Source of the DNA: Anaerolineae bacterium
Lineage (GTDB): Bacteria > Chloroflexota > Anaerolineae > Anaerolineales > Anaerolineaceae
DNA: 64,000 bases
Assembly (NCBI GenBank): GCA_013178295.1
Contig: JABLWW010000012.1
Location: 1 to 64,000 of the forward strand
Reading direction: 5' to 3'
Position numbers and translations under genes: made by a program. Below the pieces are notes generated by a model. That model did not search any database. It saw only the letters and a program-made list of their open reading frames with translations, and had not been told where the DNA came from. Positions 1 to 64,000 of this stretch are shown here, piece after piece; the first letter of the stretch is position 1, and every line of letters begins with the position of its first letter.

Positions 1-36
1 GTCTTAATGCCCTGACGGGCATAGGATGATTCAGAC
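1..36 (-). CRISPR. First repeat of a CRISPR array running off the left edge
   Basis: A 36-nt unit starts GTCTTAAT and ends TCAGAC. Its ends are complementary (GTCT at 1-4, AGAC at 33-36). It carries a perfect hairpin, ATGCCC (7-12), loop TGAC, GGGCAT (17-22). Only one copy lies in the window, so the array itself is inferred from length, symmetry and position next to cas2. On the minus strand the hairpin lies beside an 8-nt 3' tag ATTAAGAC, the usual layout for Cas6 cleavage at the stem base. This suggests the array is transcribed leftward, like the cas genes, and that this is the leader-proximal repeat. Confidence 0.8.
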
Positions 37-257
37 TGCGTTTTGGCTTCCCAGCCGCCCCGCCGCGGGCTGCCTCCCGCATCCAAATCTGCCCATATTC
101 TAGCACATCCTCCCTCCCAATGCAAGCTTTTTGTGGGGCGTCTGCTCCCCTTTTTTGCCACTTTTCCACTTTCTGCGTACCCCCCCCTGCAAAATGCCCA
201 AAAATGGGTAAAAACGGAGGGGGGGTACGCAAATCCTGATAAAAAAGGTGCGCTTTG
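37..257 (-). promoter_or_regulatory. Probable CRISPR leader between cas2 and the array
   Basis: The 221-nt stretch between the end of cas2 and the repeat has no credible gene and contains A/T-rich tracts. It holds a nested palindrome: 12-nt arms GCGTACCCCCC(C) at 175-186 and GGGGGGGTACGC at 219-230 enclose a smaller hairpin, CCCA-AAAA-TGGG type, near 198-207. The leader role is inferred from position and from the deduced leftward array orientation. Confidence 0.5.
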
Positions 258-545
258 TCATACAATGTGCACCTGCGGCGGCGGCGTCAGCCTCCCCGTC
301 CCCAGTGTGCGCACTTTGGGACGGCAGGTCTCGCAGATCACGTAAATCCGCAGGCTGTCCTCCTTTTCGGCAAAGGTCTTTTTTACCCGCCGCAGCAGTT
401 TGTCCAGTTCCTGGTCGTTCAGCCAGGCTTCAAAGACGCTGCCCTGCACGCGTTCGCCCAGCGATTCCATGATTTTGGCGATCTTGGCGCGGCGTTTGTC
501 GCTGCTGATATCATACGAAAGAAGATAAAAAGTGCGTTTTTCCAT
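258..545 (-). CDS. cas2: Cas2, CRISPR adaptation protein
   Basis: A 95-residue protein of the normal Cas2 size. It opens MEKRTFYLLSYDISSDKRR, the ferredoxin-fold first strand with the conserved Asp12 after the hydrophobic strand, followed by RRAKIAKIMESLG and a VFEAWL strand. Cas2 dimers bridge two Cas1 dimers in the spacer-integration complex. It lies 18 nt downstream of cas1 on the same strand, is the last gene before the leader, and has an ATG start. Function is assigned from family features and context. Confidence 0.96.
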   Translation of the reverse strand: MEKRTFYLLSYDISSDKRRAKIAKIMESLGERVQGSVFEAWLNDQELDKLLRRVKKTFAEKEDSLRIYVICETCRPKVRTLGTGRLTPPPQVHIV

Positions 546-563
546 GGCATCCTCCCTAAAACA

Positions 564-1577
564 TCAGCGAAACCCCATGCCGCGAAAATCGGGTTTTGCC
601 TGCTGAATGCAGTCTGCCGCCTGGCGCGCCTGCTCAAAAACGCACTGCCGCATAGCCAGCTGCACGCCGCGCAGCGGGTGGGTAAAGCGCCCCTCCATGC
701 GGGTTTCGTAAGCGCGGATAAAGCGTTTGAGCCCGTCTTCCAGCAGCAGTACTGGGCGTTCGGGCGGACCGGGTTCAAAATCCTGTGGGGTGATCTGCCC
801 GCTGGCGCATGCCCACAGTGCCACGCCGTCCACCACCGGGCGGAACTCTTCCAGCAGGTCAAGGGCAAGGGCGGGGCGGTTGTAGGCATACTCGTGAAGA
901 AACCCGGCGTAGGGGTCAAGCCCCATGCTCTGCACGGCGCCGCTGGCGGTCTGCGCCATGAGGGTGTAGCCAAAGGAAAGCAGGACGTTGACCGGGTCGG
1001 CAGGCGGGCGGCGGGTGCGTTTTTCAAAACGCCACACCGGGTCAAACAGACGGCGCAAGCCGCCAAAATAAGCCGCCGTGGCGCTGCCTTCCAGCCCGCG
1101 CAGGCTGGCAAGGTTTTGTTTACGCTCCACTGCCTCCAGCGCCTGGGCAAGCTGTTCGGCGGCGCTGTGGATGAGTGGGTCGCTGCGCTGGCGGTTGTGG
1201 CGCAGCAGCAGGGCGCGCTGATGGCTGAGCTTGGCGTGCACAAAGCGTTTTGCCAGCGCCAGGACAAAATGCGGCTCGTTGAGGCGGGCATACTGCGCCC
1301 GCCGCAGGGGGACGTGGGGGGTGATCTCACCGATCAGCCGCCCGCGGTATTCGCCGTTGCGGGTGAGGAAGATCACCTCGCGCCCTTCGCCCAGCAGGGC
1401 GTCAATGGCGGGGGTGGTCAGCCCCACATTGCCAAACAAGATGACCTGCGAGACCTGCCCAAGCGGCACACTGAGCAGGGTCTCGATGTGCGCATCATCC
1501 TCGACGCGCTCCACCTCCAGCCGCTGGTTGCGGATGCGCAGTTTGGTGTTTTGCTCAACGACATACACGGGGGGCAT
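564..1577 (-). CDS. cas1: Cas1, CRISPR integrase
   Basis: A 337-residue Cas1, the metal-dependent integrase that inserts new spacers with Cas2. The N-terminal beta domain (about 1-85) is followed by the helical catalytic domain. The expected catalytic positions are present: Glu163 in GLEGSATAAYF, His228 in AGFLHEY, and acidic residues 240-244 in LDLLEEFRP. An AGGAGAG sequence lies upstream of the ATG, although the spacing is long. A perfect hairpin, ACGCAAA-TT-TTTGCGT (1612-1627), lies in the 89-nt gap after cas6. The gene is intact, so the locus should be able to acquire spacers. Confidence 0.97.
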   Translation of the reverse strand: MPPVYVVEQNTKLRIRNQRLEVERVEDDAHIETLLSVPLGQVSQVILFGNVGLTTPAIDALLGEGREVIFLTRNGEYRGRLIGEITPHVPLRRAQYARLNEPHFVLALAKRFVHAKLSHQRALLLRHNRQRSDPLIHSAAEQLAQALEAVERKQNLASLRGLEGSATAAYFGGLRRLFDPVWRFEKRTRRPPADPVNVLLSFGYTLMAQTASGAVQSMGLDPYAGFLHEYAYNRPALALDLLEEFRPVVDGVALWACASGQITPQDFEPGPPERPVLLLEDGLKRFIRAYETRMEGRFTHPLRGVQLAMRQCVFEQARQAADCIQQAKPDFRGMGFR

Positions 1578-1611
1578 CTCGGCGGTTCTCTCTCCTGTTT
1601 CTCCGCAGATG

Positions 1612-1692
1612 ACGCAAATTTTTGCGTGCCTCGCTTACTTCTGCTCAAAATGCCGATGTTTGCGGGTCATCCGCCGGCATCATCGGCGGATG
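1612..1692 (-). promoter_or_regulatory. Two hairpins at the cas6 / cas1 junction
   Basis: Hairpin one is ACGCAAA-TT-TTTGCGT at 1612-1627. Hairpin two has 9-nt arms CATCCGCCG (1668-1676) and CGGCGGATG (1684-1692) and covers the last codons of cas6. Neither is followed by a clear T-run on the minus strand. They may stabilise or process the mRNA between effector and adaptation genes; this is inference. Confidence 0.35.
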
Positions 1693-2530
1693 GTGCTCCA
1701 TCATGGGCGCGGCACTGCCCCATGCCCATGGCGGCGCTGACGCCCGCCCCGCAAAAGAGGGCAAAAGCCGCCAGGGTATGCAGGATGCCCAGCCAGTAGC
1801 GGTCGTAGCGCACGGCGTGATAGCGCGCCTGCCCGACTGCGCCCCAGCGGGCGGCATTGGCTTTCAGGTCGGCGCGGCGGCTGTTGAGATGAAAACTGCC
1901 CACCGTCAGACACTCCTGCGCAAAGCGCCGCGTCTCTTCAGGGAAGGCGATCGGAGCGGCGGCGTTCCATTTATCCAGCAGGCTGCCAAACACCAGCCCC
2001 GGCAGCGGCAGCGGCATAAAAACGCCGTTGTTCTTGAAGCACAACGGGCTGGCAAACTGCAGGGTGAGGCTGCGCGGCAGACCCTCGCTGCGGGTGAGAT
2101 ACTGCGCCGCCAGGGCGGCAAAACCGTTGTGTGCCGCCCATGGGTGCTGCTGCGGGTCGGTATAGACGGCTTGCACGGTAAAGGGGAGGTAATCCAGCTC
2201 CAGCCTGCTGCCCTGTGCCAGCCTGCCGCCGGGCGCAACGGCTTGCAGCAGAATGTGCGTCAGACGGGCGTCATAGCTGGTCAGCCGCAGCCAGTAGTTC
2301 TGCTGCGGCAGCAGGCGGTTTGCCTGGCGTTTGCCCATCAAGTTCGAGACGGTATACGGCTTGGCGCTCTGTTCATCGTGCAGGCTGGCAGCCAGGTTCT
2401 CATCGGCGGCGCGGATCACCTGCAAAAACATGGCGTGCACCGCCCGCCCCCACCACAGCGGCAGCGGCTGATCCTGCGGGGCGGTATCCAAAGCGTTAAG
2501 GACGATGACAAGCGAGAGAAGTTCATCCAT
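1667..2530 (-). CDS. cas6: Cas6, crRNA-processing endoribonuclease
   Basis: A 287-residue protein with the Cas6 pattern: LHDEQSAKPYTVSNL near residues 50-64, which is characteristic of the N-terminal RAMP domain, and a C-terminal glycine-rich stretch GAGVSAAMGMGQ. Cas6 cleaves the repeat RNA at the base of its hairpin. A 15-residue tail after GMGQ is unusual and is read through a hairpin. The ATG is preceded by two copies of a 10-nt A/T-rich repeat rather than by an evident Shine-Dalgarno, so translation may be coupled to csx15 only 16 nt upstream. Confidence 0.93.
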   Translation of the reverse strand: MDELLSLVIVLNALDTAPQDQPLPLWWGRAVHAMFLQVIRAADENLAASLHDEQSAKPYTVSNLMGKRQANRLLPQQNYWLRLTSYDARLTHILLQAVAPGGRLAQGSRLELDYLPFTVQAVYTDPQQHPWAAHNGFAALAAQYLTRSEGLPRSLTLQFASPLCFKNNGVFMPLPLPGLVFGSLLDKWNAAAPIAFPEETRRFAQECLTVGSFHLNSRRADLKANAARWGAVGQARYHAVRYDRYWLGILHTLAAFALFCGAGVSAAMGMGQCRAHDGAPSADDAGG

Positions 2531-2550
2531 TTAATATCAATTAATATCAA
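2531..2550. repeat. Tandem 10-nt A/T repeat before cas6
   Basis: TTAATATCAA occurs twice in direct succession (2531-2540, 2541-2550), spanning the csx15 stop codon and the cas6 upstream region. Each unit is nearly self-complementary. The base composition contrasts sharply with the GC-rich surroundings. The role is unknown. Confidence 0.6.
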
Positions 2551-2930
2551 TAGCGCGCCTGGCGGGCTTGGTCGCGCACGGCTTGCAGGTTGAGGATTTC
2601 TGCCGCCTCAAAGCGCGGCGGCAGTTCGCCCGGCACGGGGGCAAGGCGCACCAGCGGCGGGAAGTACCCCATGCGCCCGTGCAGTTCTGCCAGCAGCAGG
2701 ACGGCGATGTAGTTCAATGAAGGAGGGTTAATCAAGATGGGGGCGTTCTGCCATTCGGCGGGTGTGAGCGGGATGCGCTCCATGAGCGCCTGCAGCTGGG
2801 GCAAAAACGGCTGCTGGCTTTCGAACTGCACCGCCAGATCGATGATGTTCTCTATCGTTTTTCCGCTCAGCCGCTCGATCTGAGCGACTTGTTGCGGCGT
2901 AAGAGGATGCGAGAAATTGAGGAGAAGCAT
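2547..2930 (-). CDS. csx15: Csx15 family protein
   Basis: A 127-residue protein beginning [19 protein letters not shown], which I recognise as the Csx15 pattern (Rossmann-like strand, then 'HPLT..Q..QIE'). The rest includes [26 protein letters not shown], fitting the same small fold. Csx15 is a type III accessory family linked to cyclic oligoadenylate (cOA) binding or turnover, so here it may limit the signal made by Cas10. It starts 8 nt after the Card1-like gene with GAGGTGA as ribosome site. Family assignment is fairly sure; the biochemical role is inferred. Confidence 0.82.
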
Positions 2931-2938
2931 CAGTCACC

Positions 2939-3871
2939 TCACGCTGCGGAGCTGGGTTTTGGCAGCAATTCGCCGCGTACGGCATCCACCAGCTGCCTGG
3001 CATCTGCAGCGGCAAGGGCTTTGCCTGCCTGATAATTTGGCAGTTCGATGATGGTGATGCCGCGCGCCTGCGCCAGGCTGCGCAGGCTGTTGGCGCTGCC
3101 TGTCAGTTTTCGGGCGATGATCCAAAACTTGGCTGTATAGATGCCCAAATACTCCCTGCCGCCCGCTGTTGCCAGCTGGTCGAGACCGCTTTTGAGGTTC
3201 TCCCTGCCGCCCAGCTTGAGCTCGGCAATCCCCGCCTGATTGCCTAAACGGAAGGCAAGGTCAATCTCAATCTGGTCTCTGACGCCTTTGGGGCGCACAC
3301 CGGCTTTGACCTCAAAACCGGCGTTTTTCAGCGCGTCGCCCACCGCCTGCTCAAACAAACCGCCGTTATCCAGCCTGCCGTTCTCGCCGCGGTGATAGCC
3401 GCCCTCGTCATACCCGCCGACGTGGGCGCGCAGATAGTCATCCAGCGTGATCAGTTCGGGCAGTGCAACGGGCTGCTGACTGGGGTCAAGCGGGAGAACG
3501 CGATCCCCCTCAAAGCGGTAGCGGTAGAGCAGCGAGCGGCGGTTTTCGCTTTCCAAATAGACAAACGGCAGCTGCAGCTGCTGAGCCACACGGTATGCCG
3601 CCAGCGACATGATCTTGGTAGCGCCGGTCAGGTTCACCATCCACTCGCCCGCGGTGCACAGCCTGTGCAGTTCTTCGGAGACGCCCTGCAGGTTGTAGGG
3701 GGCGGCTTTGAGGTCGTGTAGGCGGCAGCCGCCGCCGAGGATGTTTTGCAGATGCGTGGCTATTTTCTTTGTGCGTTGGGTGCAAACCAGCAGGTTCTCT
3801 TCGGGCTGAAGAAAGCGTGCCGGCAGTAGAATGGGCATGGGCTGTTCACCCACCAGCGAAAGCAGTTTCAT
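2939..3871 (-). CDS. CARF-PD-(D/E)XK nuclease, Card1/Can2 type (DUF1887)
   Basis: A 310-residue protein from ATG 3871 (AGGAG upstream; ATGA overlap with the preceding gene). The N-terminal CARF domain has the TGATK motif at 82-86 (VNLTGATKIMSLAAY). The C-terminal nuclease domain has Glu174 and the E-x-D / E-x-K pair at 202-204 and 217-219 (QIEIDLAF...GIAELK). Known Card1/Can2 enzymes bind cyclic tetra-adenylate and nick or degrade nucleic acids without sequence specificity. It should therefore be an ancillary effector switched on by Cas10. A longer upstream reading frame is rejected because it overlaps the neighbour. Confidence 0.92.
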   Translation of the reverse strand: MKLLSLVGEQPMPILLPARFLQPEENLLVCTQRTKKIATHLQNILGGGCRLHDLKAAPYNLQGVSEELHRLCTAGEWMVNLTGATKIMSLAAYRVAQQLQLPFVYLESENRRSLLYRYRFEGDRVLPLDPSQQPVALPELITLDDYLRAHVGGYDEGGYHRGENGRLDNGGLFEQAVGDALKNAGFEVKAGVRPKGVRDQIEIDLAFRLGNQAGIAELKLGGRENLKSGLDQLATAGGREYLGIYTAKFWIIARKLTGSANSLRSLAQARGITIIELPNYQAGKALAAADARQLVDAVRGELLPKPSSAA

Positions 3872-5130
3872 GGTTGCTCTCCTATGGGTAATGCTTCCAT
3901 TTGCATTGCGATGCACTGAATTTGTTCGATGAGGTCTTTCGCCTGGCGCGGAGCTTGGCGCATCCCGGCGTGGTCGAGATCGTTGCGCAGGTCGGCAAGC
4001 GTATTCCACAGGGCAAGGGCGCTTTCCAGCTGCGGGACGGGGGCAAGAAACAGGGGTTCAAAGGGCTGTTTGTTCTGGTGGCAGGTTTTAAAGGTATAGG
4101 CTTCCTCGTTGATGCTGCCCTCGATGCGCTCACGCACGGCGCGGTTGGTGAAGTCAAAGCGCTGTAGGTGTGCCATCACCCAGCTGACGAGCCACTCGCG
4201 CGCCAGGGTGACTGCCTGCGCCCAATGCTCGCGCTCGACATACCAGGCGATCATCTGACGCTGTTTGTGCAGCGCCTGCCAGGCATTGTGCGGCTGGTCG
4301 GCGTCTTGCAGCCCCAGCGGCGCAAAGGTGCGCTGCACATTCTCCAGCAGGTGCAGATAGGGTTTGGTGGCAGGGGTGCTCTCCAGCAGCGGCCGCGCCA
4401 ATTCGGTGCGCCCGGCAAGCCCGGCGCACTGCGTCAGAGCGTCGTAGGGGCGGATGAGGTTGAGTGCCTGCGAGATGCCCACCAGTGCGCCGCCCAGGTT
4501 GGCAAGCCTGCCCACCTGCTCAAGCGCCGTGGGGTCGCCCTGCGCCTGCTCTGCCAGCGTTTTGCGCTGCTCGCGCAGCAGCTTTCCGAGATCGCGCGCA
4601 TCGCCGGTTTGGACGAGGCGGTCGGCGGCGGCAGACCATTCCAGCAGGCTGAGCATGGGGGTAAGGTCAAACATCGCCACGCGGCGCACATCGGGGATCG
4701 ATTCGTGCGGCTCGCCCACGTCATACGCCCCATAGAACACCGCCCGTAGGCGCACACCCAGCCCAGATCGCAAAAAAGCCGCCGCCAGCAGCGCCACCAG
4801 CGGAAACGAACGCAGTCCATGGGTGATATCGAAGGCCGCCTCGCTTTGCGGGGGGACATGATCGGCGATGATCTCAAAAATCTGCCACAGTTCGGCTTCG
4901 TTTTTGCCCGTCGGCACCTCCACCGGGCACACTTCCACCCCGGCGGGCATATCTTTGCACAAATCTTCAAAGTGTGTGCGGCTCTTTTCGGTGAGGAAGA
5001 CCGTCAGCTTTTCCGGACGCAGAAAGCGGCACGAAGCCAGCGGGGCAAACTTAGTGATGTACTCCTCGCCGTTCCACATGTAGCAGGCGGTTTGATAATT
5101 CCCGGTGCCCAAAAAGGTGAGCAGGTTCAT
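3868..5130 (-). CDS. CARF-HEPN ribonuclease, Csx1/Csx2 (TM1812) type
   Basis: A 420-residue protein from ATG 5130, overlapping the csm5 stop by 4 nt. The N-terminal CARF domain opens MNLLTFLGTGNYQ and has DITHGLRSFP at 101-110, both typical of the TM1812/Csx2 branch. Near the C terminus the HEPN RNase motif R-x4-H is present (R382-H387 in LRNDLDHAG). Members bind cyclic oligoadenylate and cleave single-stranded RNA. Gene overlap on both sides places it in the csm operon. It should be a second cOA-activated effector beside the Card1-like nuclease; the ligand ring size cannot be read from sequence. Confidence 0.92.
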   Translation of the reverse strand: MNLLTFLGTGNYQTACYMWNGEEYITKFAPLASCRFLRPEKLTVFLTEKSRTHFEDLCKDMPAGVEVCPVEVPTGKNEAELWQIFEIIADHVPPQSEAAFDITHGLRSFPLVALLAAAFLRSGLGVRLRAVFYGAYDVGEPHESIPDVRRVAMFDLTPMLSLLEWSAAADRLVQTGDARDLGKLLREQRKTLAEQAQGDPTALEQVGRLANLGGALVGISQALNLIRPYDALTQCAGLAGRTELARPLLESTPATKPYLHLLENVQRTFAPLGLQDADQPHNAWQALHKQRQMIAWYVEREHWAQAVTLAREWLVSWVMAHLQRFDFTNRAVRERIEGSINEEAYTFKTCHQNKQPFEPLFLAPVPQLESALALWNTLADLRNDLDHAGMRQAPRQAKDLIEQIQCIAMQMEALPIGEQP

Positions 5131-6341
5131 GCAGCCCTCACTACTTGCAGTGTGATCTTGACCCACCCCAGCGGACAAGGGATGCCATCCTTTCCCACCG
5201 CCACCTTGCGGCTTTTGGGAGTGCGTTTTGCGCCCAGCCATGCTCCGCTCCCGCTGGGCTTGCCCAAACGCTGGGTATTTTGATACACATCGACAACTTG
5301 TTGAAAGGTTGATTCTCCCAGCAGGTCGGTGATCGTCTTGGCATCATAACCGCTTCCCCACCCCAGCGGCAGGAAGAAGGCGCTTTTGAAATCCGCCTGT
5401 TCTGCCTTTAGGTTCTCATAAAATTCTTTCAGACGCCTCTCACCGGCATTGGCATAGAAGTCGATTTCCTGATCGATCAATTCGTTGGAGGCTGATTTGC
5501 AGTAGCCTGCCAACTTGCCAATCAACGCTTGACGATCCGCAAACCCAAGCTGCTCCACAGCCGGAGATTGAAACAGGTAGCTGTTAATCGTCATTGGCAG
5601 GTCAAACTCCGTCTGCAGGGGAATCGTCTCGGCAAAGATAGAAAAATTGCCTTTATAGGCCAGTGCGCCCTTCTGGTTGAGCGAAAACAAGCGCACCTCC
5701 GAGAGCTGTAAAGATTGCGGTGAAACAGGCGGCGCATCGCCCAGCTGGATCGCACGGCTGATGTCATAATTTGGATACTTTCCAGATTTAATCCCAGAAT
5801 TTGGAACCATCACCAGCGGTTCGATCACCCCGCCGGGCTTGGCTCTGCTTTTCTTGCCAAAGGCAACCCCTTTGGCATGTTCCCCAATCACCTCCGCCGC
5901 TTTTTGCTGCACCTGTTCAAGTGTGGAGCGCGATTCCAGCAAAAAACCGCGTATTAATGCGCTCCGCAAGACGCCCTTGACCGAGGAACCGGGCAGATAA
6001 GGCGCCCCGCTGGTTTTAATAAATTCCAGCACTTCAGACAACATCCCCTTGCCGACAGCGTTGTTTGTGATTTGATATTTCTGAACCTGCTGCAGCGAGA
6101 TGCTCCTGTTCTGCTGGAGGAAGTCGCTCAGGCTCTGTTTAGGATCTTCAAAAAAAGCCACCAGCCGATCAGAACGTTTCTCATCCTTGGCAGCCCAATC
6201 AATCAATTTACCCTCATCCACAACGGTCAGGGAATCATCATCCAGCAGCAACAGCTTGTAGGGAATTCTTTCACCGCTGCCAATGTGCAGCGGAGAATAA
6301 ACCTCCACGTGCAAATTCAAGCTTCTCAACACATCATTCAT
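5127..6341 (-). CDS. csm5: Csm5, type III-A RAMP subunit
   Basis: A 404-residue protein from ATG 6341 with GGAGG upstream. It opens MNDVLRSLNLHVEVYSPLHIGSGE and carries YLPGSSVKGVLRSAL, the RAMP-family nucleotide-contact loop. The glycine-rich PLGWGSGYDAKTI lies near the C terminus. Csm5 caps the 3' end of the crRNA backbone in the Csm complex and is needed for crRNA maturation. It overlaps csm4 by 8 nt and the downstream CARF-HEPN gene by 4 nt, so translation is coupled. An in-frame upstream extension lies wholly within csm4 and is not used. Confidence 0.95.
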   Translation of the reverse strand: MNDVLRSLNLHVEVYSPLHIGSGERIPYKLLLLDDDSLTVVDEGKLIDWAAKDEKRSDRLVAFFEDPKQSLSDFLQQNRSISLQQVQKYQITNNAVGKGMLSEVLEFIKTSGAPYLPGSSVKGVLRSALIRGFLLESRSTLEQVQQKAAEVIGEHAKGVAFGKKSRAKPGGVIEPLVMVPNSGIKSGKYPNYDISRAIQLGDAPPVSPQSLQLSEVRLFSLNQKGALAYKGNFSIFAETIPLQTEFDLPMTINSYLFQSPAVEQLGFADRQALIGKLAGYCKSASNELIDQEIDFYANAGERRLKEFYENLKAEQADFKSAFFLPLGWGSGYDAKTITDLLGESTFQQVVDVYQNTQRLGKPSGSGAWLGAKRTPKSRKVAVGKDGIPCPLGWVKITLQVVRAA

Positions 6342-7446
6342 ACCGCCCTCCGCGAGAAAACTGTGGAAAGCAGGCAGGCACACCCACCGCCAGGCCGCTC
6401 TGATAGACCGGCCAGCCGTTTTGCTGTGCGGCAACAAGCTCCGCCAGCCGTCCGGGCGGGTCTTCGACAGCCGCCAGGCGGAACACCGACCCGGGTTCAA
6501 ACATGCGCACGGGTTTTTTGTAGACTTCCCCCTTCCCGTCCGCTTCCAAATGGGCAAAGCGCCGTTCACGCTTGGGACGCAGATGAGCAACCTCATACGC
6601 CAGCGCATCATCCTCCCCTCTCAGTTCACCCTCAGCCGGCAGATAGCGCGACAACGTCAGCCAGGCATTGGCGTCATCACCCGCCTGCGGCAGTGTGATC
6701 GGCTGTAGGTCAACTTCAATGTCGAAATGTCCCTTTCCAGTGGATCGGTCGGCGCCAAAACCGCTGTCAGCCAGGTAGCGCAGGGCAGGCAGTATCAGGC
6801 TTTTGAGCGTCTCAGGTTCTGTTCGCAGCGCTGCCCAAAGCCCCGCCCCGCGGCGGAAGAACGTCTCTTGGGTATAGAACAGGTTGCCTTCCACCGTCGC
6901 CCCAGCCAGACGGTCAATGTGGTTGCGCTGCACGGTGGCGCGCCGAAGAAGATTCTCGATCTCGCACCTCTCATTTGCAAGCAGCAAAAACGATCCGAAC
7001 ACCTTAACACAAGGATCACCAACTTTAGCCAAAGCCCGCAGAATGTCGTTTGCCTTCAGCTTCCCCGAAACCGCCTGCGCAAATGCCGCTTCGGAGAGAA
7101 ACTCGGTTTTCTTTTTGAAATCCTTGGCTTGTTCCAACACGGTGATGCGTGCGGCTTTTTTCTTGGTCAGCCGCTGCACATCCTGCACAACTGCGGCAAT
7201 ATCCGCCACGCTGGGCATCAGCCAGGCCGGTCGGGGATAAAAGCGCAAGCGGCTCATATCGGCGCACAGGCAAAATGGAAAAGTCGAACTGAAGGCAAAA
7301 GGCGCCTTTGGCGGGGAGAGAATCTGCGCCAGATCCCCCAGATCCAGCAGGCGGATTGCCCAGCAGACGGCGCCGAACAACGTATCCGAAGCCAGGGCAG
7401 AAGCCAGCGAGCCGCGAGGGAAAAAATAGACCCCATAGGTTTGCAT
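6334..7446 (-). CDS. csm4: Csm4, type III-A RAMP subunit
   Basis: A 370-residue protein opening MQTYGVYFFPRGSLASALASDTLFGAVCWA, the usual Csm4 N terminus with the SDTLFG motif. The glycine-rich loop GFGADRSTGKGHFDIE lies around residue 230. Csm4 binds the 5' tag of crRNA and anchors Cas10. It is somewhat longer than average because of a charged insert near residues 95-130 (TKKKAARITVLEQ). An AGGAGG ribosome site precedes the ATG, which lies 12 nt after csm3. Confidence 0.95.
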   Translation of the reverse strand: MQTYGVYFFPRGSLASALASDTLFGAVCWAIRLLDLGDLAQILSPPKAPFAFSSTFPFCLCADMSRLRFYPRPAWLMPSVADIAAVVQDVQRLTKKKAARITVLEQAKDFKKKTEFLSEAAFAQAVSGKLKANDILRALAKVGDPCVKVFGSFLLLANERCEIENLLRRATVQRNHIDRLAGATVEGNLFYTQETFFRRGAGLWAALRTEPETLKSLILPALRYLADSGFGADRSTGKGHFDIEVDLQPITLPQAGDDANAWLTLSRYLPAEGELRGEDDALAYEVAHLRPKRERRFAHLEADGKGEVYKKPVRMFEPGSVFRLAAVEDPPGRLAELVAAQQNGWPVYQSGLAVGVPACFPQFSRGGRYE

Positions 7447-7458
7447 TGGGCGCCTCCT

Positions 7459-8268
7459 CTAGCGGGCAGACGGCCATTGAATCTGCTCAAACGCTTTGAC
7501 AATCTCCGCCGGGGTCTTGATCTCTTTCAGATCAACCACCTGCGCCCCCGTTCCCTTGCGGTAATACGCCACCGGGCGCCATTCGATGCTGATTTTATCA
7601 AACCTCACCTGACCATGCCCGCGCGACCCAGACCCGCCCAGCGCGCTTTGCTCCAGCAGGTGCATAAAGCCAAACAGTTCTTTGAGCAGCAGGTGTTCAT
7701 CCTTTCGATATTGGTCAACAATCATCTCAAAGTCAAAAGCGGATCCTGCAGGAACGCGCTCAATCGGCCGCGGGTTTGCCTCCGAAGTGACGCGGTCAAT
7801 GGCATTCTCGGTCTTGAGTTCGGTATAGATGTATTCGCCCAGCCTGCTTTCCCACTCCTCTTTGGTTACTTCTGTGGGAAAGGAATCGCGCACCGTCAGA
7901 CGGGTGGGCCCAGCTGCGGCGCGGACGGTGTTGTTATCGCTGGCAGGGCCAAACAAGCGTGCCAGCGCATACACGTTATCCCAGCGGGCGCCTTGCTGCT
8001 CTTTTTCCAATTCACTGCAAGCATAGGCGGAATAGCCTCCATGCTTTGAATGCTTCTCGACCAATCCATAACTCCATTCAGCCAGCGAACGCAGTTTGCC
8101 CTTCAGCGAAGATCCGGGAATGTAGGGATAATCGGTCAAAGGGTCCTTAATCACTGGGTTGTCCACACCGCCAATTTCAACGCCGGTAGTAGTGCCGCCG
8201 ACATGCAGACCGGTCACGCAGTAGATTTCTCCTCGAATGAGATATTTGCCAAGAAATTGATAATCCAT
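7459..8268 (-). CDS. csm3: Csm3, type III-A backbone RNase
   Basis: A 269-residue Csm3. It has GLHVGG near residue 20, Asp36 in IGGVDNPVIKDPLT (equivalent to the catalytic Asp33 of studied Csm3 proteins), the PYIPGSSLKGKLRS loop, and a C-terminal LGGSGSRGHGQV glycine loop. Several copies line the crRNA and cut target RNA at 6-nt intervals. The catalytic Asp is retained, so target RNA cleavage, which ends cyclic oligoadenylate synthesis, should be intact. AAGGAGG lies upstream of the ATG and the gene follows csm2 by 20 nt. Confidence 0.96.
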   Translation of the reverse strand: MDYQFLGKYLIRGEIYCVTGLHVGGTTTGVEIGGVDNPVIKDPLTDYPYIPGSSLKGKLRSLAEWSYGLVEKHSKHGGYSAYACSELEKEQQGARWDNVYALARLFGPASDNNTVRAAAGPTRLTVRDSFPTEVTKEEWESRLGEYIYTELKTENAIDRVTSEANPRPIERVPAGSAFDFEMIVDQYRKDEHLLLKELFGFMHLLEQSALGGSGSRGHGQVRFDKISIEWRPVAYYRKGTGAQVVDLKEIKTPAEIVKAFEQIQWPSAR

Positions 8269-8288
8269 CGTGTCCTCCTTATTCCTGC

Positions 8289-8768
8289 CTATGCCTTTGG
8301 ATTGTGGTATTTGTGATACGCCAGAACGGCCTCAAGAAAATCTGCCGTGCGTTCAAAATCACGGTTGGTTTTAAGTTTTTCCTTGCTAAAAATGAGCTTG
8401 AACAGTTCATAGACTTCTTTGGGCAGCAATCCCCGCGCCTGCGAATATGCCAGCACAGGCATCAGACGCAGCAAATCGGTGCGGTCAAAGGGTTGGCTCC
8501 AGTCTGCCTCGGTGCGGCATTCGCGCTCCAGCTTGCGGCGGATTTGTTTAACTTCCGTAAAGACCTTGCGAAGCTGGGTCGGTTTGAGTTTATCCTTTGA
8601 GTCTTGTGCGACTTTATCGGCATAACCTCCCTCTTCGGCAAAAGTCTGGGGCTGAAGGGCGCTCATGCTGCCAAGCTTTCGGATTTCTGCAATCACGTTA
8701 TCGATTGCGGATGGCTGCTGGCTCTGAGAGCGGCCGGACGGTGCACGGTTTGGATTTGCGTAGGTCAT
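8289..8768 (-). CDS. csm2: Csm2, type III-A small subunit
   Basis: A 159-residue mostly helical protein from ATG 8768, chosen because AAAGGAGT sits just upstream and the start then lies 4 nt after the cas10 stop. The C-terminal half carries the Csm2 pattern with LLRLMPVLAYSQARGLLPKEVYELF and TADFLEAVLAYHKYHNPKA. The N-terminal 25 residues are rich in Ser and Gln and probably disordered. Csm2 forms the inner filament of the Csm complex along the target RNA. An in-frame ATG at 8801 would overlap cas10 and lacks a better ribosome site. Confidence 0.93.
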   Translation of the reverse strand: MTYANPNRAPSGRSQSQQPSAIDNVIAEIRKLGSMSALQPQTFAEEGGYADKVAQDSKDKLKPTQLRKVFTEVKQIRRKLERECRTEADWSQPFDRTDLLRLMPVLAYSQARGLLPKEVYELFKLIFSKEKLKTNRDFERTADFLEAVLAYHKYHNPKA

Positions 8769-8772
8769 CTTT

Positions 8773-11265
8773 CTACTCCTTTCTGGTAATGAGACTGACA
8801 AAAGAAATGGGAATACGAAGCGCGGTGATCGCTTCCAGGATGCTTTTCATCAAATGGTCGCGGGTTTGCTTTTTGACCCGCCGTGTAAAGGTATAGTAAA
8901 AGCGCGGCGTCCACATGGGGTTGGCGCGCCTGCTCCTAGCGGCGGAGATGCGACGCTGGCGGTCCAACCGCTCCAGATCATGCACCAGCCCTCTGGGAAG
9001 CTCATTATTTTCAACAGCGTCTTTCAGCTCATCACCCAATTGCAGCAGAGATTCAAACGAGACACTCCCATCCCGCCAGAGAACCTCTTGCGAGAACACA
9101 CCAATGCGGTTGCGTCCTGCGTCTTTGGCGGCCTCGAGTGCCCCTTTTGCCTCCTCTGCAAAACGCTGCACGGGGTAATGCGGTTTGACAAACACCAGCC
9201 CCGCCGAGATGGTAACACAGGGATTGCCGCAGGCGTATTCCTCCCAGCGCTCCTGAAGCAGCAATGCCAGCCTCAGGGCGGCATCCCAAGGTCCCACAAT
9301 GAACAGATCATCGCCGCCGGAGTAGAGGATATAGAATACCCCATCCATCTTGTCAACGATTCTCTTTTGTTCGTCATCGGTCAGGCGCTGCGCCCATTCC
9401 TGCGCTGCGTCGCGGCAAAGCTCATTCAGGTAGCCGCCGAAGAACAGGTCAACGGACTCGCTGAGCGCCAATACCCGCGAAAGCGTCGGGGTGAGATTTT
9501 TTCTATCATCGCGCAGCCCCTCGCTAAAAAGCAGCCCCAAACGGTCAACATCCGCCCGCAAAACGCCAATGCGCTTGGCGCCGCTGGCAGCTTTTGCCAG
9601 CGCCTCAAAGTGAAGCACATCTCCCTCCTCCACAGGCTCCATGCCCGCTTCGACGAATCTGGTCTTTGCCAGCGGGGCGGCATTGGCAAAGAAACGATAT
9701 CCCATCCCCAACGTTGACGGCGCACCCTGGATGAGAAAATCAGTGTTGTTGACAGAGAAAATATCCACACGGCACGGATTCTTAAGCCCGCGCAATTGGC
9801 TCAGCAGAGCTTGTTTTTCCTCTTCGTCCAAAAGCAGCACCGTTACCCCAAAATCTTTGGCAAACTGGTCAATGCGGGTGCCTTTTGGGGAAGACAGGTC
9901 GCCGTAAACAAAAGCCAACGAGGTGGCATGGGGCAGTTTTTTGCCAAGCTGAGCATGCATGCTACACAGGCTACACGTACCAGCATCACTCAGGGGTGTA
10001 AGATGGCAAATGCGGCAAACGTGATACTGGGTTTCATTCGGCAGGTAAAAGTCCTCATCGAGGATTGCACGCGCCCACTTACGGCTTTTTTCCTTCTGAA
10101 GCTGCTCATTCTGCGCCTCAAATGCCCGTCTGAGGTCGGCAAAGTCGGCAGCGCATATCTCCTCTTTGGCAATCGAAAGGCTCAATGCCCCATGGAACTG
10201 CTCCAGCAGCCACCGCTCGATGTTGCGGTAAGCCGCATCCAGTTTCTCCAGGGTAGATGCGTCCTTCGGCACCAAGAGATTAAACCCGCCGCCGCCCAGA
10301 TAGACCACATTGACAGCAGGCAGACCCAGGCAGCGCAGCAGATAGTCCGTCAACACCTCCCCCAGCAGATTGAGGAAGAAAGAGCGCCCGCGCAGACGTT
10401 TGGCAACATGCTCAAAAGAGGCTTCCGCCTCCGGGCGGGTAATCTGGTAAATAAAGTTCTGGATGCCTGAAAAATCCCCCTTTACCAAAAATGCCACGGG
10501 CTGTTTCCAGTCTTCGAGTTTCTCCCTCAGCGCCAGCATCTGGTCAAGCTCATCATCTGTGAATGCGCGTTCGAGGCAGACCGCTATCGCCGACGCGGCT
10601 TTCAAATGTCCATAGAGGGAGACATCGGGCAGGGTGCGCTCACCGGGTTTGCTCTCCCAAGGCGTGGCAGAGGCGATACACCACGTATACTTGCGCAGCA
10701 ATGCCAGCAGGGAAACAAAGAGCGCTTCACCTTCCGCAGAGCTTTTTTCGGCATTATCTTTGAGCGTTTTCATCTCTTCTGCAAACTGCTTCCACAGTTC
10801 CTGGTATCCGACGTCGTTAACGCTCTGAGGCTTCTCTACAGGGAACAGGGTTTCCCGCTCATGGCAGAGCGGTTTGAGCTCAAAGCCGCGCTTTTCTCCC
10901 TTTTCTTGCTCCTCATCCAGAACAAGATGCGCGAGGATGGCTTGCAGCGGCGCTTCCTGCGATTTGCTTTGCTGCTCGTCCCCAGTGCGCCGCTCTTGAG
11001 CGCTCAATCTGTCGGCAAGACAGGTTATTTTGACAATCCGCTTTGTCTCTTTCCAGTTAGGCTTTGCCGTATCCAAATGATGCGACGCGACTGCATCTGC
11101 CAAATCTTCCCAATACGCACGCGGAAAAATCTCCTGCCAGCCCTTTTGAACAAAGACCTTCGCGCCAGCCTCGGCATGTTTCCCGTTTTCCCCTGCCCGC
11201 TGTGCAAACTTGCCGATGTCGTGGAGCAGCCCTGCCAATGCGGCTGCGAGTGTTTTATCTTCCAT
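8773..11265 (-). CDS. cas10: Cas10/Csm1, type III-A signature subunit
   Basis: An 830-residue Cas10. The N-terminal HD nuclease motif is GLLHDIGKF (His15-Asp16). A Zn-ribbon (CRICHLTPLSDAGTCSLC) lies around residue 420. The second Palm domain carries GGDD at about 650-653 (YSGGDDLFIV), the cyclase site that makes cyclic oligoadenylate. Both activities look intact. It should therefore cut non-target DNA and start signalling to the CARF proteins encoded on both sides. GGAGG precedes ATG 11265. It heads the csm2-csm5 operon behind a 190-nt leader region with unusual G-rich structure. Confidence 0.97.
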   Translation of the reverse strand: MEDKTLAAALAGLLHDIGKFAQRAGENGKHAEAGAKVFVQKGWQEIFPRAYWEDLADAVASHHLDTAKPNWKETKRIVKITCLADRLSAQERRTGDEQQSKSQEAPLQAILAHLVLDEEQEKGEKRGFELKPLCHERETLFPVEKPQSVNDVGYQELWKQFAEEMKTLKDNAEKSSAEGEALFVSLLALLRKYTWCIASATPWESKPGERTLPDVSLYGHLKAASAIAVCLERAFTDDELDQMLALREKLEDWKQPVAFLVKGDFSGIQNFIYQITRPEAEASFEHVAKRLRGRSFFLNLLGEVLTDYLLRCLGLPAVNVVYLGGGGFNLLVPKDASTLEKLDAAYRNIERWLLEQFHGALSLSIAKEEICAADFADLRRAFEAQNEQLQKEKSRKWARAILDEDFYLPNETQYHVCRICHLTPLSDAGTCSLCSMHAQLGKKLPHATSLAFVYGDLSSPKGTRIDQFAKDFGVTVLLLDEEEKQALLSQLRGLKNPCRVDIFSVNNTDFLIQGAPSTLGMGYRFFANAAPLAKTRFVEAGMEPVEEGDVLHFEALAKAASGAKRIGVLRADVDRLGLLFSEGLRDDRKNLTPTLSRVLALSESVDLFFGGYLNELCRDAAQEWAQRLTDDEQKRIVDKMDGVFYILYSGGDDLFIVGPWDAALRLALLLQERWEEYACGNPCVTISAGLVFVKPHYPVQRFAEEAKGALEAAKDAGRNRIGVFSQEVLWRDGSVSFESLLQLGDELKDAVENNELPRGLVHDLERLDRQRRISAARSRRANPMWTPRFYYTFTRRVKKQTRDHLMKSILEAITALRIPISFVSLITRKE

Positions 11266-11438
11266 ACGCCCTCCATATATAAAAGATCAAAAGCCGCCGA
11301 ACGGAGAGGAAGCCCCCTTTGCCCCCTGCAACCCCCCCGTTCAGCTGTCTGGGAATAGTGTACCCTATCCACGTCCTGCGCACATCCGTATTTTTACTCA
11401 ATTTTTGTGTGCTTTTCCTCCTTTGGTGTGCCATTTCA
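11266..11438 (-). promoter_or_regulatory. Upstream region of the csm operon with G-rich structured leader
   Basis: Read on the minus strand, this region holds a G7, a G5 and another G5 tract separated by TTGCA and CAAA (complement of 11313-11338). They are enclosed by 6-nt arms, GAACGG at 11299-11304 and CCGTTC at 11337-11342. This is compatible with a G-quadruplex or a closed stem in the 5' leader of cas10. TACACT near 11358 is a weak -10 candidate; I see no convincing -35. An AAAGGAGG at about 11418-11425 is not followed by a well-spaced start codon. Confidence 0.4.
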
Positions 11439-11455
11439 AGCCTGCGTGGCAGGCT
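11439..11455 (-). promoter_or_regulatory. Perfect inverted repeat just after the CARF-LuxR stop
   Basis: AGCCTGC-GTG-GCAGGCT (plus strand 11439-11455) ends on the stop codon of the CARF-LuxR gene and precedes the cas10 leader. The minus-strand downstream sequence TTGAAAT is a poor T-run. It could be a weak terminator or attenuator between regulator and csm operon, or an operator for the regulator. Confidence 0.45.
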
Positions 11456-12312
11456 CATTTTCCCAAAAAGGTGTAGTACAGCCGCAGCAGCGCCACCAGC
11501 TGGGCGCGGTTGACCTGCTCAAGCTCCCAATAGTGCTCGGCTTTGGTGTATGCCGAGTACAGATGGTTCTGCACGGTGCGCACCGATAGGTTGAGGCGGG
11601 CGGCGATCTCCTCATCCGCAAGCCCCTGTGTTACCAGCAGTTCCACCGTCTGGCGCTCGGCGCGGGTCAGCTTTTTCTCAATAAACCCGCTCACCTGACG
11701 ATGCTTTGGCTCCAGTTCCAGCTTGTTGAGACGCTCCAAAGCGCAAAAGGGGTCGTCAATGTGGCGCAGGTGCGTCAGCGCCGGAGAAAGCAGCGCACGC
11801 AGCAGCAGCGGAATGGGTACCAGCTGCACTGCATCCCCCGTCTGCGGATAAAGGCGCTTGCTGGCTAAAAACTCGCCTGCCGAATGCAGATGCCAGACGC
11901 AGTCGTGCGCATCGCACAGCATCTGCGCGGTGAGCATGGCGTAGATGGCAAGCGTCTTGCGTCCGCCTGCCAGCAGCAGGTGCACACGCTCACCCTTGCG
12001 CTTTGCCTGCCACACGGCACGGTAAAGCGCCCGAAAAGCCGCATCACAGGCTTGCGGCGTTTCCACATCCTCAAACAGACTGCCATCAGGGGCACAAACG
12101 GGGTAGAGGGTGTGGGGCAGGCTGGCCTGCGCCAGCGCCGGGAGCAGCCTTTGCAGGGCGGCTTGCACCACCTCACCGCCGGTATGCACCAGCGCCACGC
12201 GCCCCACCTGCTCCTGCCGGGTGCCCAATACAGACAGTGCTGCCGTGACCACCTGCGGCTCGCTCCCCAGTGTTGCCACCAGAACCGTTCCTGCCTGCTG
12301 CGCTTTCTGCAA
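11455..12312 (-). CDS. CARF (NE0113/Csm6-type) domain fused to LuxR-type HTH
   Basis: A 285-residue protein with TTG start at 12312 (GGAAAGGGG upstream). The N-terminal half has VLVATLGSEPQVVTAAL at 10-26 and HLLLAGGRKTLAIYAML near 110-126, the hallmarks of the NE0113 (Cas_NE0113, PF09623) CARF family of CRISPR proteins, some of which are ring nucleases. The C-terminal 65 residues are a GerE/LuxR helix-turn-helix: LTRAERQTVELLVTQGLADEEIAARLNLSVRTVQNHL. No nuclease domain is present. It lies immediately upstream of cas10 on the same strand and is divergent from chrA. It probably senses cyclic oligoadenylate and controls transcription; ligand and targets are inferred. Confidence 0.85.
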   Translation of the reverse strand: MQKAQQAGTVLVATLGSEPQVVTAALSVLGTRQEQVGRVALVHTGGEVVQAALQRLLPALAQASLPHTLYPVCAPDGSLFEDVETPQACDAAFRALYRAVWQAKRKGERVHLLLAGGRKTLAIYAMLTAQMLCDAHDCVWHLHSAGEFLASKRLYPQTGDAVQLVPIPLLLRALLSPALTHLRHIDDPFCALERLNKLELEPKHRQVSGFIEKKLTRAERQTVELLVTQGLADEEIAARLNLSVRTVQNHLYSAYTKAEHYWELEQVNRAQLVALLRLYYTFLGK

Positions 12313-12338
12313 AGCTGACCCCTTTCCTGATATGCACG

Positions 12339-12344
12339 ATTATA
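12339..12344 (-). promoter_or_regulatory. Extended -10 promoter for the CARF-LuxR gene
   Basis: Minus-strand TGATATAAT (TATAAT at 12344 to 12339) is an extended -10 about 27 nt before the TTG start, leaving a roughly 20-nt leader with a ribosome site. No good -35 is seen. A short inverted repeat ACCCG-N7-CGGGT (12349-12365) lies just upstream. Confidence 0.5.
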
Positions 12345-12393
12345 TCATACCCGATGACGCCGGGTGCGGCAAAGCTTTTATCCGCCGACATCA

Positions 12394-12470
12394 GCACCCC
12401 CTGCCGGGGGAACTGAGAGCGGTGGGGGAGGGTGTGTCTCTTTGCGCAGCAGGCAGATGGCAGGGGGTGC
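12394..12470. repeat. 12-nt inverted repeat in the CARF-LuxR / chrA divergent region
   Basis: GCACCCCCTGCC (12394-12405) and its exact complement GGCAGGGGGTGC (12459-12470) flank 53 nt. The right arm lies just upstream of the chrA -10. Within the left part, CCCC-CTGC-CGGGG could form a smaller hairpin. It could be an operator pair, a small palindromic element or a transcript hairpin. Confidence 0.6.
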
Positions 12471-12475
12471 ATTGG

Positions 12476-12484
12476 TGCTATAAT
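12476..12484 (+). promoter_or_regulatory. Extended -10 of chrA, leaderless promoter
   Basis: TGCTATAAT (TATAAT at 12479-12484) ends six nucleotides before the chrA ATG at 12491. The expected transcription start coincides with the start codon, so the mRNA should be leaderless. There is no ribosome site. Confidence 0.6.
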
Positions 12485-12490
12485 ACCCCC

Positions 12491-13663
12491 ATGCAAAGCG
12501 GCGATACCTCTCCCGCGCGCATCGGGCGGCTGAAGGAAGTGGCGGCTGTCTTCCTCAAGCTGGGCATCACCGGCTTTGGCGGGCTGGCAGCCCACATCGC
12601 CATGATGCACGATGAAACCGTGCGGCGGCGCAACTGGCTGAGCGAGCAGGAGTTTCTCGACCTGGTGGGCGCTACCAATCTCATCCCCGGACCAAACTCC
12701 ACCGAGCTTGCCATCCATCTGGGGTTTGTGCGCGCTGGGTTTGCCGGGCTGCTGGTGGCTGGGGTGAGCTTTATCCTCCCGGCGGTGCTGATCGTTACGG
12801 CGCTGGCGTGGGGCTATGCGCGCTACGGCGCTGCCCCGCAGACCGGCTGGCTGCTCTACGGCATCAAACCGGTGGTGATTGCCATCATCCTCCAGGCGCT
12901 GTGGACTTTGGGGAAGAAGGCGCTGCGCGGCGTCCTCCTGACGGCGGTTGCGCTGGGGGCGGCGGTGCTGTATTTGACCGGCATCCACGAGATTGCTCTG
13001 CTGTTTGGCGGCGGTGCGCTGATGCTGCTGATCACCGCCCTGCCGCGCCTGCGCAAAGCCAACCCCGCGCTTGTCTTTCTGCCGCCGCTTGCCGCGCTCA
13101 ACCTGCTGCCCGGGGCGGCGCTTTCGGCGGCGGCGCCCTTCAGCTTGTGGCTGCTCTTTTTCACCTTTCTCAAGATCGGGTCACTGCTCTACGGCAGCGG
13201 ATATGTGCTGCTGGCGTTTCTGCATGGCGATTTTGTTACCCGCTTTGGCTGGCTCACCGAGCGCCAGCTGCTGGATGCGGTTGCCGTGGGGCAGATGACC
13301 CCCGGACCGCTCTTTACCACTGCCACCTTCATCGGCTACCTGCTGGGCGGGATGCCCGGCGCGCTGCTGGCAACCCTGGCGTTCTTTCTTCCGGCTTTTG
13401 TGCTGGTGGCTGTCTCCAGCCCGTTTGTCCGCCGTCTGCGCTGTTCGCCGCCGCTTGCCGCGCTGCTGGACGGGGTCAACGCCGCCGCGCTGGGGCTGAT
13501 GGCGGTGGTCACCTGGAGCATTGGGCGCGATTCGATCACCGATCTGCCCACCGTGCTGATTGCGCTGGTCTCGCTGCTGCTGCTGGTGCGCTTCAAGGTC
13601 AATGCCACCTGGCTGATCGCCGCTGGGGCGCTCATTGGGGTGGTGTTTGCCCTTTTGCATTGA
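12491..13663 (+). CDS. chrA: Chromate transporter family protein (ChrA-like)
   Basis: A 390-residue two-domain CHR transporter from ATG 12491. Each half has the family motif. The first is FLKLGITGFGGLAAHIAMM with GATNLIPGPNSTELAIHLG. The second is FLKIGSLLYGSGYVLLAFL with VGQMTPGPLFTTATFIGYL. About ten membrane helices are evident. Studied members export chromate from the cytoplasm. It is transcribed divergently from the CARF-LuxR gene from a leaderless promoter, so the regulator could also control it; this is inference. In-frame upstream codons are rejected since they read through the neighbouring gene and past the promoter. Confidence 0.9.
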   Translation: MQSGDTSPARIGRLKEVAAVFLKLGITGFGGLAAHIAMMHDETVRRRNWLSEQEFLDLVGATNLIPGPNSTELAIHLGFVRAGFAGLLVAGVSFILPAVLIVTALAWGYARYGAAPQTGWLLYGIKPVVIAIILQALWTLGKKALRGVLLTAVALGAAVLYLTGIHEIALLFGGGALMLLITALPRLRKANPALVFLPPLAALNLLPGAALSAAAPFSLWLLFFTFLKIGSLLYGSGYVLLAFLHGDFVTRFGWLTERQLLDAVAVGQMTPGPLFTTATFIGYLLGGMPGALLATLAFFLPAFVLVAVSSPFVRRLRCSPPLAALLDGVNAAALGLMAVVTWSIGRDSITDLPTVLIALVSLLLLVRFKVNATWLIAAGALIGVVFALLH

Positions 13664-13694
13664 GGATCGGCTTGCCCCACCGCACCCCATCCCC

Positions 13695-13792
13695 GTAGGA
13701 TGGGGCTTGCCCCATTGGATTTGGTGGGGTGAACCCCACCCTACGTGCAACACTTGCTCCATCATCATTGGCGGGGTGAACCCCGCCCTACG
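13695..13792. repeat. Intergenic palindromic repeat, two units
   Basis: Unit one (13695-13744) runs GTAGGATGGGGCTTGCCCCAT ... TGGGGTGAACCCCACCCTAC. Unit two (13756-13792) repeats the GCGGGGTGAACCCCGCCCTACG half. It lies between the convergent chrA and ABC genes. The same modules recur at several other intergenic sites in the window. Confidence 0.75.
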
Positions 13793-13831
13793 GCTTGCTT
13801 TTGGCGCTGGGAAGCGCACAGGCAGAAGAAT

Positions 13832-15382
13832 CTACTCCACCCCTGCGCCGCCCGCGGCGCGGGTGCTGGAGACCACCCGCCCGTCCTCCAGCCGCAGGGT
13901 GTGGGTGATGCAGGCGGGGAGTTCGTCGGGGTCGTGGGTAACGTAGATCAGCGTGAGCGGGGCGCGGGCGCACAGACGGTCGAGAAAGCCGGTAAACTGC
14001 TGACGGCGCGGGATATCCAGCGCGGCGCACGGCTCGTCCAGAATCAGCAGCTGCGGGTGTTTGACCAGCGCCCGCCCCAGCAGTGCCAGCCGCTGCTGAG
14101 CGGCAGAAAGGGCGTGAAACGGCTTATCCGCCAGGTGCGCCAGCCCCAGCGCCCGCAGCCAGCCAGCCGCCCGCTGCAACTGGTGGGGGGCGGCGGCGCG
14201 GTGCAGCCCAACCGAATCATAAAACCCTGAGCATACCACCTCAAAGCACGAGGTCTGCGGCGGGTAGCACAGATGCAGTTCCGGCGAAACCCAGCCGATT
14301 TTTTCCTTGATTTCCCAAATGCTCTCGCCGCTGCCGCGCCGCCGTCCAAACAGCCACAGGTCATTGTGGTAGCCCTGCGGGTTATCGCCCAGCACCAGGC
14401 TGAGCAGGGTGGTCTTGCCTGCACCGTTCGGTCCAAGCAGCGCCCAGCGTTCGCCCGGCTGCACCTCCCAGTCAACCCCTTCCAGCACGCTGGTCTGTCC
14501 ATAGCGCACGCAGATGTTGCGCATGCGCAGCAGTGCCCCGCCGTCCGCAGGCGGCAGGTCGGCGGTGTATGCGGCGGCAAGCGGCTGCAGGTCTTCTTCG
14601 GCGGCGGGGGATGCTGGGGGCGGGGCGGCGGCGGGTTGGCGTGTGTCAGTGTAGCCGCTGCGGCTGCCGGTATATACCAGACGCAGGTCGCGCACCACCG
14701 CCAGATGGTCTGCGGCTGTGGGGATGTCTTCCGCGCGGCTGGTCACAAAAAGCACCGGCGGCTGCTGGCGGGTGATGAGCGTCTCGATAGCCGCACGCAG
14801 CGTCTGGCATGTCGCCGCGTCCATCCCGCTGTAAGGCGAATCGAGCACCAGCAGGCGCGGCTGTTGCAGCAGCAGGCGCGCCAGAAACACCTTGCGCGTC
14901 TCGCCGTGCGAAAGATGGATCAGACGGCGCGGCAGCAGATGCTCCAGCCGCAGCAGGTCAACCAGCGTCTGCCGCCGGGTGGTGTCGTCGGCTTTTGGCG
15001 CGGGCGTGCCGGGCGGAGGGGGCGGCAGGCTGCGCGCCGAGAGCAGGTCGTCCACCGTCGGGGCTTCTTCGCCCTCCAATGACTGCCAGCGCGCCTGGTG
15101 ATAGGCGACATAGCGGCGCACAAAGGCGCGGTGGCTCTCGGCAGAGAGGATGAGCGCCTCGCCCGGGTAGAGGTAGGTGCGCGGCGGGATGCCGTCAAAG
15201 GCATAGCGGATGACGCCGCCCGCCAGCGGCAGAAGACCGCACAGGGCATTGACCAGCAGTGTCTTGCCCGCTCCGCTTTCGCCGAGCAGTGCCCAGCGCT
15301 CACCGCCAGCCATGCGCCAGGTGGTATGGGCAAACGCCGTCCCTTCGCCCAGCCGCAGGGTGATGTCGTCGAGATGAATCAT
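13832..15382 (-). CDS. Double ABC ATPase, ModF/PhrA-like
   Basis: A 516-residue soluble protein with two ABC ATPase domains. Domain 1 has Walker A GESGAGKT near 35-42, signature LSHGE, and Walker B LLVLDSPYSGMD in which Ser replaces the catalytic Glu. Domain 2 has GPNGAGKTT, LSAAQQRLALLGRAL and LLILDEPCAALD, so it looks fully active. A Pro/Ala-rich linker separates them. This architecture matches ModF, an ATPase linked to molybdate uptake in some bacteria. No permease or binding-protein gene is adjacent, so the substrate is not established. Confidence 0.8.
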   Translation of the reverse strand: MIHLDDITLRLGEGTAFAHTTWRMAGGERWALLGESGAGKTLLVNALCGLLPLAGGVIRYAFDGIPPRTYLYPGEALILSAESHRAFVRRYVAYHQARWQSLEGEEAPTVDDLLSARSLPPPPPGTPAPKADDTTRRQTLVDLLRLEHLLPRRLIHLSHGETRKVFLARLLLQQPRLLVLDSPYSGMDAATCQTLRAAIETLITRQQPPVLFVTSRAEDIPTAADHLAVVRDLRLVYTGSRSGYTDTRQPAAAPPPASPAAEEDLQPLAAAYTADLPPADGGALLRMRNICVRYGQTSVLEGVDWEVQPGERWALLGPNGAGKTTLLSLVLGDNPQGYHNDLWLFGRRRGSGESIWEIKEKIGWVSPELHLCYPPQTSCFEVVCSGFYDSVGLHRAAAPHQLQRAAGWLRALGLAHLADKPFHALSAAQQRLALLGRALVKHPQLLILDEPCAALDIPRRQQFTGFLDRLCARAPLTLIYVTHDPDELPACITHTLRLEDGRVVSSTRAAGGAGVE

Positions 15383-15412
15383 CGCTGCGACAACGATTTG
15401 CTCGCCGCGCCA

Positions 15413-15766
15413 TCAAGCGCCATAGAACACTTCGCCCACCAAATCCAGCAGCCGCTTCTGGATAGCGGGCGAAAGCCTGCCGAGCGGTTTAACAATGCGG
15501 CTTTGTTCAATCGTGAAAATTTTTCCCGCCTTGATAACCGTTTCCTTCGGAAACCCCGCCGTTTGCAAATCCTGACCTTTGAGCAGCATCTCGTCCCGTT
15601 CCAATTGATTGGGAATGGAAGACGTTGCGGCGGCTGCAATCACATCGGGCTTTATCGTATTGTACCAATCGGCGGAGATGATCACCGCTGGTCTTCGTTT
15701 TTCGGCTTCCAAATTTGTAAATGGAAAAGGAACAAGAACAACATCCCCCTGCCTATAAGCGGTCAT
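15413..15766 (-). CDS. mazF: MazF/PemK family toxin
   Basis: A 117-residue protein from ATG 15766: MTAYRQGDVVLVPFPFTN, then RRPAVIISADWYN, the usual MazF/PemK beta-barrel pattern of an mRNA-cleaving toxin. The C terminus (SPAIQKRLLDLVGEVF) also fits. The start overlaps the upstream antitoxin-like gene by 14 nt, giving the standard antitoxin-toxin order. Active-site Arg in RRP and the downstream Ser/Thr strand are present. Confidence 0.9.
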   Translation of the reverse strand: MTAYRQGDVVLVPFPFTNLEAEKRRPAVIISADWYNTIKPDVIAAAATSSIPNQLERDEMLLKGQDLQTAGFPKETVIKAGKIFTIEQSRIVKPLGRLSPAIQKRLLDLVGEVFYGA

Positions 15767-15959
15767 AGACGGCATCCTCCGCGTTATCCCAAAATGAGAA
15801 GGAGCTTTCGGAAAGTTTGAGAAGCAGATTCTCCTCCCGTTCTGCGGATTGCTGTTTGGGGAGTTGAATATCGTTTAGCAGAAAGAAATTCCAGGCGTTG
15901 TGCGGGATGAAGATTTGTGTGTACTGGCTTTTGTGGGGTATAAAAGCGACGGAGTACAT
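15753..15959 (-). CDS. Antitoxin-like partner of MazF
   Basis: A 68-residue protein from ATG 15959 with AGGAGCAG upstream. It ends LLLKLSESSFSFWDNAEDAVYDRL, an acidic, aromatic tail typical of small antitoxins that block PemK/MazF toxins. The N-terminal part contains FIPHNAWNFFLL. It overlaps the toxin gene and directly follows the DUF3467-like gene. The assignment rests on position and tail chemistry; the N-terminal domain matches no family I can name. Confidence 0.7.
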   Translation of the reverse strand: MYSVAFIPHKSQYTQIFIPHNAWNFFLLNDIQLPKQQSAEREENLLLKLSESSFSFWDNAEDAVYDRL

Positions 15960-16255
15960 CAGTCTGCTCCTGTTTTGATATGTTCTTGCCACATTTTTTG
16001 CATCTCATCCGGTATCGGAAGGGTTACATGCAAGTTCTTCTCATAGTCCAAGACAAAGTGTGTCAAGAGCGCTGCCAGCGCTTTTGCGTTTTGCGGGCTC
16101 ATCAGCACTGATAACTGGGCATGATTCAAAAAGTTCACCCCGCGTGTTTCTGTATCCTGCGGTATTTCGGGAAGCTCCTGCCGGAATTGCAGGGTGCAGT
16201 TATAGACGTTGAAGGCAAGGCCCACACCGGTAGCATAAAATGTGTGTGTCTCCAC
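15959..16255 (-). CDS. DUF3467-like small protein upstream of the toxin module
   Basis: A 98-residue protein with GTG start at 16255 (AAGGAG six nt upstream). The sequence HAQLSVLMSPQNAKALAALL and the following LDYEKNLHV resemble DUF3467 proteins, for which no function is known. Its TGA overlaps the antitoxin ATG by one base, so the three genes appear to be one operon. The ATG-started longer frame (from 16471) runs into the opposite thioesterase gene and is rejected. Confidence 0.65.
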   Translation of the reverse strand: METHTFYATGVGLAFNVYNCTLQFRQELPEIPQDTETRGVNFLNHAQLSVLMSPQNAKALAALLTHFVLDYEKNLHVTLPIPDEMQKMWQEHIKTGAD

Positions 16256-16487
16256 GGATTTCTCCTTGATCTGTGAATTGCTATCAATTATATACAAAAG
16301 TACCGCACATTTCCAGCCTCGTGCTGGGGGAGAGGTGCGGGCGAATCTCTGCGCACAGGATTCCCCGCAGACCTGCGGCGGGAAAAAGAGGTGCGCGGGG
16401 ATATTGATCTGCGCTGTCTGCGGATCGAGAGTATTCACCATCTTCGCATGGGGTGGTATCATATTCCCCAAAAAACGAGGTGTTACG

Positions 16488-17237
16488 ATGGCATTGCAGA
16501 CGGTCTGGACGGTTGAGAAGCGTATTTTTACTTATGAAACCGACTTTCTCGGACGCTGGAAGCCTTCCAGCATCTTTCAAACCATGCAGGAAGCCGCCCT
16601 GGCGCACGCCGAGCATCTGGGGGTGGGGTACGAGGCGCTGCGCAGGCGCGGGCTGGCGTGGATTCTGGTGCGCGTGCGGCTGCATTTGGAGAAACTGCCC
16701 GGCATGGGGTGCGGGGTGCGGCTTTCTACCTGGCCATGCGGGATTGATCAAAAAATTCTGTTTGTGCGCGATTTTGCCATCCACACCGCTGATGGGCAGG
16801 AGGTGGCAGCTGCCAGTACGGTGTGGCTGCTGGTGGATATGGAAACGCGGCGGCTGGTACAGCCCGACCGGCTGGGGGTGCAGCTGCCCGAAAACAACGG
16901 ACGGCGCGCCCTGGCGGAGACGCCGCCCAAACTGGCGTTGCCGCCGGATTTGTCTGCCTGTTTCAGCGCGGCTGCACGTTACAGCACGCTGGATGTCAAC
17001 GGGCATGTCACCAACACCGTGTATGTGGACTGGGCGCTGGATTGCTTTGCGCCGCAGGAACATCACCAGCGGCGGCTGGAGTGGCTGCAAATCAATTACA
17101 TCAGCGAGATCAAACCCGGCGGCGAGGTGCAGATGTTTGCCGGGGGCGACGGGCAGGTGCGCTATGTGCGCGGCGTCCACACCCACAGCGGGGCAACAGC
17201 CTTTGAAGCCGCGCTGGGCTGGGGGGATGCAGGCTAG
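16488..17237 (+). CDS. Acyl-ACP thioesterase (Fat family)
   Basis: A 249-residue double hot-dog protein from ATG 16488 (GAGGTG upstream). The N-terminal half has LGRWKPSSIFQTMQEAALAHAEHLGVGYEALRRRGLAWIL. The second half has the conserved DVNGHVTNTVYVDW, equivalent to the catalytic Asn-His region of bacterial acyl-ACP thioesterases. It hydrolyses acyl-ACP to release fatty acids from fatty acid synthesis. It is convergent with the MFS gene, the two ends overlapping by 4 nt. Confidence 0.88.
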   Translation: MALQTVWTVEKRIFTYETDFLGRWKPSSIFQTMQEAALAHAEHLGVGYEALRRRGLAWILVRVRLHLEKLPGMGCGVRLSTWPCGIDQKILFVRDFAIHTADGQEVAAASTVWLLVDMETRRLVQPDRLGVQLPENNGRRALAETPPKLALPPDLSACFSAAARYSTLDVNGHVTNTVYVDWALDCFAPQEHHQRRLEWLQINYISEIKPGGEVQMFAGGDGQVRYVRGVHTHSGATAFEAALGWGDAG

Positions 17238-18424
17238 ATGGTGGGGTTGTTTTTGCGCTGCAGGGTGGCGCTGCGGGCGATAAAGGTGAACAATGCCAGC
17301 GCAGCCAGCAGGGCGGCGGCGGTGATGGTCATCGTCGAGAGCGCCCCAGAGCGGTCGAAAAACTGCCCGATCAGCCAGGGGACGGCCATGGCGCCCAGAT
17401 TGCTGCCGGTTACCAAATAGCCGGTTGCCCGCCCGCTGATCGTGATGCGCTCCCCGGCATAGGACATCGAGCCGGGATACAGGGCGGCGATGAACAGCCC
17501 CAGCCCGACCGTGCCCACCCACAGCGCAGCCGCCGAGCGGCTTGCCGCCAGGATGACGCCCACGCTCAACACGGAGCCGATCAGCGAGAAGAGCAGGATG
17601 CGCCGTGTGCTCAGCCGCGTGCTGACCGGCACCGCCAGCAGCCGCCCAAAGGTGATGGCAGCCCAATAGGCAGAGTTGAGCAGGGTGGCGGTGTAGCCGC
17701 CGCTCAACCCGATAGACTGCGTGTAGCTGTAAATATAGTTGCCAAACCCCAGCTCGGCGCCGGTGTGCAAAAAGAAAAACACCGCCAGCGCCAGGGTCAG
17801 CCAGCCGCCCGCGCCGGGGTTGGCGGGTGCGGCCGTCTGGCTTGTATGCTGTGCGGCCGGGTTGGCAGGGCTTTGGGTGATGATTACCAGCAGGATAGGC
17901 AGCAGCGCCGTCAGGGCAATCAGCCAGCAGGCGCGGGTGGGGTCGCCGCTCCACGAAGCCACCCATGCCACCAGCATTGGCCCCAAAATCGAGCCAAAGC
18001 CAAAAAAGAAGTGCAGGGCGTTCATATAGGGACGGGCGCGCTCGCCCAGTTTCCACATCAGCAGTGTGTTGCCGCCCACGTCAATGGTGCCCAGTGCAAC
18101 CCCCAAAAAGAGAAACACGCCCATCAGCAGCCCCAACGTGCTGGCAAAGGGGATGAGCGCCACCAGCGCCCCCGCCAGCACCAGCACTGCCAGAAGCACA
18201 CGATGCCCGGCAACGCGGTCGTAGGCGCGGCTGACCACCAGCGACGCCAGGTTGTTGCCCACCCACTGGGCGGGGAAGATGATGCTCAGCGCGCTGAGCG
18301 GCAGGGCGTACTTTTCAACAAAGGTGGGCAGCAACGGGCCAATGGCGGAAACTGTCAGTCCCAACAAGATGTAGGCGCTGTAATACCCGCCAATGGTCAG
18401 AAAGAGGTCTTTTTTGCCGCGCAC
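17234..18424 (-). CDS. MFS transporter
   Basis: About 396 residues with twelve predicted membrane helices in two sets of six and a short hydrophilic loop near the middle (SPANPAAQHTSQTAAPANPG). No substrate-specific motif was recognised; the shape resembles fucose/drug-type permeases. I prefer the GTG at 18424 because minus-strand TGGTATAAT ends seven nt upstream, giving a leaderless start. The ATG at 18466 lies upstream of that promoter and near the arsR promoter. It is divergent from arsR, and the two promoters lie about 60 bp apart. Confidence 0.8.
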   Translation of the reverse strand: MRGKKDLFLTIGGYYSAYILLGLTVSAIGPLLPTFVEKYALPLSALSIIFPAQWVGNNLASLVVSRAYDRVAGHRVLLAVLVLAGALVALIPFASTLGLLMGVFLFLGVALGTIDVGGNTLLMWKLGERARPYMNALHFFFGFGSILGPMLVAWVASWSGDPTRACWLIALTALLPILLVIITQSPANPAAQHTSQTAAPANPGAGGWLTLALAVFFFLHTGAELGFGNYIYSYTQSIGLSGGYTATLLNSAYWAAITFGRLLAVPVSTRLSTRRILLFSLIGSVLSVGVILAASRSAAALWVGTVGLGLFIAALYPGSMSYAGERITISGRATGYLVTGSNLGAMAVPWLIGQFFDRSGALSTMTITAAALLAALALFTFIARSATLQRKNNPTI

Positions 18425-18431
18425 AGCGGCT

Positions 18432-18440
18432 ATTATACCA
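18432..18440 (-). promoter_or_regulatory. Extended -10 of the MFS gene, leaderless promoter
   Basis: Minus-strand TGGTATAAT (TATAAT at 18437 to 18432) is followed after seven nt by GTG at 18424. No Shine-Dalgarno is present. The recurrent spacing of TATAAT to start codon in this window supports leaderless transcription. Confidence 0.5.
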
Positions 18441-18472
18441 GCTTGCAGAGCGGATTGGGTATCCATTTGCCC

Positions 18473-18510
18473 TTGACATTCCGTTTGCTATATCGTAAAA
18501 TTACGATATA
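18473..18510 (+). promoter_or_regulatory. arsR promoter with overlapping ArsR operator
   Basis: TTGACA (18473-18478), 17-nt spacer, TAAAAT (18496-18501). A perfect 22-nt palindrome, TATATCGTAA-AA-TTACGATATA (18489-18510), covers the -10. ArsR bound there would block its own promoter. The ATG lies 7 nt further on. Confidence 0.88.
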
Positions 18511-18516
18511 GAAGCT

Positions 18517-18888
18517 ATGACGAAACCCAACCCAACCCTGCATCCCCTCACCCCTGATGAACAGCGTTTTGCAAAAATGCTCAAAGCGCTGGGCAACCCG
18601 CTGCGCTTTCAGATTGTGCAGATTCTGGCAGAGAAGCAGGTGTGCATTACCGGCGAGATTGTCGAGTTCACCACCCTGGCGCAGTCCACCGTCAGCCAGC
18701 ATCTCAAGGTGCTGCGCGAGGCTGGGCTGGTGGAGGGCGAGGTTGACGGCCCGGCGACCTGTTACTGTCTCAACGCGGCAAACATCCGCTGGCTGAAGGA
18801 GCGCATCGGCGGCTGGCTGGCGGGCTGCTGTGAACCAGATACCGAAGCAGTGATTAAGAACGTCAAAAAGAAGAGAAGCTGTTGTTAG
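18517..18888 (+). CDS. arsR: ArsR-family metalloid-responsive repressor
   Basis: A 123-residue winged-helix protein: MLKALGNPLRFQIVQIL, then STVSQHLKVLREAGLVEGEV (recognition helix and wing). Cysteine pairs Cys104-Cys105 (AGCCEPD) and Cys122-Cys123 (RSCC at the C terminus) fit the arrangement of ArsR proteins that bind As(III) near the C-terminal dimer helix. It represses its own promoter and, through a second matching operator, arsM downstream. Metal specificity is inferred from the arsM partner. Confidence 0.92.
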   Translation: MTKPNPTLHPLTPDEQRFAKMLKALGNPLRFQIVQILAEKQVCITGEIVEFTTLAQSTVSQHLKVLREAGLVEGEVDGPATCYCLNAANIRWLKERIGGWLAGCCEPDTEAVIKNVKKKRSCC

Positions 18889-18912
18889 CGCGGCTCTTTT
18901 TTTTTAGCATCA

Positions 18913-18934
18913 TTCATCGTAAAATTGCGATATA
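18913..18934 (+). promoter_or_regulatory. Second ArsR operator, upstream of arsM
   Basis: The sequence matches the arsR operator at 19 of 22 positions (core ATCGTAAAATTGCGATATA). It lies 20 nt before the arsM ATG. It may provide a separate control point or an internal promoter for arsM. Confidence 0.75.
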
Positions 18935-18953
18935 AACGAAAGGAAACATCAAT

Positions 18954-20432
18954 ATGACCATGACCAACGCTTCACGCCGCTATTTTGAGGAGACTGCCGC
19001 ACAGTGGGACACCCTGCGGGCGGGATATTTTGGTGAGGAGGTGCGCCAGGCTGCCATTGAGCGCGCCTATCTGCGGGCGGATATGACCGCCGCCGATGTG
19101 GGGGCGGGGACGGGGTTTATTGCCGCCGGGCTGGCGCCGCTGGTGCGCCAGGTGCATGTCATAGATGGTTCGGCGGCGATGCTGGAGGTGGCGCGTAAGA
19201 ACCTGGCTGACTATCCCAGCATTGTCTATCATCACGCTGAGGGGCTGGCGCTGCCGCTCGAAGATCAGAGCGTGGATGTCGTCTTTGCCAACATGTACCT
19301 GCACCACTGCCCCGACCCGCTGGCTGCCATCCGTGAGATGGCGCGCATTCTCAAGCCCGGTGGGCGGCTGGTGATCACCGATGTGGATGCGCACACGCAT
19401 ACATGGATGCGGGAAGAAATGGCAGACGTGTGGCTGGGGTTTGCGCGCCCGCAGGTGCGCGCCTGGCTGCGCGAGGCGGGTCTGGTCAACGTCATCGTGG
19501 ACTGCACGGGCGAGACATGCTGCGCCGCGCCGCAAGAATCAGCCCCTGCATTGGAAGAAGAACATCGGGCGCAGATCAGCGTGTTTGTTGCGGTGGGCAC
19601 GCGCCGCGCCGCCATGCGCGAGACGGTGCGCCAGGCGTACGGCGCAATTGCCGAGGCGGGCTGCGGCTGCGGGCTTGAAACCAGCCCCAGCGCATCCTGC
19701 TGTGGCGAGGCGCAGAGCGAATCCCACTGCTGCGAAAGTGTGGCGGGCTACACCCCTGCTGAACTGGCAGCCGCCCCGCAGGAGGCGGCCGACTTTGCGC
19801 TGGGGTGCGGCAACCCGCTTGCTTTGGCTGGGCTGCGCCGCGGCGAGACGGTGCTGGATATTGGCAGCGGCGGCGGGCTGGATAGCTTCCTGGCTGCCCG
19901 CCGTGTGGGCGAGGAGGGCAGGGTGATCGGCGTGGATATGACCCCCGCCATGCTGGCGCGCGCCCGCGCCGCGGCGCGCAAAGCCGGTATCCGCAATGTG
20001 GAATTCCGTCGGGGGCAGGCTGAGGCGCTGCCGCTGGAAGACCAAAGCGTGGATGTGGTTCTTTCCAACTGTGTCATCAACCTGTGCGAGGATAAGGGAC
20101 AGGTCTTTGCCGAAGCCTTCCGCGTGCTCAAACCCGGCGGACGGCTGGAAGTGAGCGATATGGTGGCGGGGGGGAGTTTTCCGCCGCAGGTACGCACCGC
20201 TGCTGGTGAATGGGCTGCCTGTCTGGCTGGGGCGCTGCCTGAAGGCGAGTATCTTGACCTGATTGCCCAGGCTGGTTTTGAAGACATCCGACCGCGCCGC
20301 GGCGGTGTCTCTGAGACGCTGGGCGGGGTGGAGGTGTATGCGCTGCTTGTTTCGGCGCGCAAACCCGGCGGCACGATGGCAGAGACCGCCAAAGCATCTT
20401 CCTGCGGCTGCAAACCCGGCTGCTGCGGCTGA
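18954..20432 (+). CDS. arsM: Arsenite methyltransferase ArsM fused to a second methyltransferase domain
   Basis: A 492-residue protein, longer than ArsM (about 260-380). The N-terminal domain (1-215) is a class I SAM methyltransferase with DVGAGTGFIAAG at 48-59. The C-terminal domain (225-475) is ArsM with DIGSGGGLDSFLAA at 302-315 and conserved cysteines Cys285, Cys373 and Cys423. The 50-residue spacing of the last two matches studied ArsM. A Cys-rich linker (CGCG, SCCGE, HCCES) and a CGCKPGCCG tail may bind As(III). ArsM methylates arsenite to volatile or less toxic forms. It follows arsR under a second operator. The role of the N-terminal domain is unknown; ALPLEDQSVDVV is near-identical in both halves. 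Confidence 0.9.
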   Translation: MTMTNASRRYFEETAAQWDTLRAGYFGEEVRQAAIERAYLRADMTAADVGAGTGFIAAGLAPLVRQVHVIDGSAAMLEVARKNLADYPSIVYHHAEGLALPLEDQSVDVVFANMYLHHCPDPLAAIREMARILKPGGRLVITDVDAHTHTWMREEMADVWLGFARPQVRAWLREAGLVNVIVDCTGETCCAAPQESAPALEEEHRAQISVFVAVGTRRAAMRETVRQAYGAIAEAGCGCGLETSPSASCCGEAQSESHCCESVAGYTPAELAAAPQEAADFALGCGNPLALAGLRRGETVLDIGSGGGLDSFLAARRVGEEGRVIGVDMTPAMLARARAAARKAGIRNVEFRRGQAEALPLEDQSVDVVLSNCVINLCEDKGQVFAEAFRVLKPGGRLEVSDMVAGGSFPPQVRTAAGEWAACLAGALPEGEYLDLIAQAGFEDIRPRRGGVSETLGGVEVYALLVSARKPGGTMAETAKASSCGCKPGCCG

Positions 20433-20474
20433 CCATCGGAGGTCAATGCCTGAGCGCGCCCGCCGCGGCTGCGC

Positions 20475-22649
20475 TTACTGCCCGAAACGCCCTTCTTGCG
20501 GGACGCGGGTGAAGCGCAGCGGCGGGACGGTCTTGTGCGGGATGAGATAGGTGATGAGCAGTTCTTCTTCACTGCACACGTAGGTGGCATTGGTGGCACC
20601 CAGCCCCACGTTGAGCGGACCGGCTTCAACCGTGCCGTCGCCTGCGGAACACGGCCCGCCAAATATCACCTGTCCGTCCAGCCAGAAGCTGTAGTCCAGC
20701 GTCCCCTGCGGATCGCTGAATTCCAGCTGTCCTTCGTCCCCCTGGTACTGAGACTGGACAGTGCCCGTCATCTTGGCAAAAACATCCTGCGCCCGCCCGC
20801 CGCCGCTGGGGTTGGTTTTGCCCTCGACGGTGGAGTATTCATAGTTGTGCACGGCGATGCCGTCATCGCCAAATGTCACCAAGAGGATGGCTTCGGCATT
20901 GGAAAGGGTGATGGAAGGCGAAAGCATGGCGGCTTCAAAGGGCGTAAAACTGGCTGGGTCGAGCTTCCAACTTCCCAGCAGACAGGGGTCGCACTTGTCG
21001 TCATCCTGACGGTCGGTGACGCTGATTTGAATGCCGTATTCGCTGCCCTTTTGCACGGCGGAGAGCAGAACGACATATTCCTTCTGCCCGCAGGCGGTGC
21101 GGATGGAGGTGGGCAGGGCACCCCAGTTGATGGTCATCTGCTGGTGCGCCGAGGACATCCCCTCGCCGCTGGTGCTCACCGCCAGCGTGAACTTCTTCTT
21201 TTCGGGGAAGTTCAGGCGGAACCAGTGCAGGGTATAGGGCGGGGTGTACTGCAGCACATTGCTCGATGCGCCCATGCTGAAGACGCGCCCGCGCTGGTGG
21301 CTGGTGGGCACGTCTCCCCCGCCGCTGTCGGCGATTCTGCTCGCATAGTACCCCTTGCCGTAGTCGTGGTAGAGCTGTTCGGGGTTGGGGAGGATGCTGT
21401 TGAGGACGGTGATGGTCTCGCTCTCATCGCCGCTTTCGGGCATGGCTTGCAGCACCTGCACCACGCGCTGGTTGCTGAACGCATTGGCAAGGTACTGGAA
21501 GTAGAGGAAATTCTCGTAAGACATGTGAAACAGCGAGGTATCCAGCATGTTGGCATGCAGGTCGCCCAGATATTCGAACTCCTGATTATTGGAGGGGTAC
21601 ACCACGTTGCTGAAGTACTCGGCAGAGCCTTCCATCCACCATTTTTTGCGCTCGTAGCCAGTGTGGGCAGGGGGGATGTTGCTGTACTGGAAGCAGTGGA
21701 ACATCTCGTGGGCGATGGTCTGTTTGAAGTTGCCCTCGTTCTTGTTGAGGCTGGCGGGGAAGGCGCCGATGACGCAGCGTCCGCTGCCGCGCGGGTCGGC
21801 TGCCATTTCGGCGTCCATGCTGTTGACGCGGATTGGGGTGAGGGTTGTGAAGACCAGGTCAATGCTGCCCTGCGGGCGCGAGGCAAAGCCAGCAAAGGTG
21901 TCTGCCGAATCGCGCAGGGCGGCTTCTGCCCATGCCAGCCGCTGGTCGCGGTCAGCGCCCAATGTCCAGGGGGTGGGGTAAAAGAGGCGCAGGGTGGCAC
22001 CGCCCGCGCTAAAGGTGCGGTAGAGGGCGCAGACGGGCGGTGTGCCGCTGACAGATGTGCGGAAGCCGTCGTGCCACAACTGCGTGCAGCGTTCATCCTG
22101 CACTGCGCCGGGTGGGGCGGGCAGCGCCAGGCGCGGTGCACCTGGCTGGGATGCCTGCCCTTCCGGGCGGGCATAGGGCAGGATGCGTTCCACATCGGGG
22201 AGGAGCATGTCCAGCAGCCGCTGCATTTCCTGGCTTTCGGCGCTGGCAGGGTCTTGCTGGATATACTGGCGGGTGCGCGCTGCCAGCCCGTCAATCTCGC
22301 CGTTGCGCAGCTGCAAGCCGCCAAAGACCTCGGCGGCTTCGGCTTCGCCGGTGTAGTAGCGCAGCAGCAGGATCAGCCCCTGCGCTGCGCTCCACCTGCC
22401 CGATTCGACCTGCTGTATGTAGAAGTCGTCCAAAAACGGCGGGGGCGGGGGCGGCTCTTCCGCTTCGGCGGCGGCTGGCGGTGCGGCGGGGGTGCTGGTA
22501 GGCGGGTAGGAGACCTGCGCCTGGGCAGGCGGAGAGGCGGCAGGCTGGGCGGGTGGGGTGGTTTTTTGGCGGAGGGGCAGGCTGCAAGCCAGTAGAAGAA
22601 GAAGGGCGGCGGTGAGAGCGGCGCGGCGGGGGATTTTCGCCATGTACAT
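20475..22649 (-). CDS. Secreted lipoprotein with HExxH metalloprotease-like domain
   Basis: About 724 residues from ATG 22649 or 22643. A signal peptide ends in lipobox LLAC, followed by a Pro-rich linker, so the protein is a surface lipoprotein. The central domain has IAHEMFHCFQYS (HExxH) and 22 residues later WWMEGSAEYF, whose Glu is the expected third zinc ligand of gluzincin (MA clan) peptidases. The C-terminal 250 residues hold several Cys pairs (CDPCLLG, GGPCSAG) and look beta-rich. Minus-strand TGCTATAAT ends 4 nt before ATG 22649. Substrate unknown; convergent with arsM. Confidence 0.75.
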   Translation of the reverse strand: MYMAKIPRRAALTAALLLLLACSLPLRQKTTPPAQPAASPPAQAQVSYPPTSTPAAPPAAAEAEEPPPPPPFLDDFYIQQVESGRWSAAQGLILLLRYYTGEAEAAEVFGGLQLRNGEIDGLAARTRQYIQQDPASAESQEMQRLLDMLLPDVERILPYARPEGQASQPGAPRLALPAPPGAVQDERCTQLWHDGFRTSVSGTPPVCALYRTFSAGGATLRLFYPTPWTLGADRDQRLAWAEAALRDSADTFAGFASRPQGSIDLVFTTLTPIRVNSMDAEMAADPRGSGRCVIGAFPASLNKNEGNFKQTIAHEMFHCFQYSNIPPAHTGYERKKWWMEGSAEYFSNVVYPSNNQEFEYLGDLHANMLDTSLFHMSYENFLYFQYLANAFSNQRVVQVLQAMPESGDESETITVLNSILPNPEQLYHDYGKGYYASRIADSGGGDVPTSHQRGRVFSMGASSNVLQYTPPYTLHWFRLNFPEKKKFTLAVSTSGEGMSSAHQQMTINWGALPTSIRTACGQKEYVVLLSAVQKGSEYGIQISVTDRQDDDKCDPCLLGSWKLDPASFTPFEAAMLSPSITLSNAEAILLVTFGDDGIAVHNYEYSTVEGKTNPSGGGRAQDVFAKMTGTVQSQYQGDEGQLEFSDPQGTLDYSFWLDGQVIFGGPCSAGDGTVEAGPLNVGLGATNATYVCSEEELLITYLIPHKTVPPLRFTRVPQEGRFGQ

Positions 22650-22653
22650 AACC

Positions 22654-22662
22654 ATTATAGCA
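22654..22662 (-). promoter_or_regulatory. Extended -10 of the metalloprotease lipoprotein gene
   Basis: Minus-strand TGCTATAAT (TATAAT at 22659 to 22654) is followed by GGTT then ATG (22649) and a second in-frame ATG (22643). No ribosome site is present, so translation is probably leaderless or from a very short leader. Confidence 0.55.
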
Positions 22663-23038
22663 CGCAGGTCAAGCCGTTTGTGCCAGGATACTGCCGTGCC
22701 CTGCCGGGCGGGACGCAAGAGCGGCGTTTGCATTTACGGCGTATATCAAATATAATTAGTCAAAATCAACCATCACTTGCCCTCATGCCGGATGTCCGAT
22801 GTTCTGTGGTGAGCCTTTCGCGGCGGCAGACAACAGGGAAGTTTGCCGTTGTGAAGAGCAGAAAGGAAGACGGAGGCAGGTATGACTGGAAAGACATCTT
22901 GAAGGCAGGGGTGTGTGCGCACCGTGTGTGCGCTTTTATCTGTACTGCGGCGCTTTCTTTGGCAAGTGCGGCGGTGCGGACGTATCTTCTTTATTTAGCT
23001 GAATTGTCCATATCTCAGGATAAAGTAAAGGAGGTCTT
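22663..23038. other. 376-nt intergenic region upstream of the chemotaxis receptor
   Basis: No credible gene was found. There is a repeated GTGTGTGCGC pair at about 22914-22935, and an AAAGGAGG ribosome site directly before the receptor ATG. I looked for GEMM, SAM and cobalamin riboswitch cores and saw none. Confidence 0.5.
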
Positions 23039-25139
23039 ATGGTTGCAAAAATCCGTTCTCGGGTGATGGGCAGTCTGCGCGTGCGCATCACCCTGATGTT
23101 GATCGTCCTGCTGGCGCTGCTGCTGGCGGCATACACAGCGTTCAACGCCATCACCCAGCGCCGCAATCTGGAAGAAGCCCTGCTTGCCAAAGGGGTGAGC
23201 ATGGCGCAGAGCGGGGCGGCGGCGGTTGGGCATATCCTTGAAGACGCCATTGCCAGCGGGCGGCTGAGCGAGGCGCAGGTCTTCGATACGCAGTATCAGC
23301 CGATCGAGGGCACCGACCCGCCCAAATATCACACCGCTTATGACAGCTTTACCGATGCCAACTTCCCTGCCGTCCAGGAGGTCTTTCTGCAGGATGCGGA
23401 TGTGCTTTTTGCCGCGGCGATGACCCGCGATGGCTATGTGCCTACCCACAACCGCAAGTTTGCCCAGGAGCTGACTGGCGACTATGAAAAAGACCTCAAA
23501 GGCAACCGCACCAAACGCATCTTCGATGATGCGGTCGCCAAAGCGGCGGGAGCAAGCACCGAACCTTACCTGCTGCAGCCCTATACGCTGGATACGGGGG
23601 TAAGGGCGTGGAACCTTTCAGCTCCCATCATGGTCAACGGCAAACACTGGGGAGCTTTCCGTGTGGGGCTTTCGCTGCAACGGATCGAAGCCCGTCTGGC
23701 GGCGGCTGTGGGGGGGGACGGTGGCGGCGGCGCTGGTGCTGCTGGCGGCGGTGGCGCTGGCGGCGTACTTTGCGCTGCGCCCACTGCATCAGGTGCGGCT
23801 GATGAGCCAGGTTGCCGTGCGGCTGGCGGAGGGGGACGTGGAGCAGGAGGTCACCTTCACGGGCAGCGATGAGGTTGGGCTGCTTGCCGAGTCGTTCCGG
23901 CGTATGATCGCCTATAACCAGCAGATGGCGGCTGCGGCAGGGCGTATTGCGCGGGGCGACCTGACGGTGGCGGTGCAGCCGGTTTCGCCGCGCGATGCGC
24001 TGGGCAACGCCTTTGTGCAGATGATCGCCGGGCTGCGCGAGGCGGTGGGCGCGATGAGCGAGAGCGCCCGCCAGTTGAATGAGGCTTCCAACCAGCTGGC
24101 TTCGTCTGCCGCGCAGACCAGCCAGGTGGTCACACAGATTGCCACCACTATTCAGCAGGTTGCGGCTGGGGTGGGGCAGCAGACCGAAACGGTAACCCGC
24201 ACGGCGGCTTCAACTGAGGAGCTGACGCGGGCGATTGACGGCGTGGCACGCGGCGCGCAGGAGCAGGCAACAGCCATCGGCAGAGTCTCTGAAATCACTG
24301 CCCAGATCACCAAAGCCATCCAGCAGGTGGCGATCAATGCCGAGGGCGGGGCGCAGATGACGCGTCAGGCATCCGAGACGGCGCTGGCAGGGGTGCGCAC
24401 GGTGGAAGAGACGGTGCGCGGTATGGAGACGATCAAAGCCCGCGTGGGCGCCTCGGCCGAGAAGGTGCTGGAGATGGGACACCGCTCGGGGCAGATCGGC
24501 GCTATCGTCGAGACGATTGAGGATATTGCCTCGCAGACCAACCTGCTGGCGCTGAACGCCGCCATCGAAGCCGCCCGCGCCGGTGAGCACGGCAAGGGGT
24601 TTGCTGTGGTGGCGGATGAGGTGCGCAAGCTGGCGGAGCGCTCGGCGGCCGCCACGCGCGAGATTGCCGCCCTGGTGCACGACATCCAAACTGCGGTGCA
24701 GGAGGCGGTGGCTGCCATGCAGGAGGGCAGCGGCGAGGTGGAAGCCGGTGTCGAGCGGGCGCGCCAGTCGGGCGAGGCGCTGGAAAGCATCCGCCAGGCG
24801 GTGGATGCGGTTACCCAGCGGGCGGTGGAGATTGCCGCTGCCGCCCAGCAGATCAACGTCTCGGCTGAGGGGCTGGTGGGGGCGGTGGACAGCGTCTCGG
24901 CGGTGGTGGAGGAGAACACTGCCGCCACCGAGCAGATGTCTGCCAGTGCGGTGGAGGTCAATCAGGCGATCGAGCACATTGCCAGCGTGAGCGAGGAAAA
25001 CAGCGCCGCGGTCGAGGAGGTCAGCGCGGCGGCAGAGGAGATGAGCGCCCAGGTGGAGGAGGTAACCGCCTCTTCGCAGACGCTCTCGGAGATGGCGGAA
25101 ACGCTTGCCGGGCTGGCGGCGCGCTTCTGTCTGGAATAG
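23039..25139 (+). pseudogene. Methyl-accepting chemotaxis protein interrupted by a frameshift in a G8 tract
   Basis: The first frame (23039 to about 23710) encodes a transmembrane helix and a periplasmic Cache-like sensor with DGYVPTHN. The second frame (to 25139) encodes the second membrane helix, HAMP domain and a full signalling domain with [37 protein letters not shown]. The switch is at a run of eight G (23710-23717). With seven G the reading continues smoothly as [15 protein letters not shown]. So the gene is either phase-variable, rescued by slippage, recently broken, or affected by a sequencing error. AAAGGAGG precedes the ATG and a strong terminator follows. Confidence 0.85.
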
Positions 25140-25150
25140 GACGCATCAAG

Positions 25151-25190
25151 ACCGGTCAGGTCTGCGCAGACCTGACCGGTTTTTATTTTT
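25151..25190 (+). terminator. Rho-independent terminator of the chemotaxis receptor
   Basis: A perfect 30-nt palindrome (arms 25151-25165 and 25166-25180, starting ACCGGTCAGG) is followed by TTTTATTTTT. Confidence 0.9.
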
Positions 25191-25266
25191 GGGAACGAGC
25201 GTTTTTATGCGCAGATGCGGCGCGTTCGGGAAGAAACCCTGCGGCGCTGATCCGCTGCCCGGCTGC

Positions 25267-25716
25267 TTACTCCGCCAGCGTCTCTTCCAGCAGTTCGACC
25301 GCGTCCTGAATACATTTGCCGCACAGCGTCTTGAACAGCCCCAATTCGACCACGTGGGCGCGCTGCTGCGGGTCGTTGAGGTCATAGCCGATCAGCTCGC
25401 GGCAGATGATGGATCCGTTGCGCTGTTTGAATTTCTCCGCCAGTTCCGCCACCAGCCGATAGGTGGTCTCGGTGTTGGGCCCGTAGGGTTTGCCGTCGGT
25501 GAGCACCTTGCCGTGTTTGAGACCGATGACCATGAAAGCGCCGGTCAGTGCCCCGCACACCTGGCACATCCGCCCCATTCCGGAGCCAAAGCCGGTGGCG
25601 ATGCGCAGGGCAAGCGTTTCTTCCAGGCCGTAATCAGGGGCAAAGGACGCCAGCACCGCTTGGGCACAGCCATAGCCGCGCTGGTGGTATTGGGCAGCAA
25701 GTTCTGTTTTTTTCAT
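25267..25716 (-). CDS. C-GCAxxG-C-C family protein
   Basis: A 149-residue protein with the family pattern: RGYGCAQAVLASFA near residues 13-26, GFGSGMGRMCQVCGALTGAFMVIGL (42-66), a Cys near 104 (SIICREL) and CGKCIQDAVELLEE at the C terminus. These proteins (TIGR01909/DUF type) carry conserved cysteines that suggest redox or metal binding, but their function is not established. The gene stands alone, with no operon partner on its strand. Confidence 0.85.
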   Translation of the reverse strand: MKKTELAAQYHQRGYGCAQAVLASFAPDYGLEETLALRIATGFGSGMGRMCQVCGALTGAFMVIGLKHGKVLTDGKPYGPNTETTYRLVAELAEKFKQRNGSIICRELIGYDLNDPQQRAHVVELGLFKTLCGKCIQDAVELLEETLAE

Positions 25717-25769
25717 CGGGTTTGATGCGCCTTTCTACCAACAGGATGTGGGTCTTGGGTTAGCGGGCG

Positions 25770-26447
25770 TCAGGGAGCGCGCACCACCGTCAGCCCGGCC
25801 TGATGGGTCTGCGGGTTGTAGCTTTCGATGAACAGATAGCCGTCCTCTTCGGACTGCTTATCGAGTGCGGTGTTGGATTTTTGCGCCTCAAAGATGTCGG
25901 TCATGATGTCGAAGGGCAATGTGCTGTCTTCACCGGCAAAGCGCATGGCGGTGTTCATCAGCAGGGTGATGGCAACCGTGCTCTGGGTGACATCGTTGGG
26001 GTCGGTAGGCACCACGATTGCCAGCGAGGTAACCGCATCTGCCGGGCCTGCCATCGAGACGGCGGCGCAGTCGCCTTGAATGCATATCGAACGGTGCGTG
26101 CCGGTGACGATTTCCATATCCTGCATGACGATGGGCGCCTCAAAGTCGAACGCCTCACCGTAGTACGCCATCAGATCCTGGCGTGTGCCCAGTCCGGCGG
26201 CGGGGGGCAGCTGGGCGGGCGGGACCTGCGGCACGGGAAGGTCTTGCGGCAGGGGGATGTCATCCGGCACGGGGATGTTATTGGGCAGCGGGATGGGCAG
26301 CTCTTGGACCAGCGTCGGGGCAGCTGCGCCTTGACTGAAGAAGAGATAGAGCGCTGCTGCGCCGCCTGCCAGCGCGGTGCACACACAGCACAGGACAACG
26401 AGGACAATCACGATGATGAGGATCGTCTTGCGAGATGTGTTTTGCAT
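25770..26447 (-). CDS. Membrane-anchored protein with Pro-rich stalk
   Basis: 225 residues. The N-terminal membrane helix (about 9-38, IIVIVLVVLCCVCTALAGGAAALYLFF) is followed by a Pro-rich stretch of repeats of the type IPLPNNIPVPDDIPLPQDLPVP, then a globular domain of about 140 residues. No family was recognised. The globular part has two Cys (SICIQGDC) that could form a disulfide outside the cell. The gene is preceded by TGCTATAAT (minus strand, near 26488) and a GGAGG ribosome site. Confidence 0.65.
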   Translation of the reverse strand: MQNTSRKTILIIVIVLVVLCCVCTALAGGAAALYLFFSQGAAAPTLVQELPIPLPNNIPVPDDIPLPQDLPVPQVPPAQLPPAAGLGTRQDLMAYYGEAFDFEAPIVMQDMEIVTGTHRSICIQGDCAAVSMAGPADAVTSLAIVVPTDPNDVTQSTVAITLLMNTAMRFAGEDSTLPFDIMTDIFEAQKSNTALDKQSEEDGYLFIESYNPQTHQAGLTVVRAP

Positions 26448-26546
26448 GGCTGCCTCCGGGGAATGGGTGGGTGGATACGCTACCCTTATTATAGCACCGT
26501 GTGGAAGGGGTGCTGTTGATCTGCGCTGAAGCTGGGCGGGTGCATC

Positions 26547-26575
26547 TTGAAGTGCGCTGCGGATTTGGCTATAAT
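26547..26575 (+). promoter_or_regulatory. Promoter of the 27-residue peptide gene
   Basis: TTGAAG (26547-26552), a 17-nt spacer and TATAAT (26570-26575) form a near-ideal sigma70-type promoter about 118 nt before the peptide ATG. Confidence 0.85.
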
Positions 26576-26576
26576 G

Positions 26577-26650
26577 TAAACAGCCATCCGACGTGGAGCA
26601 TTTTGCATTAGGACGCGATGTGCAAAAACCTCACGGCTGTTTGTTCAGAG
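26577..26650 (+). ncRNA. Structured 5' leader of the peptide gene
   Basis: The leader can fold into a nested stem. The outer arms are AAACAGCC (26578-26585) and GGCTGTTT (about 26635-26642). A middle near-match is CGTGGAG with CCTCACG, and the inner arms are TTTTGCA with TGCAAAA. I recognise no known riboswitch class. It could be a cis-regulator or, if processed, a small RNA. Confidence 0.5.
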
Positions 26651-26693
26651 CGCGGGTTTTCTGGATAAATGTAAGGAAAGGAGGTGCTTCACC

Positions 26694-26777
26694 ATGACGG
26701 CGGTTGTATTCGTGGTCGCTTTGGTGCTGCTGCTCTTGTTCGCCTGGTGGATGAGCCGCATCTCGCAGTCTTCGTAA
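26694..26777 (+). CDS. 27-residue hydrophobic membrane peptide
   Basis: The frame encodes a single hydrophobic helix (TAVVFVVALVLLLLFAWW) followed by MSRISQSS. AAAGGAGGT lies at ideal spacing upstream, a clear promoter lies about 118 nt upstream, and a strong terminator follows at 26849-26894, so the transcript is a self-contained unit of about 310 nt. The composition resembles small membrane subunits or type I toxin peptides. No family is recognised and function is unknown. Confidence 0.65.
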   Translation: MTAVVFVVALVLLLLFAWWMSRISQSS

Positions 26778-26848
26778 GCAGCGCGGACAGGACGCTGTTG
26801 GGCTGACCCTGACGGGCGTTCTCCCCCGCCCGATGGGCCGCTGTGTGC

Positions 26849-26894
26849 AGGCAGATTCAACCCGCCCGGCGCGGCGGGAAGGTCTGCCTTTTTT
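26849..26894 (+). terminator. Rho-independent terminator after the peptide gene
   Basis: Arms AGGCAGA (26849-26855) and TCTGCCT (26883-26889) enclose a second stem CCCGCC/GGCGGG and are followed by a run of six T. Confidence 0.85.
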
Positions 26895-26917
26895 GTCTTG
26901 CTACGCGCCCCTCGTGT

Positions 26918-27045
26918 GTAGGATGGGGCTTGCCGCATTGGCTTGCCCTGTCGCCCCATCGGGAACGGCGGGGTGAACCCCGCCCTACGAACATGCGTAG
27001 GATGGGGCTTGCCCCATTGGGTTTGGCGCGGCTTGACCCCACCCT
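26918..27045. repeat. Intergenic palindromic repeat, two units
   Basis: Unit one is GTAGGATGGGGCTTGCC(G/C)CAT ... GGCGGGGTGAACCCCGCCCTAC (26918-26988). Unit two starts GTAGGATGGGGCTTGCCCCAT at 26998. It belongs to the same family as the repeat at 13695. Confidence 0.75.
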
Positions 27046-27157
27046 GCCCTCCCTCGCGCAGCACTCCCGCAGGGAGCTAAAAGGGGAGGGTTTTCCTCGC
27101 GCAGGCAATTGGAAGGGGACGGGAGGGTGTTTTTGGATGAGCATGCGGGGACTGCGG

Positions 27158-28033
27158 TCAGCCGCCCACCAGACGGCGCGCTTCCTCGATCTGCGGCAGG
27201 TGTCCGCGTTCGTGGCGGGCAAAGTAGCACACCTGCTGGAGGATGGTAACGCGCCCAAATTCGTTATGCCAGCCGCTGCGCTGCCAGTCCTCATAGCTAA
27301 TGTGCATCAGACGGCGGACGGTCTCCTCGCGCGAGCGCTGATAGCGTTCGAGCAGCTGCTGGACGGGAATTTGCTCATCTTCGGCGTCCGCCCAGGCAGC
27401 CACGCCCTCCAGCTGGGGATAAGGCTGGGTGAGCATTTTTTCGATGCGCTCGGCAAGCAGTTCCTGGTCAAAGGCGATGTGAAACACCAGGCTGTGCACC
27501 GAAGCCGCCTCGGGATCGGGTTTTTGCAGCATCTGCTCCTCGCTCATCCCCTGCACGGCGGCGCGCACCTCATCTGGCGCCGAAGCCAGCGCCACCAGTG
27601 CCTGCGAGGGGGTGAGTGTCTCCCAGTGGTACATGGGCAGGAACTCAAGGAAGGTGATCGGGCGTGCGGCGCACTCCGGGCAGCGCGGCGGGGGGTCGCC
27701 CAAAAAGATTTCGCCGCATGTGCGGCAAACGCGCACGCTGGGAATTTCGGTGTGGCGGATGGGGCGTTTTTCCGCCAGCGCTTGCCGCCCGTGTTTGAGG
27801 GCTTCGATCAGCTGCGGGTCGGCGTTATCGGCTTTGAGACAGTCAATGGCGGCTGCCATTTTGTTATCCAGTTCACAGGGTGCCACCTGACGGCTTTCGC
27901 GCAGCTGCTGCGAGTGCGCCAGCGCCCAATACAGCTTGGCGGCGTTGGGGTAGCCCTGCGCCTCCAGGCTTCTTGCCAGACTGACGAGCCGCATCAGCCG
28001 CTCGTAGCGTTCTCCGCGTGGAAGGGTATCCAT
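27158..28033 (-). CDS. Zinc-ribbon protein with C-terminal DinB-like domain
   Basis: 291 residues. A helical N-terminal part (ferritin/TPR-like LYWALAHSQQLRESRQ) is followed by a rubredoxin-type ribbon (CRTCGEIFLGDPPPRCPEC, near 103-121) as found in rubrerythrins. The C-terminal 150 residues form a DinB/DUF664-like four-helix bundle with candidate metal ligands His in SLVFHIAFDQ and HERGHLPQIEE. DinB proteins often act in thiol-dependent or metal-dependent reactions, so a redox or detoxification role is possible. GGAGGTGAG lies upstream of ATG 28033. Confidence 0.7.
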   Translation of the reverse strand: MDTLPRGERYERLMRLVSLARSLEAQGYPNAAKLYWALAHSQQLRESRQVAPCELDNKMAAAIDCLKADNADPQLIEALKHGRQALAEKRPIRHTEIPSVRVCRTCGEIFLGDPPPRCPECAARPITFLEFLPMYHWETLTPSQALVALASAPDEVRAAVQGMSEEQMLQKPDPEAASVHSLVFHIAFDQELLAERIEKMLTQPYPQLEGVAAWADAEDEQIPVQQLLERYQRSREETVRRLMHISYEDWQRSGWHNEFGRVTILQQVCYFARHERGHLPQIEEARRLVGG

Positions 28034-28197
28034 ATCTCACCTCCAGTGATCTACACAACACGGTTGGGGGCGATGAAGCGTTTGTCTGTACTTATAGTAT
28101 AGCGTAAACCTGCCCGCAATGCGAAGAAGATTGGCGCAGTTGGCGTATAATACACACAGCAACGCGCCCGCAATGGGCTGGAAAGGGAGAGACTGCG

Positions 28198-28995
28198 ATG
28201 GCAATACCCATTTATCAGGTGGATGCCTTTAGCGCCGTGCCCTGGCGCGGCAACCCGGCGGCGGTGTGTCTGCTGGATCAGCCCGCCGCCGAAGAATGGA
28301 TGCAGGCAGTGGCGGCGGAGATGAACCTCTCGGAGACGGCTTTTCTGCTGGCAGAGGGGGACGGGTGGCGGCTGCGCTGGTTCACCCCGCGCTTGGAGGT
28401 TGACCTGTGCGGTCATGCCACGCTGGCGGCGGCGCATGTTCTGTGGGAGACGGGGCGGCTGGCAGCGGGGGCGGAGGCGCGCTTCTTCACCCGCAGCGGG
28501 TTGCTGACGGCGCAGCAGCGCGATGGCTGGATTGAGATGAGCTTCCCCTCCACACCCCCAAAACAGATTGAACCCCCGCCCGGGCTGGCGGAGGCGCTGG
28601 GGGTCAGCCCGCGCTATGTCGGCATCACCAATCAGCCGGATTATTTTGTGGTGATTGACGAGGAGGACAAGCTGCGCGCCTGCACGCCGGATTTTGTTCG
28701 CCTGGTGCAGTTTCCGGTGCGCGGCGTCATCCTCACCTGCCGATCGGGCGGCGGGTTCGACTTTGTCTCGCGCTTTTTTGCCCCGCGCGCCGGGGTCGCT
28801 GAAGACCCAGTTACCGGCTCGGCGCACGCTGCCTTGGGTCCCTATTGGGGGGCGCTGCTGTTCAAGGACACGCTGGAGACGTATCAGGCTTCGCCGCGCG
28901 GCGGGACACTGCGCATCCGTCTGGCAGGTGAGCGCGTCCTGATCAGCGGACAGGCGGTTACCGTGCTCAAAGGTGAACTGACGGCGCAGGTGTAG
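28198..28995 (+). CDS. PhzF family isomerase
   Basis: A 265-residue protein of the PhzF/YHI9 diaminopimelate-epimerase fold. It opens IYQVDAFSAVPWRGNPAAVCLL and has the catalytic Glu46 in MNLSETAFL and the mirror motif LCGHATLAAAHVLW. Family members isomerise small acids, including a phenazine precursor, but most in non-phenazine organisms have unknown substrates. A TATAAT (28146-28151) and GGGAGAG ribosome site precede it. It stands alone without phenazine genes nearby, so a phenazine role is not supported. Confidence 0.9.
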   Translation: MAIPIYQVDAFSAVPWRGNPAAVCLLDQPAAEEWMQAVAAEMNLSETAFLLAEGDGWRLRWFTPRLEVDLCGHATLAAAHVLWETGRLAAGAEARFFTRSGLLTAQQRDGWIEMSFPSTPPKQIEPPPGLAEALGVSPRYVGITNQPDYFVVIDEEDKLRACTPDFVRLVQFPVRGVILTCRSGGGFDFVSRFFAPRAGVAEDPVTGSAHAALGPYWGALLFKDTLETYQASPRGGTLRIRLAGERVLISGQAVTVLKGELTAQV

Positions 28996-29013
28996 CAACC
29001 CCACCGCGTGCCT

Positions 29014-29036
29014 GTAGGGGCTTGCCCCATCGTTTG
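29014..29036. repeat. Short copy of the intergenic repeat
   Basis: GTAGGGGCTTGCCCCAT, then CGTTTGCC. The 18-mer GCTTGCCCCATCGTTTGC is identical at 39553-39570. Confidence 0.7.
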
Positions 29037-29037
29037 C

Positions 29038-32000
29038 CTAGCTCTGCACGCAGTTGCGTCCGCCCTGTTTGGCGCACAGCAGCTTGCTGTCAGCCGCTTC
29101 CAGCAGGGCGTCCAGCGAGCGGATGTTCTCATCCAGCGCCGCCACGCCAAAGCTGGCAGTAACCCGCACCGTGCCGCGCGGGGTGGGCACCTCGCTCTCG
29201 GTAATCAGCGTGCGCAGCCGTTCGGCCGCCTGGCGGGCGCCTTCCAGCCCGGTCTCGGGCATGAGGATGACAAACTCCTCGCCGCCGTAGCGTCCAAAGA
29301 TGTCAATCTTGCGCAGGGTTTCGGCACAGCGCCGCGTTACCGTCTGCAGGACAAGGTCGCCCGCGCTGTGCCCAAAGGTATCATTGACCAGCTTGAAGTG
29401 ATCGAGGTCAATCATGATCAGCGCCAGCGGTTTGTTGTAGCGCACGGCGCGCGCAAACTCAGTTTCAGCCAGGACGAAGAAGTGCCGCCGGTTGTGGATG
29501 CCCGTCAGCCCATCGGTGGTTGCCAGCTTCTGCGTCTGTTCAAACAGACGGGCGTTTTCAAATGCCACCGCCACCTGGCTGGCGATGTTGCACAGCAGTT
29601 CAAAATCCTGATCACTGTAGGCGTTGTCCACTTCCTCGTCCTGCGTGCCCAGCGCCCCCACCACACGCTCCGAGACGATCATCGGGACGACGATGATCGA
29701 TTTGGGCAGCCCCAGCACGCTGCCGCGCCTGGTGCGGCGCAAAAAGGCTTCCACCTCAGCCGCGTTGCGCAAAAAGAGCGGTTGGCGGGTTTCGAACACA
29801 TATCCGCTCATCCCCTCGCTGGAGCTCCAGCGGTAGCGGGTGAAGTCGTCATGATCGCGGTGCAGGTAGATGCTGTACCACTCCTGAGCGGCTTCGTCGT
29901 ATGCGGCGACCATGAAGAAGCGCGTTTGCATAAAGCGGCTGACCTGCTGATAGACGCGTGCAGCCACCTCATCCAGCGCCAGCGAGGAGGAGACAATGCG
30001 GCTGACCTCGTTGAGCACCGACTGCTGCATCAGCTGGCGCTGCATCTGCTGGTAGAGGTCGGCGTTTTGCAGCGCAATGGCAACCTGGGCGGCAAACGCC
30101 TCGGCTTTGTGCTCGTCTTCGGCGGTGAAGTGGTCGAGTTCAAAACTGTCGAGGTTGAGGTTGCCGATTACCTCACCGCGCACGATGAGCGGGGTAACCA
30201 GCACGGAGCGGGTGATGTTGTGCGGCGGGACGCGGAAGGAGGGCACCTCGGCTTGCACATCGGGAAAGCGGAACGGGCGCTGGTGCTGGAGGGCTTCGCG
30301 CATGGTGGTATCGTGTAACGGAAAACGCTTGCCGACCACTTCCGCTTCGGGCAGCGGGCCGCGGTAGGCTCTGATCACCATCATATCCCCATCGCGCAGC
30401 GAGAGGCTGGCTGAATCGGAGGGGATGATGCGCCCGATTTGCTCCAGAGTCTGGCGCAGCACCTCCCCGTAATCCAAACTGGAGGCGGTGGTCAGCACCA
30501 CCTGACGCAGGCTTTCCACCTCGCGGGCGTAGCTTTGCACCGCGCCGAACAAACGGGCGTTGCGGATGGCGGCTCCCGCCTGCCAGGCAAACAGCATCAG
30601 CTGGTCGGCGTGCTCTTGACGGTAAAAGTTGGGGGTGGCGCTGTCAAGCTCAATGAACCCCGCCACCTCGTCGTTGATGAGGATGGGAGCGCCGACATAG
30701 CTGCGCAGCCACTCCAGCCCCTCCAGCCACACCCAGCCGGGCGCCTGGCGCAGGTCGGGGAGGATGACCGGGGCATGGCTGGCGGTCATGCGGCGCAGGT
30801 CGTCCACCTCCTCAATGCGGAAAACACGCTTTTTGAGCACGTCTTCCAGGTTGCGCTCGACAAAGCCGCGCTGGCGGGCGGCGCGGGCAATGCCGCCTTC
30901 TTCCACCAGATAGAGGGTTGCCAGGTCAAAGGGCAGCACGCGCGTCAGGCTTTCGAGGATTTTATCCAGCACGACATTGAGGTCAAGCGAACTGCTCATT
31001 GCCAGGGCGCTGTCGCGCAGCGCCTCTGCCAGACGGCGGGCGGCGCGTTCGCCTTCCTCGGCTTGTTTGCGGGCGGTGATGTCCACCACCGAGACCATCA
31101 CACGGTCATACGTCTGCTCATGCCCCGGCGCCACCATCCAGCGAGGATAGACCACCATTGGCTCGCCGTTGGCTTTGGTGTTGATAATTTCGTTCTCAAA
31201 GCTGGTTTTGCCCTCCGCAACCGCTAGCAGCGTCTCCAGGGCGGAGGGGTGCAGCGGGTCAATCGTCTTGCCCGGGAAGCTGGCAAGCAGTTCTTCCTTG
31301 CTGGCGTAGCCATACAGTTCGAGCGTGGCGCGGTTGACATCCAGGGCGCGCATCCCCTGGTATGCCTGGCGGACTGTCTCGGGGTGTGCCTGCAGGTAGG
31401 TGGGCAGGTCGTCCACCCCCTGGGCTTTGAGGTCGTCCACCACGCGCTTGAGCGAGGAGAAATCCTGCTCCCAAAGCGAGATGGGCGAATCCTCGAACAG
31501 CGCCCGGTAGCGCAGATGGCTGTGGCGCAGGGCTTCCTCGGCTTGGCGGCGCTCCTGGGCTTCAGCCAGCAGGCGGGCGTTGGTCTGCGTCAGTTCGGCG
31601 GCACGCTCCTGCACCAGGTCTTCCAGGTGCTGACGGTAGCGTTCCAGTTCCTCGGCGGCTTGTTTGCGCTCGGTGATATCGCGCGCCACCCACACCACCA
31701 GCGCGTCGGTCATGGGGGTGATGGTGGCGTCAAACCAGCGGGGAGTGCCCTCGATGGGCAGCATGTATTCGACATGCAGCGGCTGACGGGTGGTCAGCAC
31801 CTGGCGGATGTAGCCGACAAAGGCGTCAGCCGTCTCGGCGGGCATGATATCGTGATAGGTTTTGCCCAGCAGATCCTCAGCCGGGCGGTAGAGGGCGTTA
31901 GGGTTGGTGGGGGCAATTTTGCGGTAGCGCCCGTCGCTGTCCATGACCAGGATGACATCCGTCATGGCTGCCAGCAGGGCGCGCAGTTCGGATTCGGCGC

Positions 32001-33144
32001 TCTGACGTTCTTCGATCTCGCGCTGCAGGGTGAGGTTGGCGGCTTTGAGACGGGCGGTGCGCTCCTCCACCAGCTCTTCCAGGTGCTGGTGATGGCGCAG
32101 CAGTTCGCTTTCGCGCTGTTTGTGGGTGGTGATATCGCGCACCTGGATCAGACAGCCGCCCACCTGTTGGCTTTCGAGCGGCTGAATGAGGGCTTCGATG
32201 GTGCGGGTGTCGGTGCCCATTCCCTCGTTGAATTCCAGCCGTCCGCCAACGCCTGTTCCACAGGCAGCCGCCACCCCCTGCCAGCGCGCCAGGGCGGTGT
32301 GGGCTGGTTTGCCCAGCAGGTCTGCGGCGGCAACGCCCAGCAGGGCGCAGGCGGCGCGGTTGGCGTCCACAATGTGCCCGCTGCCATCCACTACCAGCAG
32401 ACCATCGTTGAGCGTCTCGAACAGCACCTCGCGCGCCACCGGCAGCAGTTCGAACATGCGCAGGCGGTAGATGCCCAGGGTGAAGATGCCGCCCATCAAC
32501 GTCAGGGCGATGGGGGTGAAGTCAACCCCGCCCAGGGTTGGCGGCGAAAACAGATAGAGCGCGCCGACCACCAGCGGCAGCGGGATGCCCGCCAGCAGTG
32601 CCAGCGACTGACGGCGGTAGATGCCCTTGCGCACCAGCGCTGCCCAGATCAGCAGACCGCTGGCGGCAAGAAAGAGCACATACAGATAGACCAGCAGTGC
32701 CACCACCCCCGCGCCGAACTGTTCAATTCTCATCAGGCTGGGATTGTGGGCGGCAGGCTCGACCTCGCTCCACAGCAGGTGGTGGGGGTCGCCAATGGCA
32801 TACAGGGCGAGGGCAGCCAGCAGCGGCAGCCACAGCAGGGCGGCTTTCCAGCGCGTCGGGCGCGGGGTGCGGCGGGTGTATTGCAGTGCAAAGAGGAACA
32901 GCAGCAGCGGCGTTGAAGCCGCCCAAAACAGCGAGAAGATGAACCAGCTGGTTTTGTGCTGCAGGGCTTGCAGCGCCAGCTCCATCCCGTTGGCAAAGCT
33001 CCACATCCCCACCGCCAGCATCAGCAGCGCCAGGGTCAGCGCGCCGCGCGCCGTCCGCCGCTGCCAGAGGGTGATGACGATCACCAGCGCTACCCCAGCC
33101 GCGGCGAAAAAGAGAAAAGAGGACGGCGAAATCTGCCAGGTCAT
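29038..33144 (-). CDS. Large 7TM-PAS-GAF diguanylate cyclase
   Basis: 1368 residues. Order: about seven membrane helices (1-230, HisKA_7TM-like), a PAS domain (near 240-345), coiled coil, a second PAS (near 390-500), a third PAS-type segment (near 550-690), three GAF domains (about 715-870, 885-1040, 1045-1200), and a GGDEF domain (1205-1365) with an intact FGRYGGEEFVILMPETGLEG. It should make cyclic di-GMP in response to membrane and cytoplasmic signals. No EAL domain is present. It stands alone on its strand, with GCATTATAATTA about 80 nt upstream as a probable -10. Confidence 0.92.
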   Translation of the reverse strand: MTWQISPSSFLFFAAAGVALVIVITLWQRRTARGALTLALLMLAVGMWSFANGMELALQALQHKTSWFIFSLFWAASTPLLLFLFALQYTRRTPRPTRWKAALLWLPLLAALALYAIGDPHHLLWSEVEPAAHNPSLMRIEQFGAGVVALLVYLYVLFLAASGLLIWAALVRKGIYRRQSLALLAGIPLPLVVGALYLFSPPTLGGVDFTPIALTLMGGIFTLGIYRLRMFELLPVAREVLFETLNDGLLVVDGSGHIVDANRAACALLGVAAADLLGKPAHTALARWQGVAAACGTGVGGRLEFNEGMGTDTRTIEALIQPLESQQVGGCLIQVRDITTHKQRESELLRHHQHLEELVEERTARLKAANLTLQREIEERQSAESELRALLAAMTDVILVMDSDGRYRKIAPTNPNALYRPAEDLLGKTYHDIMPAETADAFVGYIRQVLTTRQPLHVEYMLPIEGTPRWFDATITPMTDALVVWVARDITERKQAAEELERYRQHLEDLVQERAAELTQTNARLLAEAQERRQAEEALRHSHLRYRALFEDSPISLWEQDFSSLKRVVDDLKAQGVDDLPTYLQAHPETVRQAYQGMRALDVNRATLELYGYASKEELLASFPGKTIDPLHPSALETLLAVAEGKTSFENEIINTKANGEPMVVYPRWMVAPGHEQTYDRVMVSVVDITARKQAEEGERAARRLAEALRDSALAMSSSLDLNVVLDKILESLTRVLPFDLATLYLVEEGGIARAARQRGFVERNLEDVLKKRVFRIEEVDDLRRMTASHAPVILPDLRQAPGWVWLEGLEWLRSYVGAPILINDEVAGFIELDSATPNFYRQEHADQLMLFAWQAGAAIRNARLFGAVQSYAREVESLRQVVLTTASSLDYGEVLRQTLEQIGRIIPSDSASLSLRDGDMMVIRAYRGPLPEAEVVGKRFPLHDTTMREALQHQRPFRFPDVQAEVPSFRVPPHNITRSVLVTPLIVRGEVIGNLNLDSFELDHFTAEDEHKAEAFAAQVAIALQNADLYQQMQRQLMQQSVLNEVSRIVSSSLALDEVAARVYQQVSRFMQTRFFMVAAYDEAAQEWYSIYLHRDHDDFTRYRWSSSEGMSGYVFETRQPLFLRNAAEVEAFLRRTRRGSVLGLPKSIIVVPMIVSERVVGALGTQDEEVDNAYSDQDFELLCNIASQVAVAFENARLFEQTQKLATTDGLTGIHNRRHFFVLAETEFARAVRYNKPLALIMIDLDHFKLVNDTFGHSAGDLVLQTVTRRCAETLRKIDIFGRYGGEEFVILMPETGLEGARQAAERLRTLITESEVPTPRGTVRVTASFGVAALDENIRSLDALLEAADSKLLCAKQGGRNCVQS

Positions 33145-33455
33145 GGGCGCAACACGGGATGGGAAAAGAAAAAGCGCATGCGCAGGGAATACTGCAGTGG
33201 GAAAAGATGGGTATTATGTTAATTATAATGCAAAGGGGGAAAAGTGTTAGAAAAAACTATCTGCGTCTCTTGTTCAGGGCAGAGAAAAAGGTTACGCCAG
33301 GAACAGGCAAAACGCCTGCGGCAGCTATCAAGGGGCGCTTTCTTGCCGTTTTTAAGACGAATTTTGCTGACAATATGTCAAATATACTTGACATATTGAA
33401 TATTATGTTTTACAATTTGTCTATAAACAAATACATATCTAAAGGAGTATCAAAA
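33145..33455. other. 311-nt divergent intergenic region
   Basis: It contains the promoter region of the diguanylate cyclase (ATTATAAT at 33222-33229) and the palindrome-covered promoter of the membrane-protein/XRE operon (33371-33416). No gene is supported. Confidence 0.6.
33371..33416 (+). promoter_or_regulatory. Promoter with perfect 11-nt inverted repeat
   Basis: CAATATGTCAA (33371-33381) and TTGACATATTG (33388-33398) are exact inverted copies. The right arm includes the -35 TTGACA (33388-33393). After 17 nt comes TACAAT (33411-33416). The XRE regulator encoded in the operon is the likely binder, giving autoregulation. Confidence 0.85.
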
Positions 33456-33953
33456 ATGTCTTACCAGGAAAAAAGAACCGTTGTCAGTATTGCTTCAAGC
33501 GCTTTGTTATTGGCTGCCTACTGTGTATATGCCTTCACCCGCTATGGCGCGGGCGCGGCTGCCACCGCAGACCTCAAAGTGTGGGCGGGCACGATGCTGA
33601 TTTTTATCGGCGTCGGCATTGCAGTATCCATCGTCATCCAGATCGTCTTTCACATCCTGCTTTCGATCTCGATTGCGGTGAAGAGAAAAATTCAGGATCA
33701 AACTTTGGATGATAAAGAGATCGAGAAATCCATTGGCTCTGAGATGGTCGAAGATGAGATGGACAGACTGATTGACCTGAAATCCACCCGCGTTGGCTTT
33801 TTCTTTGCCGGGGTTGGATTTGTGGCTGGGCTGGTTGCGCTGGTGCTTGGCTTTTCGGCGGTGGTCATGCTCAACATCATCTTTCTCTCATTTGGCGCGG
33901 CTTCGATGTTGGAGGGCTTTATCCAGCTTTATTACTACCGCAGGGGGGTGTAG
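33456..33953 (+). CDS. Four-helix membrane protein paired with an XRE regulator
   Basis: 165 residues from ATG 33456 (AAAGGAG upstream). Membrane helices lie at about 10-30, 42-66, 108-130 and 133-152, with a charged middle segment ([25 protein letters not shown]). It resembles DUF2178-type proteins, which commonly precede a small XRE regulator. Function is unknown. It is followed after one base by the regulator gene. Confidence 0.75.
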
Positions 33954-33954
33954 T

Positions 33955-34179
33955 ATGGCGAAAAAATTTGTCATCTCCAACCACATTCGCAAGCTGCGCT
34001 TCTTTGCCAACGAGATGACCCAGCAGGAACTGGCGGAAAAAGCGGGCGTATCACGACAGACGATCGTTGCCATTGAAGCCGGAAAGTATTCGCCCTCGCT
34101 GGAGCTGGCTTTCAGAATCGCCGATGTGTTTGGTGTGTCCATCCATGAAGTGTTCGAATGTGAAGTGAGAGAGGAATAA
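33955..34179 (+). CDS. Small XRE-family regulator
   Basis: 74 residues, nearly all helix-turn-helix: [58 protein letters not shown]. It matches the YozG/PF01381 group of short regulators encoded beside membrane proteins. It probably represses the promoter at 33371-33416. Confidence 0.92.
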
Positions 34180-34283
34180 TCTAATGAACGCAAAATAGAA
34201 AGAAAGCGATTCTCCAGATGTTCTGGTGTTATGCGAATTCGAAAAATCTATTCAAACAACATGACAAAAAAGGAAACTTACTA

Positions 34284-34943
34284 ATGAAAAACTTGCAAAA
34301 ACTCGGCGGCTTTGCCGCACTGTATCTGGCAGCGGCATATATGACAGGGATTGTGTTATTTCTGTTTGTGCTCGACTACCCCAGCATTGTCGAACCTGTT
34401 CAGAAGGCGGCTCTGCTTGTCGAAAAACAGATGGTGATCTACTTGACGAACTTGTTGATGTATGTCATCTTTGGTGTCTTTCTGGTTGTTCTGGTTTTGG
34501 CGCTCTATGAGCGTTTAGGCGCTGCCTCAGCGGCAGTCATTCGCACGGCGGCTGTGATTGGGATCATCTGGGCTGGTGCGCTGATTGCCAGCGGCATGAT
34601 TGCCAATGCGGCGATTGCCCCCGTGGTGGCGTTGTATGGCAAAGACCCATCTCAGGCTGCAATGACCTGGCTGACGGTTGAAACGGTGGCGAATGGGCTG
34701 GGCGGCGCAAATGGCGAGATTTTAGGCGGTTTGTTGACGCTGCTTGTCAGTTGGGCTGCACTGCAGGTGCGTGGGCTTGCCAGACCGCTGAACTATCTTG
34801 GTGTTCTGGTGGGTGTGGTGGGCATCGTTTCAACTGTTCCGGGTTTGGGCGACCTGGCGGGGCTGTTTGGAATGACCCAGATGGTATGGTTTGTCTGGCT
34901 GGGGGTCATCCTTTTGCGCCGCAGTCAGCAGGCGGCGGGGTAA
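34284..34943 (+). CDS. Six-helix membrane protein, DUF4386-like
   Basis: 219 residues from ATG 34284 (AAAGGAAAC upstream), beginning MKNLQKLGGFAALYLAAAYMTGIVLF. Six or so hydrophobic helices span most of the length. The opening resembles DUF4386 membrane proteins of unknown function. It follows the XRE gene by 104 nt and may be in the same transcript. Confidence 0.65.
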   Translation: MKNLQKLGGFAALYLAAAYMTGIVLFLFVLDYPSIVEPVQKAALLVEKQMVIYLTNLLMYVIFGVFLVVLVLALYERLGAASAAVIRTAAVIGIIWAGALIASGMIANAAIAPVVALYGKDPSQAAMTWLTVETVANGLGGANGEILGGLLTLLVSWAALQVRGLARPLNYLGVLVGVVGIVSTVPGLGDLAGLFGMTQMVWFVWLGVILLRRSQQAAG

Positions 34944-34983
34944 AGCCGCGCGGCTTCAACGCAACGCGGGGGTTTTCTCTCAT

Positions 34984-35011
34984 GGCGGGGCTGTCTGCGG
35001 ACAGCCCCGCC
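34984..35011. terminator. Bidirectional hairpin between convergent genes
   Basis: GGCGGGGCTGTC-TGCG-GACAGCCCCGCC is a perfect 12-nt stem. Weak T-rich flanks lie on both sides (TTTTCTCT before, TGGCTTT after). Confidence 0.6.
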
Positions 35012-35021
35012 TGCGTTGGCT

Positions 35022-36008
35022 TTACTGCAGACAGGTGATTTCAAACCCCAGTTTGTTGGAGATGACCGTCTCGGGGCTGAGGATGACCAGTTCCACGTCG
35101 TACAGCCCGCTTTGTTTGACCACCCATTCGTGGTAGATATCGGCGCTCTCGTTTTTGCGGGTGAAGGTGCGCTTTTCGGGTGGGTTGAGGTTGACGCCGT
35201 TGTGCCGCCAGATGTATTCGACCTCGCCTGGCTGGTTGACGATGATGCCGCCGCGGAAGGTTACCGCCGCGCCGCTGAAGCAGTCGTAGGGGTTGTTGAT
35301 CTCGCTGAGACGTTCGATGACCACGCTTTGGATGACGCCGTTGGACTTGGCAGCCGGGTCGCCGACGATGATATCGGCAAAGAAGGGCAGGTCTTCTTCC
35401 CCCAGCCCAAAGAGCACACCGTCGGCGTTGCGCAGCTTCCAAAAGCTTTTGTATTCGCCCTTGACCGCCGGGGCTTTGAAGTTGACCGAGAGGGTGATGG
35501 TCTGATTGGGGGGCACGTTCTGGGTCAGGTAGAGGGTCTCGGCGGCGCCCATGGCGTGCCCATCCACAAACACCAGAGCGTATTCGGTTGTCCAGGTGGT
35601 GCTGCCGCGGTTGATCAGCCGCCAGCTTTTGCGGAAGACGGTGCCGGGGGCAAAGACGGTCTTATCGGGGATGGTTTCGGAGACGAACTCGGCGCGGTCG
35701 GCTTTGACGCCTGGGCGGGTGGGCGAGGGCGAAGGCGAGGGCGAGGCAGAGGGGGATGGAGAGGGAGAGGGGGAGCGGACGGGGGTGAGCGAGGGGTGCG
35801 GGGTGAGGGTGGGCTGGGCGGCGGCGGTCTGCACCGCAGCCAGGTCGGTTTGCAGGATGACGACCGTGGACATCAGGTCGGCGGCGGGGGTGGGGGCGGC
35901 GATGGTGATGCACCCCAGCGGGAGCAGGGCAAGCAGACACACCAGCGCGGCACGCAGTGCGGCGGATGGGCGGCAGGGCATGGCGGCGGCAGGCGGGCGG
36001 TGGGTCAT
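35022..36008 (-). CDS. NBR1-Ig (FW) domain lipoprotein
   Basis: 328 residues. The signal peptide ends in lipobox LPLGC. A Ser-Pro repeat linker (about 75-98) leads to an NBR1-Ig-like domain: FRKSWRLINRGSTTWTTEYALVF ... VPPNQTITLSVNFKAP, with the characteristic Trp residues. The last 110 residues look like a second Ig-type domain with one Cys pair (DCFSG ... ITCLQ). NBR1-Ig domains occur in many Chloroflexota surface proteins. It lies 15 nt after the kinase-like gene, suggesting a shared transcript. An internal start at residue 10 is also possible. Confidence 0.82.
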   Translation of the reverse strand: MTHRPPAAAMPCRPSAALRAALVCLLALLPLGCITIAAPTPAADLMSTVVILQTDLAAVQTAAAQPTLTPHPSLTPVRSPSPSPSPSASPSPSPSPTRPGVKADRAEFVSETIPDKTVFAPGTVFRKSWRLINRGSTTWTTEYALVFVDGHAMGAAETLYLTQNVPPNQTITLSVNFKAPAVKGEYKSFWKLRNADGVLFGLGEEDLPFFADIIVGDPAAKSNGVIQSVVIERLSEINNPYDCFSGAAVTFRGGIIVNQPGEVEYIWRHNGVNLNPPEKRTFTRKNESADIYHEWVVKQSGLYDVELVILSPETVISNKLGFEITCLQ

Positions 36009-36023
36009 GGCGCTGGGCGGCGT

Positions 36024-38336
36024 TTAGGGCGTGAGGACTTCTTCGAGGGTAAAGAGGTTGAACACGGCTTTGAACCCCAGATTGGCGTTGTAACTATCGC
36101 CGTCATACGTGGCGGCGTAGATGGCGGTGTTTCCGCTGGTCAGGTCGGCGTCGCGCACTTCGGCAACCTGGACGTCGTTGATGCTGAGGCGGATGGTATC
36201 GCCGATGCAGGCGGCGGTGATTTTGTTTTCGGACTGGCTTTTGGTTTTGAAGGCGTCGGTATATTTGAGCTTGGTGAGGTAAGTGTAGTTGCCTTTAAAG
36301 AATTTGGAGATGCGGTACTGTCCGCTGCTGGCATAGACGCCGATGCGGTAGAAGTTGTAGTCATCCTGGACACGGCAGAGGATGCCCACCTCGCCTTTGG
36401 GGTTGAGCGGGGTGGTGAAGGTAACAGAGGCGACGATATCCGCCGGGGGCGTCTCGACTGGCAGCGGGGCGATGGAATAGAAGATTTTTTGCGGGCGGTG
36501 GATGTGAATGAAATAGGTGCTGCCGGGAGCGTAGGCGGCGTCGGCTTCGGTGGGGTCTTTGACGGTGATCCACTTGCCGCTTTTGGAGAAGTCTTCAAAG
36601 AAGGTCAGTCCGGGCGGTGTGGGGGTGGGGGCGGGGGTATCGCTGGGGAGGGGGGTGGGGGGCGCGACGAGCGGTTCTTCGGCGGGCGGGGGCGTTGCCG
36701 TGAAGTCGGCAGCGGTTGGCGGTGTGGTGAGGATGGTCTGCGGGGTGGGGGTGGCTTCGGGGGATGCTGGGAGCGAGGCGAAGATCAGCATGGTGAAGAA
36801 GACGCCTGCTCCGCAGACGGCGAGCGCGCCAAGGATAATCCCGATCCACGCAAGCGGTGAGAGACGCCGTTTGCGCGGTGCGGGGGCGGGCGGCATCTCG
36901 ACGGCAACGGTGGTGACGGCATCCTGGCGGGGGCGCGGCGGACGGGCGGCGGGGGGCATCTCCACGGCGGCGGTGGCGATAGCGTCCTGCGGCGGGCGGC
37001 CAGCCGCGGTGAGCGGGTGCGTGGAAGAGGAGGGGGCTTCGGGGGGGATTCCGGCAGCGGAGAGACGGGCGGAGAGGCTGGCTTCAGCGCTTTGCAGCTG
37101 GCTGCGCAGGATGCCGGGCGGGGCGACTGCCAGGGCGCGGCGGTAATCCTGCAGGGCGGCGGGAAGGCTGCCCATGCGCTCTTTGGCTTCTGCCTGGTCG
37201 CGCAGGGCGCGGGCAAGCGCCTCGCCGCCTACTTCGGGCAGGGTGCGGTAGGCTTCTTCCAGTTCCTTCAAGGCTCTTTCGACCTGCCCGATGGAGAGAT
37301 AGACGTCGGCGCGCTCGATGTGCGAGCGGGCAAGCTGTTCCTGTGGGGTTTGGATGGGGATGGGCTGGGCGGCAGTGGCGGGGGCGGAGGCGGCGCGCAC
37401 CTGGATGATGGCTGCCTCAGGTTCGCCGAGCAGCTGTGCCCATGCGCTGAGCGGCGGGCAGTCGCTGAGGGTAGCGGCGCCCCACAGGCGCGTCAGCAGG
37501 GCGGCATATTCGCTGCCCCACAGACGGCGCAGGGCGGCGAGCATCAGCTGGTAGCGCTCGCTGTTCTGCTGAAGTTCGTCGGGGTCAAAGTACTGTTCGC
37601 CATAGGCGATCTGGACGACATCCGCGTCGCACCAGGTGAGCATTTCGGCAAGGAGGATACCGCCTGCGAAGCGGTCGGCGTCGGGCGCCCAGATGCCCTC
37701 GGCGGTGGTAGGGTGCGCATAGCCAGAAGAGCCGCCGGGCAGTTTTTGCGGCTGGGGCAGACCGGGGGCGTAGATATCTTCCACGTCCACCAGCGCCACC
37801 AGGCTATCGCCGCTGGCGGGCTGCTGTGCTGCCTGCAGACCGGGCAGCAGCACGTTGGGGCCGGAGAGGTCGCCGTGCGCCATCTGACGGGCTTCCATGT
37901 TTGCCAGGATGTGCGCCAGCGACTGCGCCAGCAGGCGGCTGTGCTCTTTTTCCAGCGGCTGGGCGCCAAGCATGAACTCCTGCCAGGTTTCGCCATACAC
38001 CCACGGCATCAGCGCCGCATAGCGCAGGTTTTCGTATTGCCCGATGAGAGCGGCATCGCTTTCGGGCGTGAGCACACGGCGGCGGCAGACTTGCAAACCG
38101 GGCATGCTGGCAAAGGGCAGCAGCTTGTCGGCTGTCTCTGCCACGCGCGCCTCGCGGAAGCTTTCGGTGAAAATCTTGATGGCATGCAAGCCTCCATCGG
38201 CGGCGCGCAGTTGATAGACGGTGGCGCGCCGTCCGCTCTGTCCGTAGGGCATGCCTTTAGCGGCTGGGTGCTCGGTGAAGGTATATGCTGTTTCACCGAT
38301 GGTGATACGCAGGTTGACTGCAGGACGCAGGTCCAT
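36024..38336 (-). CDS. Atypical protein kinase with TPR, membrane helix and lectin-like domain
   Basis: 770 residues. The N-terminal kinase-like fold has Lys54 (HAIKIF), HGDLSGPN at 154-161 (HRD replaced by HGD) and D-V-E at 184-186 in place of DFG. Metal and ATP ligands are retained, so activity is possible. TPR-like helices follow (about 340-440), then a Pro-rich part, one membrane helix (IGIILGALAVCGAGVFFTMLIF) and an outer beta-sandwich domain of about 190 residues (EDFSKSGKW...) of concanavalin/LamG type. A TATAAT (38380 to 38375, minus) and AAGGAGG precede the ATG. Confidence 0.75.
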   Translation of the reverse strand: MDLRPAVNLRITIGETAYTFTEHPAAKGMPYGQSGRRATVYQLRAADGGLHAIKIFTESFREARVAETADKLLPFASMPGLQVCRRRVLTPESDAALIGQYENLRYAALMPWVYGETWQEFMLGAQPLEKEHSRLLAQSLAHILANMEARQMAHGDLSGPNVLLPGLQAAQQPASGDSLVALVDVEDIYAPGLPQPQKLPGGSSGYAHPTTAEGIWAPDADRFAGGILLAEMLTWCDADVVQIAYGEQYFDPDELQQNSERYQLMLAALRRLWGSEYAALLTRLWGAATLSDCPPLSAWAQLLGEPEAAIIQVRAASAPATAAQPIPIQTPQEQLARSHIERADVYLSIGQVERALKELEEAYRTLPEVGGEALARALRDQAEAKERMGSLPAALQDYRRALAVAPPGILRSQLQSAEASLSARLSAAGIPPEAPSSSTHPLTAAGRPPQDAIATAAVEMPPAARPPRPRQDAVTTVAVEMPPAPAPRKRRLSPLAWIGIILGALAVCGAGVFFTMLIFASLPASPEATPTPQTILTTPPTAADFTATPPPAEEPLVAPPTPLPSDTPAPTPTPPGLTFFEDFSKSGKWITVKDPTEADAAYAPGSTYFIHIHRPQKIFYSIAPLPVETPPADIVASVTFTTPLNPKGEVGILCRVQDDYNFYRIGVYASSGQYRISKFFKGNYTYLTKLKYTDAFKTKSQSENKITAACIGDTIRLSINDVQVAEVRDADLTSGNTAIYAATYDGDSYNANLGFKAVFNLFTLEEVLTP

Positions 38337-38400
38337 CTCTTCCTCCTTGATTGCATACAGGATGCGCTGGTTTAATTATACAACATCGGCGGCAGAGCGC

Positions 38401-39441
38401 TCACCAGCGGGCGCGGTGGTCTTCGATAAACCCGATTTGCTGGCGCAGGCTGATTTTCTCGCCGTCATCGCTGAGGACGTGCCCGTTGTAGTGTCCAAAC
38501 AGTTGATGGACGCGGCTGTAGAGCAGTTTGAGATCGGTGGCGGCAGTGCGGTCGAGGCGCGGGGTGAAGGTCAGTTCCAGCCGCCCGTCATCGTCGTGTA
38601 TCTGCCATGGGCGGGTGAAGTCCTGCGGGTCGTAGTCGTAGTGCACCACCCCCAGCTTGTGGACGCGCCCGTTGAGGATGAGGGCGCAGTCGGTGGCAGG
38701 GCGCATATCGCCGATGCCCGCCCCCAGGTTAAGCCCCAGCGTGCGCCCGTCGGGGAGAAAGGTGTTGACGCTGCCCCAAATCCAGAACGCATTGTACGCC
38801 CACACCCCGCGCCCCCAGTCGAGGATGCCCAGGTTGCGCTCGGAGTGCAGTGTGTGCCGCTGTCCGCCGCATTCCACCCAGCCCGCGGCAGGCATGCAGT
38901 GCACCTTGCGTGTGTAATAGAAGCGTTTGCTGCCGATGGGGATGATGTTGACCACCGATTCGTGCTGCGGGGCGAGCGCCAGGGTCATTTCGGCGTTGAG
39001 CGCCTGCCCGCCAAACCCATCCCAGTGCACTTCCACCTGGCGTTTGCCGCTTGCGGCGCAAAAACGCAGACGCACGCGCCCGTTATCAAACAGGCTTTCG
39101 CCCTCTGTGCTGTTGCGCGGCAGGACGACGCCGCGCCCCAGCGGGACGGTGAGCGTCTCTTCCTGATGCGTCCAGGTGGTAAAGTCAACCGTATAGGCGA
39201 AGATAGAGCCGAGATAGCCGACATGGCTGATGGTGAAAGAGAAAAAGTGGGTGGGGGTGAAAACGGCGTAGTAATCCCAGCGCTTGACGCGCAGCCACTG
39301 CAAAAAGCGCAGGCGGTAAAAACGCAGGTTTTCGAGGTTGCAGTCGAGCAGCGGCTGGCGCGCCCATCCGGCATCTGTCAGCGTGCCGTCGGGGCGCAGC
39401 AGTGGGGCGGGGGTAGTGATTTCGTGCTGTGGTGTGCGCAT
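38401..39441 (-). CDS. DUF2804 domain protein
   Basis: 346 residues from ATG 39441 (CAGGAGGTG upstream, TATAAT near 39480). The sequence covers the whole DUF2804 pattern: LRPDGTLTDAGWARQPLLD at the N terminus, VKRWDYYAVFTPTHFFSFTISHVGYLG, LDWGRGVWAYNAFWIWGS and a C-terminal HQLFGHYNGHVLSDDGE. The fold is probably lipocalin-like beta; no enzyme function is known for the family. Confidence 0.88.
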   Translation of the reverse strand: MRTPQHEITTPAPLLRPDGTLTDAGWARQPLLDCNLENLRFYRLRFLQWLRVKRWDYYAVFTPTHFFSFTISHVGYLGSIFAYTVDFTTWTHQEETLTVPLGRGVVLPRNSTEGESLFDNGRVRLRFCAASGKRQVEVHWDGFGGQALNAEMTLALAPQHESVVNIIPIGSKRFYYTRKVHCMPAAGWVECGGQRHTLHSERNLGILDWGRGVWAYNAFWIWGSVNTFLPDGRTLGLNLGAGIGDMRPATDCALILNGRVHKLGVVHYDYDPQDFTRPWQIHDDDGRLELTFTPRLDRTAATDLKLLYSRVHQLFGHYNGHVLSDDGEKISLRQQIGFIEDHRARW

Positions 39442-39496
39442 AGGCACCTCCTGATGTGGGATGCGTGGGTATATGGGTATTATACTCTCTCAGCCC

Positions 39497-39575
39497 GTAG
39501 GATGGGGCTTGCCCTATCAGCTGCCTGGGAGGGGACGGGGGAGGGCATGTAGGCTTGCCCCATCGTTTGCTGTGG
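39497..39575. repeat. Intergenic palindromic repeat fragments
   Basis: GTAGGATGGGGCTTGCCC (39497-39514) and GTAGGCTTGCCCCATCGTTTGC (39549-39570), both belonging to the family seen at 13695 and 29014. Confidence 0.7.
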
Positions 39576-39620
39576 GGCAGTTTGCAGCCGCGGGCAAACG
39601 CTCTCTTGCGCCAGATGAAA
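39571..39620 (-). pseudogene. Relic of a DNA methylase 3' end
   Basis: 45 of 50 nt match positions 40465-40514 inside the methylase gene. The relic encodes FHLAQESVCPRLQTAPQQ, while the intact gene encodes FHLAQESICPLLQTAPQQ. It lies on the far side of the restriction gene and ends abruptly within palindromic repeats. Confidence 0.75.
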
Positions 39621-39688
39621 GGATGTAGACTGGGTAGAGCGTTCTGTGCGAAACCCAGCGCACCTCTGCATCGGCTGAAGAATATTAT

Positions 39689-40432
39689 TTACTGTAAGCT
39701 GTGCTGCTTTTGCGAGTTAAAACGCACCAGTTTTTCCCAATCAATGACGCCGTGCGGGCAGAACTCTTGAATAAATTCCTGCGTGAACAGGTTGAGAATG
39801 CGGGCGTATTCTTTTTGAAACGCCTCATTATGCTCTTTGGCGCGGCGTCCCAGCGGCTCGATGATTTCTAGATACAGGCGGTCGTTTCCTGAAATAAATT
39901 CCCAGAAAGCCTGTCCGCACAGTTTCAGATAATCACCTTTGTCGGGGTGGTTGTCGGTTCCGTAACAGCAGCCGTTGATGGCTTGAATATGTACCTCGCT
40001 TTGGCTGGTGCGCAGAATGCGCTGCGCCTTTTTGAAGTTGTCTGTCATGCGTTTCACCTGGCTGCTGTTGCCCCAGTTTGGGCCTGATTTGATCGAGACA
40101 AGATAGAGCGTGTCTCCCCGTTTGAATTCCAGGTCAATGCCCTCTGCAGAGGACTTTCGCCCCCCATAGACCCGGCCGCAGACAAAAACGGCTAATTTCT
40201 CCAAAAATTGCCCAAAGATGGTCTCTTCCTGCGAAGAAAGGTGCGCGTCCAGCAGCAGCTTTACCAAATCGTGTGCATCCTGAATGTGCTTGGCTTTGAA
40301 CAGGTAGGGATTTTTGCGTTTGAGAACTTGTTTGAGTTGGAGGGTGGTCAGGCTGGAAGCGCGCCGGGCGTGAAATTCGTCAATGTTTTGCTCTACAAAG
40401 GCGGTAATATCATTCTGGTTTAGCGGCGTCAT
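39689..40432 (-). CDS. PmeII-family type II restriction endonuclease
   Basis: 247 residues from ATG 40432 (GGAAAGGAAACC upstream), opening MTPLNQNDITAFVEQNIDEFHARRASSL. The catalytic core is EGIDLEFKRGDTLYLVSIKSG, a PD-(D/E)XK pattern, followed by NWGNSSQVKRM. It overlaps the methylase gene by 23 nt, the usual order for a restriction-modification pair. The recognition sequence cannot be read from the protein. A longer upstream frame lies within the methylase and is rejected. Confidence 0.88.
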   Translation of the reverse strand: MTPLNQNDITAFVEQNIDEFHARRASSLTTLQLKQVLKRKNPYLFKAKHIQDAHDLVKLLLDAHLSSQEETIFGQFLEKLAVFVCGRVYGGRKSSAEGIDLEFKRGDTLYLVSIKSGPNWGNSSQVKRMTDNFKKAQRILRTSQSEVHIQAINGCCYGTDNHPDKGDYLKLCGQAFWEFISGNDRLYLEIIEPLGRRAKEHNEAFQKEYARILNLFTQEFIQEFCPHGVIDWEKLVRFNSQKQHSLQ

Positions 40433-41288
40433 ACGGTTTCCTTTCCTCAAGCAGAAGCATCTGTTGCGGGGCAGTTTGCAGCAGTGGGCAAATGCTCTCT
40501 TGTGCCAGATGAAAGTACTGTGGCAGAATTTCGATGCCAATGGCATTGCGCTCCATGCGCTGTGCCACGCGGATGGTTGTGCCGGAACCCATGAACGGGT
40601 CGAGCACCCAATCACCCCGACGGGTGAAGAGGCGGATGAACCAGCGTGGCAAATCTTCGGGAAAAACGGCGCTGTGGTTGCGGTTTTTGGTTTCGGTTGC
40701 CAGGTGAAGGACATTGGTGGGGTACACCATACGCCGCCCAAGCCAGTTTGCTACCCTTTTGCCAAAACCACTTCCGGCGCGGGATGGGTCGCGCACCATG
40801 TCGGTTGGGCTAAGCTTTTTCAGCCTGCGTTCTGCCCAGTCGCCCATAGGCTCCATGACCTCTTCCTGATACATGTGGAAAGTGCGCTGTTTATTGAATT
40901 GCAGCAGCCTTTCCCAAGCATCGCGGAAACGGTTAGGCCACTTGCCTGGGTACGAATTCTTCTTGTGCCAGATGAACTCTTCCGTCCACAGCCACCCCTG
41001 CTGGCGCATGGCAAGGATCAGTTCAATCACGTAAGTGTGGCGTTCGCCGTTAACCACTTTTTCTTTGATGTTCAGGACGAATGTTCCACTGGGTTTGAGG
41101 ACACGCAGCAACTCGGCTGAGATTGGCAGAAACCATTCCACATACGCCTCGGGTTTGATGCCCCCGTAGGTCTGTGAGCGGCTGTCGGCATAAGGCGGCG
41201 AGGTAAAGATCAGGTCAATCGAGTTGTCGGCAAGCTCTTTGAGCTTTTGGCGGCAATCGCCCAAAATCAAACGCGCTTCAATCTGCAT
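40410..41288 (-). CDS. DNA methyltransferase (beta class, TSPPY type)
   Basis: 292 residues. Motif IV TSPPY lies near residue 29 and motif I (VLDPFMGSGTTIRVAQ) near 228-243, the circularly permuted beta-class order common for N4-cytosine and some N6-adenine methylases. It protects the host site cut by the overlapping endonuclease. Minus-strand TATAAT (41300 to 41295) ends six nt before the ATG, so its mRNA appears leaderless. A perfect palindrome TTACAAAATTGTAA (41321-41334) lies just upstream. Confidence 0.92.
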   Translation of the reverse strand: MQIEARLILGDCRQKLKELADNSIDLIFTSPPYADSRSQTYGGIKPEAYVEWFLPISAELLRVLKPSGTFVLNIKEKVVNGERHTYVIELILAMRQQGWLWTEEFIWHKKNSYPGKWPNRFRDAWERLLQFNKQRTFHMYQEEVMEPMGDWAERRLKKLSPTDMVRDPSRAGSGFGKRVANWLGRRMVYPTNVLHLATETKNRNHSAVFPEDLPRWFIRLFTRRGDWVLDPFMGSGTTIRVAQRMERNAIGIEILPQYFHLAQESICPLLQTAPQQMLLLEERKPYDAAKPE

Positions 41289-41294
41289 GAACTA

Positions 41295-41334
41295 ATTATA
41301 TTCCATTTGCCGCCCTGACTTTACAAAATTGTAA
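41295..41334 (-). promoter_or_regulatory. Leaderless methylase promoter with upstream palindrome
   Basis: TATAAT (41300 to 41295) is separated from the ATG by TAGTTC. The 14-nt perfect palindrome TTACAAAATTGTAA (41321-41334) covers the -35 region and could be an operator. Confidence 0.55.
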
Positions 41335-41455
41335 CGCGAAAAGGCTCTTCTGATGCTTGACGCCCGCCGCGCGGTTGGTTACACTTTGCATAGCTGCGCT
41401 TTGGGGCAGCTGCAGGGTCTATGCGGTTAAGAGATTGTTTTACAGGGAGGGTGCG

Positions 41456-43897
41456 ATGAACTGGCTGAATAATTTGCGTATGGGGAGAAAGCTCATCTCG
41501 GTGGTGCTGGGATTGGTCGTGATCACCGGGGTGGGTGTGGGCGCTGCCGGGTATTTCAACCTGCGCAGTGTGGAGCGTATTCTGCTTGAGATGACGGGGC
41601 AGCGTTTGCCTGCGGTGCGCGGCGCGGTGCAGGTGGAACGGCAGGCGTTCAACACCATGCTCAGCGAAAAGCGCTATCTGCTGGCGATGGAGGATGCCCG
41701 CCAGGATGCCGATGCCCGCCGTCAGACGGTGCTGGAGATGATCAACCAGACCACGCGCGCGCTGGATGAGGTGGAACAGGTGGCACAGGCGAATGGGGAT
41801 ACCGCCTTGCAGGGCAGGGTGCAGGAGGTGCGCATCGCTGTTGGGCAGTACCGCAGCCTGTACGAAAAGGTGGTCAAGGCACAGGAGAAGAAAACTGAAG
41901 CCACGCGCGTGATGGAGCTGAACGGCGCTCAACTGCTGGAGACGCTCAACAAGTATTTACACAACTCGGCAACCGTGCTGGATGAGGAGACAGCCCGTAA
42001 CCTTCCGGCGATTGCCGAAGCCGGGCAGATTGCCAGCGAGGTGCGGCTGGCGCAGAACCGCTATATGCGCACCCACGATGAGAAGCACTTTGAGGCGGTG
42101 GAAAGCAGCGTCAAAAAGCTGCGCAAACAGCTGTTTGACCTGAACGCCCAGACGACCAACGAGTTCAACCTCAAGCGCATCAAAGATGCGCAGATGGCAA
42201 CCGAAGCCTACTTTCAGGCGGCGCAGGAGTGGCGCAAAAACAGCGATGCCCTTGACGCGGCGGTTACCGAGATGGAGCGCATGGGTAGCCGTGTGCAGCA
42301 GGAGGTGCTTGCCGTGCAGGAAAGCGGCTGGGAGGCAGTGGAGGCGGGGAGACAGCGCGCCGAGGCAATTTCTGCTCAGGCGCTCAGGGTGAATATTCTT
42401 GTGACGCTGGCGGCAGTGCTGCTGGGTGTGCTGCTGGGGGTGGTGGTGTCGCGCTCGGTCAGCGCACCGCTGGCTGCGGCGGCGCGCATGGCGCAGGCGC
42501 TTGCCAGCGGAGACCTGCTGCGCGGGCTGAGCGAAAAGGAGCGCGACCGCGTGCGCAAGCGCGGGGATGAGATCGGCGACTTGGGCAAAGCTTTTGACGC
42601 GCTGATTGGTTATCTGCAGGAGGCAGGGGCGGCGGCGGTGGCGATTGCTGATAATGACCTGACGGTGCAGATTGCGCCGCGCTCGGAGAAGGATGAACTG
42701 GGCGGGGCGCTGGCGCGCATGACCGCTAGCCTGCGCCAGGCGATTGGCAGCGTGGCGCAGAGCGCCGAAATGCTTGGGGCGGCGGCTGGTCAGCTTTCCG
42801 ATTCAGCCGGGCAATCCGGGCAGGCAACCTCACAGATCACCGGCACCGTCCAGCAGGTGGCAAGGGGCATTGCCCAGCAGAGCGAGTTCTCCGCTCAGAC
42901 GGCGGCTTCGGCGGAGGCGATGAACCGCGCTATTGACGGGCTGGCGCGCGGCGCGCAGCAGCAAGCCGAAGCGGTGGCGCAGGTTTCGCAGGTGGCGGCG
43001 CGCATGCAAGCCGCCATCCAGCAGGTGACGGAGAGCACCCGCATGGTTGCCGAACGCTCTGCCAATGCCTCGACTGCGGCGCAGGAGGGCACCCAGAGCG
43101 TAGCACAGACCCTGGAGGGGATGCGCGCCATCCAAACGCGGGTGGAGGAGGCGGCTGAGAAGGTGCGCCAGATGGGTCAGCGCTCGGGCGAGATCGGCAG
43201 CATTTTGGAGACGATCGAGGATATTGCCTCGCAGACCAACCTGCTGGCGCTGAATGCCGCCATTGAGGCGGCGCGGGCGGGCGAGCACGGCAAGGGGTTT
43301 GCTGTGGTGGCGGATGAGGTGCGCAAGCTGGCGGAGCGTTCTTCGGCATCTGCCAAAGAGATCGCCGCGCTGGTCAAGGGGATTCAGGCAGCGGTGGGCG
43401 AGGCAGTGGCGGCGATGGAACTGGGCACGCGCCAGGCAAAGGACGGCATGACCCTGGCGGATCAGTCAGGGGCGGCGCTGGCAGCCATCCTCGAAGCCGC
43501 CGAGATTGTCTATCAGCAGGCTGATCAGACTGCCCAGGCGACCGGGCAGATGAGCCGCGCTTCCGACGAACTGATGGGGGCAGTGGAAGCCGTCTCAGCC
43601 GTGATCGAAGAGAACATCGCCACCAGCGAGAAGATGACCGCCGCCTCGCAGGAGGTGATGCAGGCGGTGGAGAACATTGCCAGCGTGAGCGAGGAAAACA
43701 GCGCCGCGGTCGAGCAGGTTTCGGCTGCCAGCGAGGAGATGAGCGCCCAAGCCGAGGAGGTGGCAGCCGCCGCCCACGAACTGAGCGATATGGCGCAGGC
43801 GCTGCGCCGTCTGGTGGCGCAGTTCCGTCTGCATGCCGGGGAGGAAACCACTCTGCCGCAGGAGAAAGATGAGGAGGGCGGGTTGGTAGCGGCATGA
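41456..43897 (+). CDS. Methyl-accepting chemotaxis protein with helical-bundle sensor
   Basis: 813 residues from ATG 41456 (AGGGAGG upstream). A membrane helix (13-33) precedes a long all-helical periplasmic part (40-300) resembling HBM/4HB sensors. A second helix ([21 protein letters not shown]) leads to HAMP and to a signalling domain with [37 protein letters not shown]. That stretch is near-identical, in DNA too, to the receptor at 23039. It reports ligand binding to CheA/CheW. Its stop overlaps the next gene, so the TM2 protein is co-translated. Confidence 0.93.
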
Positions 43898-44421
43898 TGA
43901 CTTTGGAATGCCCCTCATGTGGCGCGCCGATTTCGATGGAAAATGGGGAGCAGATTCTGACATGCGCCTATTGTGGCCGCAAACTGCTGCTGGGAAAAGA
44001 GTACCTGACCCAGACGCAGCAGAAAGCGCCATCGGCTGTCCTTCAACAGGAGACATACTCGCCGTTTTCGTATACGACAACGCTGGCTTTGGCGATCCTG
44101 CTGGGTATTTTTGGCGCTCACCGCTTCTACACCGGTCATCTGGCAGTCGGCGCTATCCAACTGTTAACGAGTGGAGGGGTTCTGATATGGTGGCTGTGGG
44201 ATGTGGTTTCTATTCTCAACGGCTCTTTTCGAGATGTGCAAGGCAGACTGCTCAAACGCCCACAACGCCTCAATGTGTGGGGCATTGGCGCAGCGGTATA
44301 TCTCATCAGTTTGTTTGTGCTCACCGCCCTCAGCGGCGATGGGCGGGTGGGGCTGGCGGCGGCGGTTATTCCAGCTTTGGCTTTGGTCGTGTGGCTGCGC
44401 CGTAAAGCCAGCACCGAGTAG
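43894..44421 (+). CDS. Zinc-ribbon and TM2 domain protein
   Basis: 175 residues. The N-terminal ribbon ([23 protein letters not shown], CxxC-x15-CxxC) is followed by a TM2 domain ([37 protein letters not shown]) and a further membrane pair. Function unknown. Its ATG overlaps the stop of the chemotaxis receptor, and the next gene follows after 6 nt. Confidence 0.8.
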
Positions 44422-44427
44422 GGAAAG

Positions 44428-45033
44428 ATGGCAAGGGCACGTCAGAGGATTCTCTATATCGTACTGATCCTTGGCGCGCTGCTCGGTTTTCCCTGTCTTG
44501 GGGTGGCGGGCGGTGTTGCAATGTTTGCACTGGAAAGTACGGGGCAGTTTGCCAAGTGGCAATCGCTTGGCGCGCCGCCCGAAAAAGCCGTTACGATTTG
44601 TGGAGGGGATACCAGCACGGTCTATGTGGCAACCCAGGCGAATCGTATATATGGATGCCAGCATCGCGGCGAACAGACAAACTGCTGGTTTGTGGTGGAA
44701 GATCTGCCCGAAGCCGACAGCCGCATTGAACGCGATGCGCCGGTGTTTCAGGGGCAGGTCGAGCCGCCGTCCGGCACTGTCATCAGTCAGTTGAATGTTA
44801 CGCAGCGCCGTGCCGAGACAGCGGACGAAACGCGCTATGCACTTCTTGCCGATGGCACAGTGTGGCAGTGGGAGTACAGCCGCATGGGATGGGTTGCCCT
44901 GGCGGGCAATCTGCTGGTGGGGTTTGTCGGCGGGGCGACAATCGGCATTCCGCTGGCGGTGATTGTGGCTCTGATCGGCGCTGGTATTGCGCTGGCGCGC
45001 CGCTGGCGCAGGCGGAAGCAACGCGATGTGTGA
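44428..45033 (+). CDS. Two-helix membrane protein of unknown function
   Basis: 201 residues. Membrane helices lie at about 8-35 and 158-185, and the outside loop of about 120 residues has four Cys (TICGGD, YGCQHR, TNCWFVV). An Arg/Lys-rich tail (RRWRRRKQRD) is predicted cytoplasmic. No family was recognised. It probably belongs to the receptor-TM2 operon. Confidence 0.65.
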   Translation: MARARQRILYIVLILGALLGFPCLGVAGGVAMFALESTGQFAKWQSLGAPPEKAVTICGGDTSTVYVATQANRIYGCQHRGEQTNCWFVVEDLPEADSRIERDAPVFQGQVEPPSGTVISQLNVTQRRAETADETRYALLADGTVWQWEYSRMGWVALAGNLLVGFVGGATIGIPLAVIVALIGAGIALARRWRRRKQRDV

Positions 45034-45274
45034 GAAGGTTCTGCGCCGTCTGGGTGTCAAATTTTGGCGGATGCGCGGTTGGGACACCCTGGCAGGCGAA
45101 TGGTATGCACTTCCCGGAATTTTCCTCAGCGAAGGCGCCGCAAGGCGTGCTGCGCGCCGTCGGCTGAAGCAATTGGAGAAGTTGCAGCCCTCCAGAGTTT
45201 CGGGCGGGCAGGATGGTGTGCAAGACCAGGTCTTTCTCGTCTGCCCCGATGGAATGTTGCAGCGTATACGCTGA
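45026..45274 (+). CDS. Small basic protein of unknown function
   Basis: 82 residues from ATG 45026, which overlaps the previous stop by 8 nt. It contains a Trp/Arg-rich start (LGVKFWRMRGWDTLAGEWYALPG), a charged helix (EGAARRAARRRLKQLEKLQ) and a C-terminal QVFLVCPDGMLQRIR. No homologue is recognised. Support comes from coupling to the previous gene and from the 12-nt gap to the next. Confidence 0.5.
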   Translation: MCEKVLRRLGVKFWRMRGWDTLAGEWYALPGIFLSEGAARRAARRRLKQLEKLQPSRVSGGQDGVQDQVFLVCPDGMLQRIR

Positions 45275-45286
45275 GGAGGCTGGGTG

Positions 45287-46399
45287 ATGTCCCGTCTTGT
45301 TGTTTTCGTTGTCATTCTGATGCTTCTTACCGCAGCCTGTGGGCTTCCCGCCATCACAACGCCGCAACCTGCTCCGCCTCTGTCTACCCCCTCCACACCC
45401 GAAAGCGCAGCGCCGAAAACCGAAGCCCCGTACCTCTCTTTGATCATCAATGTCCATGACTGGACTCACCCTGCCGAGAGCGCCGATATCCTCCTGCGTC
45501 TGGTAGACCTCTTTGAGCGCTATGGCGTGCGCGGCGACTTCTACTTTACTGCCGAAATCACCCGCCAGCTGGCAGAGAAGCACCCCCAAGTCATTGAGCG
45601 CTTTAAACATTCAAACATGACCATCAGTTATCACGTCCGCCCGCCGCACCCGCTTTACACCGGTTTTGATGACCGCCTGAAAGGGCTGGATGATGCCGCG
45701 CTCTACCAGACCCTGCTCGATTACGAGACCTATGCGTTGGACCTGGCAACGGGCGATCTTGACCGATCCCGCCCGGGCGGTTACACCTATGTCGCTCAGG
45801 TCTTTGGACGCAACCCCGTTGTTGCCCCCGCGCCCAACAGCGGCAGGATAAAAGATGCAGGGCAAAGGGTCTATGCTGCGCTTGGCGCACAGATGACCCT
45901 GCTGTACCATGAAGAAGGTACGGAACTCGAACAGCCCTTTGTATACGTGCATGGCTTGCTCGTGCGCCCCAGCGATTTCAGCGTTACGCGCAATACGCTT
46001 GTGGACGGCACGGATCATTTTTGGTGGAACATGATGAGCAGACCGAACGCCGCCGATTACCGCCCGCTGCGTCTGTTGGAACTGGGGTTGGAAGAGTGGG
46101 AACGCAAAACCGCAGGTTCGCCCTATGCCCGTCAGCCCTTTATCACTGCTCTCATTCACGAAAACAACTTCTACCGCCGCGGCGCTGAAGGATGGACCTC
46201 GATTTACTTTACCGTTGAAGGCAGCAAGAAGGACACCCCGCTGCCCCCGCCCTGGAACCTCTCCGCCCCCGATTTATCTAAGCCTCGCCCTGCCGGGGAG
46301 CAAGCCGCCATTTGGCAGGCGTATGAAGAACTGGTCGCCTATGCCGCTGCGCATTTGAACGTGCTCACTGCGCAGGAAATTGTCATCATGGCAAAATAA
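45287..46399 (+). CDS. Lipoprotein with polysaccharide-deacetylase-like domain
   Basis: 370 residues from ATG 45287 (GAGGAGG upstream). The signal peptide ends in lipobox LTAAC, followed by a Pro/Thr linker. The body has the NodB-like start LSLIINVHDWTHPAESADILLRLVDLFERYGVRGDFYFTAEITRQLAEKHP and ISYHVRPPHP. The usual metal triad of deacetylases is only partly present (Asp in HDW, His in SYHVRPPH), so substrate and activity are uncertain. Confidence 0.72.
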   Translation: MSRLVVFVVILMLLTAACGLPAITTPQPAPPLSTPSTPESAAPKTEAPYLSLIINVHDWTHPAESADILLRLVDLFERYGVRGDFYFTAEITRQLAEKHPQVIERFKHSNMTISYHVRPPHPLYTGFDDRLKGLDDAALYQTLLDYETYALDLATGDLDRSRPGGYTYVAQVFGRNPVVAPAPNSGRIKDAGQRVYAALGAQMTLLYHEEGTELEQPFVYVHGLLVRPSDFSVTRNTLVDGTDHFWWNMMSRPNAADYRPLRLLELGLEEWERKTAGSPYARQPFITALIHENNFYRRGAEGWTSIYFTVEGSKKDTPLPPPWNLSAPDLSKPRPAGEQAAIWQAYEELVAYAAAHLNVLTAQEIVIMAK

Positions 46400-46532
46400 C
46401 CCACAAGAGCCGCAGGCGGGGGGCATCCTCACCAGCGGAACGCCGCGATGTTGGGGAAGCGGTGTGTGACTGCTGGTGCTGCGCTTCAGAATTTTGCAAA
46501 AACAAAACAGTTGCGTGTTAGGAGGAGATATC

Positions 46533-47330
46533 ATGAAAAAAGCACCTTTTTTGATCACATTGACCCTGTTGGTTTGTGCAGCGTGTACACCATCCACAAC
46601 GGTCATCCAGACAGCAATTGCCCAAACCGAAGCTGCACAGTTGTCGGCGACGGTTGTCCCTCCGACTTTGATGGCTGAACCAACCATGACGCAGACGCCA
46701 ACAGCCACACCGACCGTCACGGCTTCGCCGACACCCACTCCCGATGTGAGGATTATTGATTTAGACCCGCAGAAATTTTTGCCAAAAGCCAATGAGCTTC
46801 CTTTGGAAGGAAAATATTATCTGCCAGGTTCGGACTGGATGAGCCTGGAAACAAACGAGGAAATCATTTCTGATAGGGGCGTAGCCAATGGGCGGGAGTA
46901 TGTGATCAGCACAGGGCGTGAGGTGGGCTGGTTTGTTGAATATGCGCGTGGGACGCGGGCAGTTGCCATGCCGGAAGGGGTGTATTTCTTTGTTGGCAGG
47001 CATTCCAGCGCAGCCGGGGCGCAGCTGGCGGTCGAGAAGTATATATCGCCTGTTGAGAAGCCAGAACGCGGCTGGAAGTTTTCGGACCAGAAGGCTGATG
47101 TGGGTGATACATCAAAGGTGTATTATTTGAGACGGATTACATCTGGGGGAGATTATCAGATTTCGTATGTCATTGATTTTACTTATAGAAATTTTCGGGT
47201 CATTGTTAACTGTTACGGGTTTGAAAAGGACGTTACCCACGATTTTTGCCTCGCCATGGCAAAACTGGTTCTCAAGAAGCTGGAAGAGGCGCCTCTTTCA
47301 CCGCCGCCAACCCTGACGCCAACGCCGTAG
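46533..47330 (+). CDS. Lipoprotein with Thr/Pro-rich linker
   Basis: 265 residues from ATG 46533 (GGAGGAGAT upstream). The signal peptide and lipobox (LLVCAAC) are followed by a linker of repeated TPT/ASPT units and a 180-residue globular domain. No family was recognised. A second Pro/Thr-rich tail (SPPPTLTPTP) ends the protein. Confidence 0.75.
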   Translation: MKKAPFLITLTLLVCAACTPSTTVIQTAIAQTEAAQLSATVVPPTLMAEPTMTQTPTATPTVTASPTPTPDVRIIDLDPQKFLPKANELPLEGKYYLPGSDWMSLETNEEIISDRGVANGREYVISTGREVGWFVEYARGTRAVAMPEGVYFFVGRHSSAAGAQLAVEKYISPVEKPERGWKFSDQKADVGDTSKVYYLRRITSGGDYQISYVIDFTYRNFRVIVNCYGFEKDVTHDFCLAMAKLVLKKLEEAPLSPPPTLTPTP

Positions 47331-47404
47331 TTTTTGTGGGGTGAGCCTCGTCTGCCGCCCACGGCTAAATTGGGGCTGCGGGGGGGATTATGCCCGCGCC
47401 GCGC

Positions 47405-47445
47405 TTGACGGATGACGCATTTTATGTTAACATGTCATCATGTGA
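47405..47445 (+). promoter_or_regulatory. Promoter and operator-like palindrome of the GntR gene
   Basis: TTGACG (47405-47410) lies 16 nt before TTAACA (47427-47432). ACATG-TCAT-CATGT (47430-47443) is an inverted repeat overlapping the -10, placed for autorepression by the GntR protein. Confidence 0.55.
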
Positions 47446-47481
47446 TTACAAGTTGTTCATCTTCTTTTCTCGGGAGAGACT

Positions 47482-48291
47482 ATGAACACCCCCTCCGATC
47501 AGATTGATTTTACCAGTCATGTGCCCTATTATCTTCAGTTGATGAACCTGTTGCGCGCCAAGATCAACACCGTGTGGAAACCCGGCGAGCAAATCCCCGG
47601 CGAGCAGGAGCTGTGCGCCGAGTACAGCGTCAGCCGCACGGTGGTGCGCCAGACGCTGCGCGAACTGGAGCTGGAGGGGCTGATCTACCGCCGCAAGGGC
47701 AAGGGCACCTTTGTTGCCGAGCCAAAAATCAACGAAAACCTCGTCCAGCGGCTGACCGGCTTCTATCAGGATATGGTCGAGCGCGGGCTGAAGCCGCGCA
47801 CACGCGTGCTCAAAAACGTCCTCACCACCGCCAGCCGCAAGGTGGCGCGCTATCTGGAGATCCCGGAGGGCAGCCGGGTGGTCGAACTCAAACGGCTGCG
47901 CTATGTTAACGATGTTCCCATCCAGCTGGTAACCAGCTATCTGCCCTATGACCTGGTGCCGGGGCTGACGGAGGTGGATTTGACCGACCGCTCGCTGTAT
48001 GAGTTTTTGGAGCGTGAGATGGGGTTGTTTATCACCCGCGGGCGGCGTTCGATTGAGGCAGTCAGCGCCAACGATGAGGAGGCAAAGCTGCTGGATGTGC
48101 CGCGCGGCGCCCCGATGGTGATGCTCGACAGCGTCAGCTATCTGGCGGACGGGCGGGTGGTGGAGTATTACCACGCCGTCCACCGCGGCGACCGCTCACG
48201 CTTTGAGGTAGAACTGGTGCGTGCGCATGGGCCTGTGCAGCCGCCTGCCAGCGCTGACCTGCCGCGCAGCAACGTTGTGCCGCAGGGGTAG
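47482..48291 (+). CDS. GntR/HutC-family regulator with UTRA domain
   Basis: 269 residues. The N-terminal winged helix (YYLQLMNLLRAKINTVWKPGEQIPGEQELCAEYSVSRTVVRQTLRELELEGLIYRRKGKGTFV) is followed by a UTRA sensor domain (about 90-240), which usually binds a sugar phosphate or related metabolite. It is first in an eleven-gene cluster of carbohydrate enzymes, so it probably controls the cluster in response to a pathway intermediate. Confidence 0.93.
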   Translation: MNTPSDQIDFTSHVPYYLQLMNLLRAKINTVWKPGEQIPGEQELCAEYSVSRTVVRQTLRELELEGLIYRRKGKGTFVAEPKINENLVQRLTGFYQDMVERGLKPRTRVLKNVLTTASRKVARYLEIPEGSRVVELKRLRYVNDVPIQLVTSYLPYDLVPGLTEVDLTDRSLYEFLEREMGLFITRGRRSIEAVSANDEEAKLLDVPRGAPMVMLDSVSYLADGRVVEYYHAVHRGDRSRFEVELVRAHGPVQPPASADLPRSNVVPQG

Positions 48292-48307
48292 AAGGGAGAG
48301 ATGCGCC

Positions 48308-49849
48308 ATGACGAAGAAATATCTGATCGGGGTTGATCTGGGCACCAGCGCCACCAAAGCCGCTCTCTATGACCCGCATGGTGCGCTGGTTGCCGAAGCC
48401 AGCCAGGAAGTGCCCATCTATTACCCCAAACCGGGGGTGGTGGAGCAGGAAAACGACGATTTTTACACCAGCGCGGCGCAGACGGTGCGCGCCTGTTTGC
48501 AGCAGAGCGGGGTTGACCCGCGTCAGGTGGCTGCGATTGCCTTTGATTCGCAGATGGCGGGGGTGGGTTCGATTGACGAGCATTACCGCCCGGCGGCGCG
48601 CTTTGATTCGTGGCTGGATATGCGCTGCCAGCCGTATATCGAGCAGATGCGCCGCGAGGCGGGCGAACTGGTGACGCGCCTGACGGGCTGTGCCCCCACC
48701 TGCGATCATGGGCCCAAGATGCTGTGGCTCAAGCACGAGCGCCCGCAGGAATATGGACGGGTGGCGCGCTTTCTCATGCCTTCCGCCTATGTGGCGGGCA
48801 GGATGGCGGGACTGAAAGCCGATCAAGCGTTTATGGATTACACCTTCATCCACTTTTCGGGGTTCAGCGATGCGCAGAACCTGCGCTGGTCGGAGGAGCT
48901 TTGCCGCCGCTTTGGGCTGGAGATGGACAAACTGCCGCGCATCGTTGCGCCGTGGGAGGTGATTGGCGAAGTGCAGGCGGAGGCATCCGCCGATTTTGGT
49001 CTGGCACAGGGCACGCCCATTGCCGCCGGGTGCGGCGATACGGCTGCCTGTGCGCTGGGGGCGGGGGTGGTGCATCCCGGCATGGTGTATGATACCGCCG
49101 GGACGGCGGCTGTGCTGGCTGCCACCACCGACCGCTTTGTTGCCGATGTGCAGCACGGCGCCCTGCTGTGTATGCATTCCGTTTTGCCGGGGCTGTATCA
49201 CCCGTTGGCGTATATCGCTGGCGGGGGGATTGCCCTGCGCTGGTTCCGCGACCAGTTTTATAACACACACCGCGGCGAGAGCCAGCCGCTGGAAAACGAC
49301 CTCTACGCCGAGATGATTGCCGCTGCCGAGCGGGTGCCGCCCGGCGCCGAGGGGCTGTTCTTTTCGCCGCATTTGGGCGGGCGCATCTGCCCTGCCGCGC
49401 CTGCCATGCGCGGGGCGTGGATTGGGTTTTCGTGGGGGCACACGCAGGCGCACTTCTTCCGCGCCATTCTCGAAAGCGTTGCCTACGAGTATGCCTACTA
49501 TCTGGATATTCTCCGCCAGCTGCTGCCTGACCTGCGCTTTGCCGAGGCGCGGGCGGTGGGCGGCGGAGCGCGCAGCAATACCTGGAATCAAATCAAAGCC
49601 GATGTGCTCGGCATCCCTTACCAGCGGCTCAAACGCAGTGAGTTTGGCACGTGGGGCAGTGCCCTCATCGCTGGCAAGGCGGTGGGGATGTTTGACGACC
49701 TGGCGGAGCAAGCCAGCCGCGCATCTGCGCCGGATGGCGACCCGCTCCTGCCGGATGGCGGGCGCCACGCCGTCTATCAGCCGCTGGCGCGGCAGTATAT
49801 CGTCATGCAGCAAACCCTGCACGGCTATTTTTCGGGCGCGCCGGAGTAG
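48308..49849 (+). CDS. FGGY-family carbohydrate kinase
   Basis: 513 residues from ATG 48308 (AGGGAGAG upstream). The FGGY signature region opens YLIGVDLGTSATKAALYD, and the second half has GCGDTAACALGAGVV, DTAGTAA and AVGGGARSNTWNQIKADVLG. It resembles xylulokinase-type enzymes that phosphorylate ketoses or polyols. It follows the regulator by 16 nt. The actual sugar is not readable from sequence. Confidence 0.92.
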   Translation: MTKKYLIGVDLGTSATKAALYDPHGALVAEASQEVPIYYPKPGVVEQENDDFYTSAAQTVRACLQQSGVDPRQVAAIAFDSQMAGVGSIDEHYRPAARFDSWLDMRCQPYIEQMRREAGELVTRLTGCAPTCDHGPKMLWLKHERPQEYGRVARFLMPSAYVAGRMAGLKADQAFMDYTFIHFSGFSDAQNLRWSEELCRRFGLEMDKLPRIVAPWEVIGEVQAEASADFGLAQGTPIAAGCGDTAACALGAGVVHPGMVYDTAGTAAVLAATTDRFVADVQHGALLCMHSVLPGLYHPLAYIAGGGIALRWFRDQFYNTHRGESQPLENDLYAEMIAAAERVPPGAEGLFFSPHLGGRICPAAPAMRGAWIGFSWGHTQAHFFRAILESVAYEYAYYLDILRQLLPDLRFAEARAVGGGARSNTWNQIKADVLGIPYQRLKRSEFGTWGSALIAGKAVGMFDDLAEQASRASAPDGDPLLPDGGRHAVYQPLARQYIVMQQTLHGYFSGAPE

Positions 49850-49904
49850 GAGGGCTGCTGCACAGGATGGCGCGTTGACAACTGTTTTGCAATTTTCTCC
49901 CGCC

Positions 49905-49962
49905 CCTCATAGACCCTCCCCTAGTCTCCTCCCCTCCCCTACGGGGGAGGGGCAGGGGGGAG
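49905..49962. repeat. C/G-rich palindrome within the sugar cluster
   Basis: CCCCTCCCC-TAC-GGGGGAGGGG and flanking CCTCCCC runs lie between the kinase and the Gfo/Idh gene. It resembles the tandem element at 58478. As RNA it would form a strong hairpin that could reduce expression of downstream genes. Confidence 0.55.
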
Positions 49963-50016
49963 CGGGCGGCGGTGATACCATGCTGTTTTTATTTTTTGTT
50001 TGAGGAGTCTTACAGG

Positions 50017-51048
50017 ATGAAATCGGAAGTGCGGATTTGTATGATTGGCGCCGGGCGGGTGGGCAAAAACCACACCAACGCCCTGCGGCATGTCAGCGCC
50101 GGGCGGGTGGTGGCGCTGGTTGACCCGGTGGCAGAGACGCTGCAGCAAACCGGAGACGAATTTGGCATCGAGGCGCGCTTTACCACGCTGAGCGAGGCAC
50201 TGGACAAAGCTGAGTTTGACGCGGTGGTCATTACCACCCCAACCTTCACCCACAAACCGCTGGTGGAGGAAGCCGCCGCCCACAAAAAGCATGTCTTTCT
50301 CGAAAAACCCATGGCGCTCAACCTGGAGGAGTGCGACGCCATCAACGCCGCCGCTCGCAACAACGGCGTTTTTCTCCAGCTGGGGTTTATGCGCCGCTTC
50401 ACCCCCGAATTTGTGGCCGCCGCCCAGCGCATCGAAGCTGGTGAAATTGGCAAACCGATGATGATCAAATCGCTTACCCATGGACCCGGTCTGCCGCCTG
50501 CCTGGGCGCGCGACCTCAAGACCTCAAACGGCATGTTAGCCGAAGTCAACAGCCACGACTGGGATACCACCCGCTGGCTGATGGGCAGCAACTATACCCG
50601 CGTGTATACCGAGGTGGCAAACTTCAAAGGCGCCGCCAACAACGTGGACACCCCCAACTTTTACGATAACGTCATCGTGGATATCAAGTTTGAGAGCGGC
50701 GGGCTGGGGATGATTTCGGGCATCTGCCCGTGCGGCTATGGCTATGATGCCCGCGTCGAAATCTATGGCGAGAAGGGCATCATGTTCATCGGCGACCTGT
50801 ACGGGCAAAAGGTGGTGGTGTGCACCGACCGTGACCACGGGCTGGTGCAGCCGGTGACGCGCACCTGGCCAGAGCGCTTTGTGTGGGGCTACATCTACGA
50901 GCTGGAGCACTTCTGCGAGTGCATCCAAAAGGATACCCCGCCGCGCGTCGGCGGCGAGGAGGGGCGCTGGGCAGTGGCGGGCGTGCTGGCGGGAACAAAG
51001 TCGTTCCTCGAACAGCGCCCGGTGTATCTCAGCGAGATTCTTTCCTAA
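50017..51048 (+). CDS. Gfo/Idh/MocA-family oxidoreductase
   Basis: 343 residues from ATG 50017 (GAGGAG upstream). The N-terminal Rossmann fold has RICMIGAGRVGKNHTNAL, then the conserved EKPMALNLEECDAI. Such enzymes oxidise sugars or inositols with NAD(P). Its neighbours suggest oxidation of a cyclic polyol or sugar in the cluster pathway. Confidence 0.9.
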   Translation: MKSEVRICMIGAGRVGKNHTNALRHVSAGRVVALVDPVAETLQQTGDEFGIEARFTTLSEALDKAEFDAVVITTPTFTHKPLVEEAAAHKKHVFLEKPMALNLEECDAINAAARNNGVFLQLGFMRRFTPEFVAAAQRIEAGEIGKPMMIKSLTHGPGLPPAWARDLKTSNGMLAEVNSHDWDTTRWLMGSNYTRVYTEVANFKGAANNVDTPNFYDNVIVDIKFESGGLGMISGICPCGYGYDARVEIYGEKGIMFIGDLYGQKVVVCTDRDHGLVQPVTRTWPERFVWGYIYELEHFCECIQKDTPPRVGGEEGRWAVAGVLAGTKSFLEQRPVYLSEILS

Positions 51049-51067
51049 TCAGGACAGGAGGGCAGAC

Positions 51068-52123
51068 ATGGGCGAGAGCATGCTGGCAGCCGTGTATCAT
51101 GGGGCGCACGATGTGCGCGTTGAGGAGGTGCCTGTTCCGCAGGTGGGCGCTGGCGAGTTGCTGGTGCGTGTGCGCAGCGCCAGCGTGTGCGGGACGGATT
51201 TGCGCATCTATCATGGCAGCCACCGCAAATATCCGCCGGGCACGGTGCGCATCCCCGGGCACGAGGTGGTGGGCGTCATCGCCGCGCTTGGGGCGGGGGT
51301 GGATGGCTACCGCGTGGGCGAGAAGGTGTTTATCGCCCCCAACATGGGGTGCGGACACTGCCGCCAGTGTGTTTCGGGCAACAACAATCTGTGCGCCAGC
51401 TATGATGCCATTGGGGTAACGCTGGACGGCGGGTTTGCCGAGTATGTGCGCATCCCGGCGCAGGCTGTGCTGCAGGGCAACGTGATGCCGGTAGCCGAAG
51501 AGGTGGACGCAGCTGTGGCGGCGCTGATTGAGCCGTTTGCCTGTGTGCTGCGCGGACAGCGCCCGCTGCACATCCGTCCCGGCGATGTGGTGCTGGTGAT
51601 GGGCGCCGGGCCAATTGGCATCATGCACCTCATGCTGGCAAAGCTGAGCGGTGCGGCGCGCGTGCTGGTGAGCGAACCGGCGGCAGAACGTCTGGCGCAG
51701 GCGGCACAGCTGGGGGCGGATGCGGTGATCAACCCGGCGGAAGCCGACGTGGAGGTCTTTGTGCGTCAGGAAAGCGGCGGGCGCGGGGCGGATGTGGTCA
51801 TTGTGGCGGCTCCGGCGCACAAGGCGCAGGAACAAGCCCTGCAGCTGGCAGCCATCAGCGGGCGCATCAACTTTTTTGGCGGGCTGCCCAAAGACCGCCC
51901 TACCATTTTATTCGATTCCAACCTGCTGCACTACAAAGAACTGCTGGTCACCGCTACCACGGCCTGCAGTACGTATGACTGCCGTCAGGCGGCGGATATT
52001 GTCAACTCGGGGCGTATTGACCTCAGCCCGCTCATCAGCCGCCGCTTTGCACTGCGCCAGGCGCTTGAGGCATTTGCCGCGGCTGAGGATGGCAAGGCGC
52101 TTAAGGTGGTGATCGAACCGTAA
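51068..52123 (+). CDS. Zinc-dependent alcohol/polyol dehydrogenase (MDR family)
   Basis: 351 residues from ATG 51068 (GGAGGGC upstream). The catalytic zinc site has CGTDLRIYHG and PGHEVVG; the structural zinc site is CGHCRQCVSGNNNLC. The NAD-binding motif is VLVMGAGPIGIMHLMLAKLSG. It resembles sorbitol or threonine dehydrogenases. It lies 19 nt after the Gfo/Idh gene. Confidence 0.9.
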   Translation: MGESMLAAVYHGAHDVRVEEVPVPQVGAGELLVRVRSASVCGTDLRIYHGSHRKYPPGTVRIPGHEVVGVIAALGAGVDGYRVGEKVFIAPNMGCGHCRQCVSGNNNLCASYDAIGVTLDGGFAEYVRIPAQAVLQGNVMPVAEEVDAAVAALIEPFACVLRGQRPLHIRPGDVVLVMGAGPIGIMHLMLAKLSGAARVLVSEPAAERLAQAAQLGADAVINPAEADVEVFVRQESGGRGADVVIVAAPAHKAQEQALQLAAISGRINFFGGLPKDRPTILFDSNLLHYKELLVTATTACSTYDCRQAADIVNSGRIDLSPLISRRFALRQALEAFAAAEDGKALKVVIEP

Positions 52124-52168
52124 CATGCTATTGTTGATAGCTTATCTTTTTGATGGAGTATATATCTC

Positions 52169-52744
52169 ATGAGCGATTATCCATTCACATTTACCATCCC
52201 CATGCCCTCAGCCGTGCCCAGCGGCGAGAGCAACCACATCCAGCGCCGTCTTTCGGCAATGAAGGGGCAGTTCCTCGACCAGCAGGCGTACGATCAGATG
52301 CTGGCGGTGGAAGATACGCTGGTGTATGAAGTCTATGAGATCCCCCGCCCGCACCAAGCCGGTGAACTGCTCTCGGGGATCTCGATTGTCCATCCCGGCA
52401 AGGTGGGCAATGAGTATTTTATGACCAAGGGGCACTTTCATCAGGTGCTGGATACAGCCGAGGTGTATTACTGTCTCAAGGGCGAGGGCTACATGGTGAT
52501 GGAAGACCCCGAAGGCAACGCCCAGGTTGCGCCGCTTGCACCGGGGGTGGTGCTGTATGTGCCGCCGCGCTGGGGACACCGCTCGGTGTGCACCGGACGT
52601 CAGCAGGATTTGGTAACGTTTTATGTCTATCCGGGCAACGCTGGGCACGATTACGGCACAATCGAGACGCAGGGCTTCCGCAAGCTGGTGGTGGAAGGCG
52701 CACACGGGGTTGAGATTGTAGATAACCCGCGCTGGAAGCGATAA
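52169..52744 (+). CDS. Cupin-type glucose-6-phosphate isomerase
   Basis: 191 residues. The cupin metal site is TKGHFHQVLDTAEVYYCLKGEG (His89, His91, Glu98) with a later His in PPRWGHRSV, as in archaeal-type PGI (PF06560). It isomerises aldose and ketose phosphates. It lies 45 nt after the dehydrogenase. Confidence 0.9.
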   Translation: MSDYPFTFTIPMPSAVPSGESNHIQRRLSAMKGQFLDQQAYDQMLAVEDTLVYEVYEIPRPHQAGELLSGISIVHPGKVGNEYFMTKGHFHQVLDTAEVYYCLKGEGYMVMEDPEGNAQVAPLAPGVVLYVPPRWGHRSVCTGRQQDLVTFYVYPGNAGHDYGTIETQGFRKLVVEGAHGVEIVDNPRWKR

Positions 52745-52753
52745 GGGGCGGCG

Positions 52754-53719
52754 ATGGAACTCAAGCACTGCAAACTGCTGGTAACGCCGACCTCGTACGG
52801 CAAAAACGACCCGCGCCTGAAGAGCGATCTTGAGGCGCTGGTGGGTGAGGTGGTCTATAACCCCACCGGCAAGCCGCTTTCTTCGGCCGAGGTGGCGGAG
52901 CTGCTGCCCGGTGTGGATGGCTATATCGCTGGACTGGATGTGATTGACCGCACCGCGCTGCAGGCTGCCGACCGTCTCAAGGTGATTGCGCGCTATGGGG
53001 TGGGGGTGGACGCCGTTGATTTGGAGGCGGCAAAGGAGCGCGGCATTGTGGTAACCAATACGCCGGGCGCCAATTCGGTCTCGGTGGCGGAATTGACGCT
53101 TGCCCTGATGCTTGCCCTCTGCCGTCAGCTGGCGCAGGCGTTTGAAGCCACCCGTCAGGGCAAATGGCCGCGCCTGAGCGGCGTTTCGCTGGAGGGCAAG
53201 ACGGTGGGCTTGCTGGGATTGGGCGCCATCGGCAAACAGGTGGCGCGCCGCCTGGCGGGCTGGGACTGCCGCATTGTGGCTTATGACCCCTATGCCGACG
53301 CCGATTTTGCCGCCCGCCACAACGTGGAATTGCTGCCGCAGGATGACCTGCTGGCACAGTCTGATTTTGTCAGCCTGCACCTGCCCCTGCTGGAGGCGAC
53401 GCGGGCGATGGTCAACGATGCCTTTCTGGCAAAGATGAAACCGGGGGCGTATCTGATCAACACTGCCCGCGGCGAACTGATTGACGAGGATGCCCTGCTG
53501 CGCGCCCTGCAGAGCGGACATCTGCGCGGTGCGGCGCTGGATGCCTTTATCCACGAGCCGCCCGACCCATCCCACCCTCTGCTGGCGCTGCCGCAGGTGA
53601 TTGCCACCCCGCATCTGGGCGCGCAGACCGACGGCGCCACCAATGCCATGGGGTGGATGGCGCTCAACGATTGTCTGGCGGTGCTGCGCGGCGAGACGCC
53701 CAAATATCGCGTGGTGTGA
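52754..53719 (+). CDS. D-2-hydroxyacid dehydrogenase (SerA-like)
   Basis: 321 residues: GYIAGLDVIDRTALQAADRLKVIARYGVGVDAVD, NAD site VGLLGLGAIGKQVARRL, and catalytic region NTARGELIDEDALL with ATPHLGAQT. There is no ACT regulatory domain, so a catabolic hydroxyacid reductase or oxidase role in this cluster is more likely than serine synthesis. It lies 9 nt after the isomerase. Confidence 0.9.
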   Translation: MELKHCKLLVTPTSYGKNDPRLKSDLEALVGEVVYNPTGKPLSSAEVAELLPGVDGYIAGLDVIDRTALQAADRLKVIARYGVGVDAVDLEAAKERGIVVTNTPGANSVSVAELTLALMLALCRQLAQAFEATRQGKWPRLSGVSLEGKTVGLLGLGAIGKQVARRLAGWDCRIVAYDPYADADFAARHNVELLPQDDLLAQSDFVSLHLPLLEATRAMVNDAFLAKMKPGAYLINTARGELIDEDALLRALQSGHLRGAALDAFIHEPPDPSHPLLALPQVIATPHLGAQTDGATNAMGWMALNDCLAVLRGETPKYRVV

Positions 53720-53791
53720 GCGCGGGCGCATTATTGAGGAGTTAATACACGCTTTGACGCGGATTTTTGAGCAAAACAGGACACGGATACC

Positions 53792-54436
53792 ATGAAAAAA
53801 CAGGACGTATTGCAAAAAGTGAAAGAATTGGGACTGCTGGCGGTGCTGCGCGGTCCCTCGCCCGAATTGACCATCCAGATGGTGGATGCGCTGGTTGCCG
53901 GTGGGGTGCTGGGGATTGAGATCACCTACAGCACGCCGGACGCTGAGCGTGTGGTGGCAGAGGTTGACCGCAAGTACGGCGATTCCATCCTGCTGGGGAT
54001 GGGCACGCTGACCGAGCCAGCCCAGGCGCAGCGCGCCAAAGCCGCCGGGGCAAAGTTTTTGGTCAGCCCGGTGTGCGAGAGCGAACTGGTCAAAGCCATG
54101 GCTGCCAGCGGGCTGGCGGTGATGGCTGGAGCGCTCACCCCCAGCGAGGTGCTGCACGCCTACCGTTTGGGGTCGGATGTAGTCAAGATTTTCCCCGGGT
54201 CGCTGACGGGGCCTTCGTATGTTAAGGCTCTCAAGGGACCCTTCCCCGATATTCCCCTTATGCCCACCGGCGGGGTGAGCGCCGCCAATGTGGCGGAATG
54301 GTTTGCCGCCGGGGTGGTGGCGGTGGGGGCAGGCAGTGAGCTGTGCCCGCCCGCTTTGGCAAAGGAAGGCAAATGGGATGAAATCAGCCGCAAGGCAGCT
54401 GAATTTGTTGACGTCGTGCGCCGGGCACGCGGTTAG
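53792..54436 (+). CDS. eda: KDPG/KHG aldolase
   Basis: 214 residues with the class I aldolase features of Eda: Glu43 in GIEITYST, the Schiff-base Lys132 in SDVVKIFPGS, and PLMPTGGVSAANVAEWFAAG. It cleaves 2-keto-3-deoxy sugar acids (phosphates) to pyruvate and an aldehyde. No dehydratase (Edd-type) is present in the cluster. Confidence 0.92.
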   Translation: MKKQDVLQKVKELGLLAVLRGPSPELTIQMVDALVAGGVLGIEITYSTPDAERVVAEVDRKYGDSILLGMGTLTEPAQAQRAKAAGAKFLVSPVCESELVKAMAASGLAVMAGALTPSEVLHAYRLGSDVVKIFPGSLTGPSYVKALKGPFPDIPLMPTGGVSAANVAEWFAAGVVAVGAGSELCPPALAKEGKWDEISRKAAEFVDVVRRARG

Positions 54437-54469
54437 CACCGATCAGTCCATGAAGGAGATGACCAAACC

Positions 54470-56323
54470 ATGATGAAAGCAAATGTAACATTTCAAGGCG
54501 GATATCTGTTCAAGCGGCTGCGGATTGACCTTTCTACCCGTCAGGTGCGGGTGGAAGAGATTGACCCGGCTGAGTATTATCAGTTTTTGGGCGGGCGCGG
54601 CATGGGCGCTTTGTGGTACTGGCGCGAGATTGCCCCCGATGTGCGTCCGCTGGGGGCGGAGAACAAAATCGGCTTTTTTGCCGGACCGATGACCGGCGCA
54701 CCGCTTATCTCGACCACCAAGTTTCAGTGCGCCACCAAAAGCCCCGAAACCGGGCGCTATCTGTGCGCCAATTCGAGCGGCTATTTTGGCCCCTATCTGC
54801 GCGAGGCGGGCTTCGATGCCCTCATTTTGGAGGGCGTTTCGCCTTCCTGGACAGCGGTTGTTATTGAAAACGGCGCAGTGCGCTTTGTGGATGACGAAAA
54901 CTGGAAGGGGCTGAAAACGGTGGACGCCCGCCGCCGTCTGCTGGACGGGCTGCCGCAGGGCAGACGCTGGGCGACGATGGTGGTTGGACCAGCAGCCGAA
55001 AACGAGGTGGCTTTTTCCTCGATTATGGTGGATGACGGGCGTGCCTTTGGGCGCGGCGGCGCCGGGGCGGTGCTGGCAAGTAAGCGCGTCAAAGCCCTGG
55101 CGGTGCGCGGCGACCATAAGTTCCCCGTCTATGATATCGAAAAGTGCCGCGCGTTGACCAAAAACGCCATCGAGTTCCTCAAAACCTCGCGCGCCAAACA
55201 CCGCATGTTGGGCACGGCGCAGTTTATCGAGCCGGTCAACGCGCTGGGCGCCATGCCGACGCGCAACTTTCAGACCACCTGGGAAGACCCGGAGACTGCC
55301 AGCGGGGTAATTGCCCAGACGATGCGCGAGAAGTATTTTGTGCGCAATTACGCCTGCTACCGCTGTTCGATCGCCTGCGGGCAGATGACCGAAGTCAAAG
55401 AAGGCGAGTTTGCCGGGGCGGCTGCCCGCCCGGAATATGAATCCATTGGGATTCTCGGTCCATCGTGCGGAGTGTACGACATGGCGGCGGTGATTGCCGC
55501 CAACCAGGCGTGCGATGAGCTGGGGATGGACACCATCACCGCCGGGAACATGCTTGGGCTGGTGATGGAGCTGTTCCAGCGCGGGCTGGTGAGCGCCGCC
55601 GATAACGATGGGCTGGAAGTGCATTTTGGCGACGGCAAGGCGCTGGTGCAGATGCTGCACTTCTTTGCTGAGCGGCGCGGGCTGGGTAAAATCATTGGCA
55701 AGGGCGCGCTGGGGATCATCGCTGAGCGCCCCGAGTGGGAGCCCTATATTATGCACTCGCGCGGGCTGACCTTTGCCGCTTATGACCCGCGCGGGTTTCA
55801 CGGCATGGGGCTTTCGTATGCCACCTCAAGCCGCGGCGCATGCCACAACGTGGGCGGCTACACCGTCTATGAAGAACTGCTCAGCGGCAAGGTGGACCGC
55901 TTTTCGCCGCAGGGCAAGGGGGCTATGGTCAAATCGCTGCAGGATGTGCGCGCCTATATTGACAGCACCGGTTTGTGCACGGTGGCGCGCGGCGGTTTTC
56001 AGCTGACCAATCAGCCCAACACCGAGGTGCTGCTGGCGATCACCGGCTATGATTTTGCCCCGCGCCTGGTGGAAATTGGCGAGCGCATCATCAACCTGGA
56101 GCGCATGATCCTCAAGCGCGAGGGCGTTGACCGCCGTCTGGATACCCTGCCGCCGCGCATGCGCGAGCCGGTGCCCAACGGCCCGGCGGCTGGTCATGCC
56201 GTGACGCAGGAGATTTTGGATGCGATGCTGGATGAGTATTATCAGCTGCGCGGCTGGGATGCCAACGGCTTGCCCACCGCCGAGACGCTGAAGAAGTTTG
56301 ATTTGGAGTTTACGCTGGTATGA
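54470..56323 (+). CDS. Aldehyde:ferredoxin oxidoreductase (tungsten type)
   Basis: 617 residues from ATG 54470 (AAGGAGATG upstream). The 4Fe-4S ligands are Cys296, Cys299 and Cys303 (NYACYRCSIACGQ) and Cys503 (DSTGLCTVARG), as in AOR-family enzymes. The N-terminal domain has FLGGRGMGALWYW. It oxidises aldehydes to acids while reducing ferredoxin, using a tungsto- or molybdopterin. It follows the aldolase, which makes the aldehyde, and overlaps a MoaD-like gene. Confidence 0.93.
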   Translation: MMKANVTFQGGYLFKRLRIDLSTRQVRVEEIDPAEYYQFLGGRGMGALWYWREIAPDVRPLGAENKIGFFAGPMTGAPLISTTKFQCATKSPETGRYLCANSSGYFGPYLREAGFDALILEGVSPSWTAVVIENGAVRFVDDENWKGLKTVDARRRLLDGLPQGRRWATMVVGPAAENEVAFSSIMVDDGRAFGRGGAGAVLASKRVKALAVRGDHKFPVYDIEKCRALTKNAIEFLKTSRAKHRMLGTAQFIEPVNALGAMPTRNFQTTWEDPETASGVIAQTMREKYFVRNYACYRCSIACGQMTEVKEGEFAGAAARPEYESIGILGPSCGVYDMAAVIAANQACDELGMDTITAGNMLGLVMELFQRGLVSAADNDGLEVHFGDGKALVQMLHFFAERRGLGKIIGKGALGIIAERPEWEPYIMHSRGLTFAAYDPRGFHGMGLSYATSSRGACHNVGGYTVYEELLSGKVDRFSPQGKGAMVKSLQDVRAYIDSTGLCTVARGGFQLTNQPNTEVLLAITGYDFAPRLVEIGERIINLERMILKREGVDRRLDTLPPRMREPVPNGPAAGHAVTQEILDAMLDEYYQLRGWDANGLPTAETLKKFDLEFTLV

Positions 56324-56571
56324 CACAAGTTGGTTTGTGGGTGGTGGGCGGTTTGGATTTGGCGTTGAGCGGACGCCGCACGACGATTGATTTCCCTGAC
56401 GGCGCCGCCGTAGGCGATATTCCCGACCGCCTGCTGGAAGTAGGCATTGATGCCCATTCGCCCAAGTATCTGGTGGTGCTCAACGGGCTGGGGTGGCGGC
56501 AGTTCCCGCCGGAACAAAAGCTCAAAGACGGCGATGTGCTGCTGGTCATCCCCCCGCTGATGGGGGGCTAG
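56320..56571 (+). CDS. MoaD/ThiS-like protein
   Basis: 83 residues ending in LVIPPLMGG, the Gly-Gly tail that carries sulfur in MoaD/ThiS proteins. VVLNGLGWRQFPPEQKLKDGDVLLVI is the usual beta-grasp ending. Its ATG overlaps the AOR stop (ATGA), so it probably supplies dithiolene sulfur for the AOR pterin cofactor. Confidence 0.85.
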   Translation: MTQVGLWVVGGLDLALSGRRTTIDFPDGAAVGDIPDRLLEVGIDAHSPKYLVVLNGLGWRQFPPEQKLKDGDVLLVIPPLMGG

Positions 56572-56577
56572 GCGCAG

Positions 56578-57267
56578 ATGGCTTTTCGGGCGGTGATTTT
56601 TGACCTGGATGGTCTGCTGGTTGATTCGGAGGGCTGGATTGGGCGCGCCTGGCGGCAGGCGCTGGATGAGATTGGGCTGAAGCTGAGCGATGCCGATTTT
56701 ACGCCGCTGGTGGGGGTGGCGACGGCCGAAATCGGCAGGATGTTCGCTGAGCGCTACGGGCTGGATGACGAGGGTTTTGCGCGGTTGTATGCGCGCCGTT
56801 CGCAGCTGCTGATGGAGATGTACCGCAGCCAACTCACGCCTGAGCATCTCAAGCCGGGGGCAGCCAGTCTGTTGGATGCGCTGGAGGCGCACGGTGTGCC
56901 GCGCGCCATCGCCACGCTGGGACGCCGCCCGTTTGTGGAGGTGATGCTCGAGCGCACCGCTCTGCAGGGCAGGTTTCACTGTGTGGTGTGCGGCGAGGAT
57001 GTCAGCTGTCCCAAGCCCGACCCGCAAATTTTTATCCACACCGCCCGTCAGCTGGGCGTGGCGGTGGTGGATTGTATTGCGCTGGAAGATTCGCCCGCCG
57101 GGATCACCGCCGCCTACCGTGCCGGGATGCTGCCCATCCTCATCCCCGACCTGGCGCTGCCCTCACCGCAGGAAGCCGAGCTGGCGTATGCCCGTTTTAC
57201 CAGCCTGGCGGAGGCGCAGGGAGAGGTGCTGCGTCTGCTCGGGCTGGGCAACGGCGTGGCTCTTTAA
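56578..57267 (+). CDS. HAD-family phosphatase, beta-phosphoglucomutase-like
   Basis: 229 residues with motif I VIFDLDGLLVDSEG, motif II IATLG, the Lys in SCPKPDPQIF and motif IV ALEDSPAGITAA. The cap domain is the helical C1 type. It may dephosphorylate a sugar phosphate of the pathway. It lies 6 nt after the MoaD-like gene. Confidence 0.88.
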   Translation: MAFRAVIFDLDGLLVDSEGWIGRAWRQALDEIGLKLSDADFTPLVGVATAEIGRMFAERYGLDDEGFARLYARRSQLLMEMYRSQLTPEHLKPGAASLLDALEAHGVPRAIATLGRRPFVEVMLERTALQGRFHCVVCGEDVSCPKPDPQIFIHTARQLGVAVVDCIALEDSPAGITAAYRAGMLPILIPDLALPSPQEAELAYARFTSLAEAQGEVLRLLGLGNGVAL

Positions 57268-57290
57268 CATGTCGACACGTCTCTCTCCCG

Positions 57291-57456
57291 ATGGGGCGTA
57301 GGGCGGCTCCCTGCGGGAGTGCTTGCGCGAGGTTCACCCCGCCAATTATGATGGGGCAAGCCGCATCCTACGGATGGCGTGGGTGTGGTCTTGTGATGGG
57401 GCAAGCCGCATCCTACGGGTATCGTGGACAGGGCGTAGGCTGGGGTTCACCCCAGT
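57291..57456. repeat. Intergenic palindromic repeat array
   Basis: GATGGGGCAAGCCGCATCCTACGG occurs twice (near 57350 and 57395). CTGGGGTTCACCCCAGTAT (57440-57458) is the exact inverse of a sequence at 60607-60625. It belongs to the same repeat family as 13695. Confidence 0.75.
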
Positions 57457-57514
57457 ATCTTTTATTTGTTAATGGTATGGTTTATGCGTAATGATAGAAA
57501 GCGAAAGGTGTGTG

Positions 57515-58471
57515 ATGGAAGAGACATTTGAAATCACCCGCAAAACGTCGCCGACGATGTATTTTATCGGCGTTACCACCGGACAGTCCTCGATCCGCAA
57601 GGTCTTCCCGCGCTGGATGGAGATTCTCGGACGTCCGGAGGTTGTGCTGGAGGGGGTGGACTGCAAAATCCATGATGATCCGCAGGTCTACCGCCGCGCC
57701 GTGGCGCAGATCAAATATGACCCGCTTTCGCTGGGGGCGCTGGTCACCACGCACAAGATTGACCTGCTCAACGCGGCACGCGATATGTTTGATGAGCTGG
57801 ATGAATATGCGCGCATCACCGGCGAGGTGTCGTCCATCTCCAAGCGCGCGGGGCGTCTGCTGGGGCACGCCAAAGACCCGATCACCTCTGGGCTGAGCCT
57901 GGATGCCATCCTCGGATCAGGATATTTTGGGCGCACCGGCGGCGAGGTGCTGTGTTTTGGTGCTGGCGGGTCTGCCATTGCTATTTTGCTGCACTTCATC
58001 AGCCGTCCGCATGCCGCCGACCGCCCGCGCCGCTTTGTCTTTGTCAACCGATCGCAGCCGCGCCTCGATCAGGCGCGGCAGATGGTGCAGAACGTGCCCA
58101 CCGATATCGCTGTGGAGTACATCTGCTGCCACACCGACCCGAACATCAACGACGGCATTCTGGCAAGCATGCCGCCCGGCAGTCTGATTATCAACGCCAC
58201 CGGCATGGGCAAGGATACGCCTGGTTCGCCCATCAGCGATCACGGGGTGTTCCCGATGCACAGTGTGGTATGGGAACTGAATTATCGCGGCAAGCTGGAC
58301 TTTTTGCACCAGGCGCGGGCGCAGGAGCAGGCACGCCAGCTTACGGTGGCTGACGGCTGGCTGTATTTTGTGCATGGCTGGACGCAGGTGGTGGCGCAGG
58401 TGCTCGATTTTGACCTGACGCCCGAGTTGTTTGCCCGTTTGGAGCAGGCGGCCGCCGCGGCGCGCGCGTAG
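57515..58471 (+). CDS. Shikimate/quinate dehydrogenase-like protein
   Basis: 318 residues from ATG 57515 (AAAGGTG upstream). The N-terminal part has MYFIGVTTGQSSIRKVFPRWMEILG and LGALVTTHKIDLLNAA, matching the substrate domain with its catalytic Lys. The C-terminal Rossmann domain has VLCFGAGGSAIAILLHF and NATGMGKDTPGSP. It differs from AroE in the usual N/D substrate residues, so another cyclic polyol substrate is likely. It ends the sugar cluster after a 247-nt repeat-rich gap. Confidence 0.85.
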   Translation: MEETFEITRKTSPTMYFIGVTTGQSSIRKVFPRWMEILGRPEVVLEGVDCKIHDDPQVYRRAVAQIKYDPLSLGALVTTHKIDLLNAARDMFDELDEYARITGEVSSISKRAGRLLGHAKDPITSGLSLDAILGSGYFGRTGGEVLCFGAGGSAIAILLHFISRPHAADRPRRFVFVNRSQPRLDQARQMVQNVPTDIAVEYICCHTDPNINDGILASMPPGSLIINATGMGKDTPGSPISDHGVFPMHSVVWELNYRGKLDFLHQARAQEQARQLTVADGWLYFVHGWTQVVAQVLDFDLTPELFARLEQAAAAARA

Positions 58472-58477
58472 GGTTTT

Positions 58478-58570
58478 GCCCTCCCAGTAGGGAGGGGAGT
58501 GCCCTCCCCCAGCCCCTCCCATGGGGAGGGGAGTGCCCTCCCCCAGCCCCTCCCATGGGGAGGGGAGATT
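58478..58570. repeat. Tandem 34-nt repeats
   Basis: Two exact 34-nt copies (58499-58532 and 58533-58566), beginning GTGCCCTCCCCCAGCCCC and ending GGGGAGGGGA, follow a partial copy. Each unit is internally palindromic (CCCCTCCC-AT-GGGGAGGGG). Confidence 0.85.
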
Positions 58571-58593
58571 GCCCTGTGGATAAAAGAAAGGAC

Positions 58594-58599
58594 TATAAT
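58594..58599 (+). promoter_or_regulatory. -10 of the kinase-FGE gene
   Basis: GACTATAAT precedes the ATG by about 45 nt. TTGCCC at 58569-58574 is a poor -35 candidate at 19-nt spacing. Confidence 0.4.
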
Positions 58600-58644
58600 A
58601 TACCCAAGCGGCAGAACAAATTTTGAAGGCGGAAAGGCGGCGCC

Positions 58645-60486
58645 ATGGAAGATTTAACGGGCGAAGTCATTGGGGGGCGGTATAAAATTCTGCAGAAGCT
58701 GGGCGAAGGGGGCATGGCAAGCGTCTATATGGGCGAAGAGATGAAACTGGGGCGCAAAGTGGCGCTCAAATTTATCCGCCACACGGCATTTGGCAGCGAG
58801 GTGATGGCAAAGGTGCGCAAGCGCTTTGAGCGCGAAGCCTTTGCCCTGGCGCAGTTGATACACCCCAACATCATCCCGGTGATCGACTGCGGCGAGCATG
58901 AGGGTTCTCCGTATCTGGTGATGCCGTATCTGGCAGGGGGGACGCTCAAGCAGATCGTGGGGCGCAAGATGAAGCTGGAGGAGGCGGTGCGCTTGCTGCT
59001 GCCGCTGGCGCAGGCGCTGGCGTATGCGCATGGCAAGGGCGTGGTGCACCGTGATGTTAAGCCGGGCAATATCCTGCTCAGCGAAAGCGGGCAGCCGCTG
59101 CTGGCGGATTTTGGCATTGCGCGCCTGCTGGAAGAAGTGGATGCCACGCACCTGACGAGCACAGGGATGGGGGTGGGGACGCCGGAATATATGGCACCGG
59201 AGCAGTGGCGGGGAGAGATCACACCGCAGGTGGATGTGTATGCGCTGGGGGTGGTGCTGTATGAGCTGTTGAGCGGGGAGAAACCCTACACGGGCAAGAC
59301 GCCGGGTGAGGTGCTGCTGAAACAGATGAGCGAGCCACTGCCGGACGTGCGCCAGAAGGCGGAGGGGCTGAGCGCGGCTGGGGCGGCGCTGGTGGAGCGG
59401 GCGCTGGCGCGGGATGTGAGCCAGCGCTGGGCAAGTATGCAGGAATTTGCCGCCGCGCTTGAGCGGGCGCTGCGCGGCGAGGAGATGGAGCGCACCGAGA
59501 TGATGCCCGGCGCGGCGGTGTTGGCGGCGGAGGAGCCGAAGACGTCCGCACTGCCGGATGAGGAGGAAACGCGCGACGATATGCCTGCGGCAGGCGGGGG
59601 GCGCCATCTGCCGCGCTGGGTATGGGGGCTGGGTGTTATCGGGCTGGTGGGGGTGATGGGGATATGCTTTTTGAGCGGACGTGCTCTGCCGGGGCTGTTT
59701 GCCGCGCCGAAGCCGACCATTACGCCGCTGCCCACCATTGCACCGCTGGCACCAGCGTTGGGGGTGGGCTCGACCGTGATCTCGGAGAAAGACGGGATGG
59801 AGCTGGTGTATGTGCCGCAGGGGGAATTCGAGATGGGGTCGAACGATGGTGATGATCATGAAAAGCCCGTCCACATGGTATATCTGGACGCCTTTTGGGT
59901 TGACCGCACGGAGGTAACCAACGCCATGTATGCCAAATGCGTGCAGGAGGGGGGATGCCAGACGCCGTACGGAGTGGCGTCCTCTACACGCGAGAGATAT
60001 TATGGGGATACTTCGTATGCGGATTACCCGGTGATCTATGTGGACTGGTTCATGGCAGATGCCTACTGCAAGTGGGCGGGCAGGCGGCTGCCCACGGAAG
60101 CGGAGTGGGAAAAGGCAGCGCGCGGCACGGATGGACGTAAATACCCGTGGGGGAACAATGCTCCGAGCTGCAGCCTGGCAAATTATGATGCCGGGGATGA
60201 CTGTGTCGGGGATACGTCTGCGGTGGGGAGTTACCCGCAGGGCGCCAGCCCGTATGGGGCGCTGGATATGGCAGGCAACGTGTTGGAGTGGGTGGCGGAC
60301 TGGTATGATGCGGGATATTACGATAAATCGCCGTATCAAAACCCGCCGGGACCATCATCTGGGGTTGTGCGCGTGCTGCGCGGCGGTTCGTGGGGCAGCG
60401 ACGATGCCCTTCTGCGGGCTGCCCTCCGTCTTAAGATTGCCCCCAGCTACAGGTACTACAACCTTGGGTTTCGCTGCGTTCGCTGA
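58645..60486 (+). CDS. Ser/Thr kinase fused to a formylglycine-enzyme-like domain
   Basis: 613 residues. The kinase domain (10-275) has the glycine loop LGEGGMASVYMG, Lys42, HRDVKPGN (catalytic Asp136), DFG and the PEYMAPEQWRG activation segment, so it should be active. A Glu-rich linker and a membrane helix (WGLGVIGLVGVMGICFL) follow. The outer C-terminal domain (385-613) is FGE-sulfatase/SUMF1-like: GMELVYVPQGEFEMGS, DRTEVTNAMYAKC, PTEAEWEKAARG and LRGGSWGSDDALLRAALR. Such fusions are common in Chloroflexota. The FGE catalytic cysteines are not evident, so it may be a ligand-binding sensor. Confidence 0.9.
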   Translation: MEDLTGEVIGGRYKILQKLGEGGMASVYMGEEMKLGRKVALKFIRHTAFGSEVMAKVRKRFEREAFALAQLIHPNIIPVIDCGEHEGSPYLVMPYLAGGTLKQIVGRKMKLEEAVRLLLPLAQALAYAHGKGVVHRDVKPGNILLSESGQPLLADFGIARLLEEVDATHLTSTGMGVGTPEYMAPEQWRGEITPQVDVYALGVVLYELLSGEKPYTGKTPGEVLLKQMSEPLPDVRQKAEGLSAAGAALVERALARDVSQRWASMQEFAAALERALRGEEMERTEMMPGAAVLAAEEPKTSALPDEEETRDDMPAAGGGRHLPRWVWGLGVIGLVGVMGICFLSGRALPGLFAAPKPTITPLPTIAPLAPALGVGSTVISEKDGMELVYVPQGEFEMGSNDGDDHEKPVHMVYLDAFWVDRTEVTNAMYAKCVQEGGCQTPYGVASSTRERYYGDTSYADYPVIYVDWFMADAYCKWAGRRLPTEAEWEKAARGTDGRKYPWGNNAPSCSLANYDAGDDCVGDTSAVGSYPQGASPYGALDMAGNVLEWVADWYDAGYYDKSPYQNPPGPSSGVVRVLRGGSWGSDDALLRAALRLKIAPSYRYYNLGFRCVR

Positions 60487-60553
60487 TTTCCCCTGCTGTT
60501 GGGTTGTGAAACGCTGGAAGCTGGAATCCTGTATCTGGGGAAGGGCATAGCGA

Positions 60554-60647
60554 GATGGGGCTTGCCCCATAATCCGCTTGGCATTGACAGGGTGAGCCTT
60601 GCGCAGATACTGGGGTGAACCCCAGCCTACTATCATCCGTAGCCCCA
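60554..60647. repeat. Intergenic palindromic repeat
   Basis: GATGGGGCTTGCCCCAT, then ATACTGGGGTGAACCCCAG (60607-60625), the exact inverse of 57440-57458. It ends near TAGCCCCATC. Confidence 0.75.
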
Positions 60648-60742
60648 TCTGCGAAACCCCCGTAAGCCCGTCAGGGCGCACTGCGCCCAAAAACCCGTTT
60701 CTAATGCCGGAAATGTGGTAAAATAAAAAAAAAGGAGGGAAT

Positions 60743-60976
60743 ATGGAATTTCTTTGTCTGCTTCCATTTGTCATCATTGGTCTCATCATTTCTTATGATC
60801 AAGAACAGAAGAAGAGAAAAGCGGCACAAGCCGGACAAATGCCGCAAAGCGCAATGACCGATGCGCAAATCGAGATCATGCAGCTGCGCGAAACAGTTCG
60901 GCAGCAGGATATGCTGCTGGGGTTTATGGCGCTCGACTTGCTCGACAGCGACTGTGACCATAACCGCGACGGGTAA
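60743..60976 (+). CDS. Small single-helix membrane protein
   Basis: 77 residues with a membrane helix at 2-18 (FLCLLPFVIIGLIISY) followed by a basic patch (QEQKKRKAAQ), an amphipathic helix (IEIMQLRETVRQQDMLLGFMALDLL) and an acidic tail (DSDCDHNRDG). AAAGGAGGG lies at good spacing before the ATG. No family recognised. Confidence 0.65.
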   Translation: MEFLCLLPFVIIGLIISYDQEQKKRKAAQAGQMPQSAMTDAQIEIMQLRETVRQQDMLLGFMALDLLDSDCDHNRDG

Positions 60977-61145
60977 CTGCCGCTGGCGCTGAGGCGCGTT
61001 TTGTTCCACTGGCTTCCCCCGGCGGTGCGGGCTGCCCGCAGCGCTGGTGCGTCTTGCGGCGCGCTCTGCCTGGGGGCAGAAGGATGCTGCCCGGCGGCGG
61101 GCTTGGGCGATCACAATATCACATTTACACGAAAGGAATCACACA

Positions 61146-61688
61146 ATGTCAAAATCAAAAGCCTCTCAAACCGAAAATATTGGCGAGAAAGCCAGAAAAA
61201 TCAGAAAAAAGATGATCCGCCTCGCCATGCGGGCAGAGCAGTTGACCGAGGAATACAGAAGCCTGCCAATTTTGCACAGTACCGAAGATGTCGCGCTGTT
61301 CCTCAACGTCAACCTCGGGCTGCGTGACCGTGAGCAGTGGTGGGTCATCCTCATGGATACAAGCGCACGCGTCATCGACTTCTATAAGCTCTATGAGGGA
61401 ACAGTCGCCGAGATCGCCGTGCGCCCGGCAGAGGTGTTCATGGAAGCCGTCAGGCAAAATGCGCCGATGGTCATGGTCGTCCACAACCACACCAGCCTCC
61501 AGCCGTTCCCAAGCCAGAGCGATGTGGACCTCACCCGAAAACTGTTCGATGTGGGCAAGATGCTCGGCATCGTCCTGGTTGACCACATCATCGTGGGCGG
61601 CACCTCGTTCATGTCGTTGAACGATCTCAAGGTGCTCGAGGAGTGGGAAGATCGAGATATCGAGACATCCGTCAAACTGTGTGACTGA
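61146..61688 (+). CDS. RadC-like JAMM-domain protein
   Basis: 180 residues from ATG 61146 (GAAAGGAAT upstream). The RadC/MPN domain has the JAMM ligands H-x-H-x7-S-x2-D (VVHNHTSLQPFPSQSD) and LGIVLVDHIIVGG. The canonical RadC HNHPSG has changed to HNHTSL. There is no N-terminal helix-hairpin-helix; instead, a basic helix (EKARKIRKKMIRLAMRAEQL) comes first. RadC-like proteins occur in mobile elements and defence regions; the biochemical role is unknown. A good terminator follows. Confidence 0.8.
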   Translation: MSKSKASQTENIGEKARKIRKKMIRLAMRAEQLTEEYRSLPILHSTEDVALFLNVNLGLRDREQWWVILMDTSARVIDFYKLYEGTVAEIAVRPAEVFMEAVRQNAPMVMVVHNHTSLQPFPSQSDVDLTRKLFDVGKMLGIVLVDHIIVGGTSFMSLNDLKVLEEWEDRDIETSVKLCD

Positions 61689-61703
61689 CCCGCCGCAGCA
61701 GCC

Positions 61704-61742
61704 AGTCGGCACGCCTAAGATGGGGCGCTGCCGACTTCTTTT
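61704..61742 (+). terminator. Rho-independent terminator after the RadC-like gene
   Basis: Arms AGTCGGC (61704-61710) and GCCGACT (61730-61736), extended by an inner CGCC/GGCG stem, are followed by TCTTTT. Confidence 0.85.
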
Positions 61743-61877
61743 GTGCAGATAACCACGATCATCAGGCATTTGCCCGCCGCCTGCATGGCGTGTTGCTGTA
61801 CTGGCAACAAGGGTTTGTTATGATAGGAGATAGAAAGTGTCGGATGCCCCTCAAGCGGGCAGAAATTGGAGGTTGTG

Positions 61878-62090
61878 ATGAAAAAGCAAAAATATGGCAT
61901 TCACGTGGAAAATGGAGAAGTTGACGAGCAGGAGCTGGACGCCATGCTGGATAAACTGTTCGGCGAGGAGAGCGAAGAAGAAAAAGCCCTCCCCGAGCCA
62001 AGCGAGGAGGAAGTTAACGCCATTCTGGATGCGATGTTCCCCGATGGCTGGGATTTGAGCAAGTTTATTAAGGACGACGAAGACGGATGA
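61878..62090 (+). CDS. Small acidic protein
   Basis: 70 residues from ATG 61878 (GGAGGTTGTG upstream): MKKQKYGIHVENGEVDEQELDAMLDKLFGE, then an acidic Glu-rich stretch and EEEVNAILDAMFPDGWDLSKFI. Strongly acidic with two similar helices (DAMLDKLF / NAILDAMF) suggesting an internal repeat. No family recognised. Confidence 0.65.
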   Translation: MKKQKYGIHVENGEVDEQELDAMLDKLFGEESEEEKALPEPSEEEVNAILDAMFPDGWDLSKFIKDDEDG

Positions 62091-62179
62091 CGCCCGCGTT
62101 AGGGGAGAGGGGTGTCAGCATGTATCCGCAGATGGCGCAGAGAAACGCTGTGCTATCTACGGCATTTGGGATGTTTCGT

Positions 62180-62902
62180 CTAGGGCGGCGGCGAACCCGG
62201 TACCGGCAGCGCCGCGCCGGTGATATCGCGCGCGGCTGGGGAAGCCAGAAAGAGGATCACCTCCGCCAGCGATTCGGGCTGCACCCAGCGCGTAAAGTCG
62301 GCATCCGGCATTGCCTGACGGTTCTGCGGGGTGTCAATGGTGCCCGGCAGGATGCAGTTGACGTTGATCCCGCTGCCTTTGAGTTCAGCCGCCATGCTCT
62401 CGGTCAGGCGGATGACGGCGCTTTTGGCGGCGCTGTAGGCGGCGGCGTTTTTGCTGCCCGCCAGCGCCGCGCCGGAGCTGATGTTGATGATCCTGCCAAA
62501 CTTTTGGCGCAGCATGACCGGAATGACCGCCTGACAGGCGACGATCAGCGTGCGGGCGTTGAGGTTCATCATCGTGTCCCACTGTTCCAGCGGCATTTCG
62601 TGCAGCGGCTTGCCAGCCGCATAGCCGCCCACCGTGTTGATAAGCACATCCACGCGTCCAAAATGCGCCAGAATGCGCTCCAGAGCGGCTTGCATCTGCG
62701 GCGGGTCGCCCACGTCCACCCCGCCCAGCAGCAGATGCACCCCGTTGTGCACCCACTGCGGGAAGAGCGCTTCCAGCCGCCCCAAACTGTGCTCCACCAG
62801 CGCCAGACGCGCTCCAGCGGCGGCAAACACCCGCGCGCTTGCCTGCCCCAGATTGCCGCCTGCCCCGGTGATCAGCGTAATGAGTTGCTCTGCACGATCC
62901 AT
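62180..62902 (-). CDS. Short-chain dehydrogenase/reductase
   Basis: 240 residues with cofactor motif TLITGAGGNLGQASARVF, NTVGG, and catalytic Ser with YSAAKSAVIRLTESMAAELKG (Tyr-x3-Lys). Substrate not identifiable. GGAGACAC precedes the ATG, which lies 11 nt after the REC-GGDEF gene stop, so the two are probably co-transcribed. Confidence 0.9.
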   Translation of the reverse strand: MDRAEQLITLITGAGGNLGQASARVFAAAGARLALVEHSLGRLEALFPQWVHNGVHLLLGGVDVGDPPQMQAALERILAHFGRVDVLINTVGGYAAGKPLHEMPLEQWDTMMNLNARTLIVACQAVIPVMLRQKFGRIINISSGAALAGSKNAAAYSAAKSAVIRLTESMAAELKGSGINVNCILPGTIDTPQNRQAMPDADFTRWVQPESLAEVILFLASPAARDITGAALPVPGSPPP

Positions 62903-62913
62903 CTGTGTGTCTC

Positions 62914-63864
62914 CTATCCGCTATCCGCTTTGTGCCACACCCGTACGCAGTTTTTGCCCTCCGCTTTGGCGCGCAGCAGCGCCTGGTCAGCAAGCTCCAC
63001 CAGCCGTTCGGCGCTGTGCACGTGGTCGTTAGGCAGGGCTGCCACGCCAAAACTGAGGGTGATGTTGAGCCTGCCCACAGCGCTCTCCCACATTGTGCTG
63101 GCAATCAGCTCGCGCAGCCGCTCTGCCATAATTCCGCCCTCTTCCAGCCCGGTCAGCGGCAGGAGGATGACAAACTCCTCACCGCCGTAGCGGGCAAGGA
63201 TATCACCCTGCCGCAGGTTGTCCTGCATCAGCTGCACAACGCTTTTCAGCACCCAGTCGCCGGTGGCGTGGCCGTGACGGTTGTTGAACTGGCGGAAGTC
63301 GTCTATATCGCAGAAAATGCAAGCCAGCGGCGTGTGGTGGCGCTTTGCCAGCGAAAACTCGCGCTCCAGCGCCTCCGCCAGATAGTGGCGGTTATACGCC
63401 CCGGTTAGATGGTCGGTGAGGGCAATACGTCGCAGTGCCTGGTAGGAGTGGTGCTCGTCGGCAAGGCGCGCCAGCAGGTCGTCAATCATCTCTTTCACCC
63501 GCAGCAGCGCGGCGACGCGCGCCGTCAGCTCGCGCGGGTCAAAGGGTTTGACCAGATAGTCATTGGCGCCCGCCGAAAGACCGTCCACCGTGTCCTCCAC
63601 GCTGGTGCGCCGCTCGGTGAACATCAGCACTGGCAGATAGAGGGGATGGCTGCGGCGCAGTTCACTGCATACCTCAAACCCGTCCATATCAGGCAGCACC
63701 ACATCCAGCAGCACCAGGTCGGGCGGCTGCTGGGATGCCATTTCTATCCCCTGCTGCCCGGTCTCTGCCTGCGAGACGCGGTAGCCATGCTCCTCCAGCA
63801 GGTGGGCGGTGTATTTGCGCTGGGTGGCGCTGTCTTCAATAACCAGAATGTGCTTTTGTTCCAT
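62914..63864 (-). CDS. Response regulator with GGDEF domain (PleD-like)
   Basis: 316 residues. The REC domain (1-120) has acidic residues near 10-11 (IEDSAT), phosphoacceptor Asp (VLLDVVLPDMDG) and Lys in YLVKPFDP. The GGDEF domain (150-310) has an intact RYGGEEFVILLPLTGLEEG and should be an active diguanylate cyclase. Expression is probably from TATAAT inside the end of cheB. Its position after cheB ties it to chemotaxis signalling. Confidence 0.95.
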   Translation of the reverse strand: MEQKHILVIEDSATQRKYTAHLLEEHGYRVSQAETGQQGIEMASQQPPDLVLLDVVLPDMDGFEVCSELRRSHPLYLPVLMFTERRTSVEDTVDGLSAGANDYLVKPFDPRELTARVAALLRVKEMIDDLLARLADEHHSYQALRRIALTDHLTGAYNRHYLAEALEREFSLAKRHHTPLACIFCDIDDFRQFNNRHGHATGDWVLKSVVQLMQDNLRQGDILARYGGEEFVILLPLTGLEEGGIMAERLRELIASTMWESAVGRLNITLSFGVAALPNDHVHSAERLVELADQALLRAKAEGKNCVRVWHKADSG

Positions 63865-63883
63865 ATTGCCTTGTCCATAATAA

Positions 63884-64000
63884 TTATAATGCTGTCTCTC
63901 TGCCGCGGACCAGCATGTTGAGACGGGCGGCGATCTGATCCAGCGGCAGCGATTCCAGTGCAGCGCCCAGATCGGCGGCGGCTTTGGGCATGCCGTACAC
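63884..64000 (-). CDS. cheB: CheB 3' end (partial)
   Basis: The last 38 codons of a minus-strand gene that continues off the right edge: VYGMPKAAADLGAALESLPL followed by DQIAARLNMLVRGRETAL and TAA. This is the usual end of the CheB methylesterase domain, where VYGMPKAA and LPLDQIA are conserved. CheB removes methyl groups from chemotaxis receptors, and two such receptors are encoded in this window. Confidence 0.85.
   Translation of the reverse strand: MYGMPKAAADLGAALESLPLDQIAARLNMLVRGRETAL

Follow-up and report, generated by a model that had tools for sequence, protein, structure and literature searches.

A CARF-LuxR-type regulator and a predicted conserved operator at the head of type III-A CRISPR loci in Anaerolineae and other bacteria

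How cyclic oligoadenylates affect transcription is an open question. The characterised factor that joins a CARF sensor to a helix-turn-helix (HTH) domain, Csa3 of Saccharolobus, binds cyclic tetra-adenylate (cA4) without ring nuclease activity, and its binding to promoters in vitro is independent of cA4 (PMC8699464, PMC8844856); ligand control of DNA binding therefore cannot be assumed for the protein described here. For NE0113-type CARF proteins without effector domains, a transcription-regulating role has been predicted (Makarova et al., 2014, PMC4012209); type III effectors were surveyed in 2024, with transcription regulators deferred to a later study (PMC11229360). PADLOC catalogues a model, PDLC01851 ('CARF3--CARF'), whose name mentions neither an HTH nor a function and to which no operator is attached. 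Two further groups serve as points of reference: the Crn1 ring nucleases (Sso2081, Sis0455) and Cad1, which are CARF-containing enzymes, and the LuxR/NarL/GerE regulators, whose sensors are autoinducer-binding, PAS/LOV or receiver domains. The classic position of LuxR class-II sites is near -42.5, and factors bound there are typically activators.

The 64,000-nucleotide stretch of Anaerolineae DNA analysed here (the window) begins at a contig end and carries a type III-A locus, the first gene of which encodes a CARF domain followed by an HTH, without a catalytic effector domain (Table 1). The protein falls within the CARF-HTH regulators, a known kind. The original prediction, a fusion of an NE0113/Csm6-type CARF domain to a GerE-type HTH without a nuclease, is borne out by sequence and predicted structure alike: the motifs quoted in its favour are present, Pfam places Cas_NE0113 (PF09623) at residues 18-162 (E 4e-27; 95.8 bits against a gathering score of 23) and GerE (PF00196) at residues 214-257 (E 7e-7; 29.3 bits against 23.5), both above the gathering cut-off, and the domain search found no nuclease domain. 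In the AlphaFold model (mean pLDDT 92, built from 19 aligned relatives) a CARF fold and a LuxR-type HTH fold are recovered, the former resembling Cad1-CARF and Sso2081-type (Crn1) ring nucleases (Z about 15-18), the latter, at the C terminus, LuxR-type EL222 (Z 11.7, 1.6 Å over 76 residues). The gene also lies, as proposed, between cas10 and a divergently transcribed upstream chrA.

Comparison with the described families sharpens this assignment. PDLC01851 matches the regulator over its full length (residues 9-281, 294 bits). The CARF domain is shared with the NE0113 family (PF09623/TIGR02584) above the Pfam cut-off, but the score against the NE0113 equivalog TIGR02584 (30.1 bits) stays below its curated cut-off of 80.65, as do those against Csx14 (TIGR03642; 57.4 bits against 90.35) and Csa3 (TIGR01884; 22.9 bits against 60.2, through the HTH part only). 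Like Csa3, the regulator combines a CARF sensor with an HTH; unlike Csa3, which is archaeal, type I-associated and equipped with a winged HTH, its HTH is LuxR-type and the defined dyad is that of a type III-A operon. Crn1 enzymes and Cad1 provide the closest CARF folds and profile matches, from which the regulator is set apart by a glutamate in place of the motif-I serine and by its HTH. LuxR/NarL/GerE regulators share the sequence and fold of the HTH and a dyad near -42.5, whereas the sensor is here a CARF domain. The surmise that such a fusion is uncharacterised holds in that we found no biochemical characterisation in the literature searched; the architecture itself had been catalogued (PDLC01851) and a transcriptional role predicted for NE0113-type CARF proteins. 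What appears to be new relative to that literature is that a LuxR-type HTH is paired, at type III-A loci, with an operator and a promoter that are defined and conserved.

Table 1. Coordinates of the regulator, its putative control region and the surrounding locus in the window, with candidate additional sites in relatives
Feature	Position	Strand	Remarks
CARF-GerE regulator gene	11455..12312	(-)	285 aa, TTG start; open ORF
CARF sensor domain, aa 9-175	11788..12288	(-)	pocket residues D82, R118, K119; Glu18 replaces Crn1 motif-I serine
LuxR/GerE-type HTH, aa 214-262	11527..11673	(-)	Q248, N249, Y252 as predicted base contacts (E, Q, R in most of the family)
Plausible regulator RBS, AGGAAAGGGG	12319..12328	(-)	read from sequence
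Putative diverged operator dyad, TGAGTAAAAATACGGA	11385..11400	(-)	centre about -42.5 of predicted start
Predicted -35 element, ATGTGC	11380..11385	(-)	ATGACA in relatives
Predicted -10 element, TACACT	11357..11362	(-)	17 nt after -35
Leader hairpin, G5 runs in loop	11296..11345	(-)	between presumed transcription start and cas10 RBS
cas10/csm1	8773..11265	(-)	first gene behind operator; HD, GGDD motifs
csm2	8289..8801	(-)	
csm3	7459..8268	(-)	RAMP
csm4	6334..7446	(-)	below Pfam cut-off; assigned by position and synteny
csm5	5127..6611	(-)	RAMP; synteny
Csx1-type CARF-HEPN effector	3868..5241	(-)	
Can2/Card1-type CARF-PDDEXK effector	2939..4009	(-)	
Csx15	2547..2930	(-)	cA4 ring nuclease or sponge family (PMC13148439)
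cas6	1667..2530	(-)	
cas1	564..1577	(-)	
Candidate extra site, L204 (Bellilinea, G003)	8088-8107		before 109-aa two-TM protein
Candidate extra site, L046 (G025)	569-588	(-)	before 94-aa TM protein adjoining csm operon
Candidate extra sites, L228 and L229 (G500)			before 55-aa TM protein; before RNase H-like protein
Candidate extra site, L212 (G634)			before 107-aa zinc-ribbon/TM protein
Candidate extra site, L210 (G507)			before RNase H-like protein

The regulator gene lies 189 nt upstream of cas10, and this spacing is the sole sizeable gap in the operon of the window; from cas10 to csx15, neighbouring genes overlap or stand a few bases apart. Whole-genome searches found close relatives of the regulator in the same family, order and class, and a profile scan of species genomes yielded 80 loci from Anaerolineae and other phyla, among them Thermanaerothrix daxensis, Anaerolinea thermolimosa, Bellilinea caldifistulae, Ornatilinea apprima and Leptolinea tardivitalis as well as metagenome-assembled genomes of KSB1, Poribacteria, Latescibacterota, Bipolaricaulota, WOR-3 and further groups. 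The arrangement is recurrent: cas10 follows directly behind the regulator on the same strand in 39 of the 80 fetched loci, several of the others ending at contig ends, and it does so in most near relatives. Because of this recurrence, the arrangement is, as judged by gene order, lineage-wide and not an accident of one genome. Within the order, 38 of 400 sampled genomes carry the family, and the idea that its architecture is unique was rejected, the family being widespread and catalogued in PADLOC. One scan of IMG/VR contigs with the regulator of the window as the single query found no viral relatives.

Where might such a protein act? The regulator-cas10 junctions of relatives share the consensus AAATTAsGGGAAAACCCGCATGACA-N17-TAnAnT (17 distinct sites), the dyad of which, TAsGGG-N4-CCCGCA, would be centred near -42.5 if ATGACA is the -35 element and if transcription starts 7 nt behind the -10 element. 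The motif lies either within the last codons of the regulator gene or just behind its stop codon and is kept in both settings, with 17 nt between the -35 and -10 elements. With a leave-one-out matrix, the best site scored above all 100 dinucleotide shuffles at 30 of 33 junctions and above 20 bits at 26 of them; the motif was discovered in the very junctions scored, and a genomic pattern search served as the independent test. In this search, a strict 20-nt pattern occurred at 19 sites in 17 of 400 genomes of the order and its reversed control at none, and 16 of the 17 genomes belong to the 38 carriers of the regulator family detected in an identically drawn set of 400 (hypergeometric 2e-17, a value that overstates the number of independent events, carriers being phylogenetically non-independent). 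A strict site in genome G734, with neither a -10 element nor a correctly placed gene, was judged to be a chance occurrence. The same matrix gave background scores and no comparable site in the sequences upstream of the regulator gene, and members with the contact residues E-H-G, A-N-S or A-N-T show no significant site at the junction. An operator-like site is predicted, by comparison, at the CRISPR promoter of relatives and, as a diverged copy, of the window. This anatomy, an operator and promoter between the two genes, lends substance to the proposed feedback on the csm operon, and on these genomic grounds an action of the regulator on that operon seems well supported.

None of the three stretches proposed as binding sites coincides with the conserved operator and promoter, which would occupy 11357-11404, between the first two of them. 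The first (11439-11455) corresponds to a small dyad by the stop codon and the second (11299-11342) to a G-rich hairpin within the presumed leader of cas10; neither matches the conserved site. The third (12394-12470) holds an exact inverted repeat and lies in the region upstream of the regulator, which scores at background level. The 12-nt arms of that repeat (GGCAGGGGGTGC; 12394-12405 and 12459-12470) lie between chrA and the regulator. The small dyad, GCCTGC-CAC-GCAGGC, is perfect, covers 11440-11454 directly behind the regulator's stop codon and may overlap with the remnant of an ancestral operator position; a specific candidate for such a remnant, 11447-11467 (TTTGGGAAAATGAGCCTGCCA), which lies at the position of the site in Thermanaerothrix, was rejected as too weak.

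How might the regulator control its operon? We consider it likely that it regulates transcription of its own type III-A operon in a ligand-gated, cA4-responsive manner, with class-II activation as the favoured mode. We envision a scenario whereby a dimer senses Cas10-made cA4 through its paired CARF domains and binds, with its LuxR-type HTHs, the 16-bp dyad near -42.5 of a csm promoter that is located just downstream of the regulator gene and would drive cas10-csm-csx1-can2-csx15-cas6. By analogy with classic LuxR factors, binding would activate transcription, infection would raise cA4 and cA4 in turn the amount of Cas10 and effectors, and the co-encoded Csx15 might limit this positive loop. 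The operator and promoter are predicted from comparative sequence; dyad binding by the regulator, its ligand, the sign of regulation and the transcription start are inferred. Conceivably, the same anatomy could work with the opposite sign, the apo protein occupying the dyad, which takes in the first -35 base, and blocking the csm promoter until cA4 releases it. The near-consensus -35 and -10 elements of relatives, at their 17-nt spacing, look workable without an activator, but the poor -35 element of the window (ATGTGC) and the usual activating role of LuxR-type factors near -42.5 speak against repression, which we regard as a doubtful, if serious, contender.

D82, R118 and K119 of the CARF pocket are invariant in the 19 aligned relatives and correspond, in a profile alignment, to D75, R105 and K106 of Sso2081, which contribute to cA4 binding (PMC10018336). 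Ser11 of Sso2081, which is important for cleavage (PMC10018336), is aligned with Glu18 of the regulator; of the Crn1-type pair of a motif-I serine and a motif-II GRK, the GRK alone is kept, which suggests a sensor without Crn1-type cleavage. cA4 seems the likeliest ligand, because Csx15 proteins bind cA4 (PMC13148439) and because Can2/Card1 and most Csx1 proteins are activated by it (PMC9704534). From the conserved pocket residues and these cA4-type neighbours we infer control by cyclic oligoadenylates. The cA4-independent DNA binding of Csa3 in vitro would rather fit a csm promoter that is regulated without cyclic oligoadenylates, be it through constitutive DNA binding, another ligand or another interaction; the invariant pocket residues and the cA4-type effectors next door argue against this reading, and we think it unlikely.

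The window itself presents a diverged case. Even with three mismatches allowed, the family consensus has no match in the window, and the site was detected only by the matrix: the best match, AAATTGAGTAAAAATACGGATGTGC (11404-11380), is followed after 17 nt by TACACT (11362-11357) and scores 9.3 bits against a maximum of 1.0 over 100 shuffles. The operator of the window thus appears degenerate, and its assignment draws on this score and on its placement. Its inner half-site bases have changed in matched pairs, from GG/CC to TA/TA, and at all three predicted base-contact residues, which we take to be those corresponding to the contact residues of NarL, the HTH of the window differs from most relatives. 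Across junctions, the operator scores higher for proteins with E, Q and R than for others (Mann-Whitney p 2e-5, a comparison confounded by phylogeny). It is plausible that dyad and recognition helix have both diverged in the lineage of the window by co-evolution. These observations bear on whether the dyad is instead bound by an unrelated regulator while the CARF-GerE protein acts elsewhere or merely buffers cA4. Genomics alone connects the protein with the dyad, but strict sites track carriers of the family and adjoin its gene, and site strength varies with the recognition-helix residues, rendering this alternative improbable. Least probable by our estimate is that the protein works chiefly as a ring nuclease and that its HTH is vestigial: Sso2081 and Sis0455 are among the closest CARF matches and the GRK motif is retained, but the motif-I serine is a glutamate, the family conserves its HTH throughout and the locus encodes Csx15 anyway. 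For the favoured reading, a cA4-gated regulator of its own operon, the family offers a predicted natural operator, a promoter geometry and dozens of regulator-site pairs, in some of which dyad and recognition helix have both changed, so that ligand dependence, sign and specificity are directly testable.

Might such a regulator reach beyond its own operon? The suggestion that it switches on host genes found no support in the genome of the window, where the only zero-mismatch match to a window-form pattern is the regulator-cas10 junction (the pattern is derived from this very site and informs only on the lack of further targets) and the four two-mismatch matches are no more than in the control. 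A few candidates emerge in relatives. A one-mismatch pattern yielded 35 sites, against 1 in the control, in 53 carrier genomes; about ten of them are off-junction, and six of these have promoter-like spacing and an open reading frame close behind (Table 1). Transmembrane (TM) segments of the encoded proteins were assigned by eye, and each case is single or nearly so; the RNase H-like candidates (RNase_H E 2e-10) come from G500 and G507, which are two species of the same genus. The sites found in G053:C17, G507:C124 and G613:C33 were not convincing. We tentatively propose a wider regulon in a few relatives. A bolder version, in which a true cA4-gated class-II activator self-amplifies the csm operon and, beyond it, turns on unlinked genes in some relatives, namely those for small membrane proteins and an RNase H-like protein, its operators co-evolving with the recognition helix, would amount to a transcription-based effector arm of type III immunity; we hold it to be unlikely in this full form. 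Should the extra sites upstream of small membrane-protein genes prove genuine, deployment of effectors by transcription may also be within the reach of type III systems.

The presumed cas10 leader has a feature of its own. The hairpin of the window reaches a helix score of 12.5 against a shuffle maximum of 11.5, and most leaders of relatives can form a hairpin with an unrelated, covarying-looking stem sequence and a loop that carries one or two G5 runs. In 31 leaders (the window and 30 relatives), we counted 41 G5 runs (shuffle mean 18, maximum 29); a helix at p 0.05 or better occurs in 15 of the 31, with a mean folding z-score of only -1.3. The hairpin seems to represent no family described by Rfam, because the search gave nothing but tRNAs in six relatives (gathering threshold) and miRNA matches at chance level in the window.

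At the far end of the locus, the models that match cas1 (564-1577) best are those of Cas4g/Cas1g and type I-D Cas1; this is not typical of a III-A cas1 and suggests an adaptation module of different origin. A second, more distant CARF-GerE group (L054, L055, L056) heads another RAMP-containing, type III-like operon with Can2 and Csx15, and at two of its three junctions a dyad-like stretch is accompanied by ATGACA and, at 16-17 nt, a -10 element. In the Anaerolinea thermolimosa relative (L107; G684:C1:221690-222514), the regulator gene carries an in-frame TAG next to an intact operator, reflecting either a recent pseudogene or a sequencing error.
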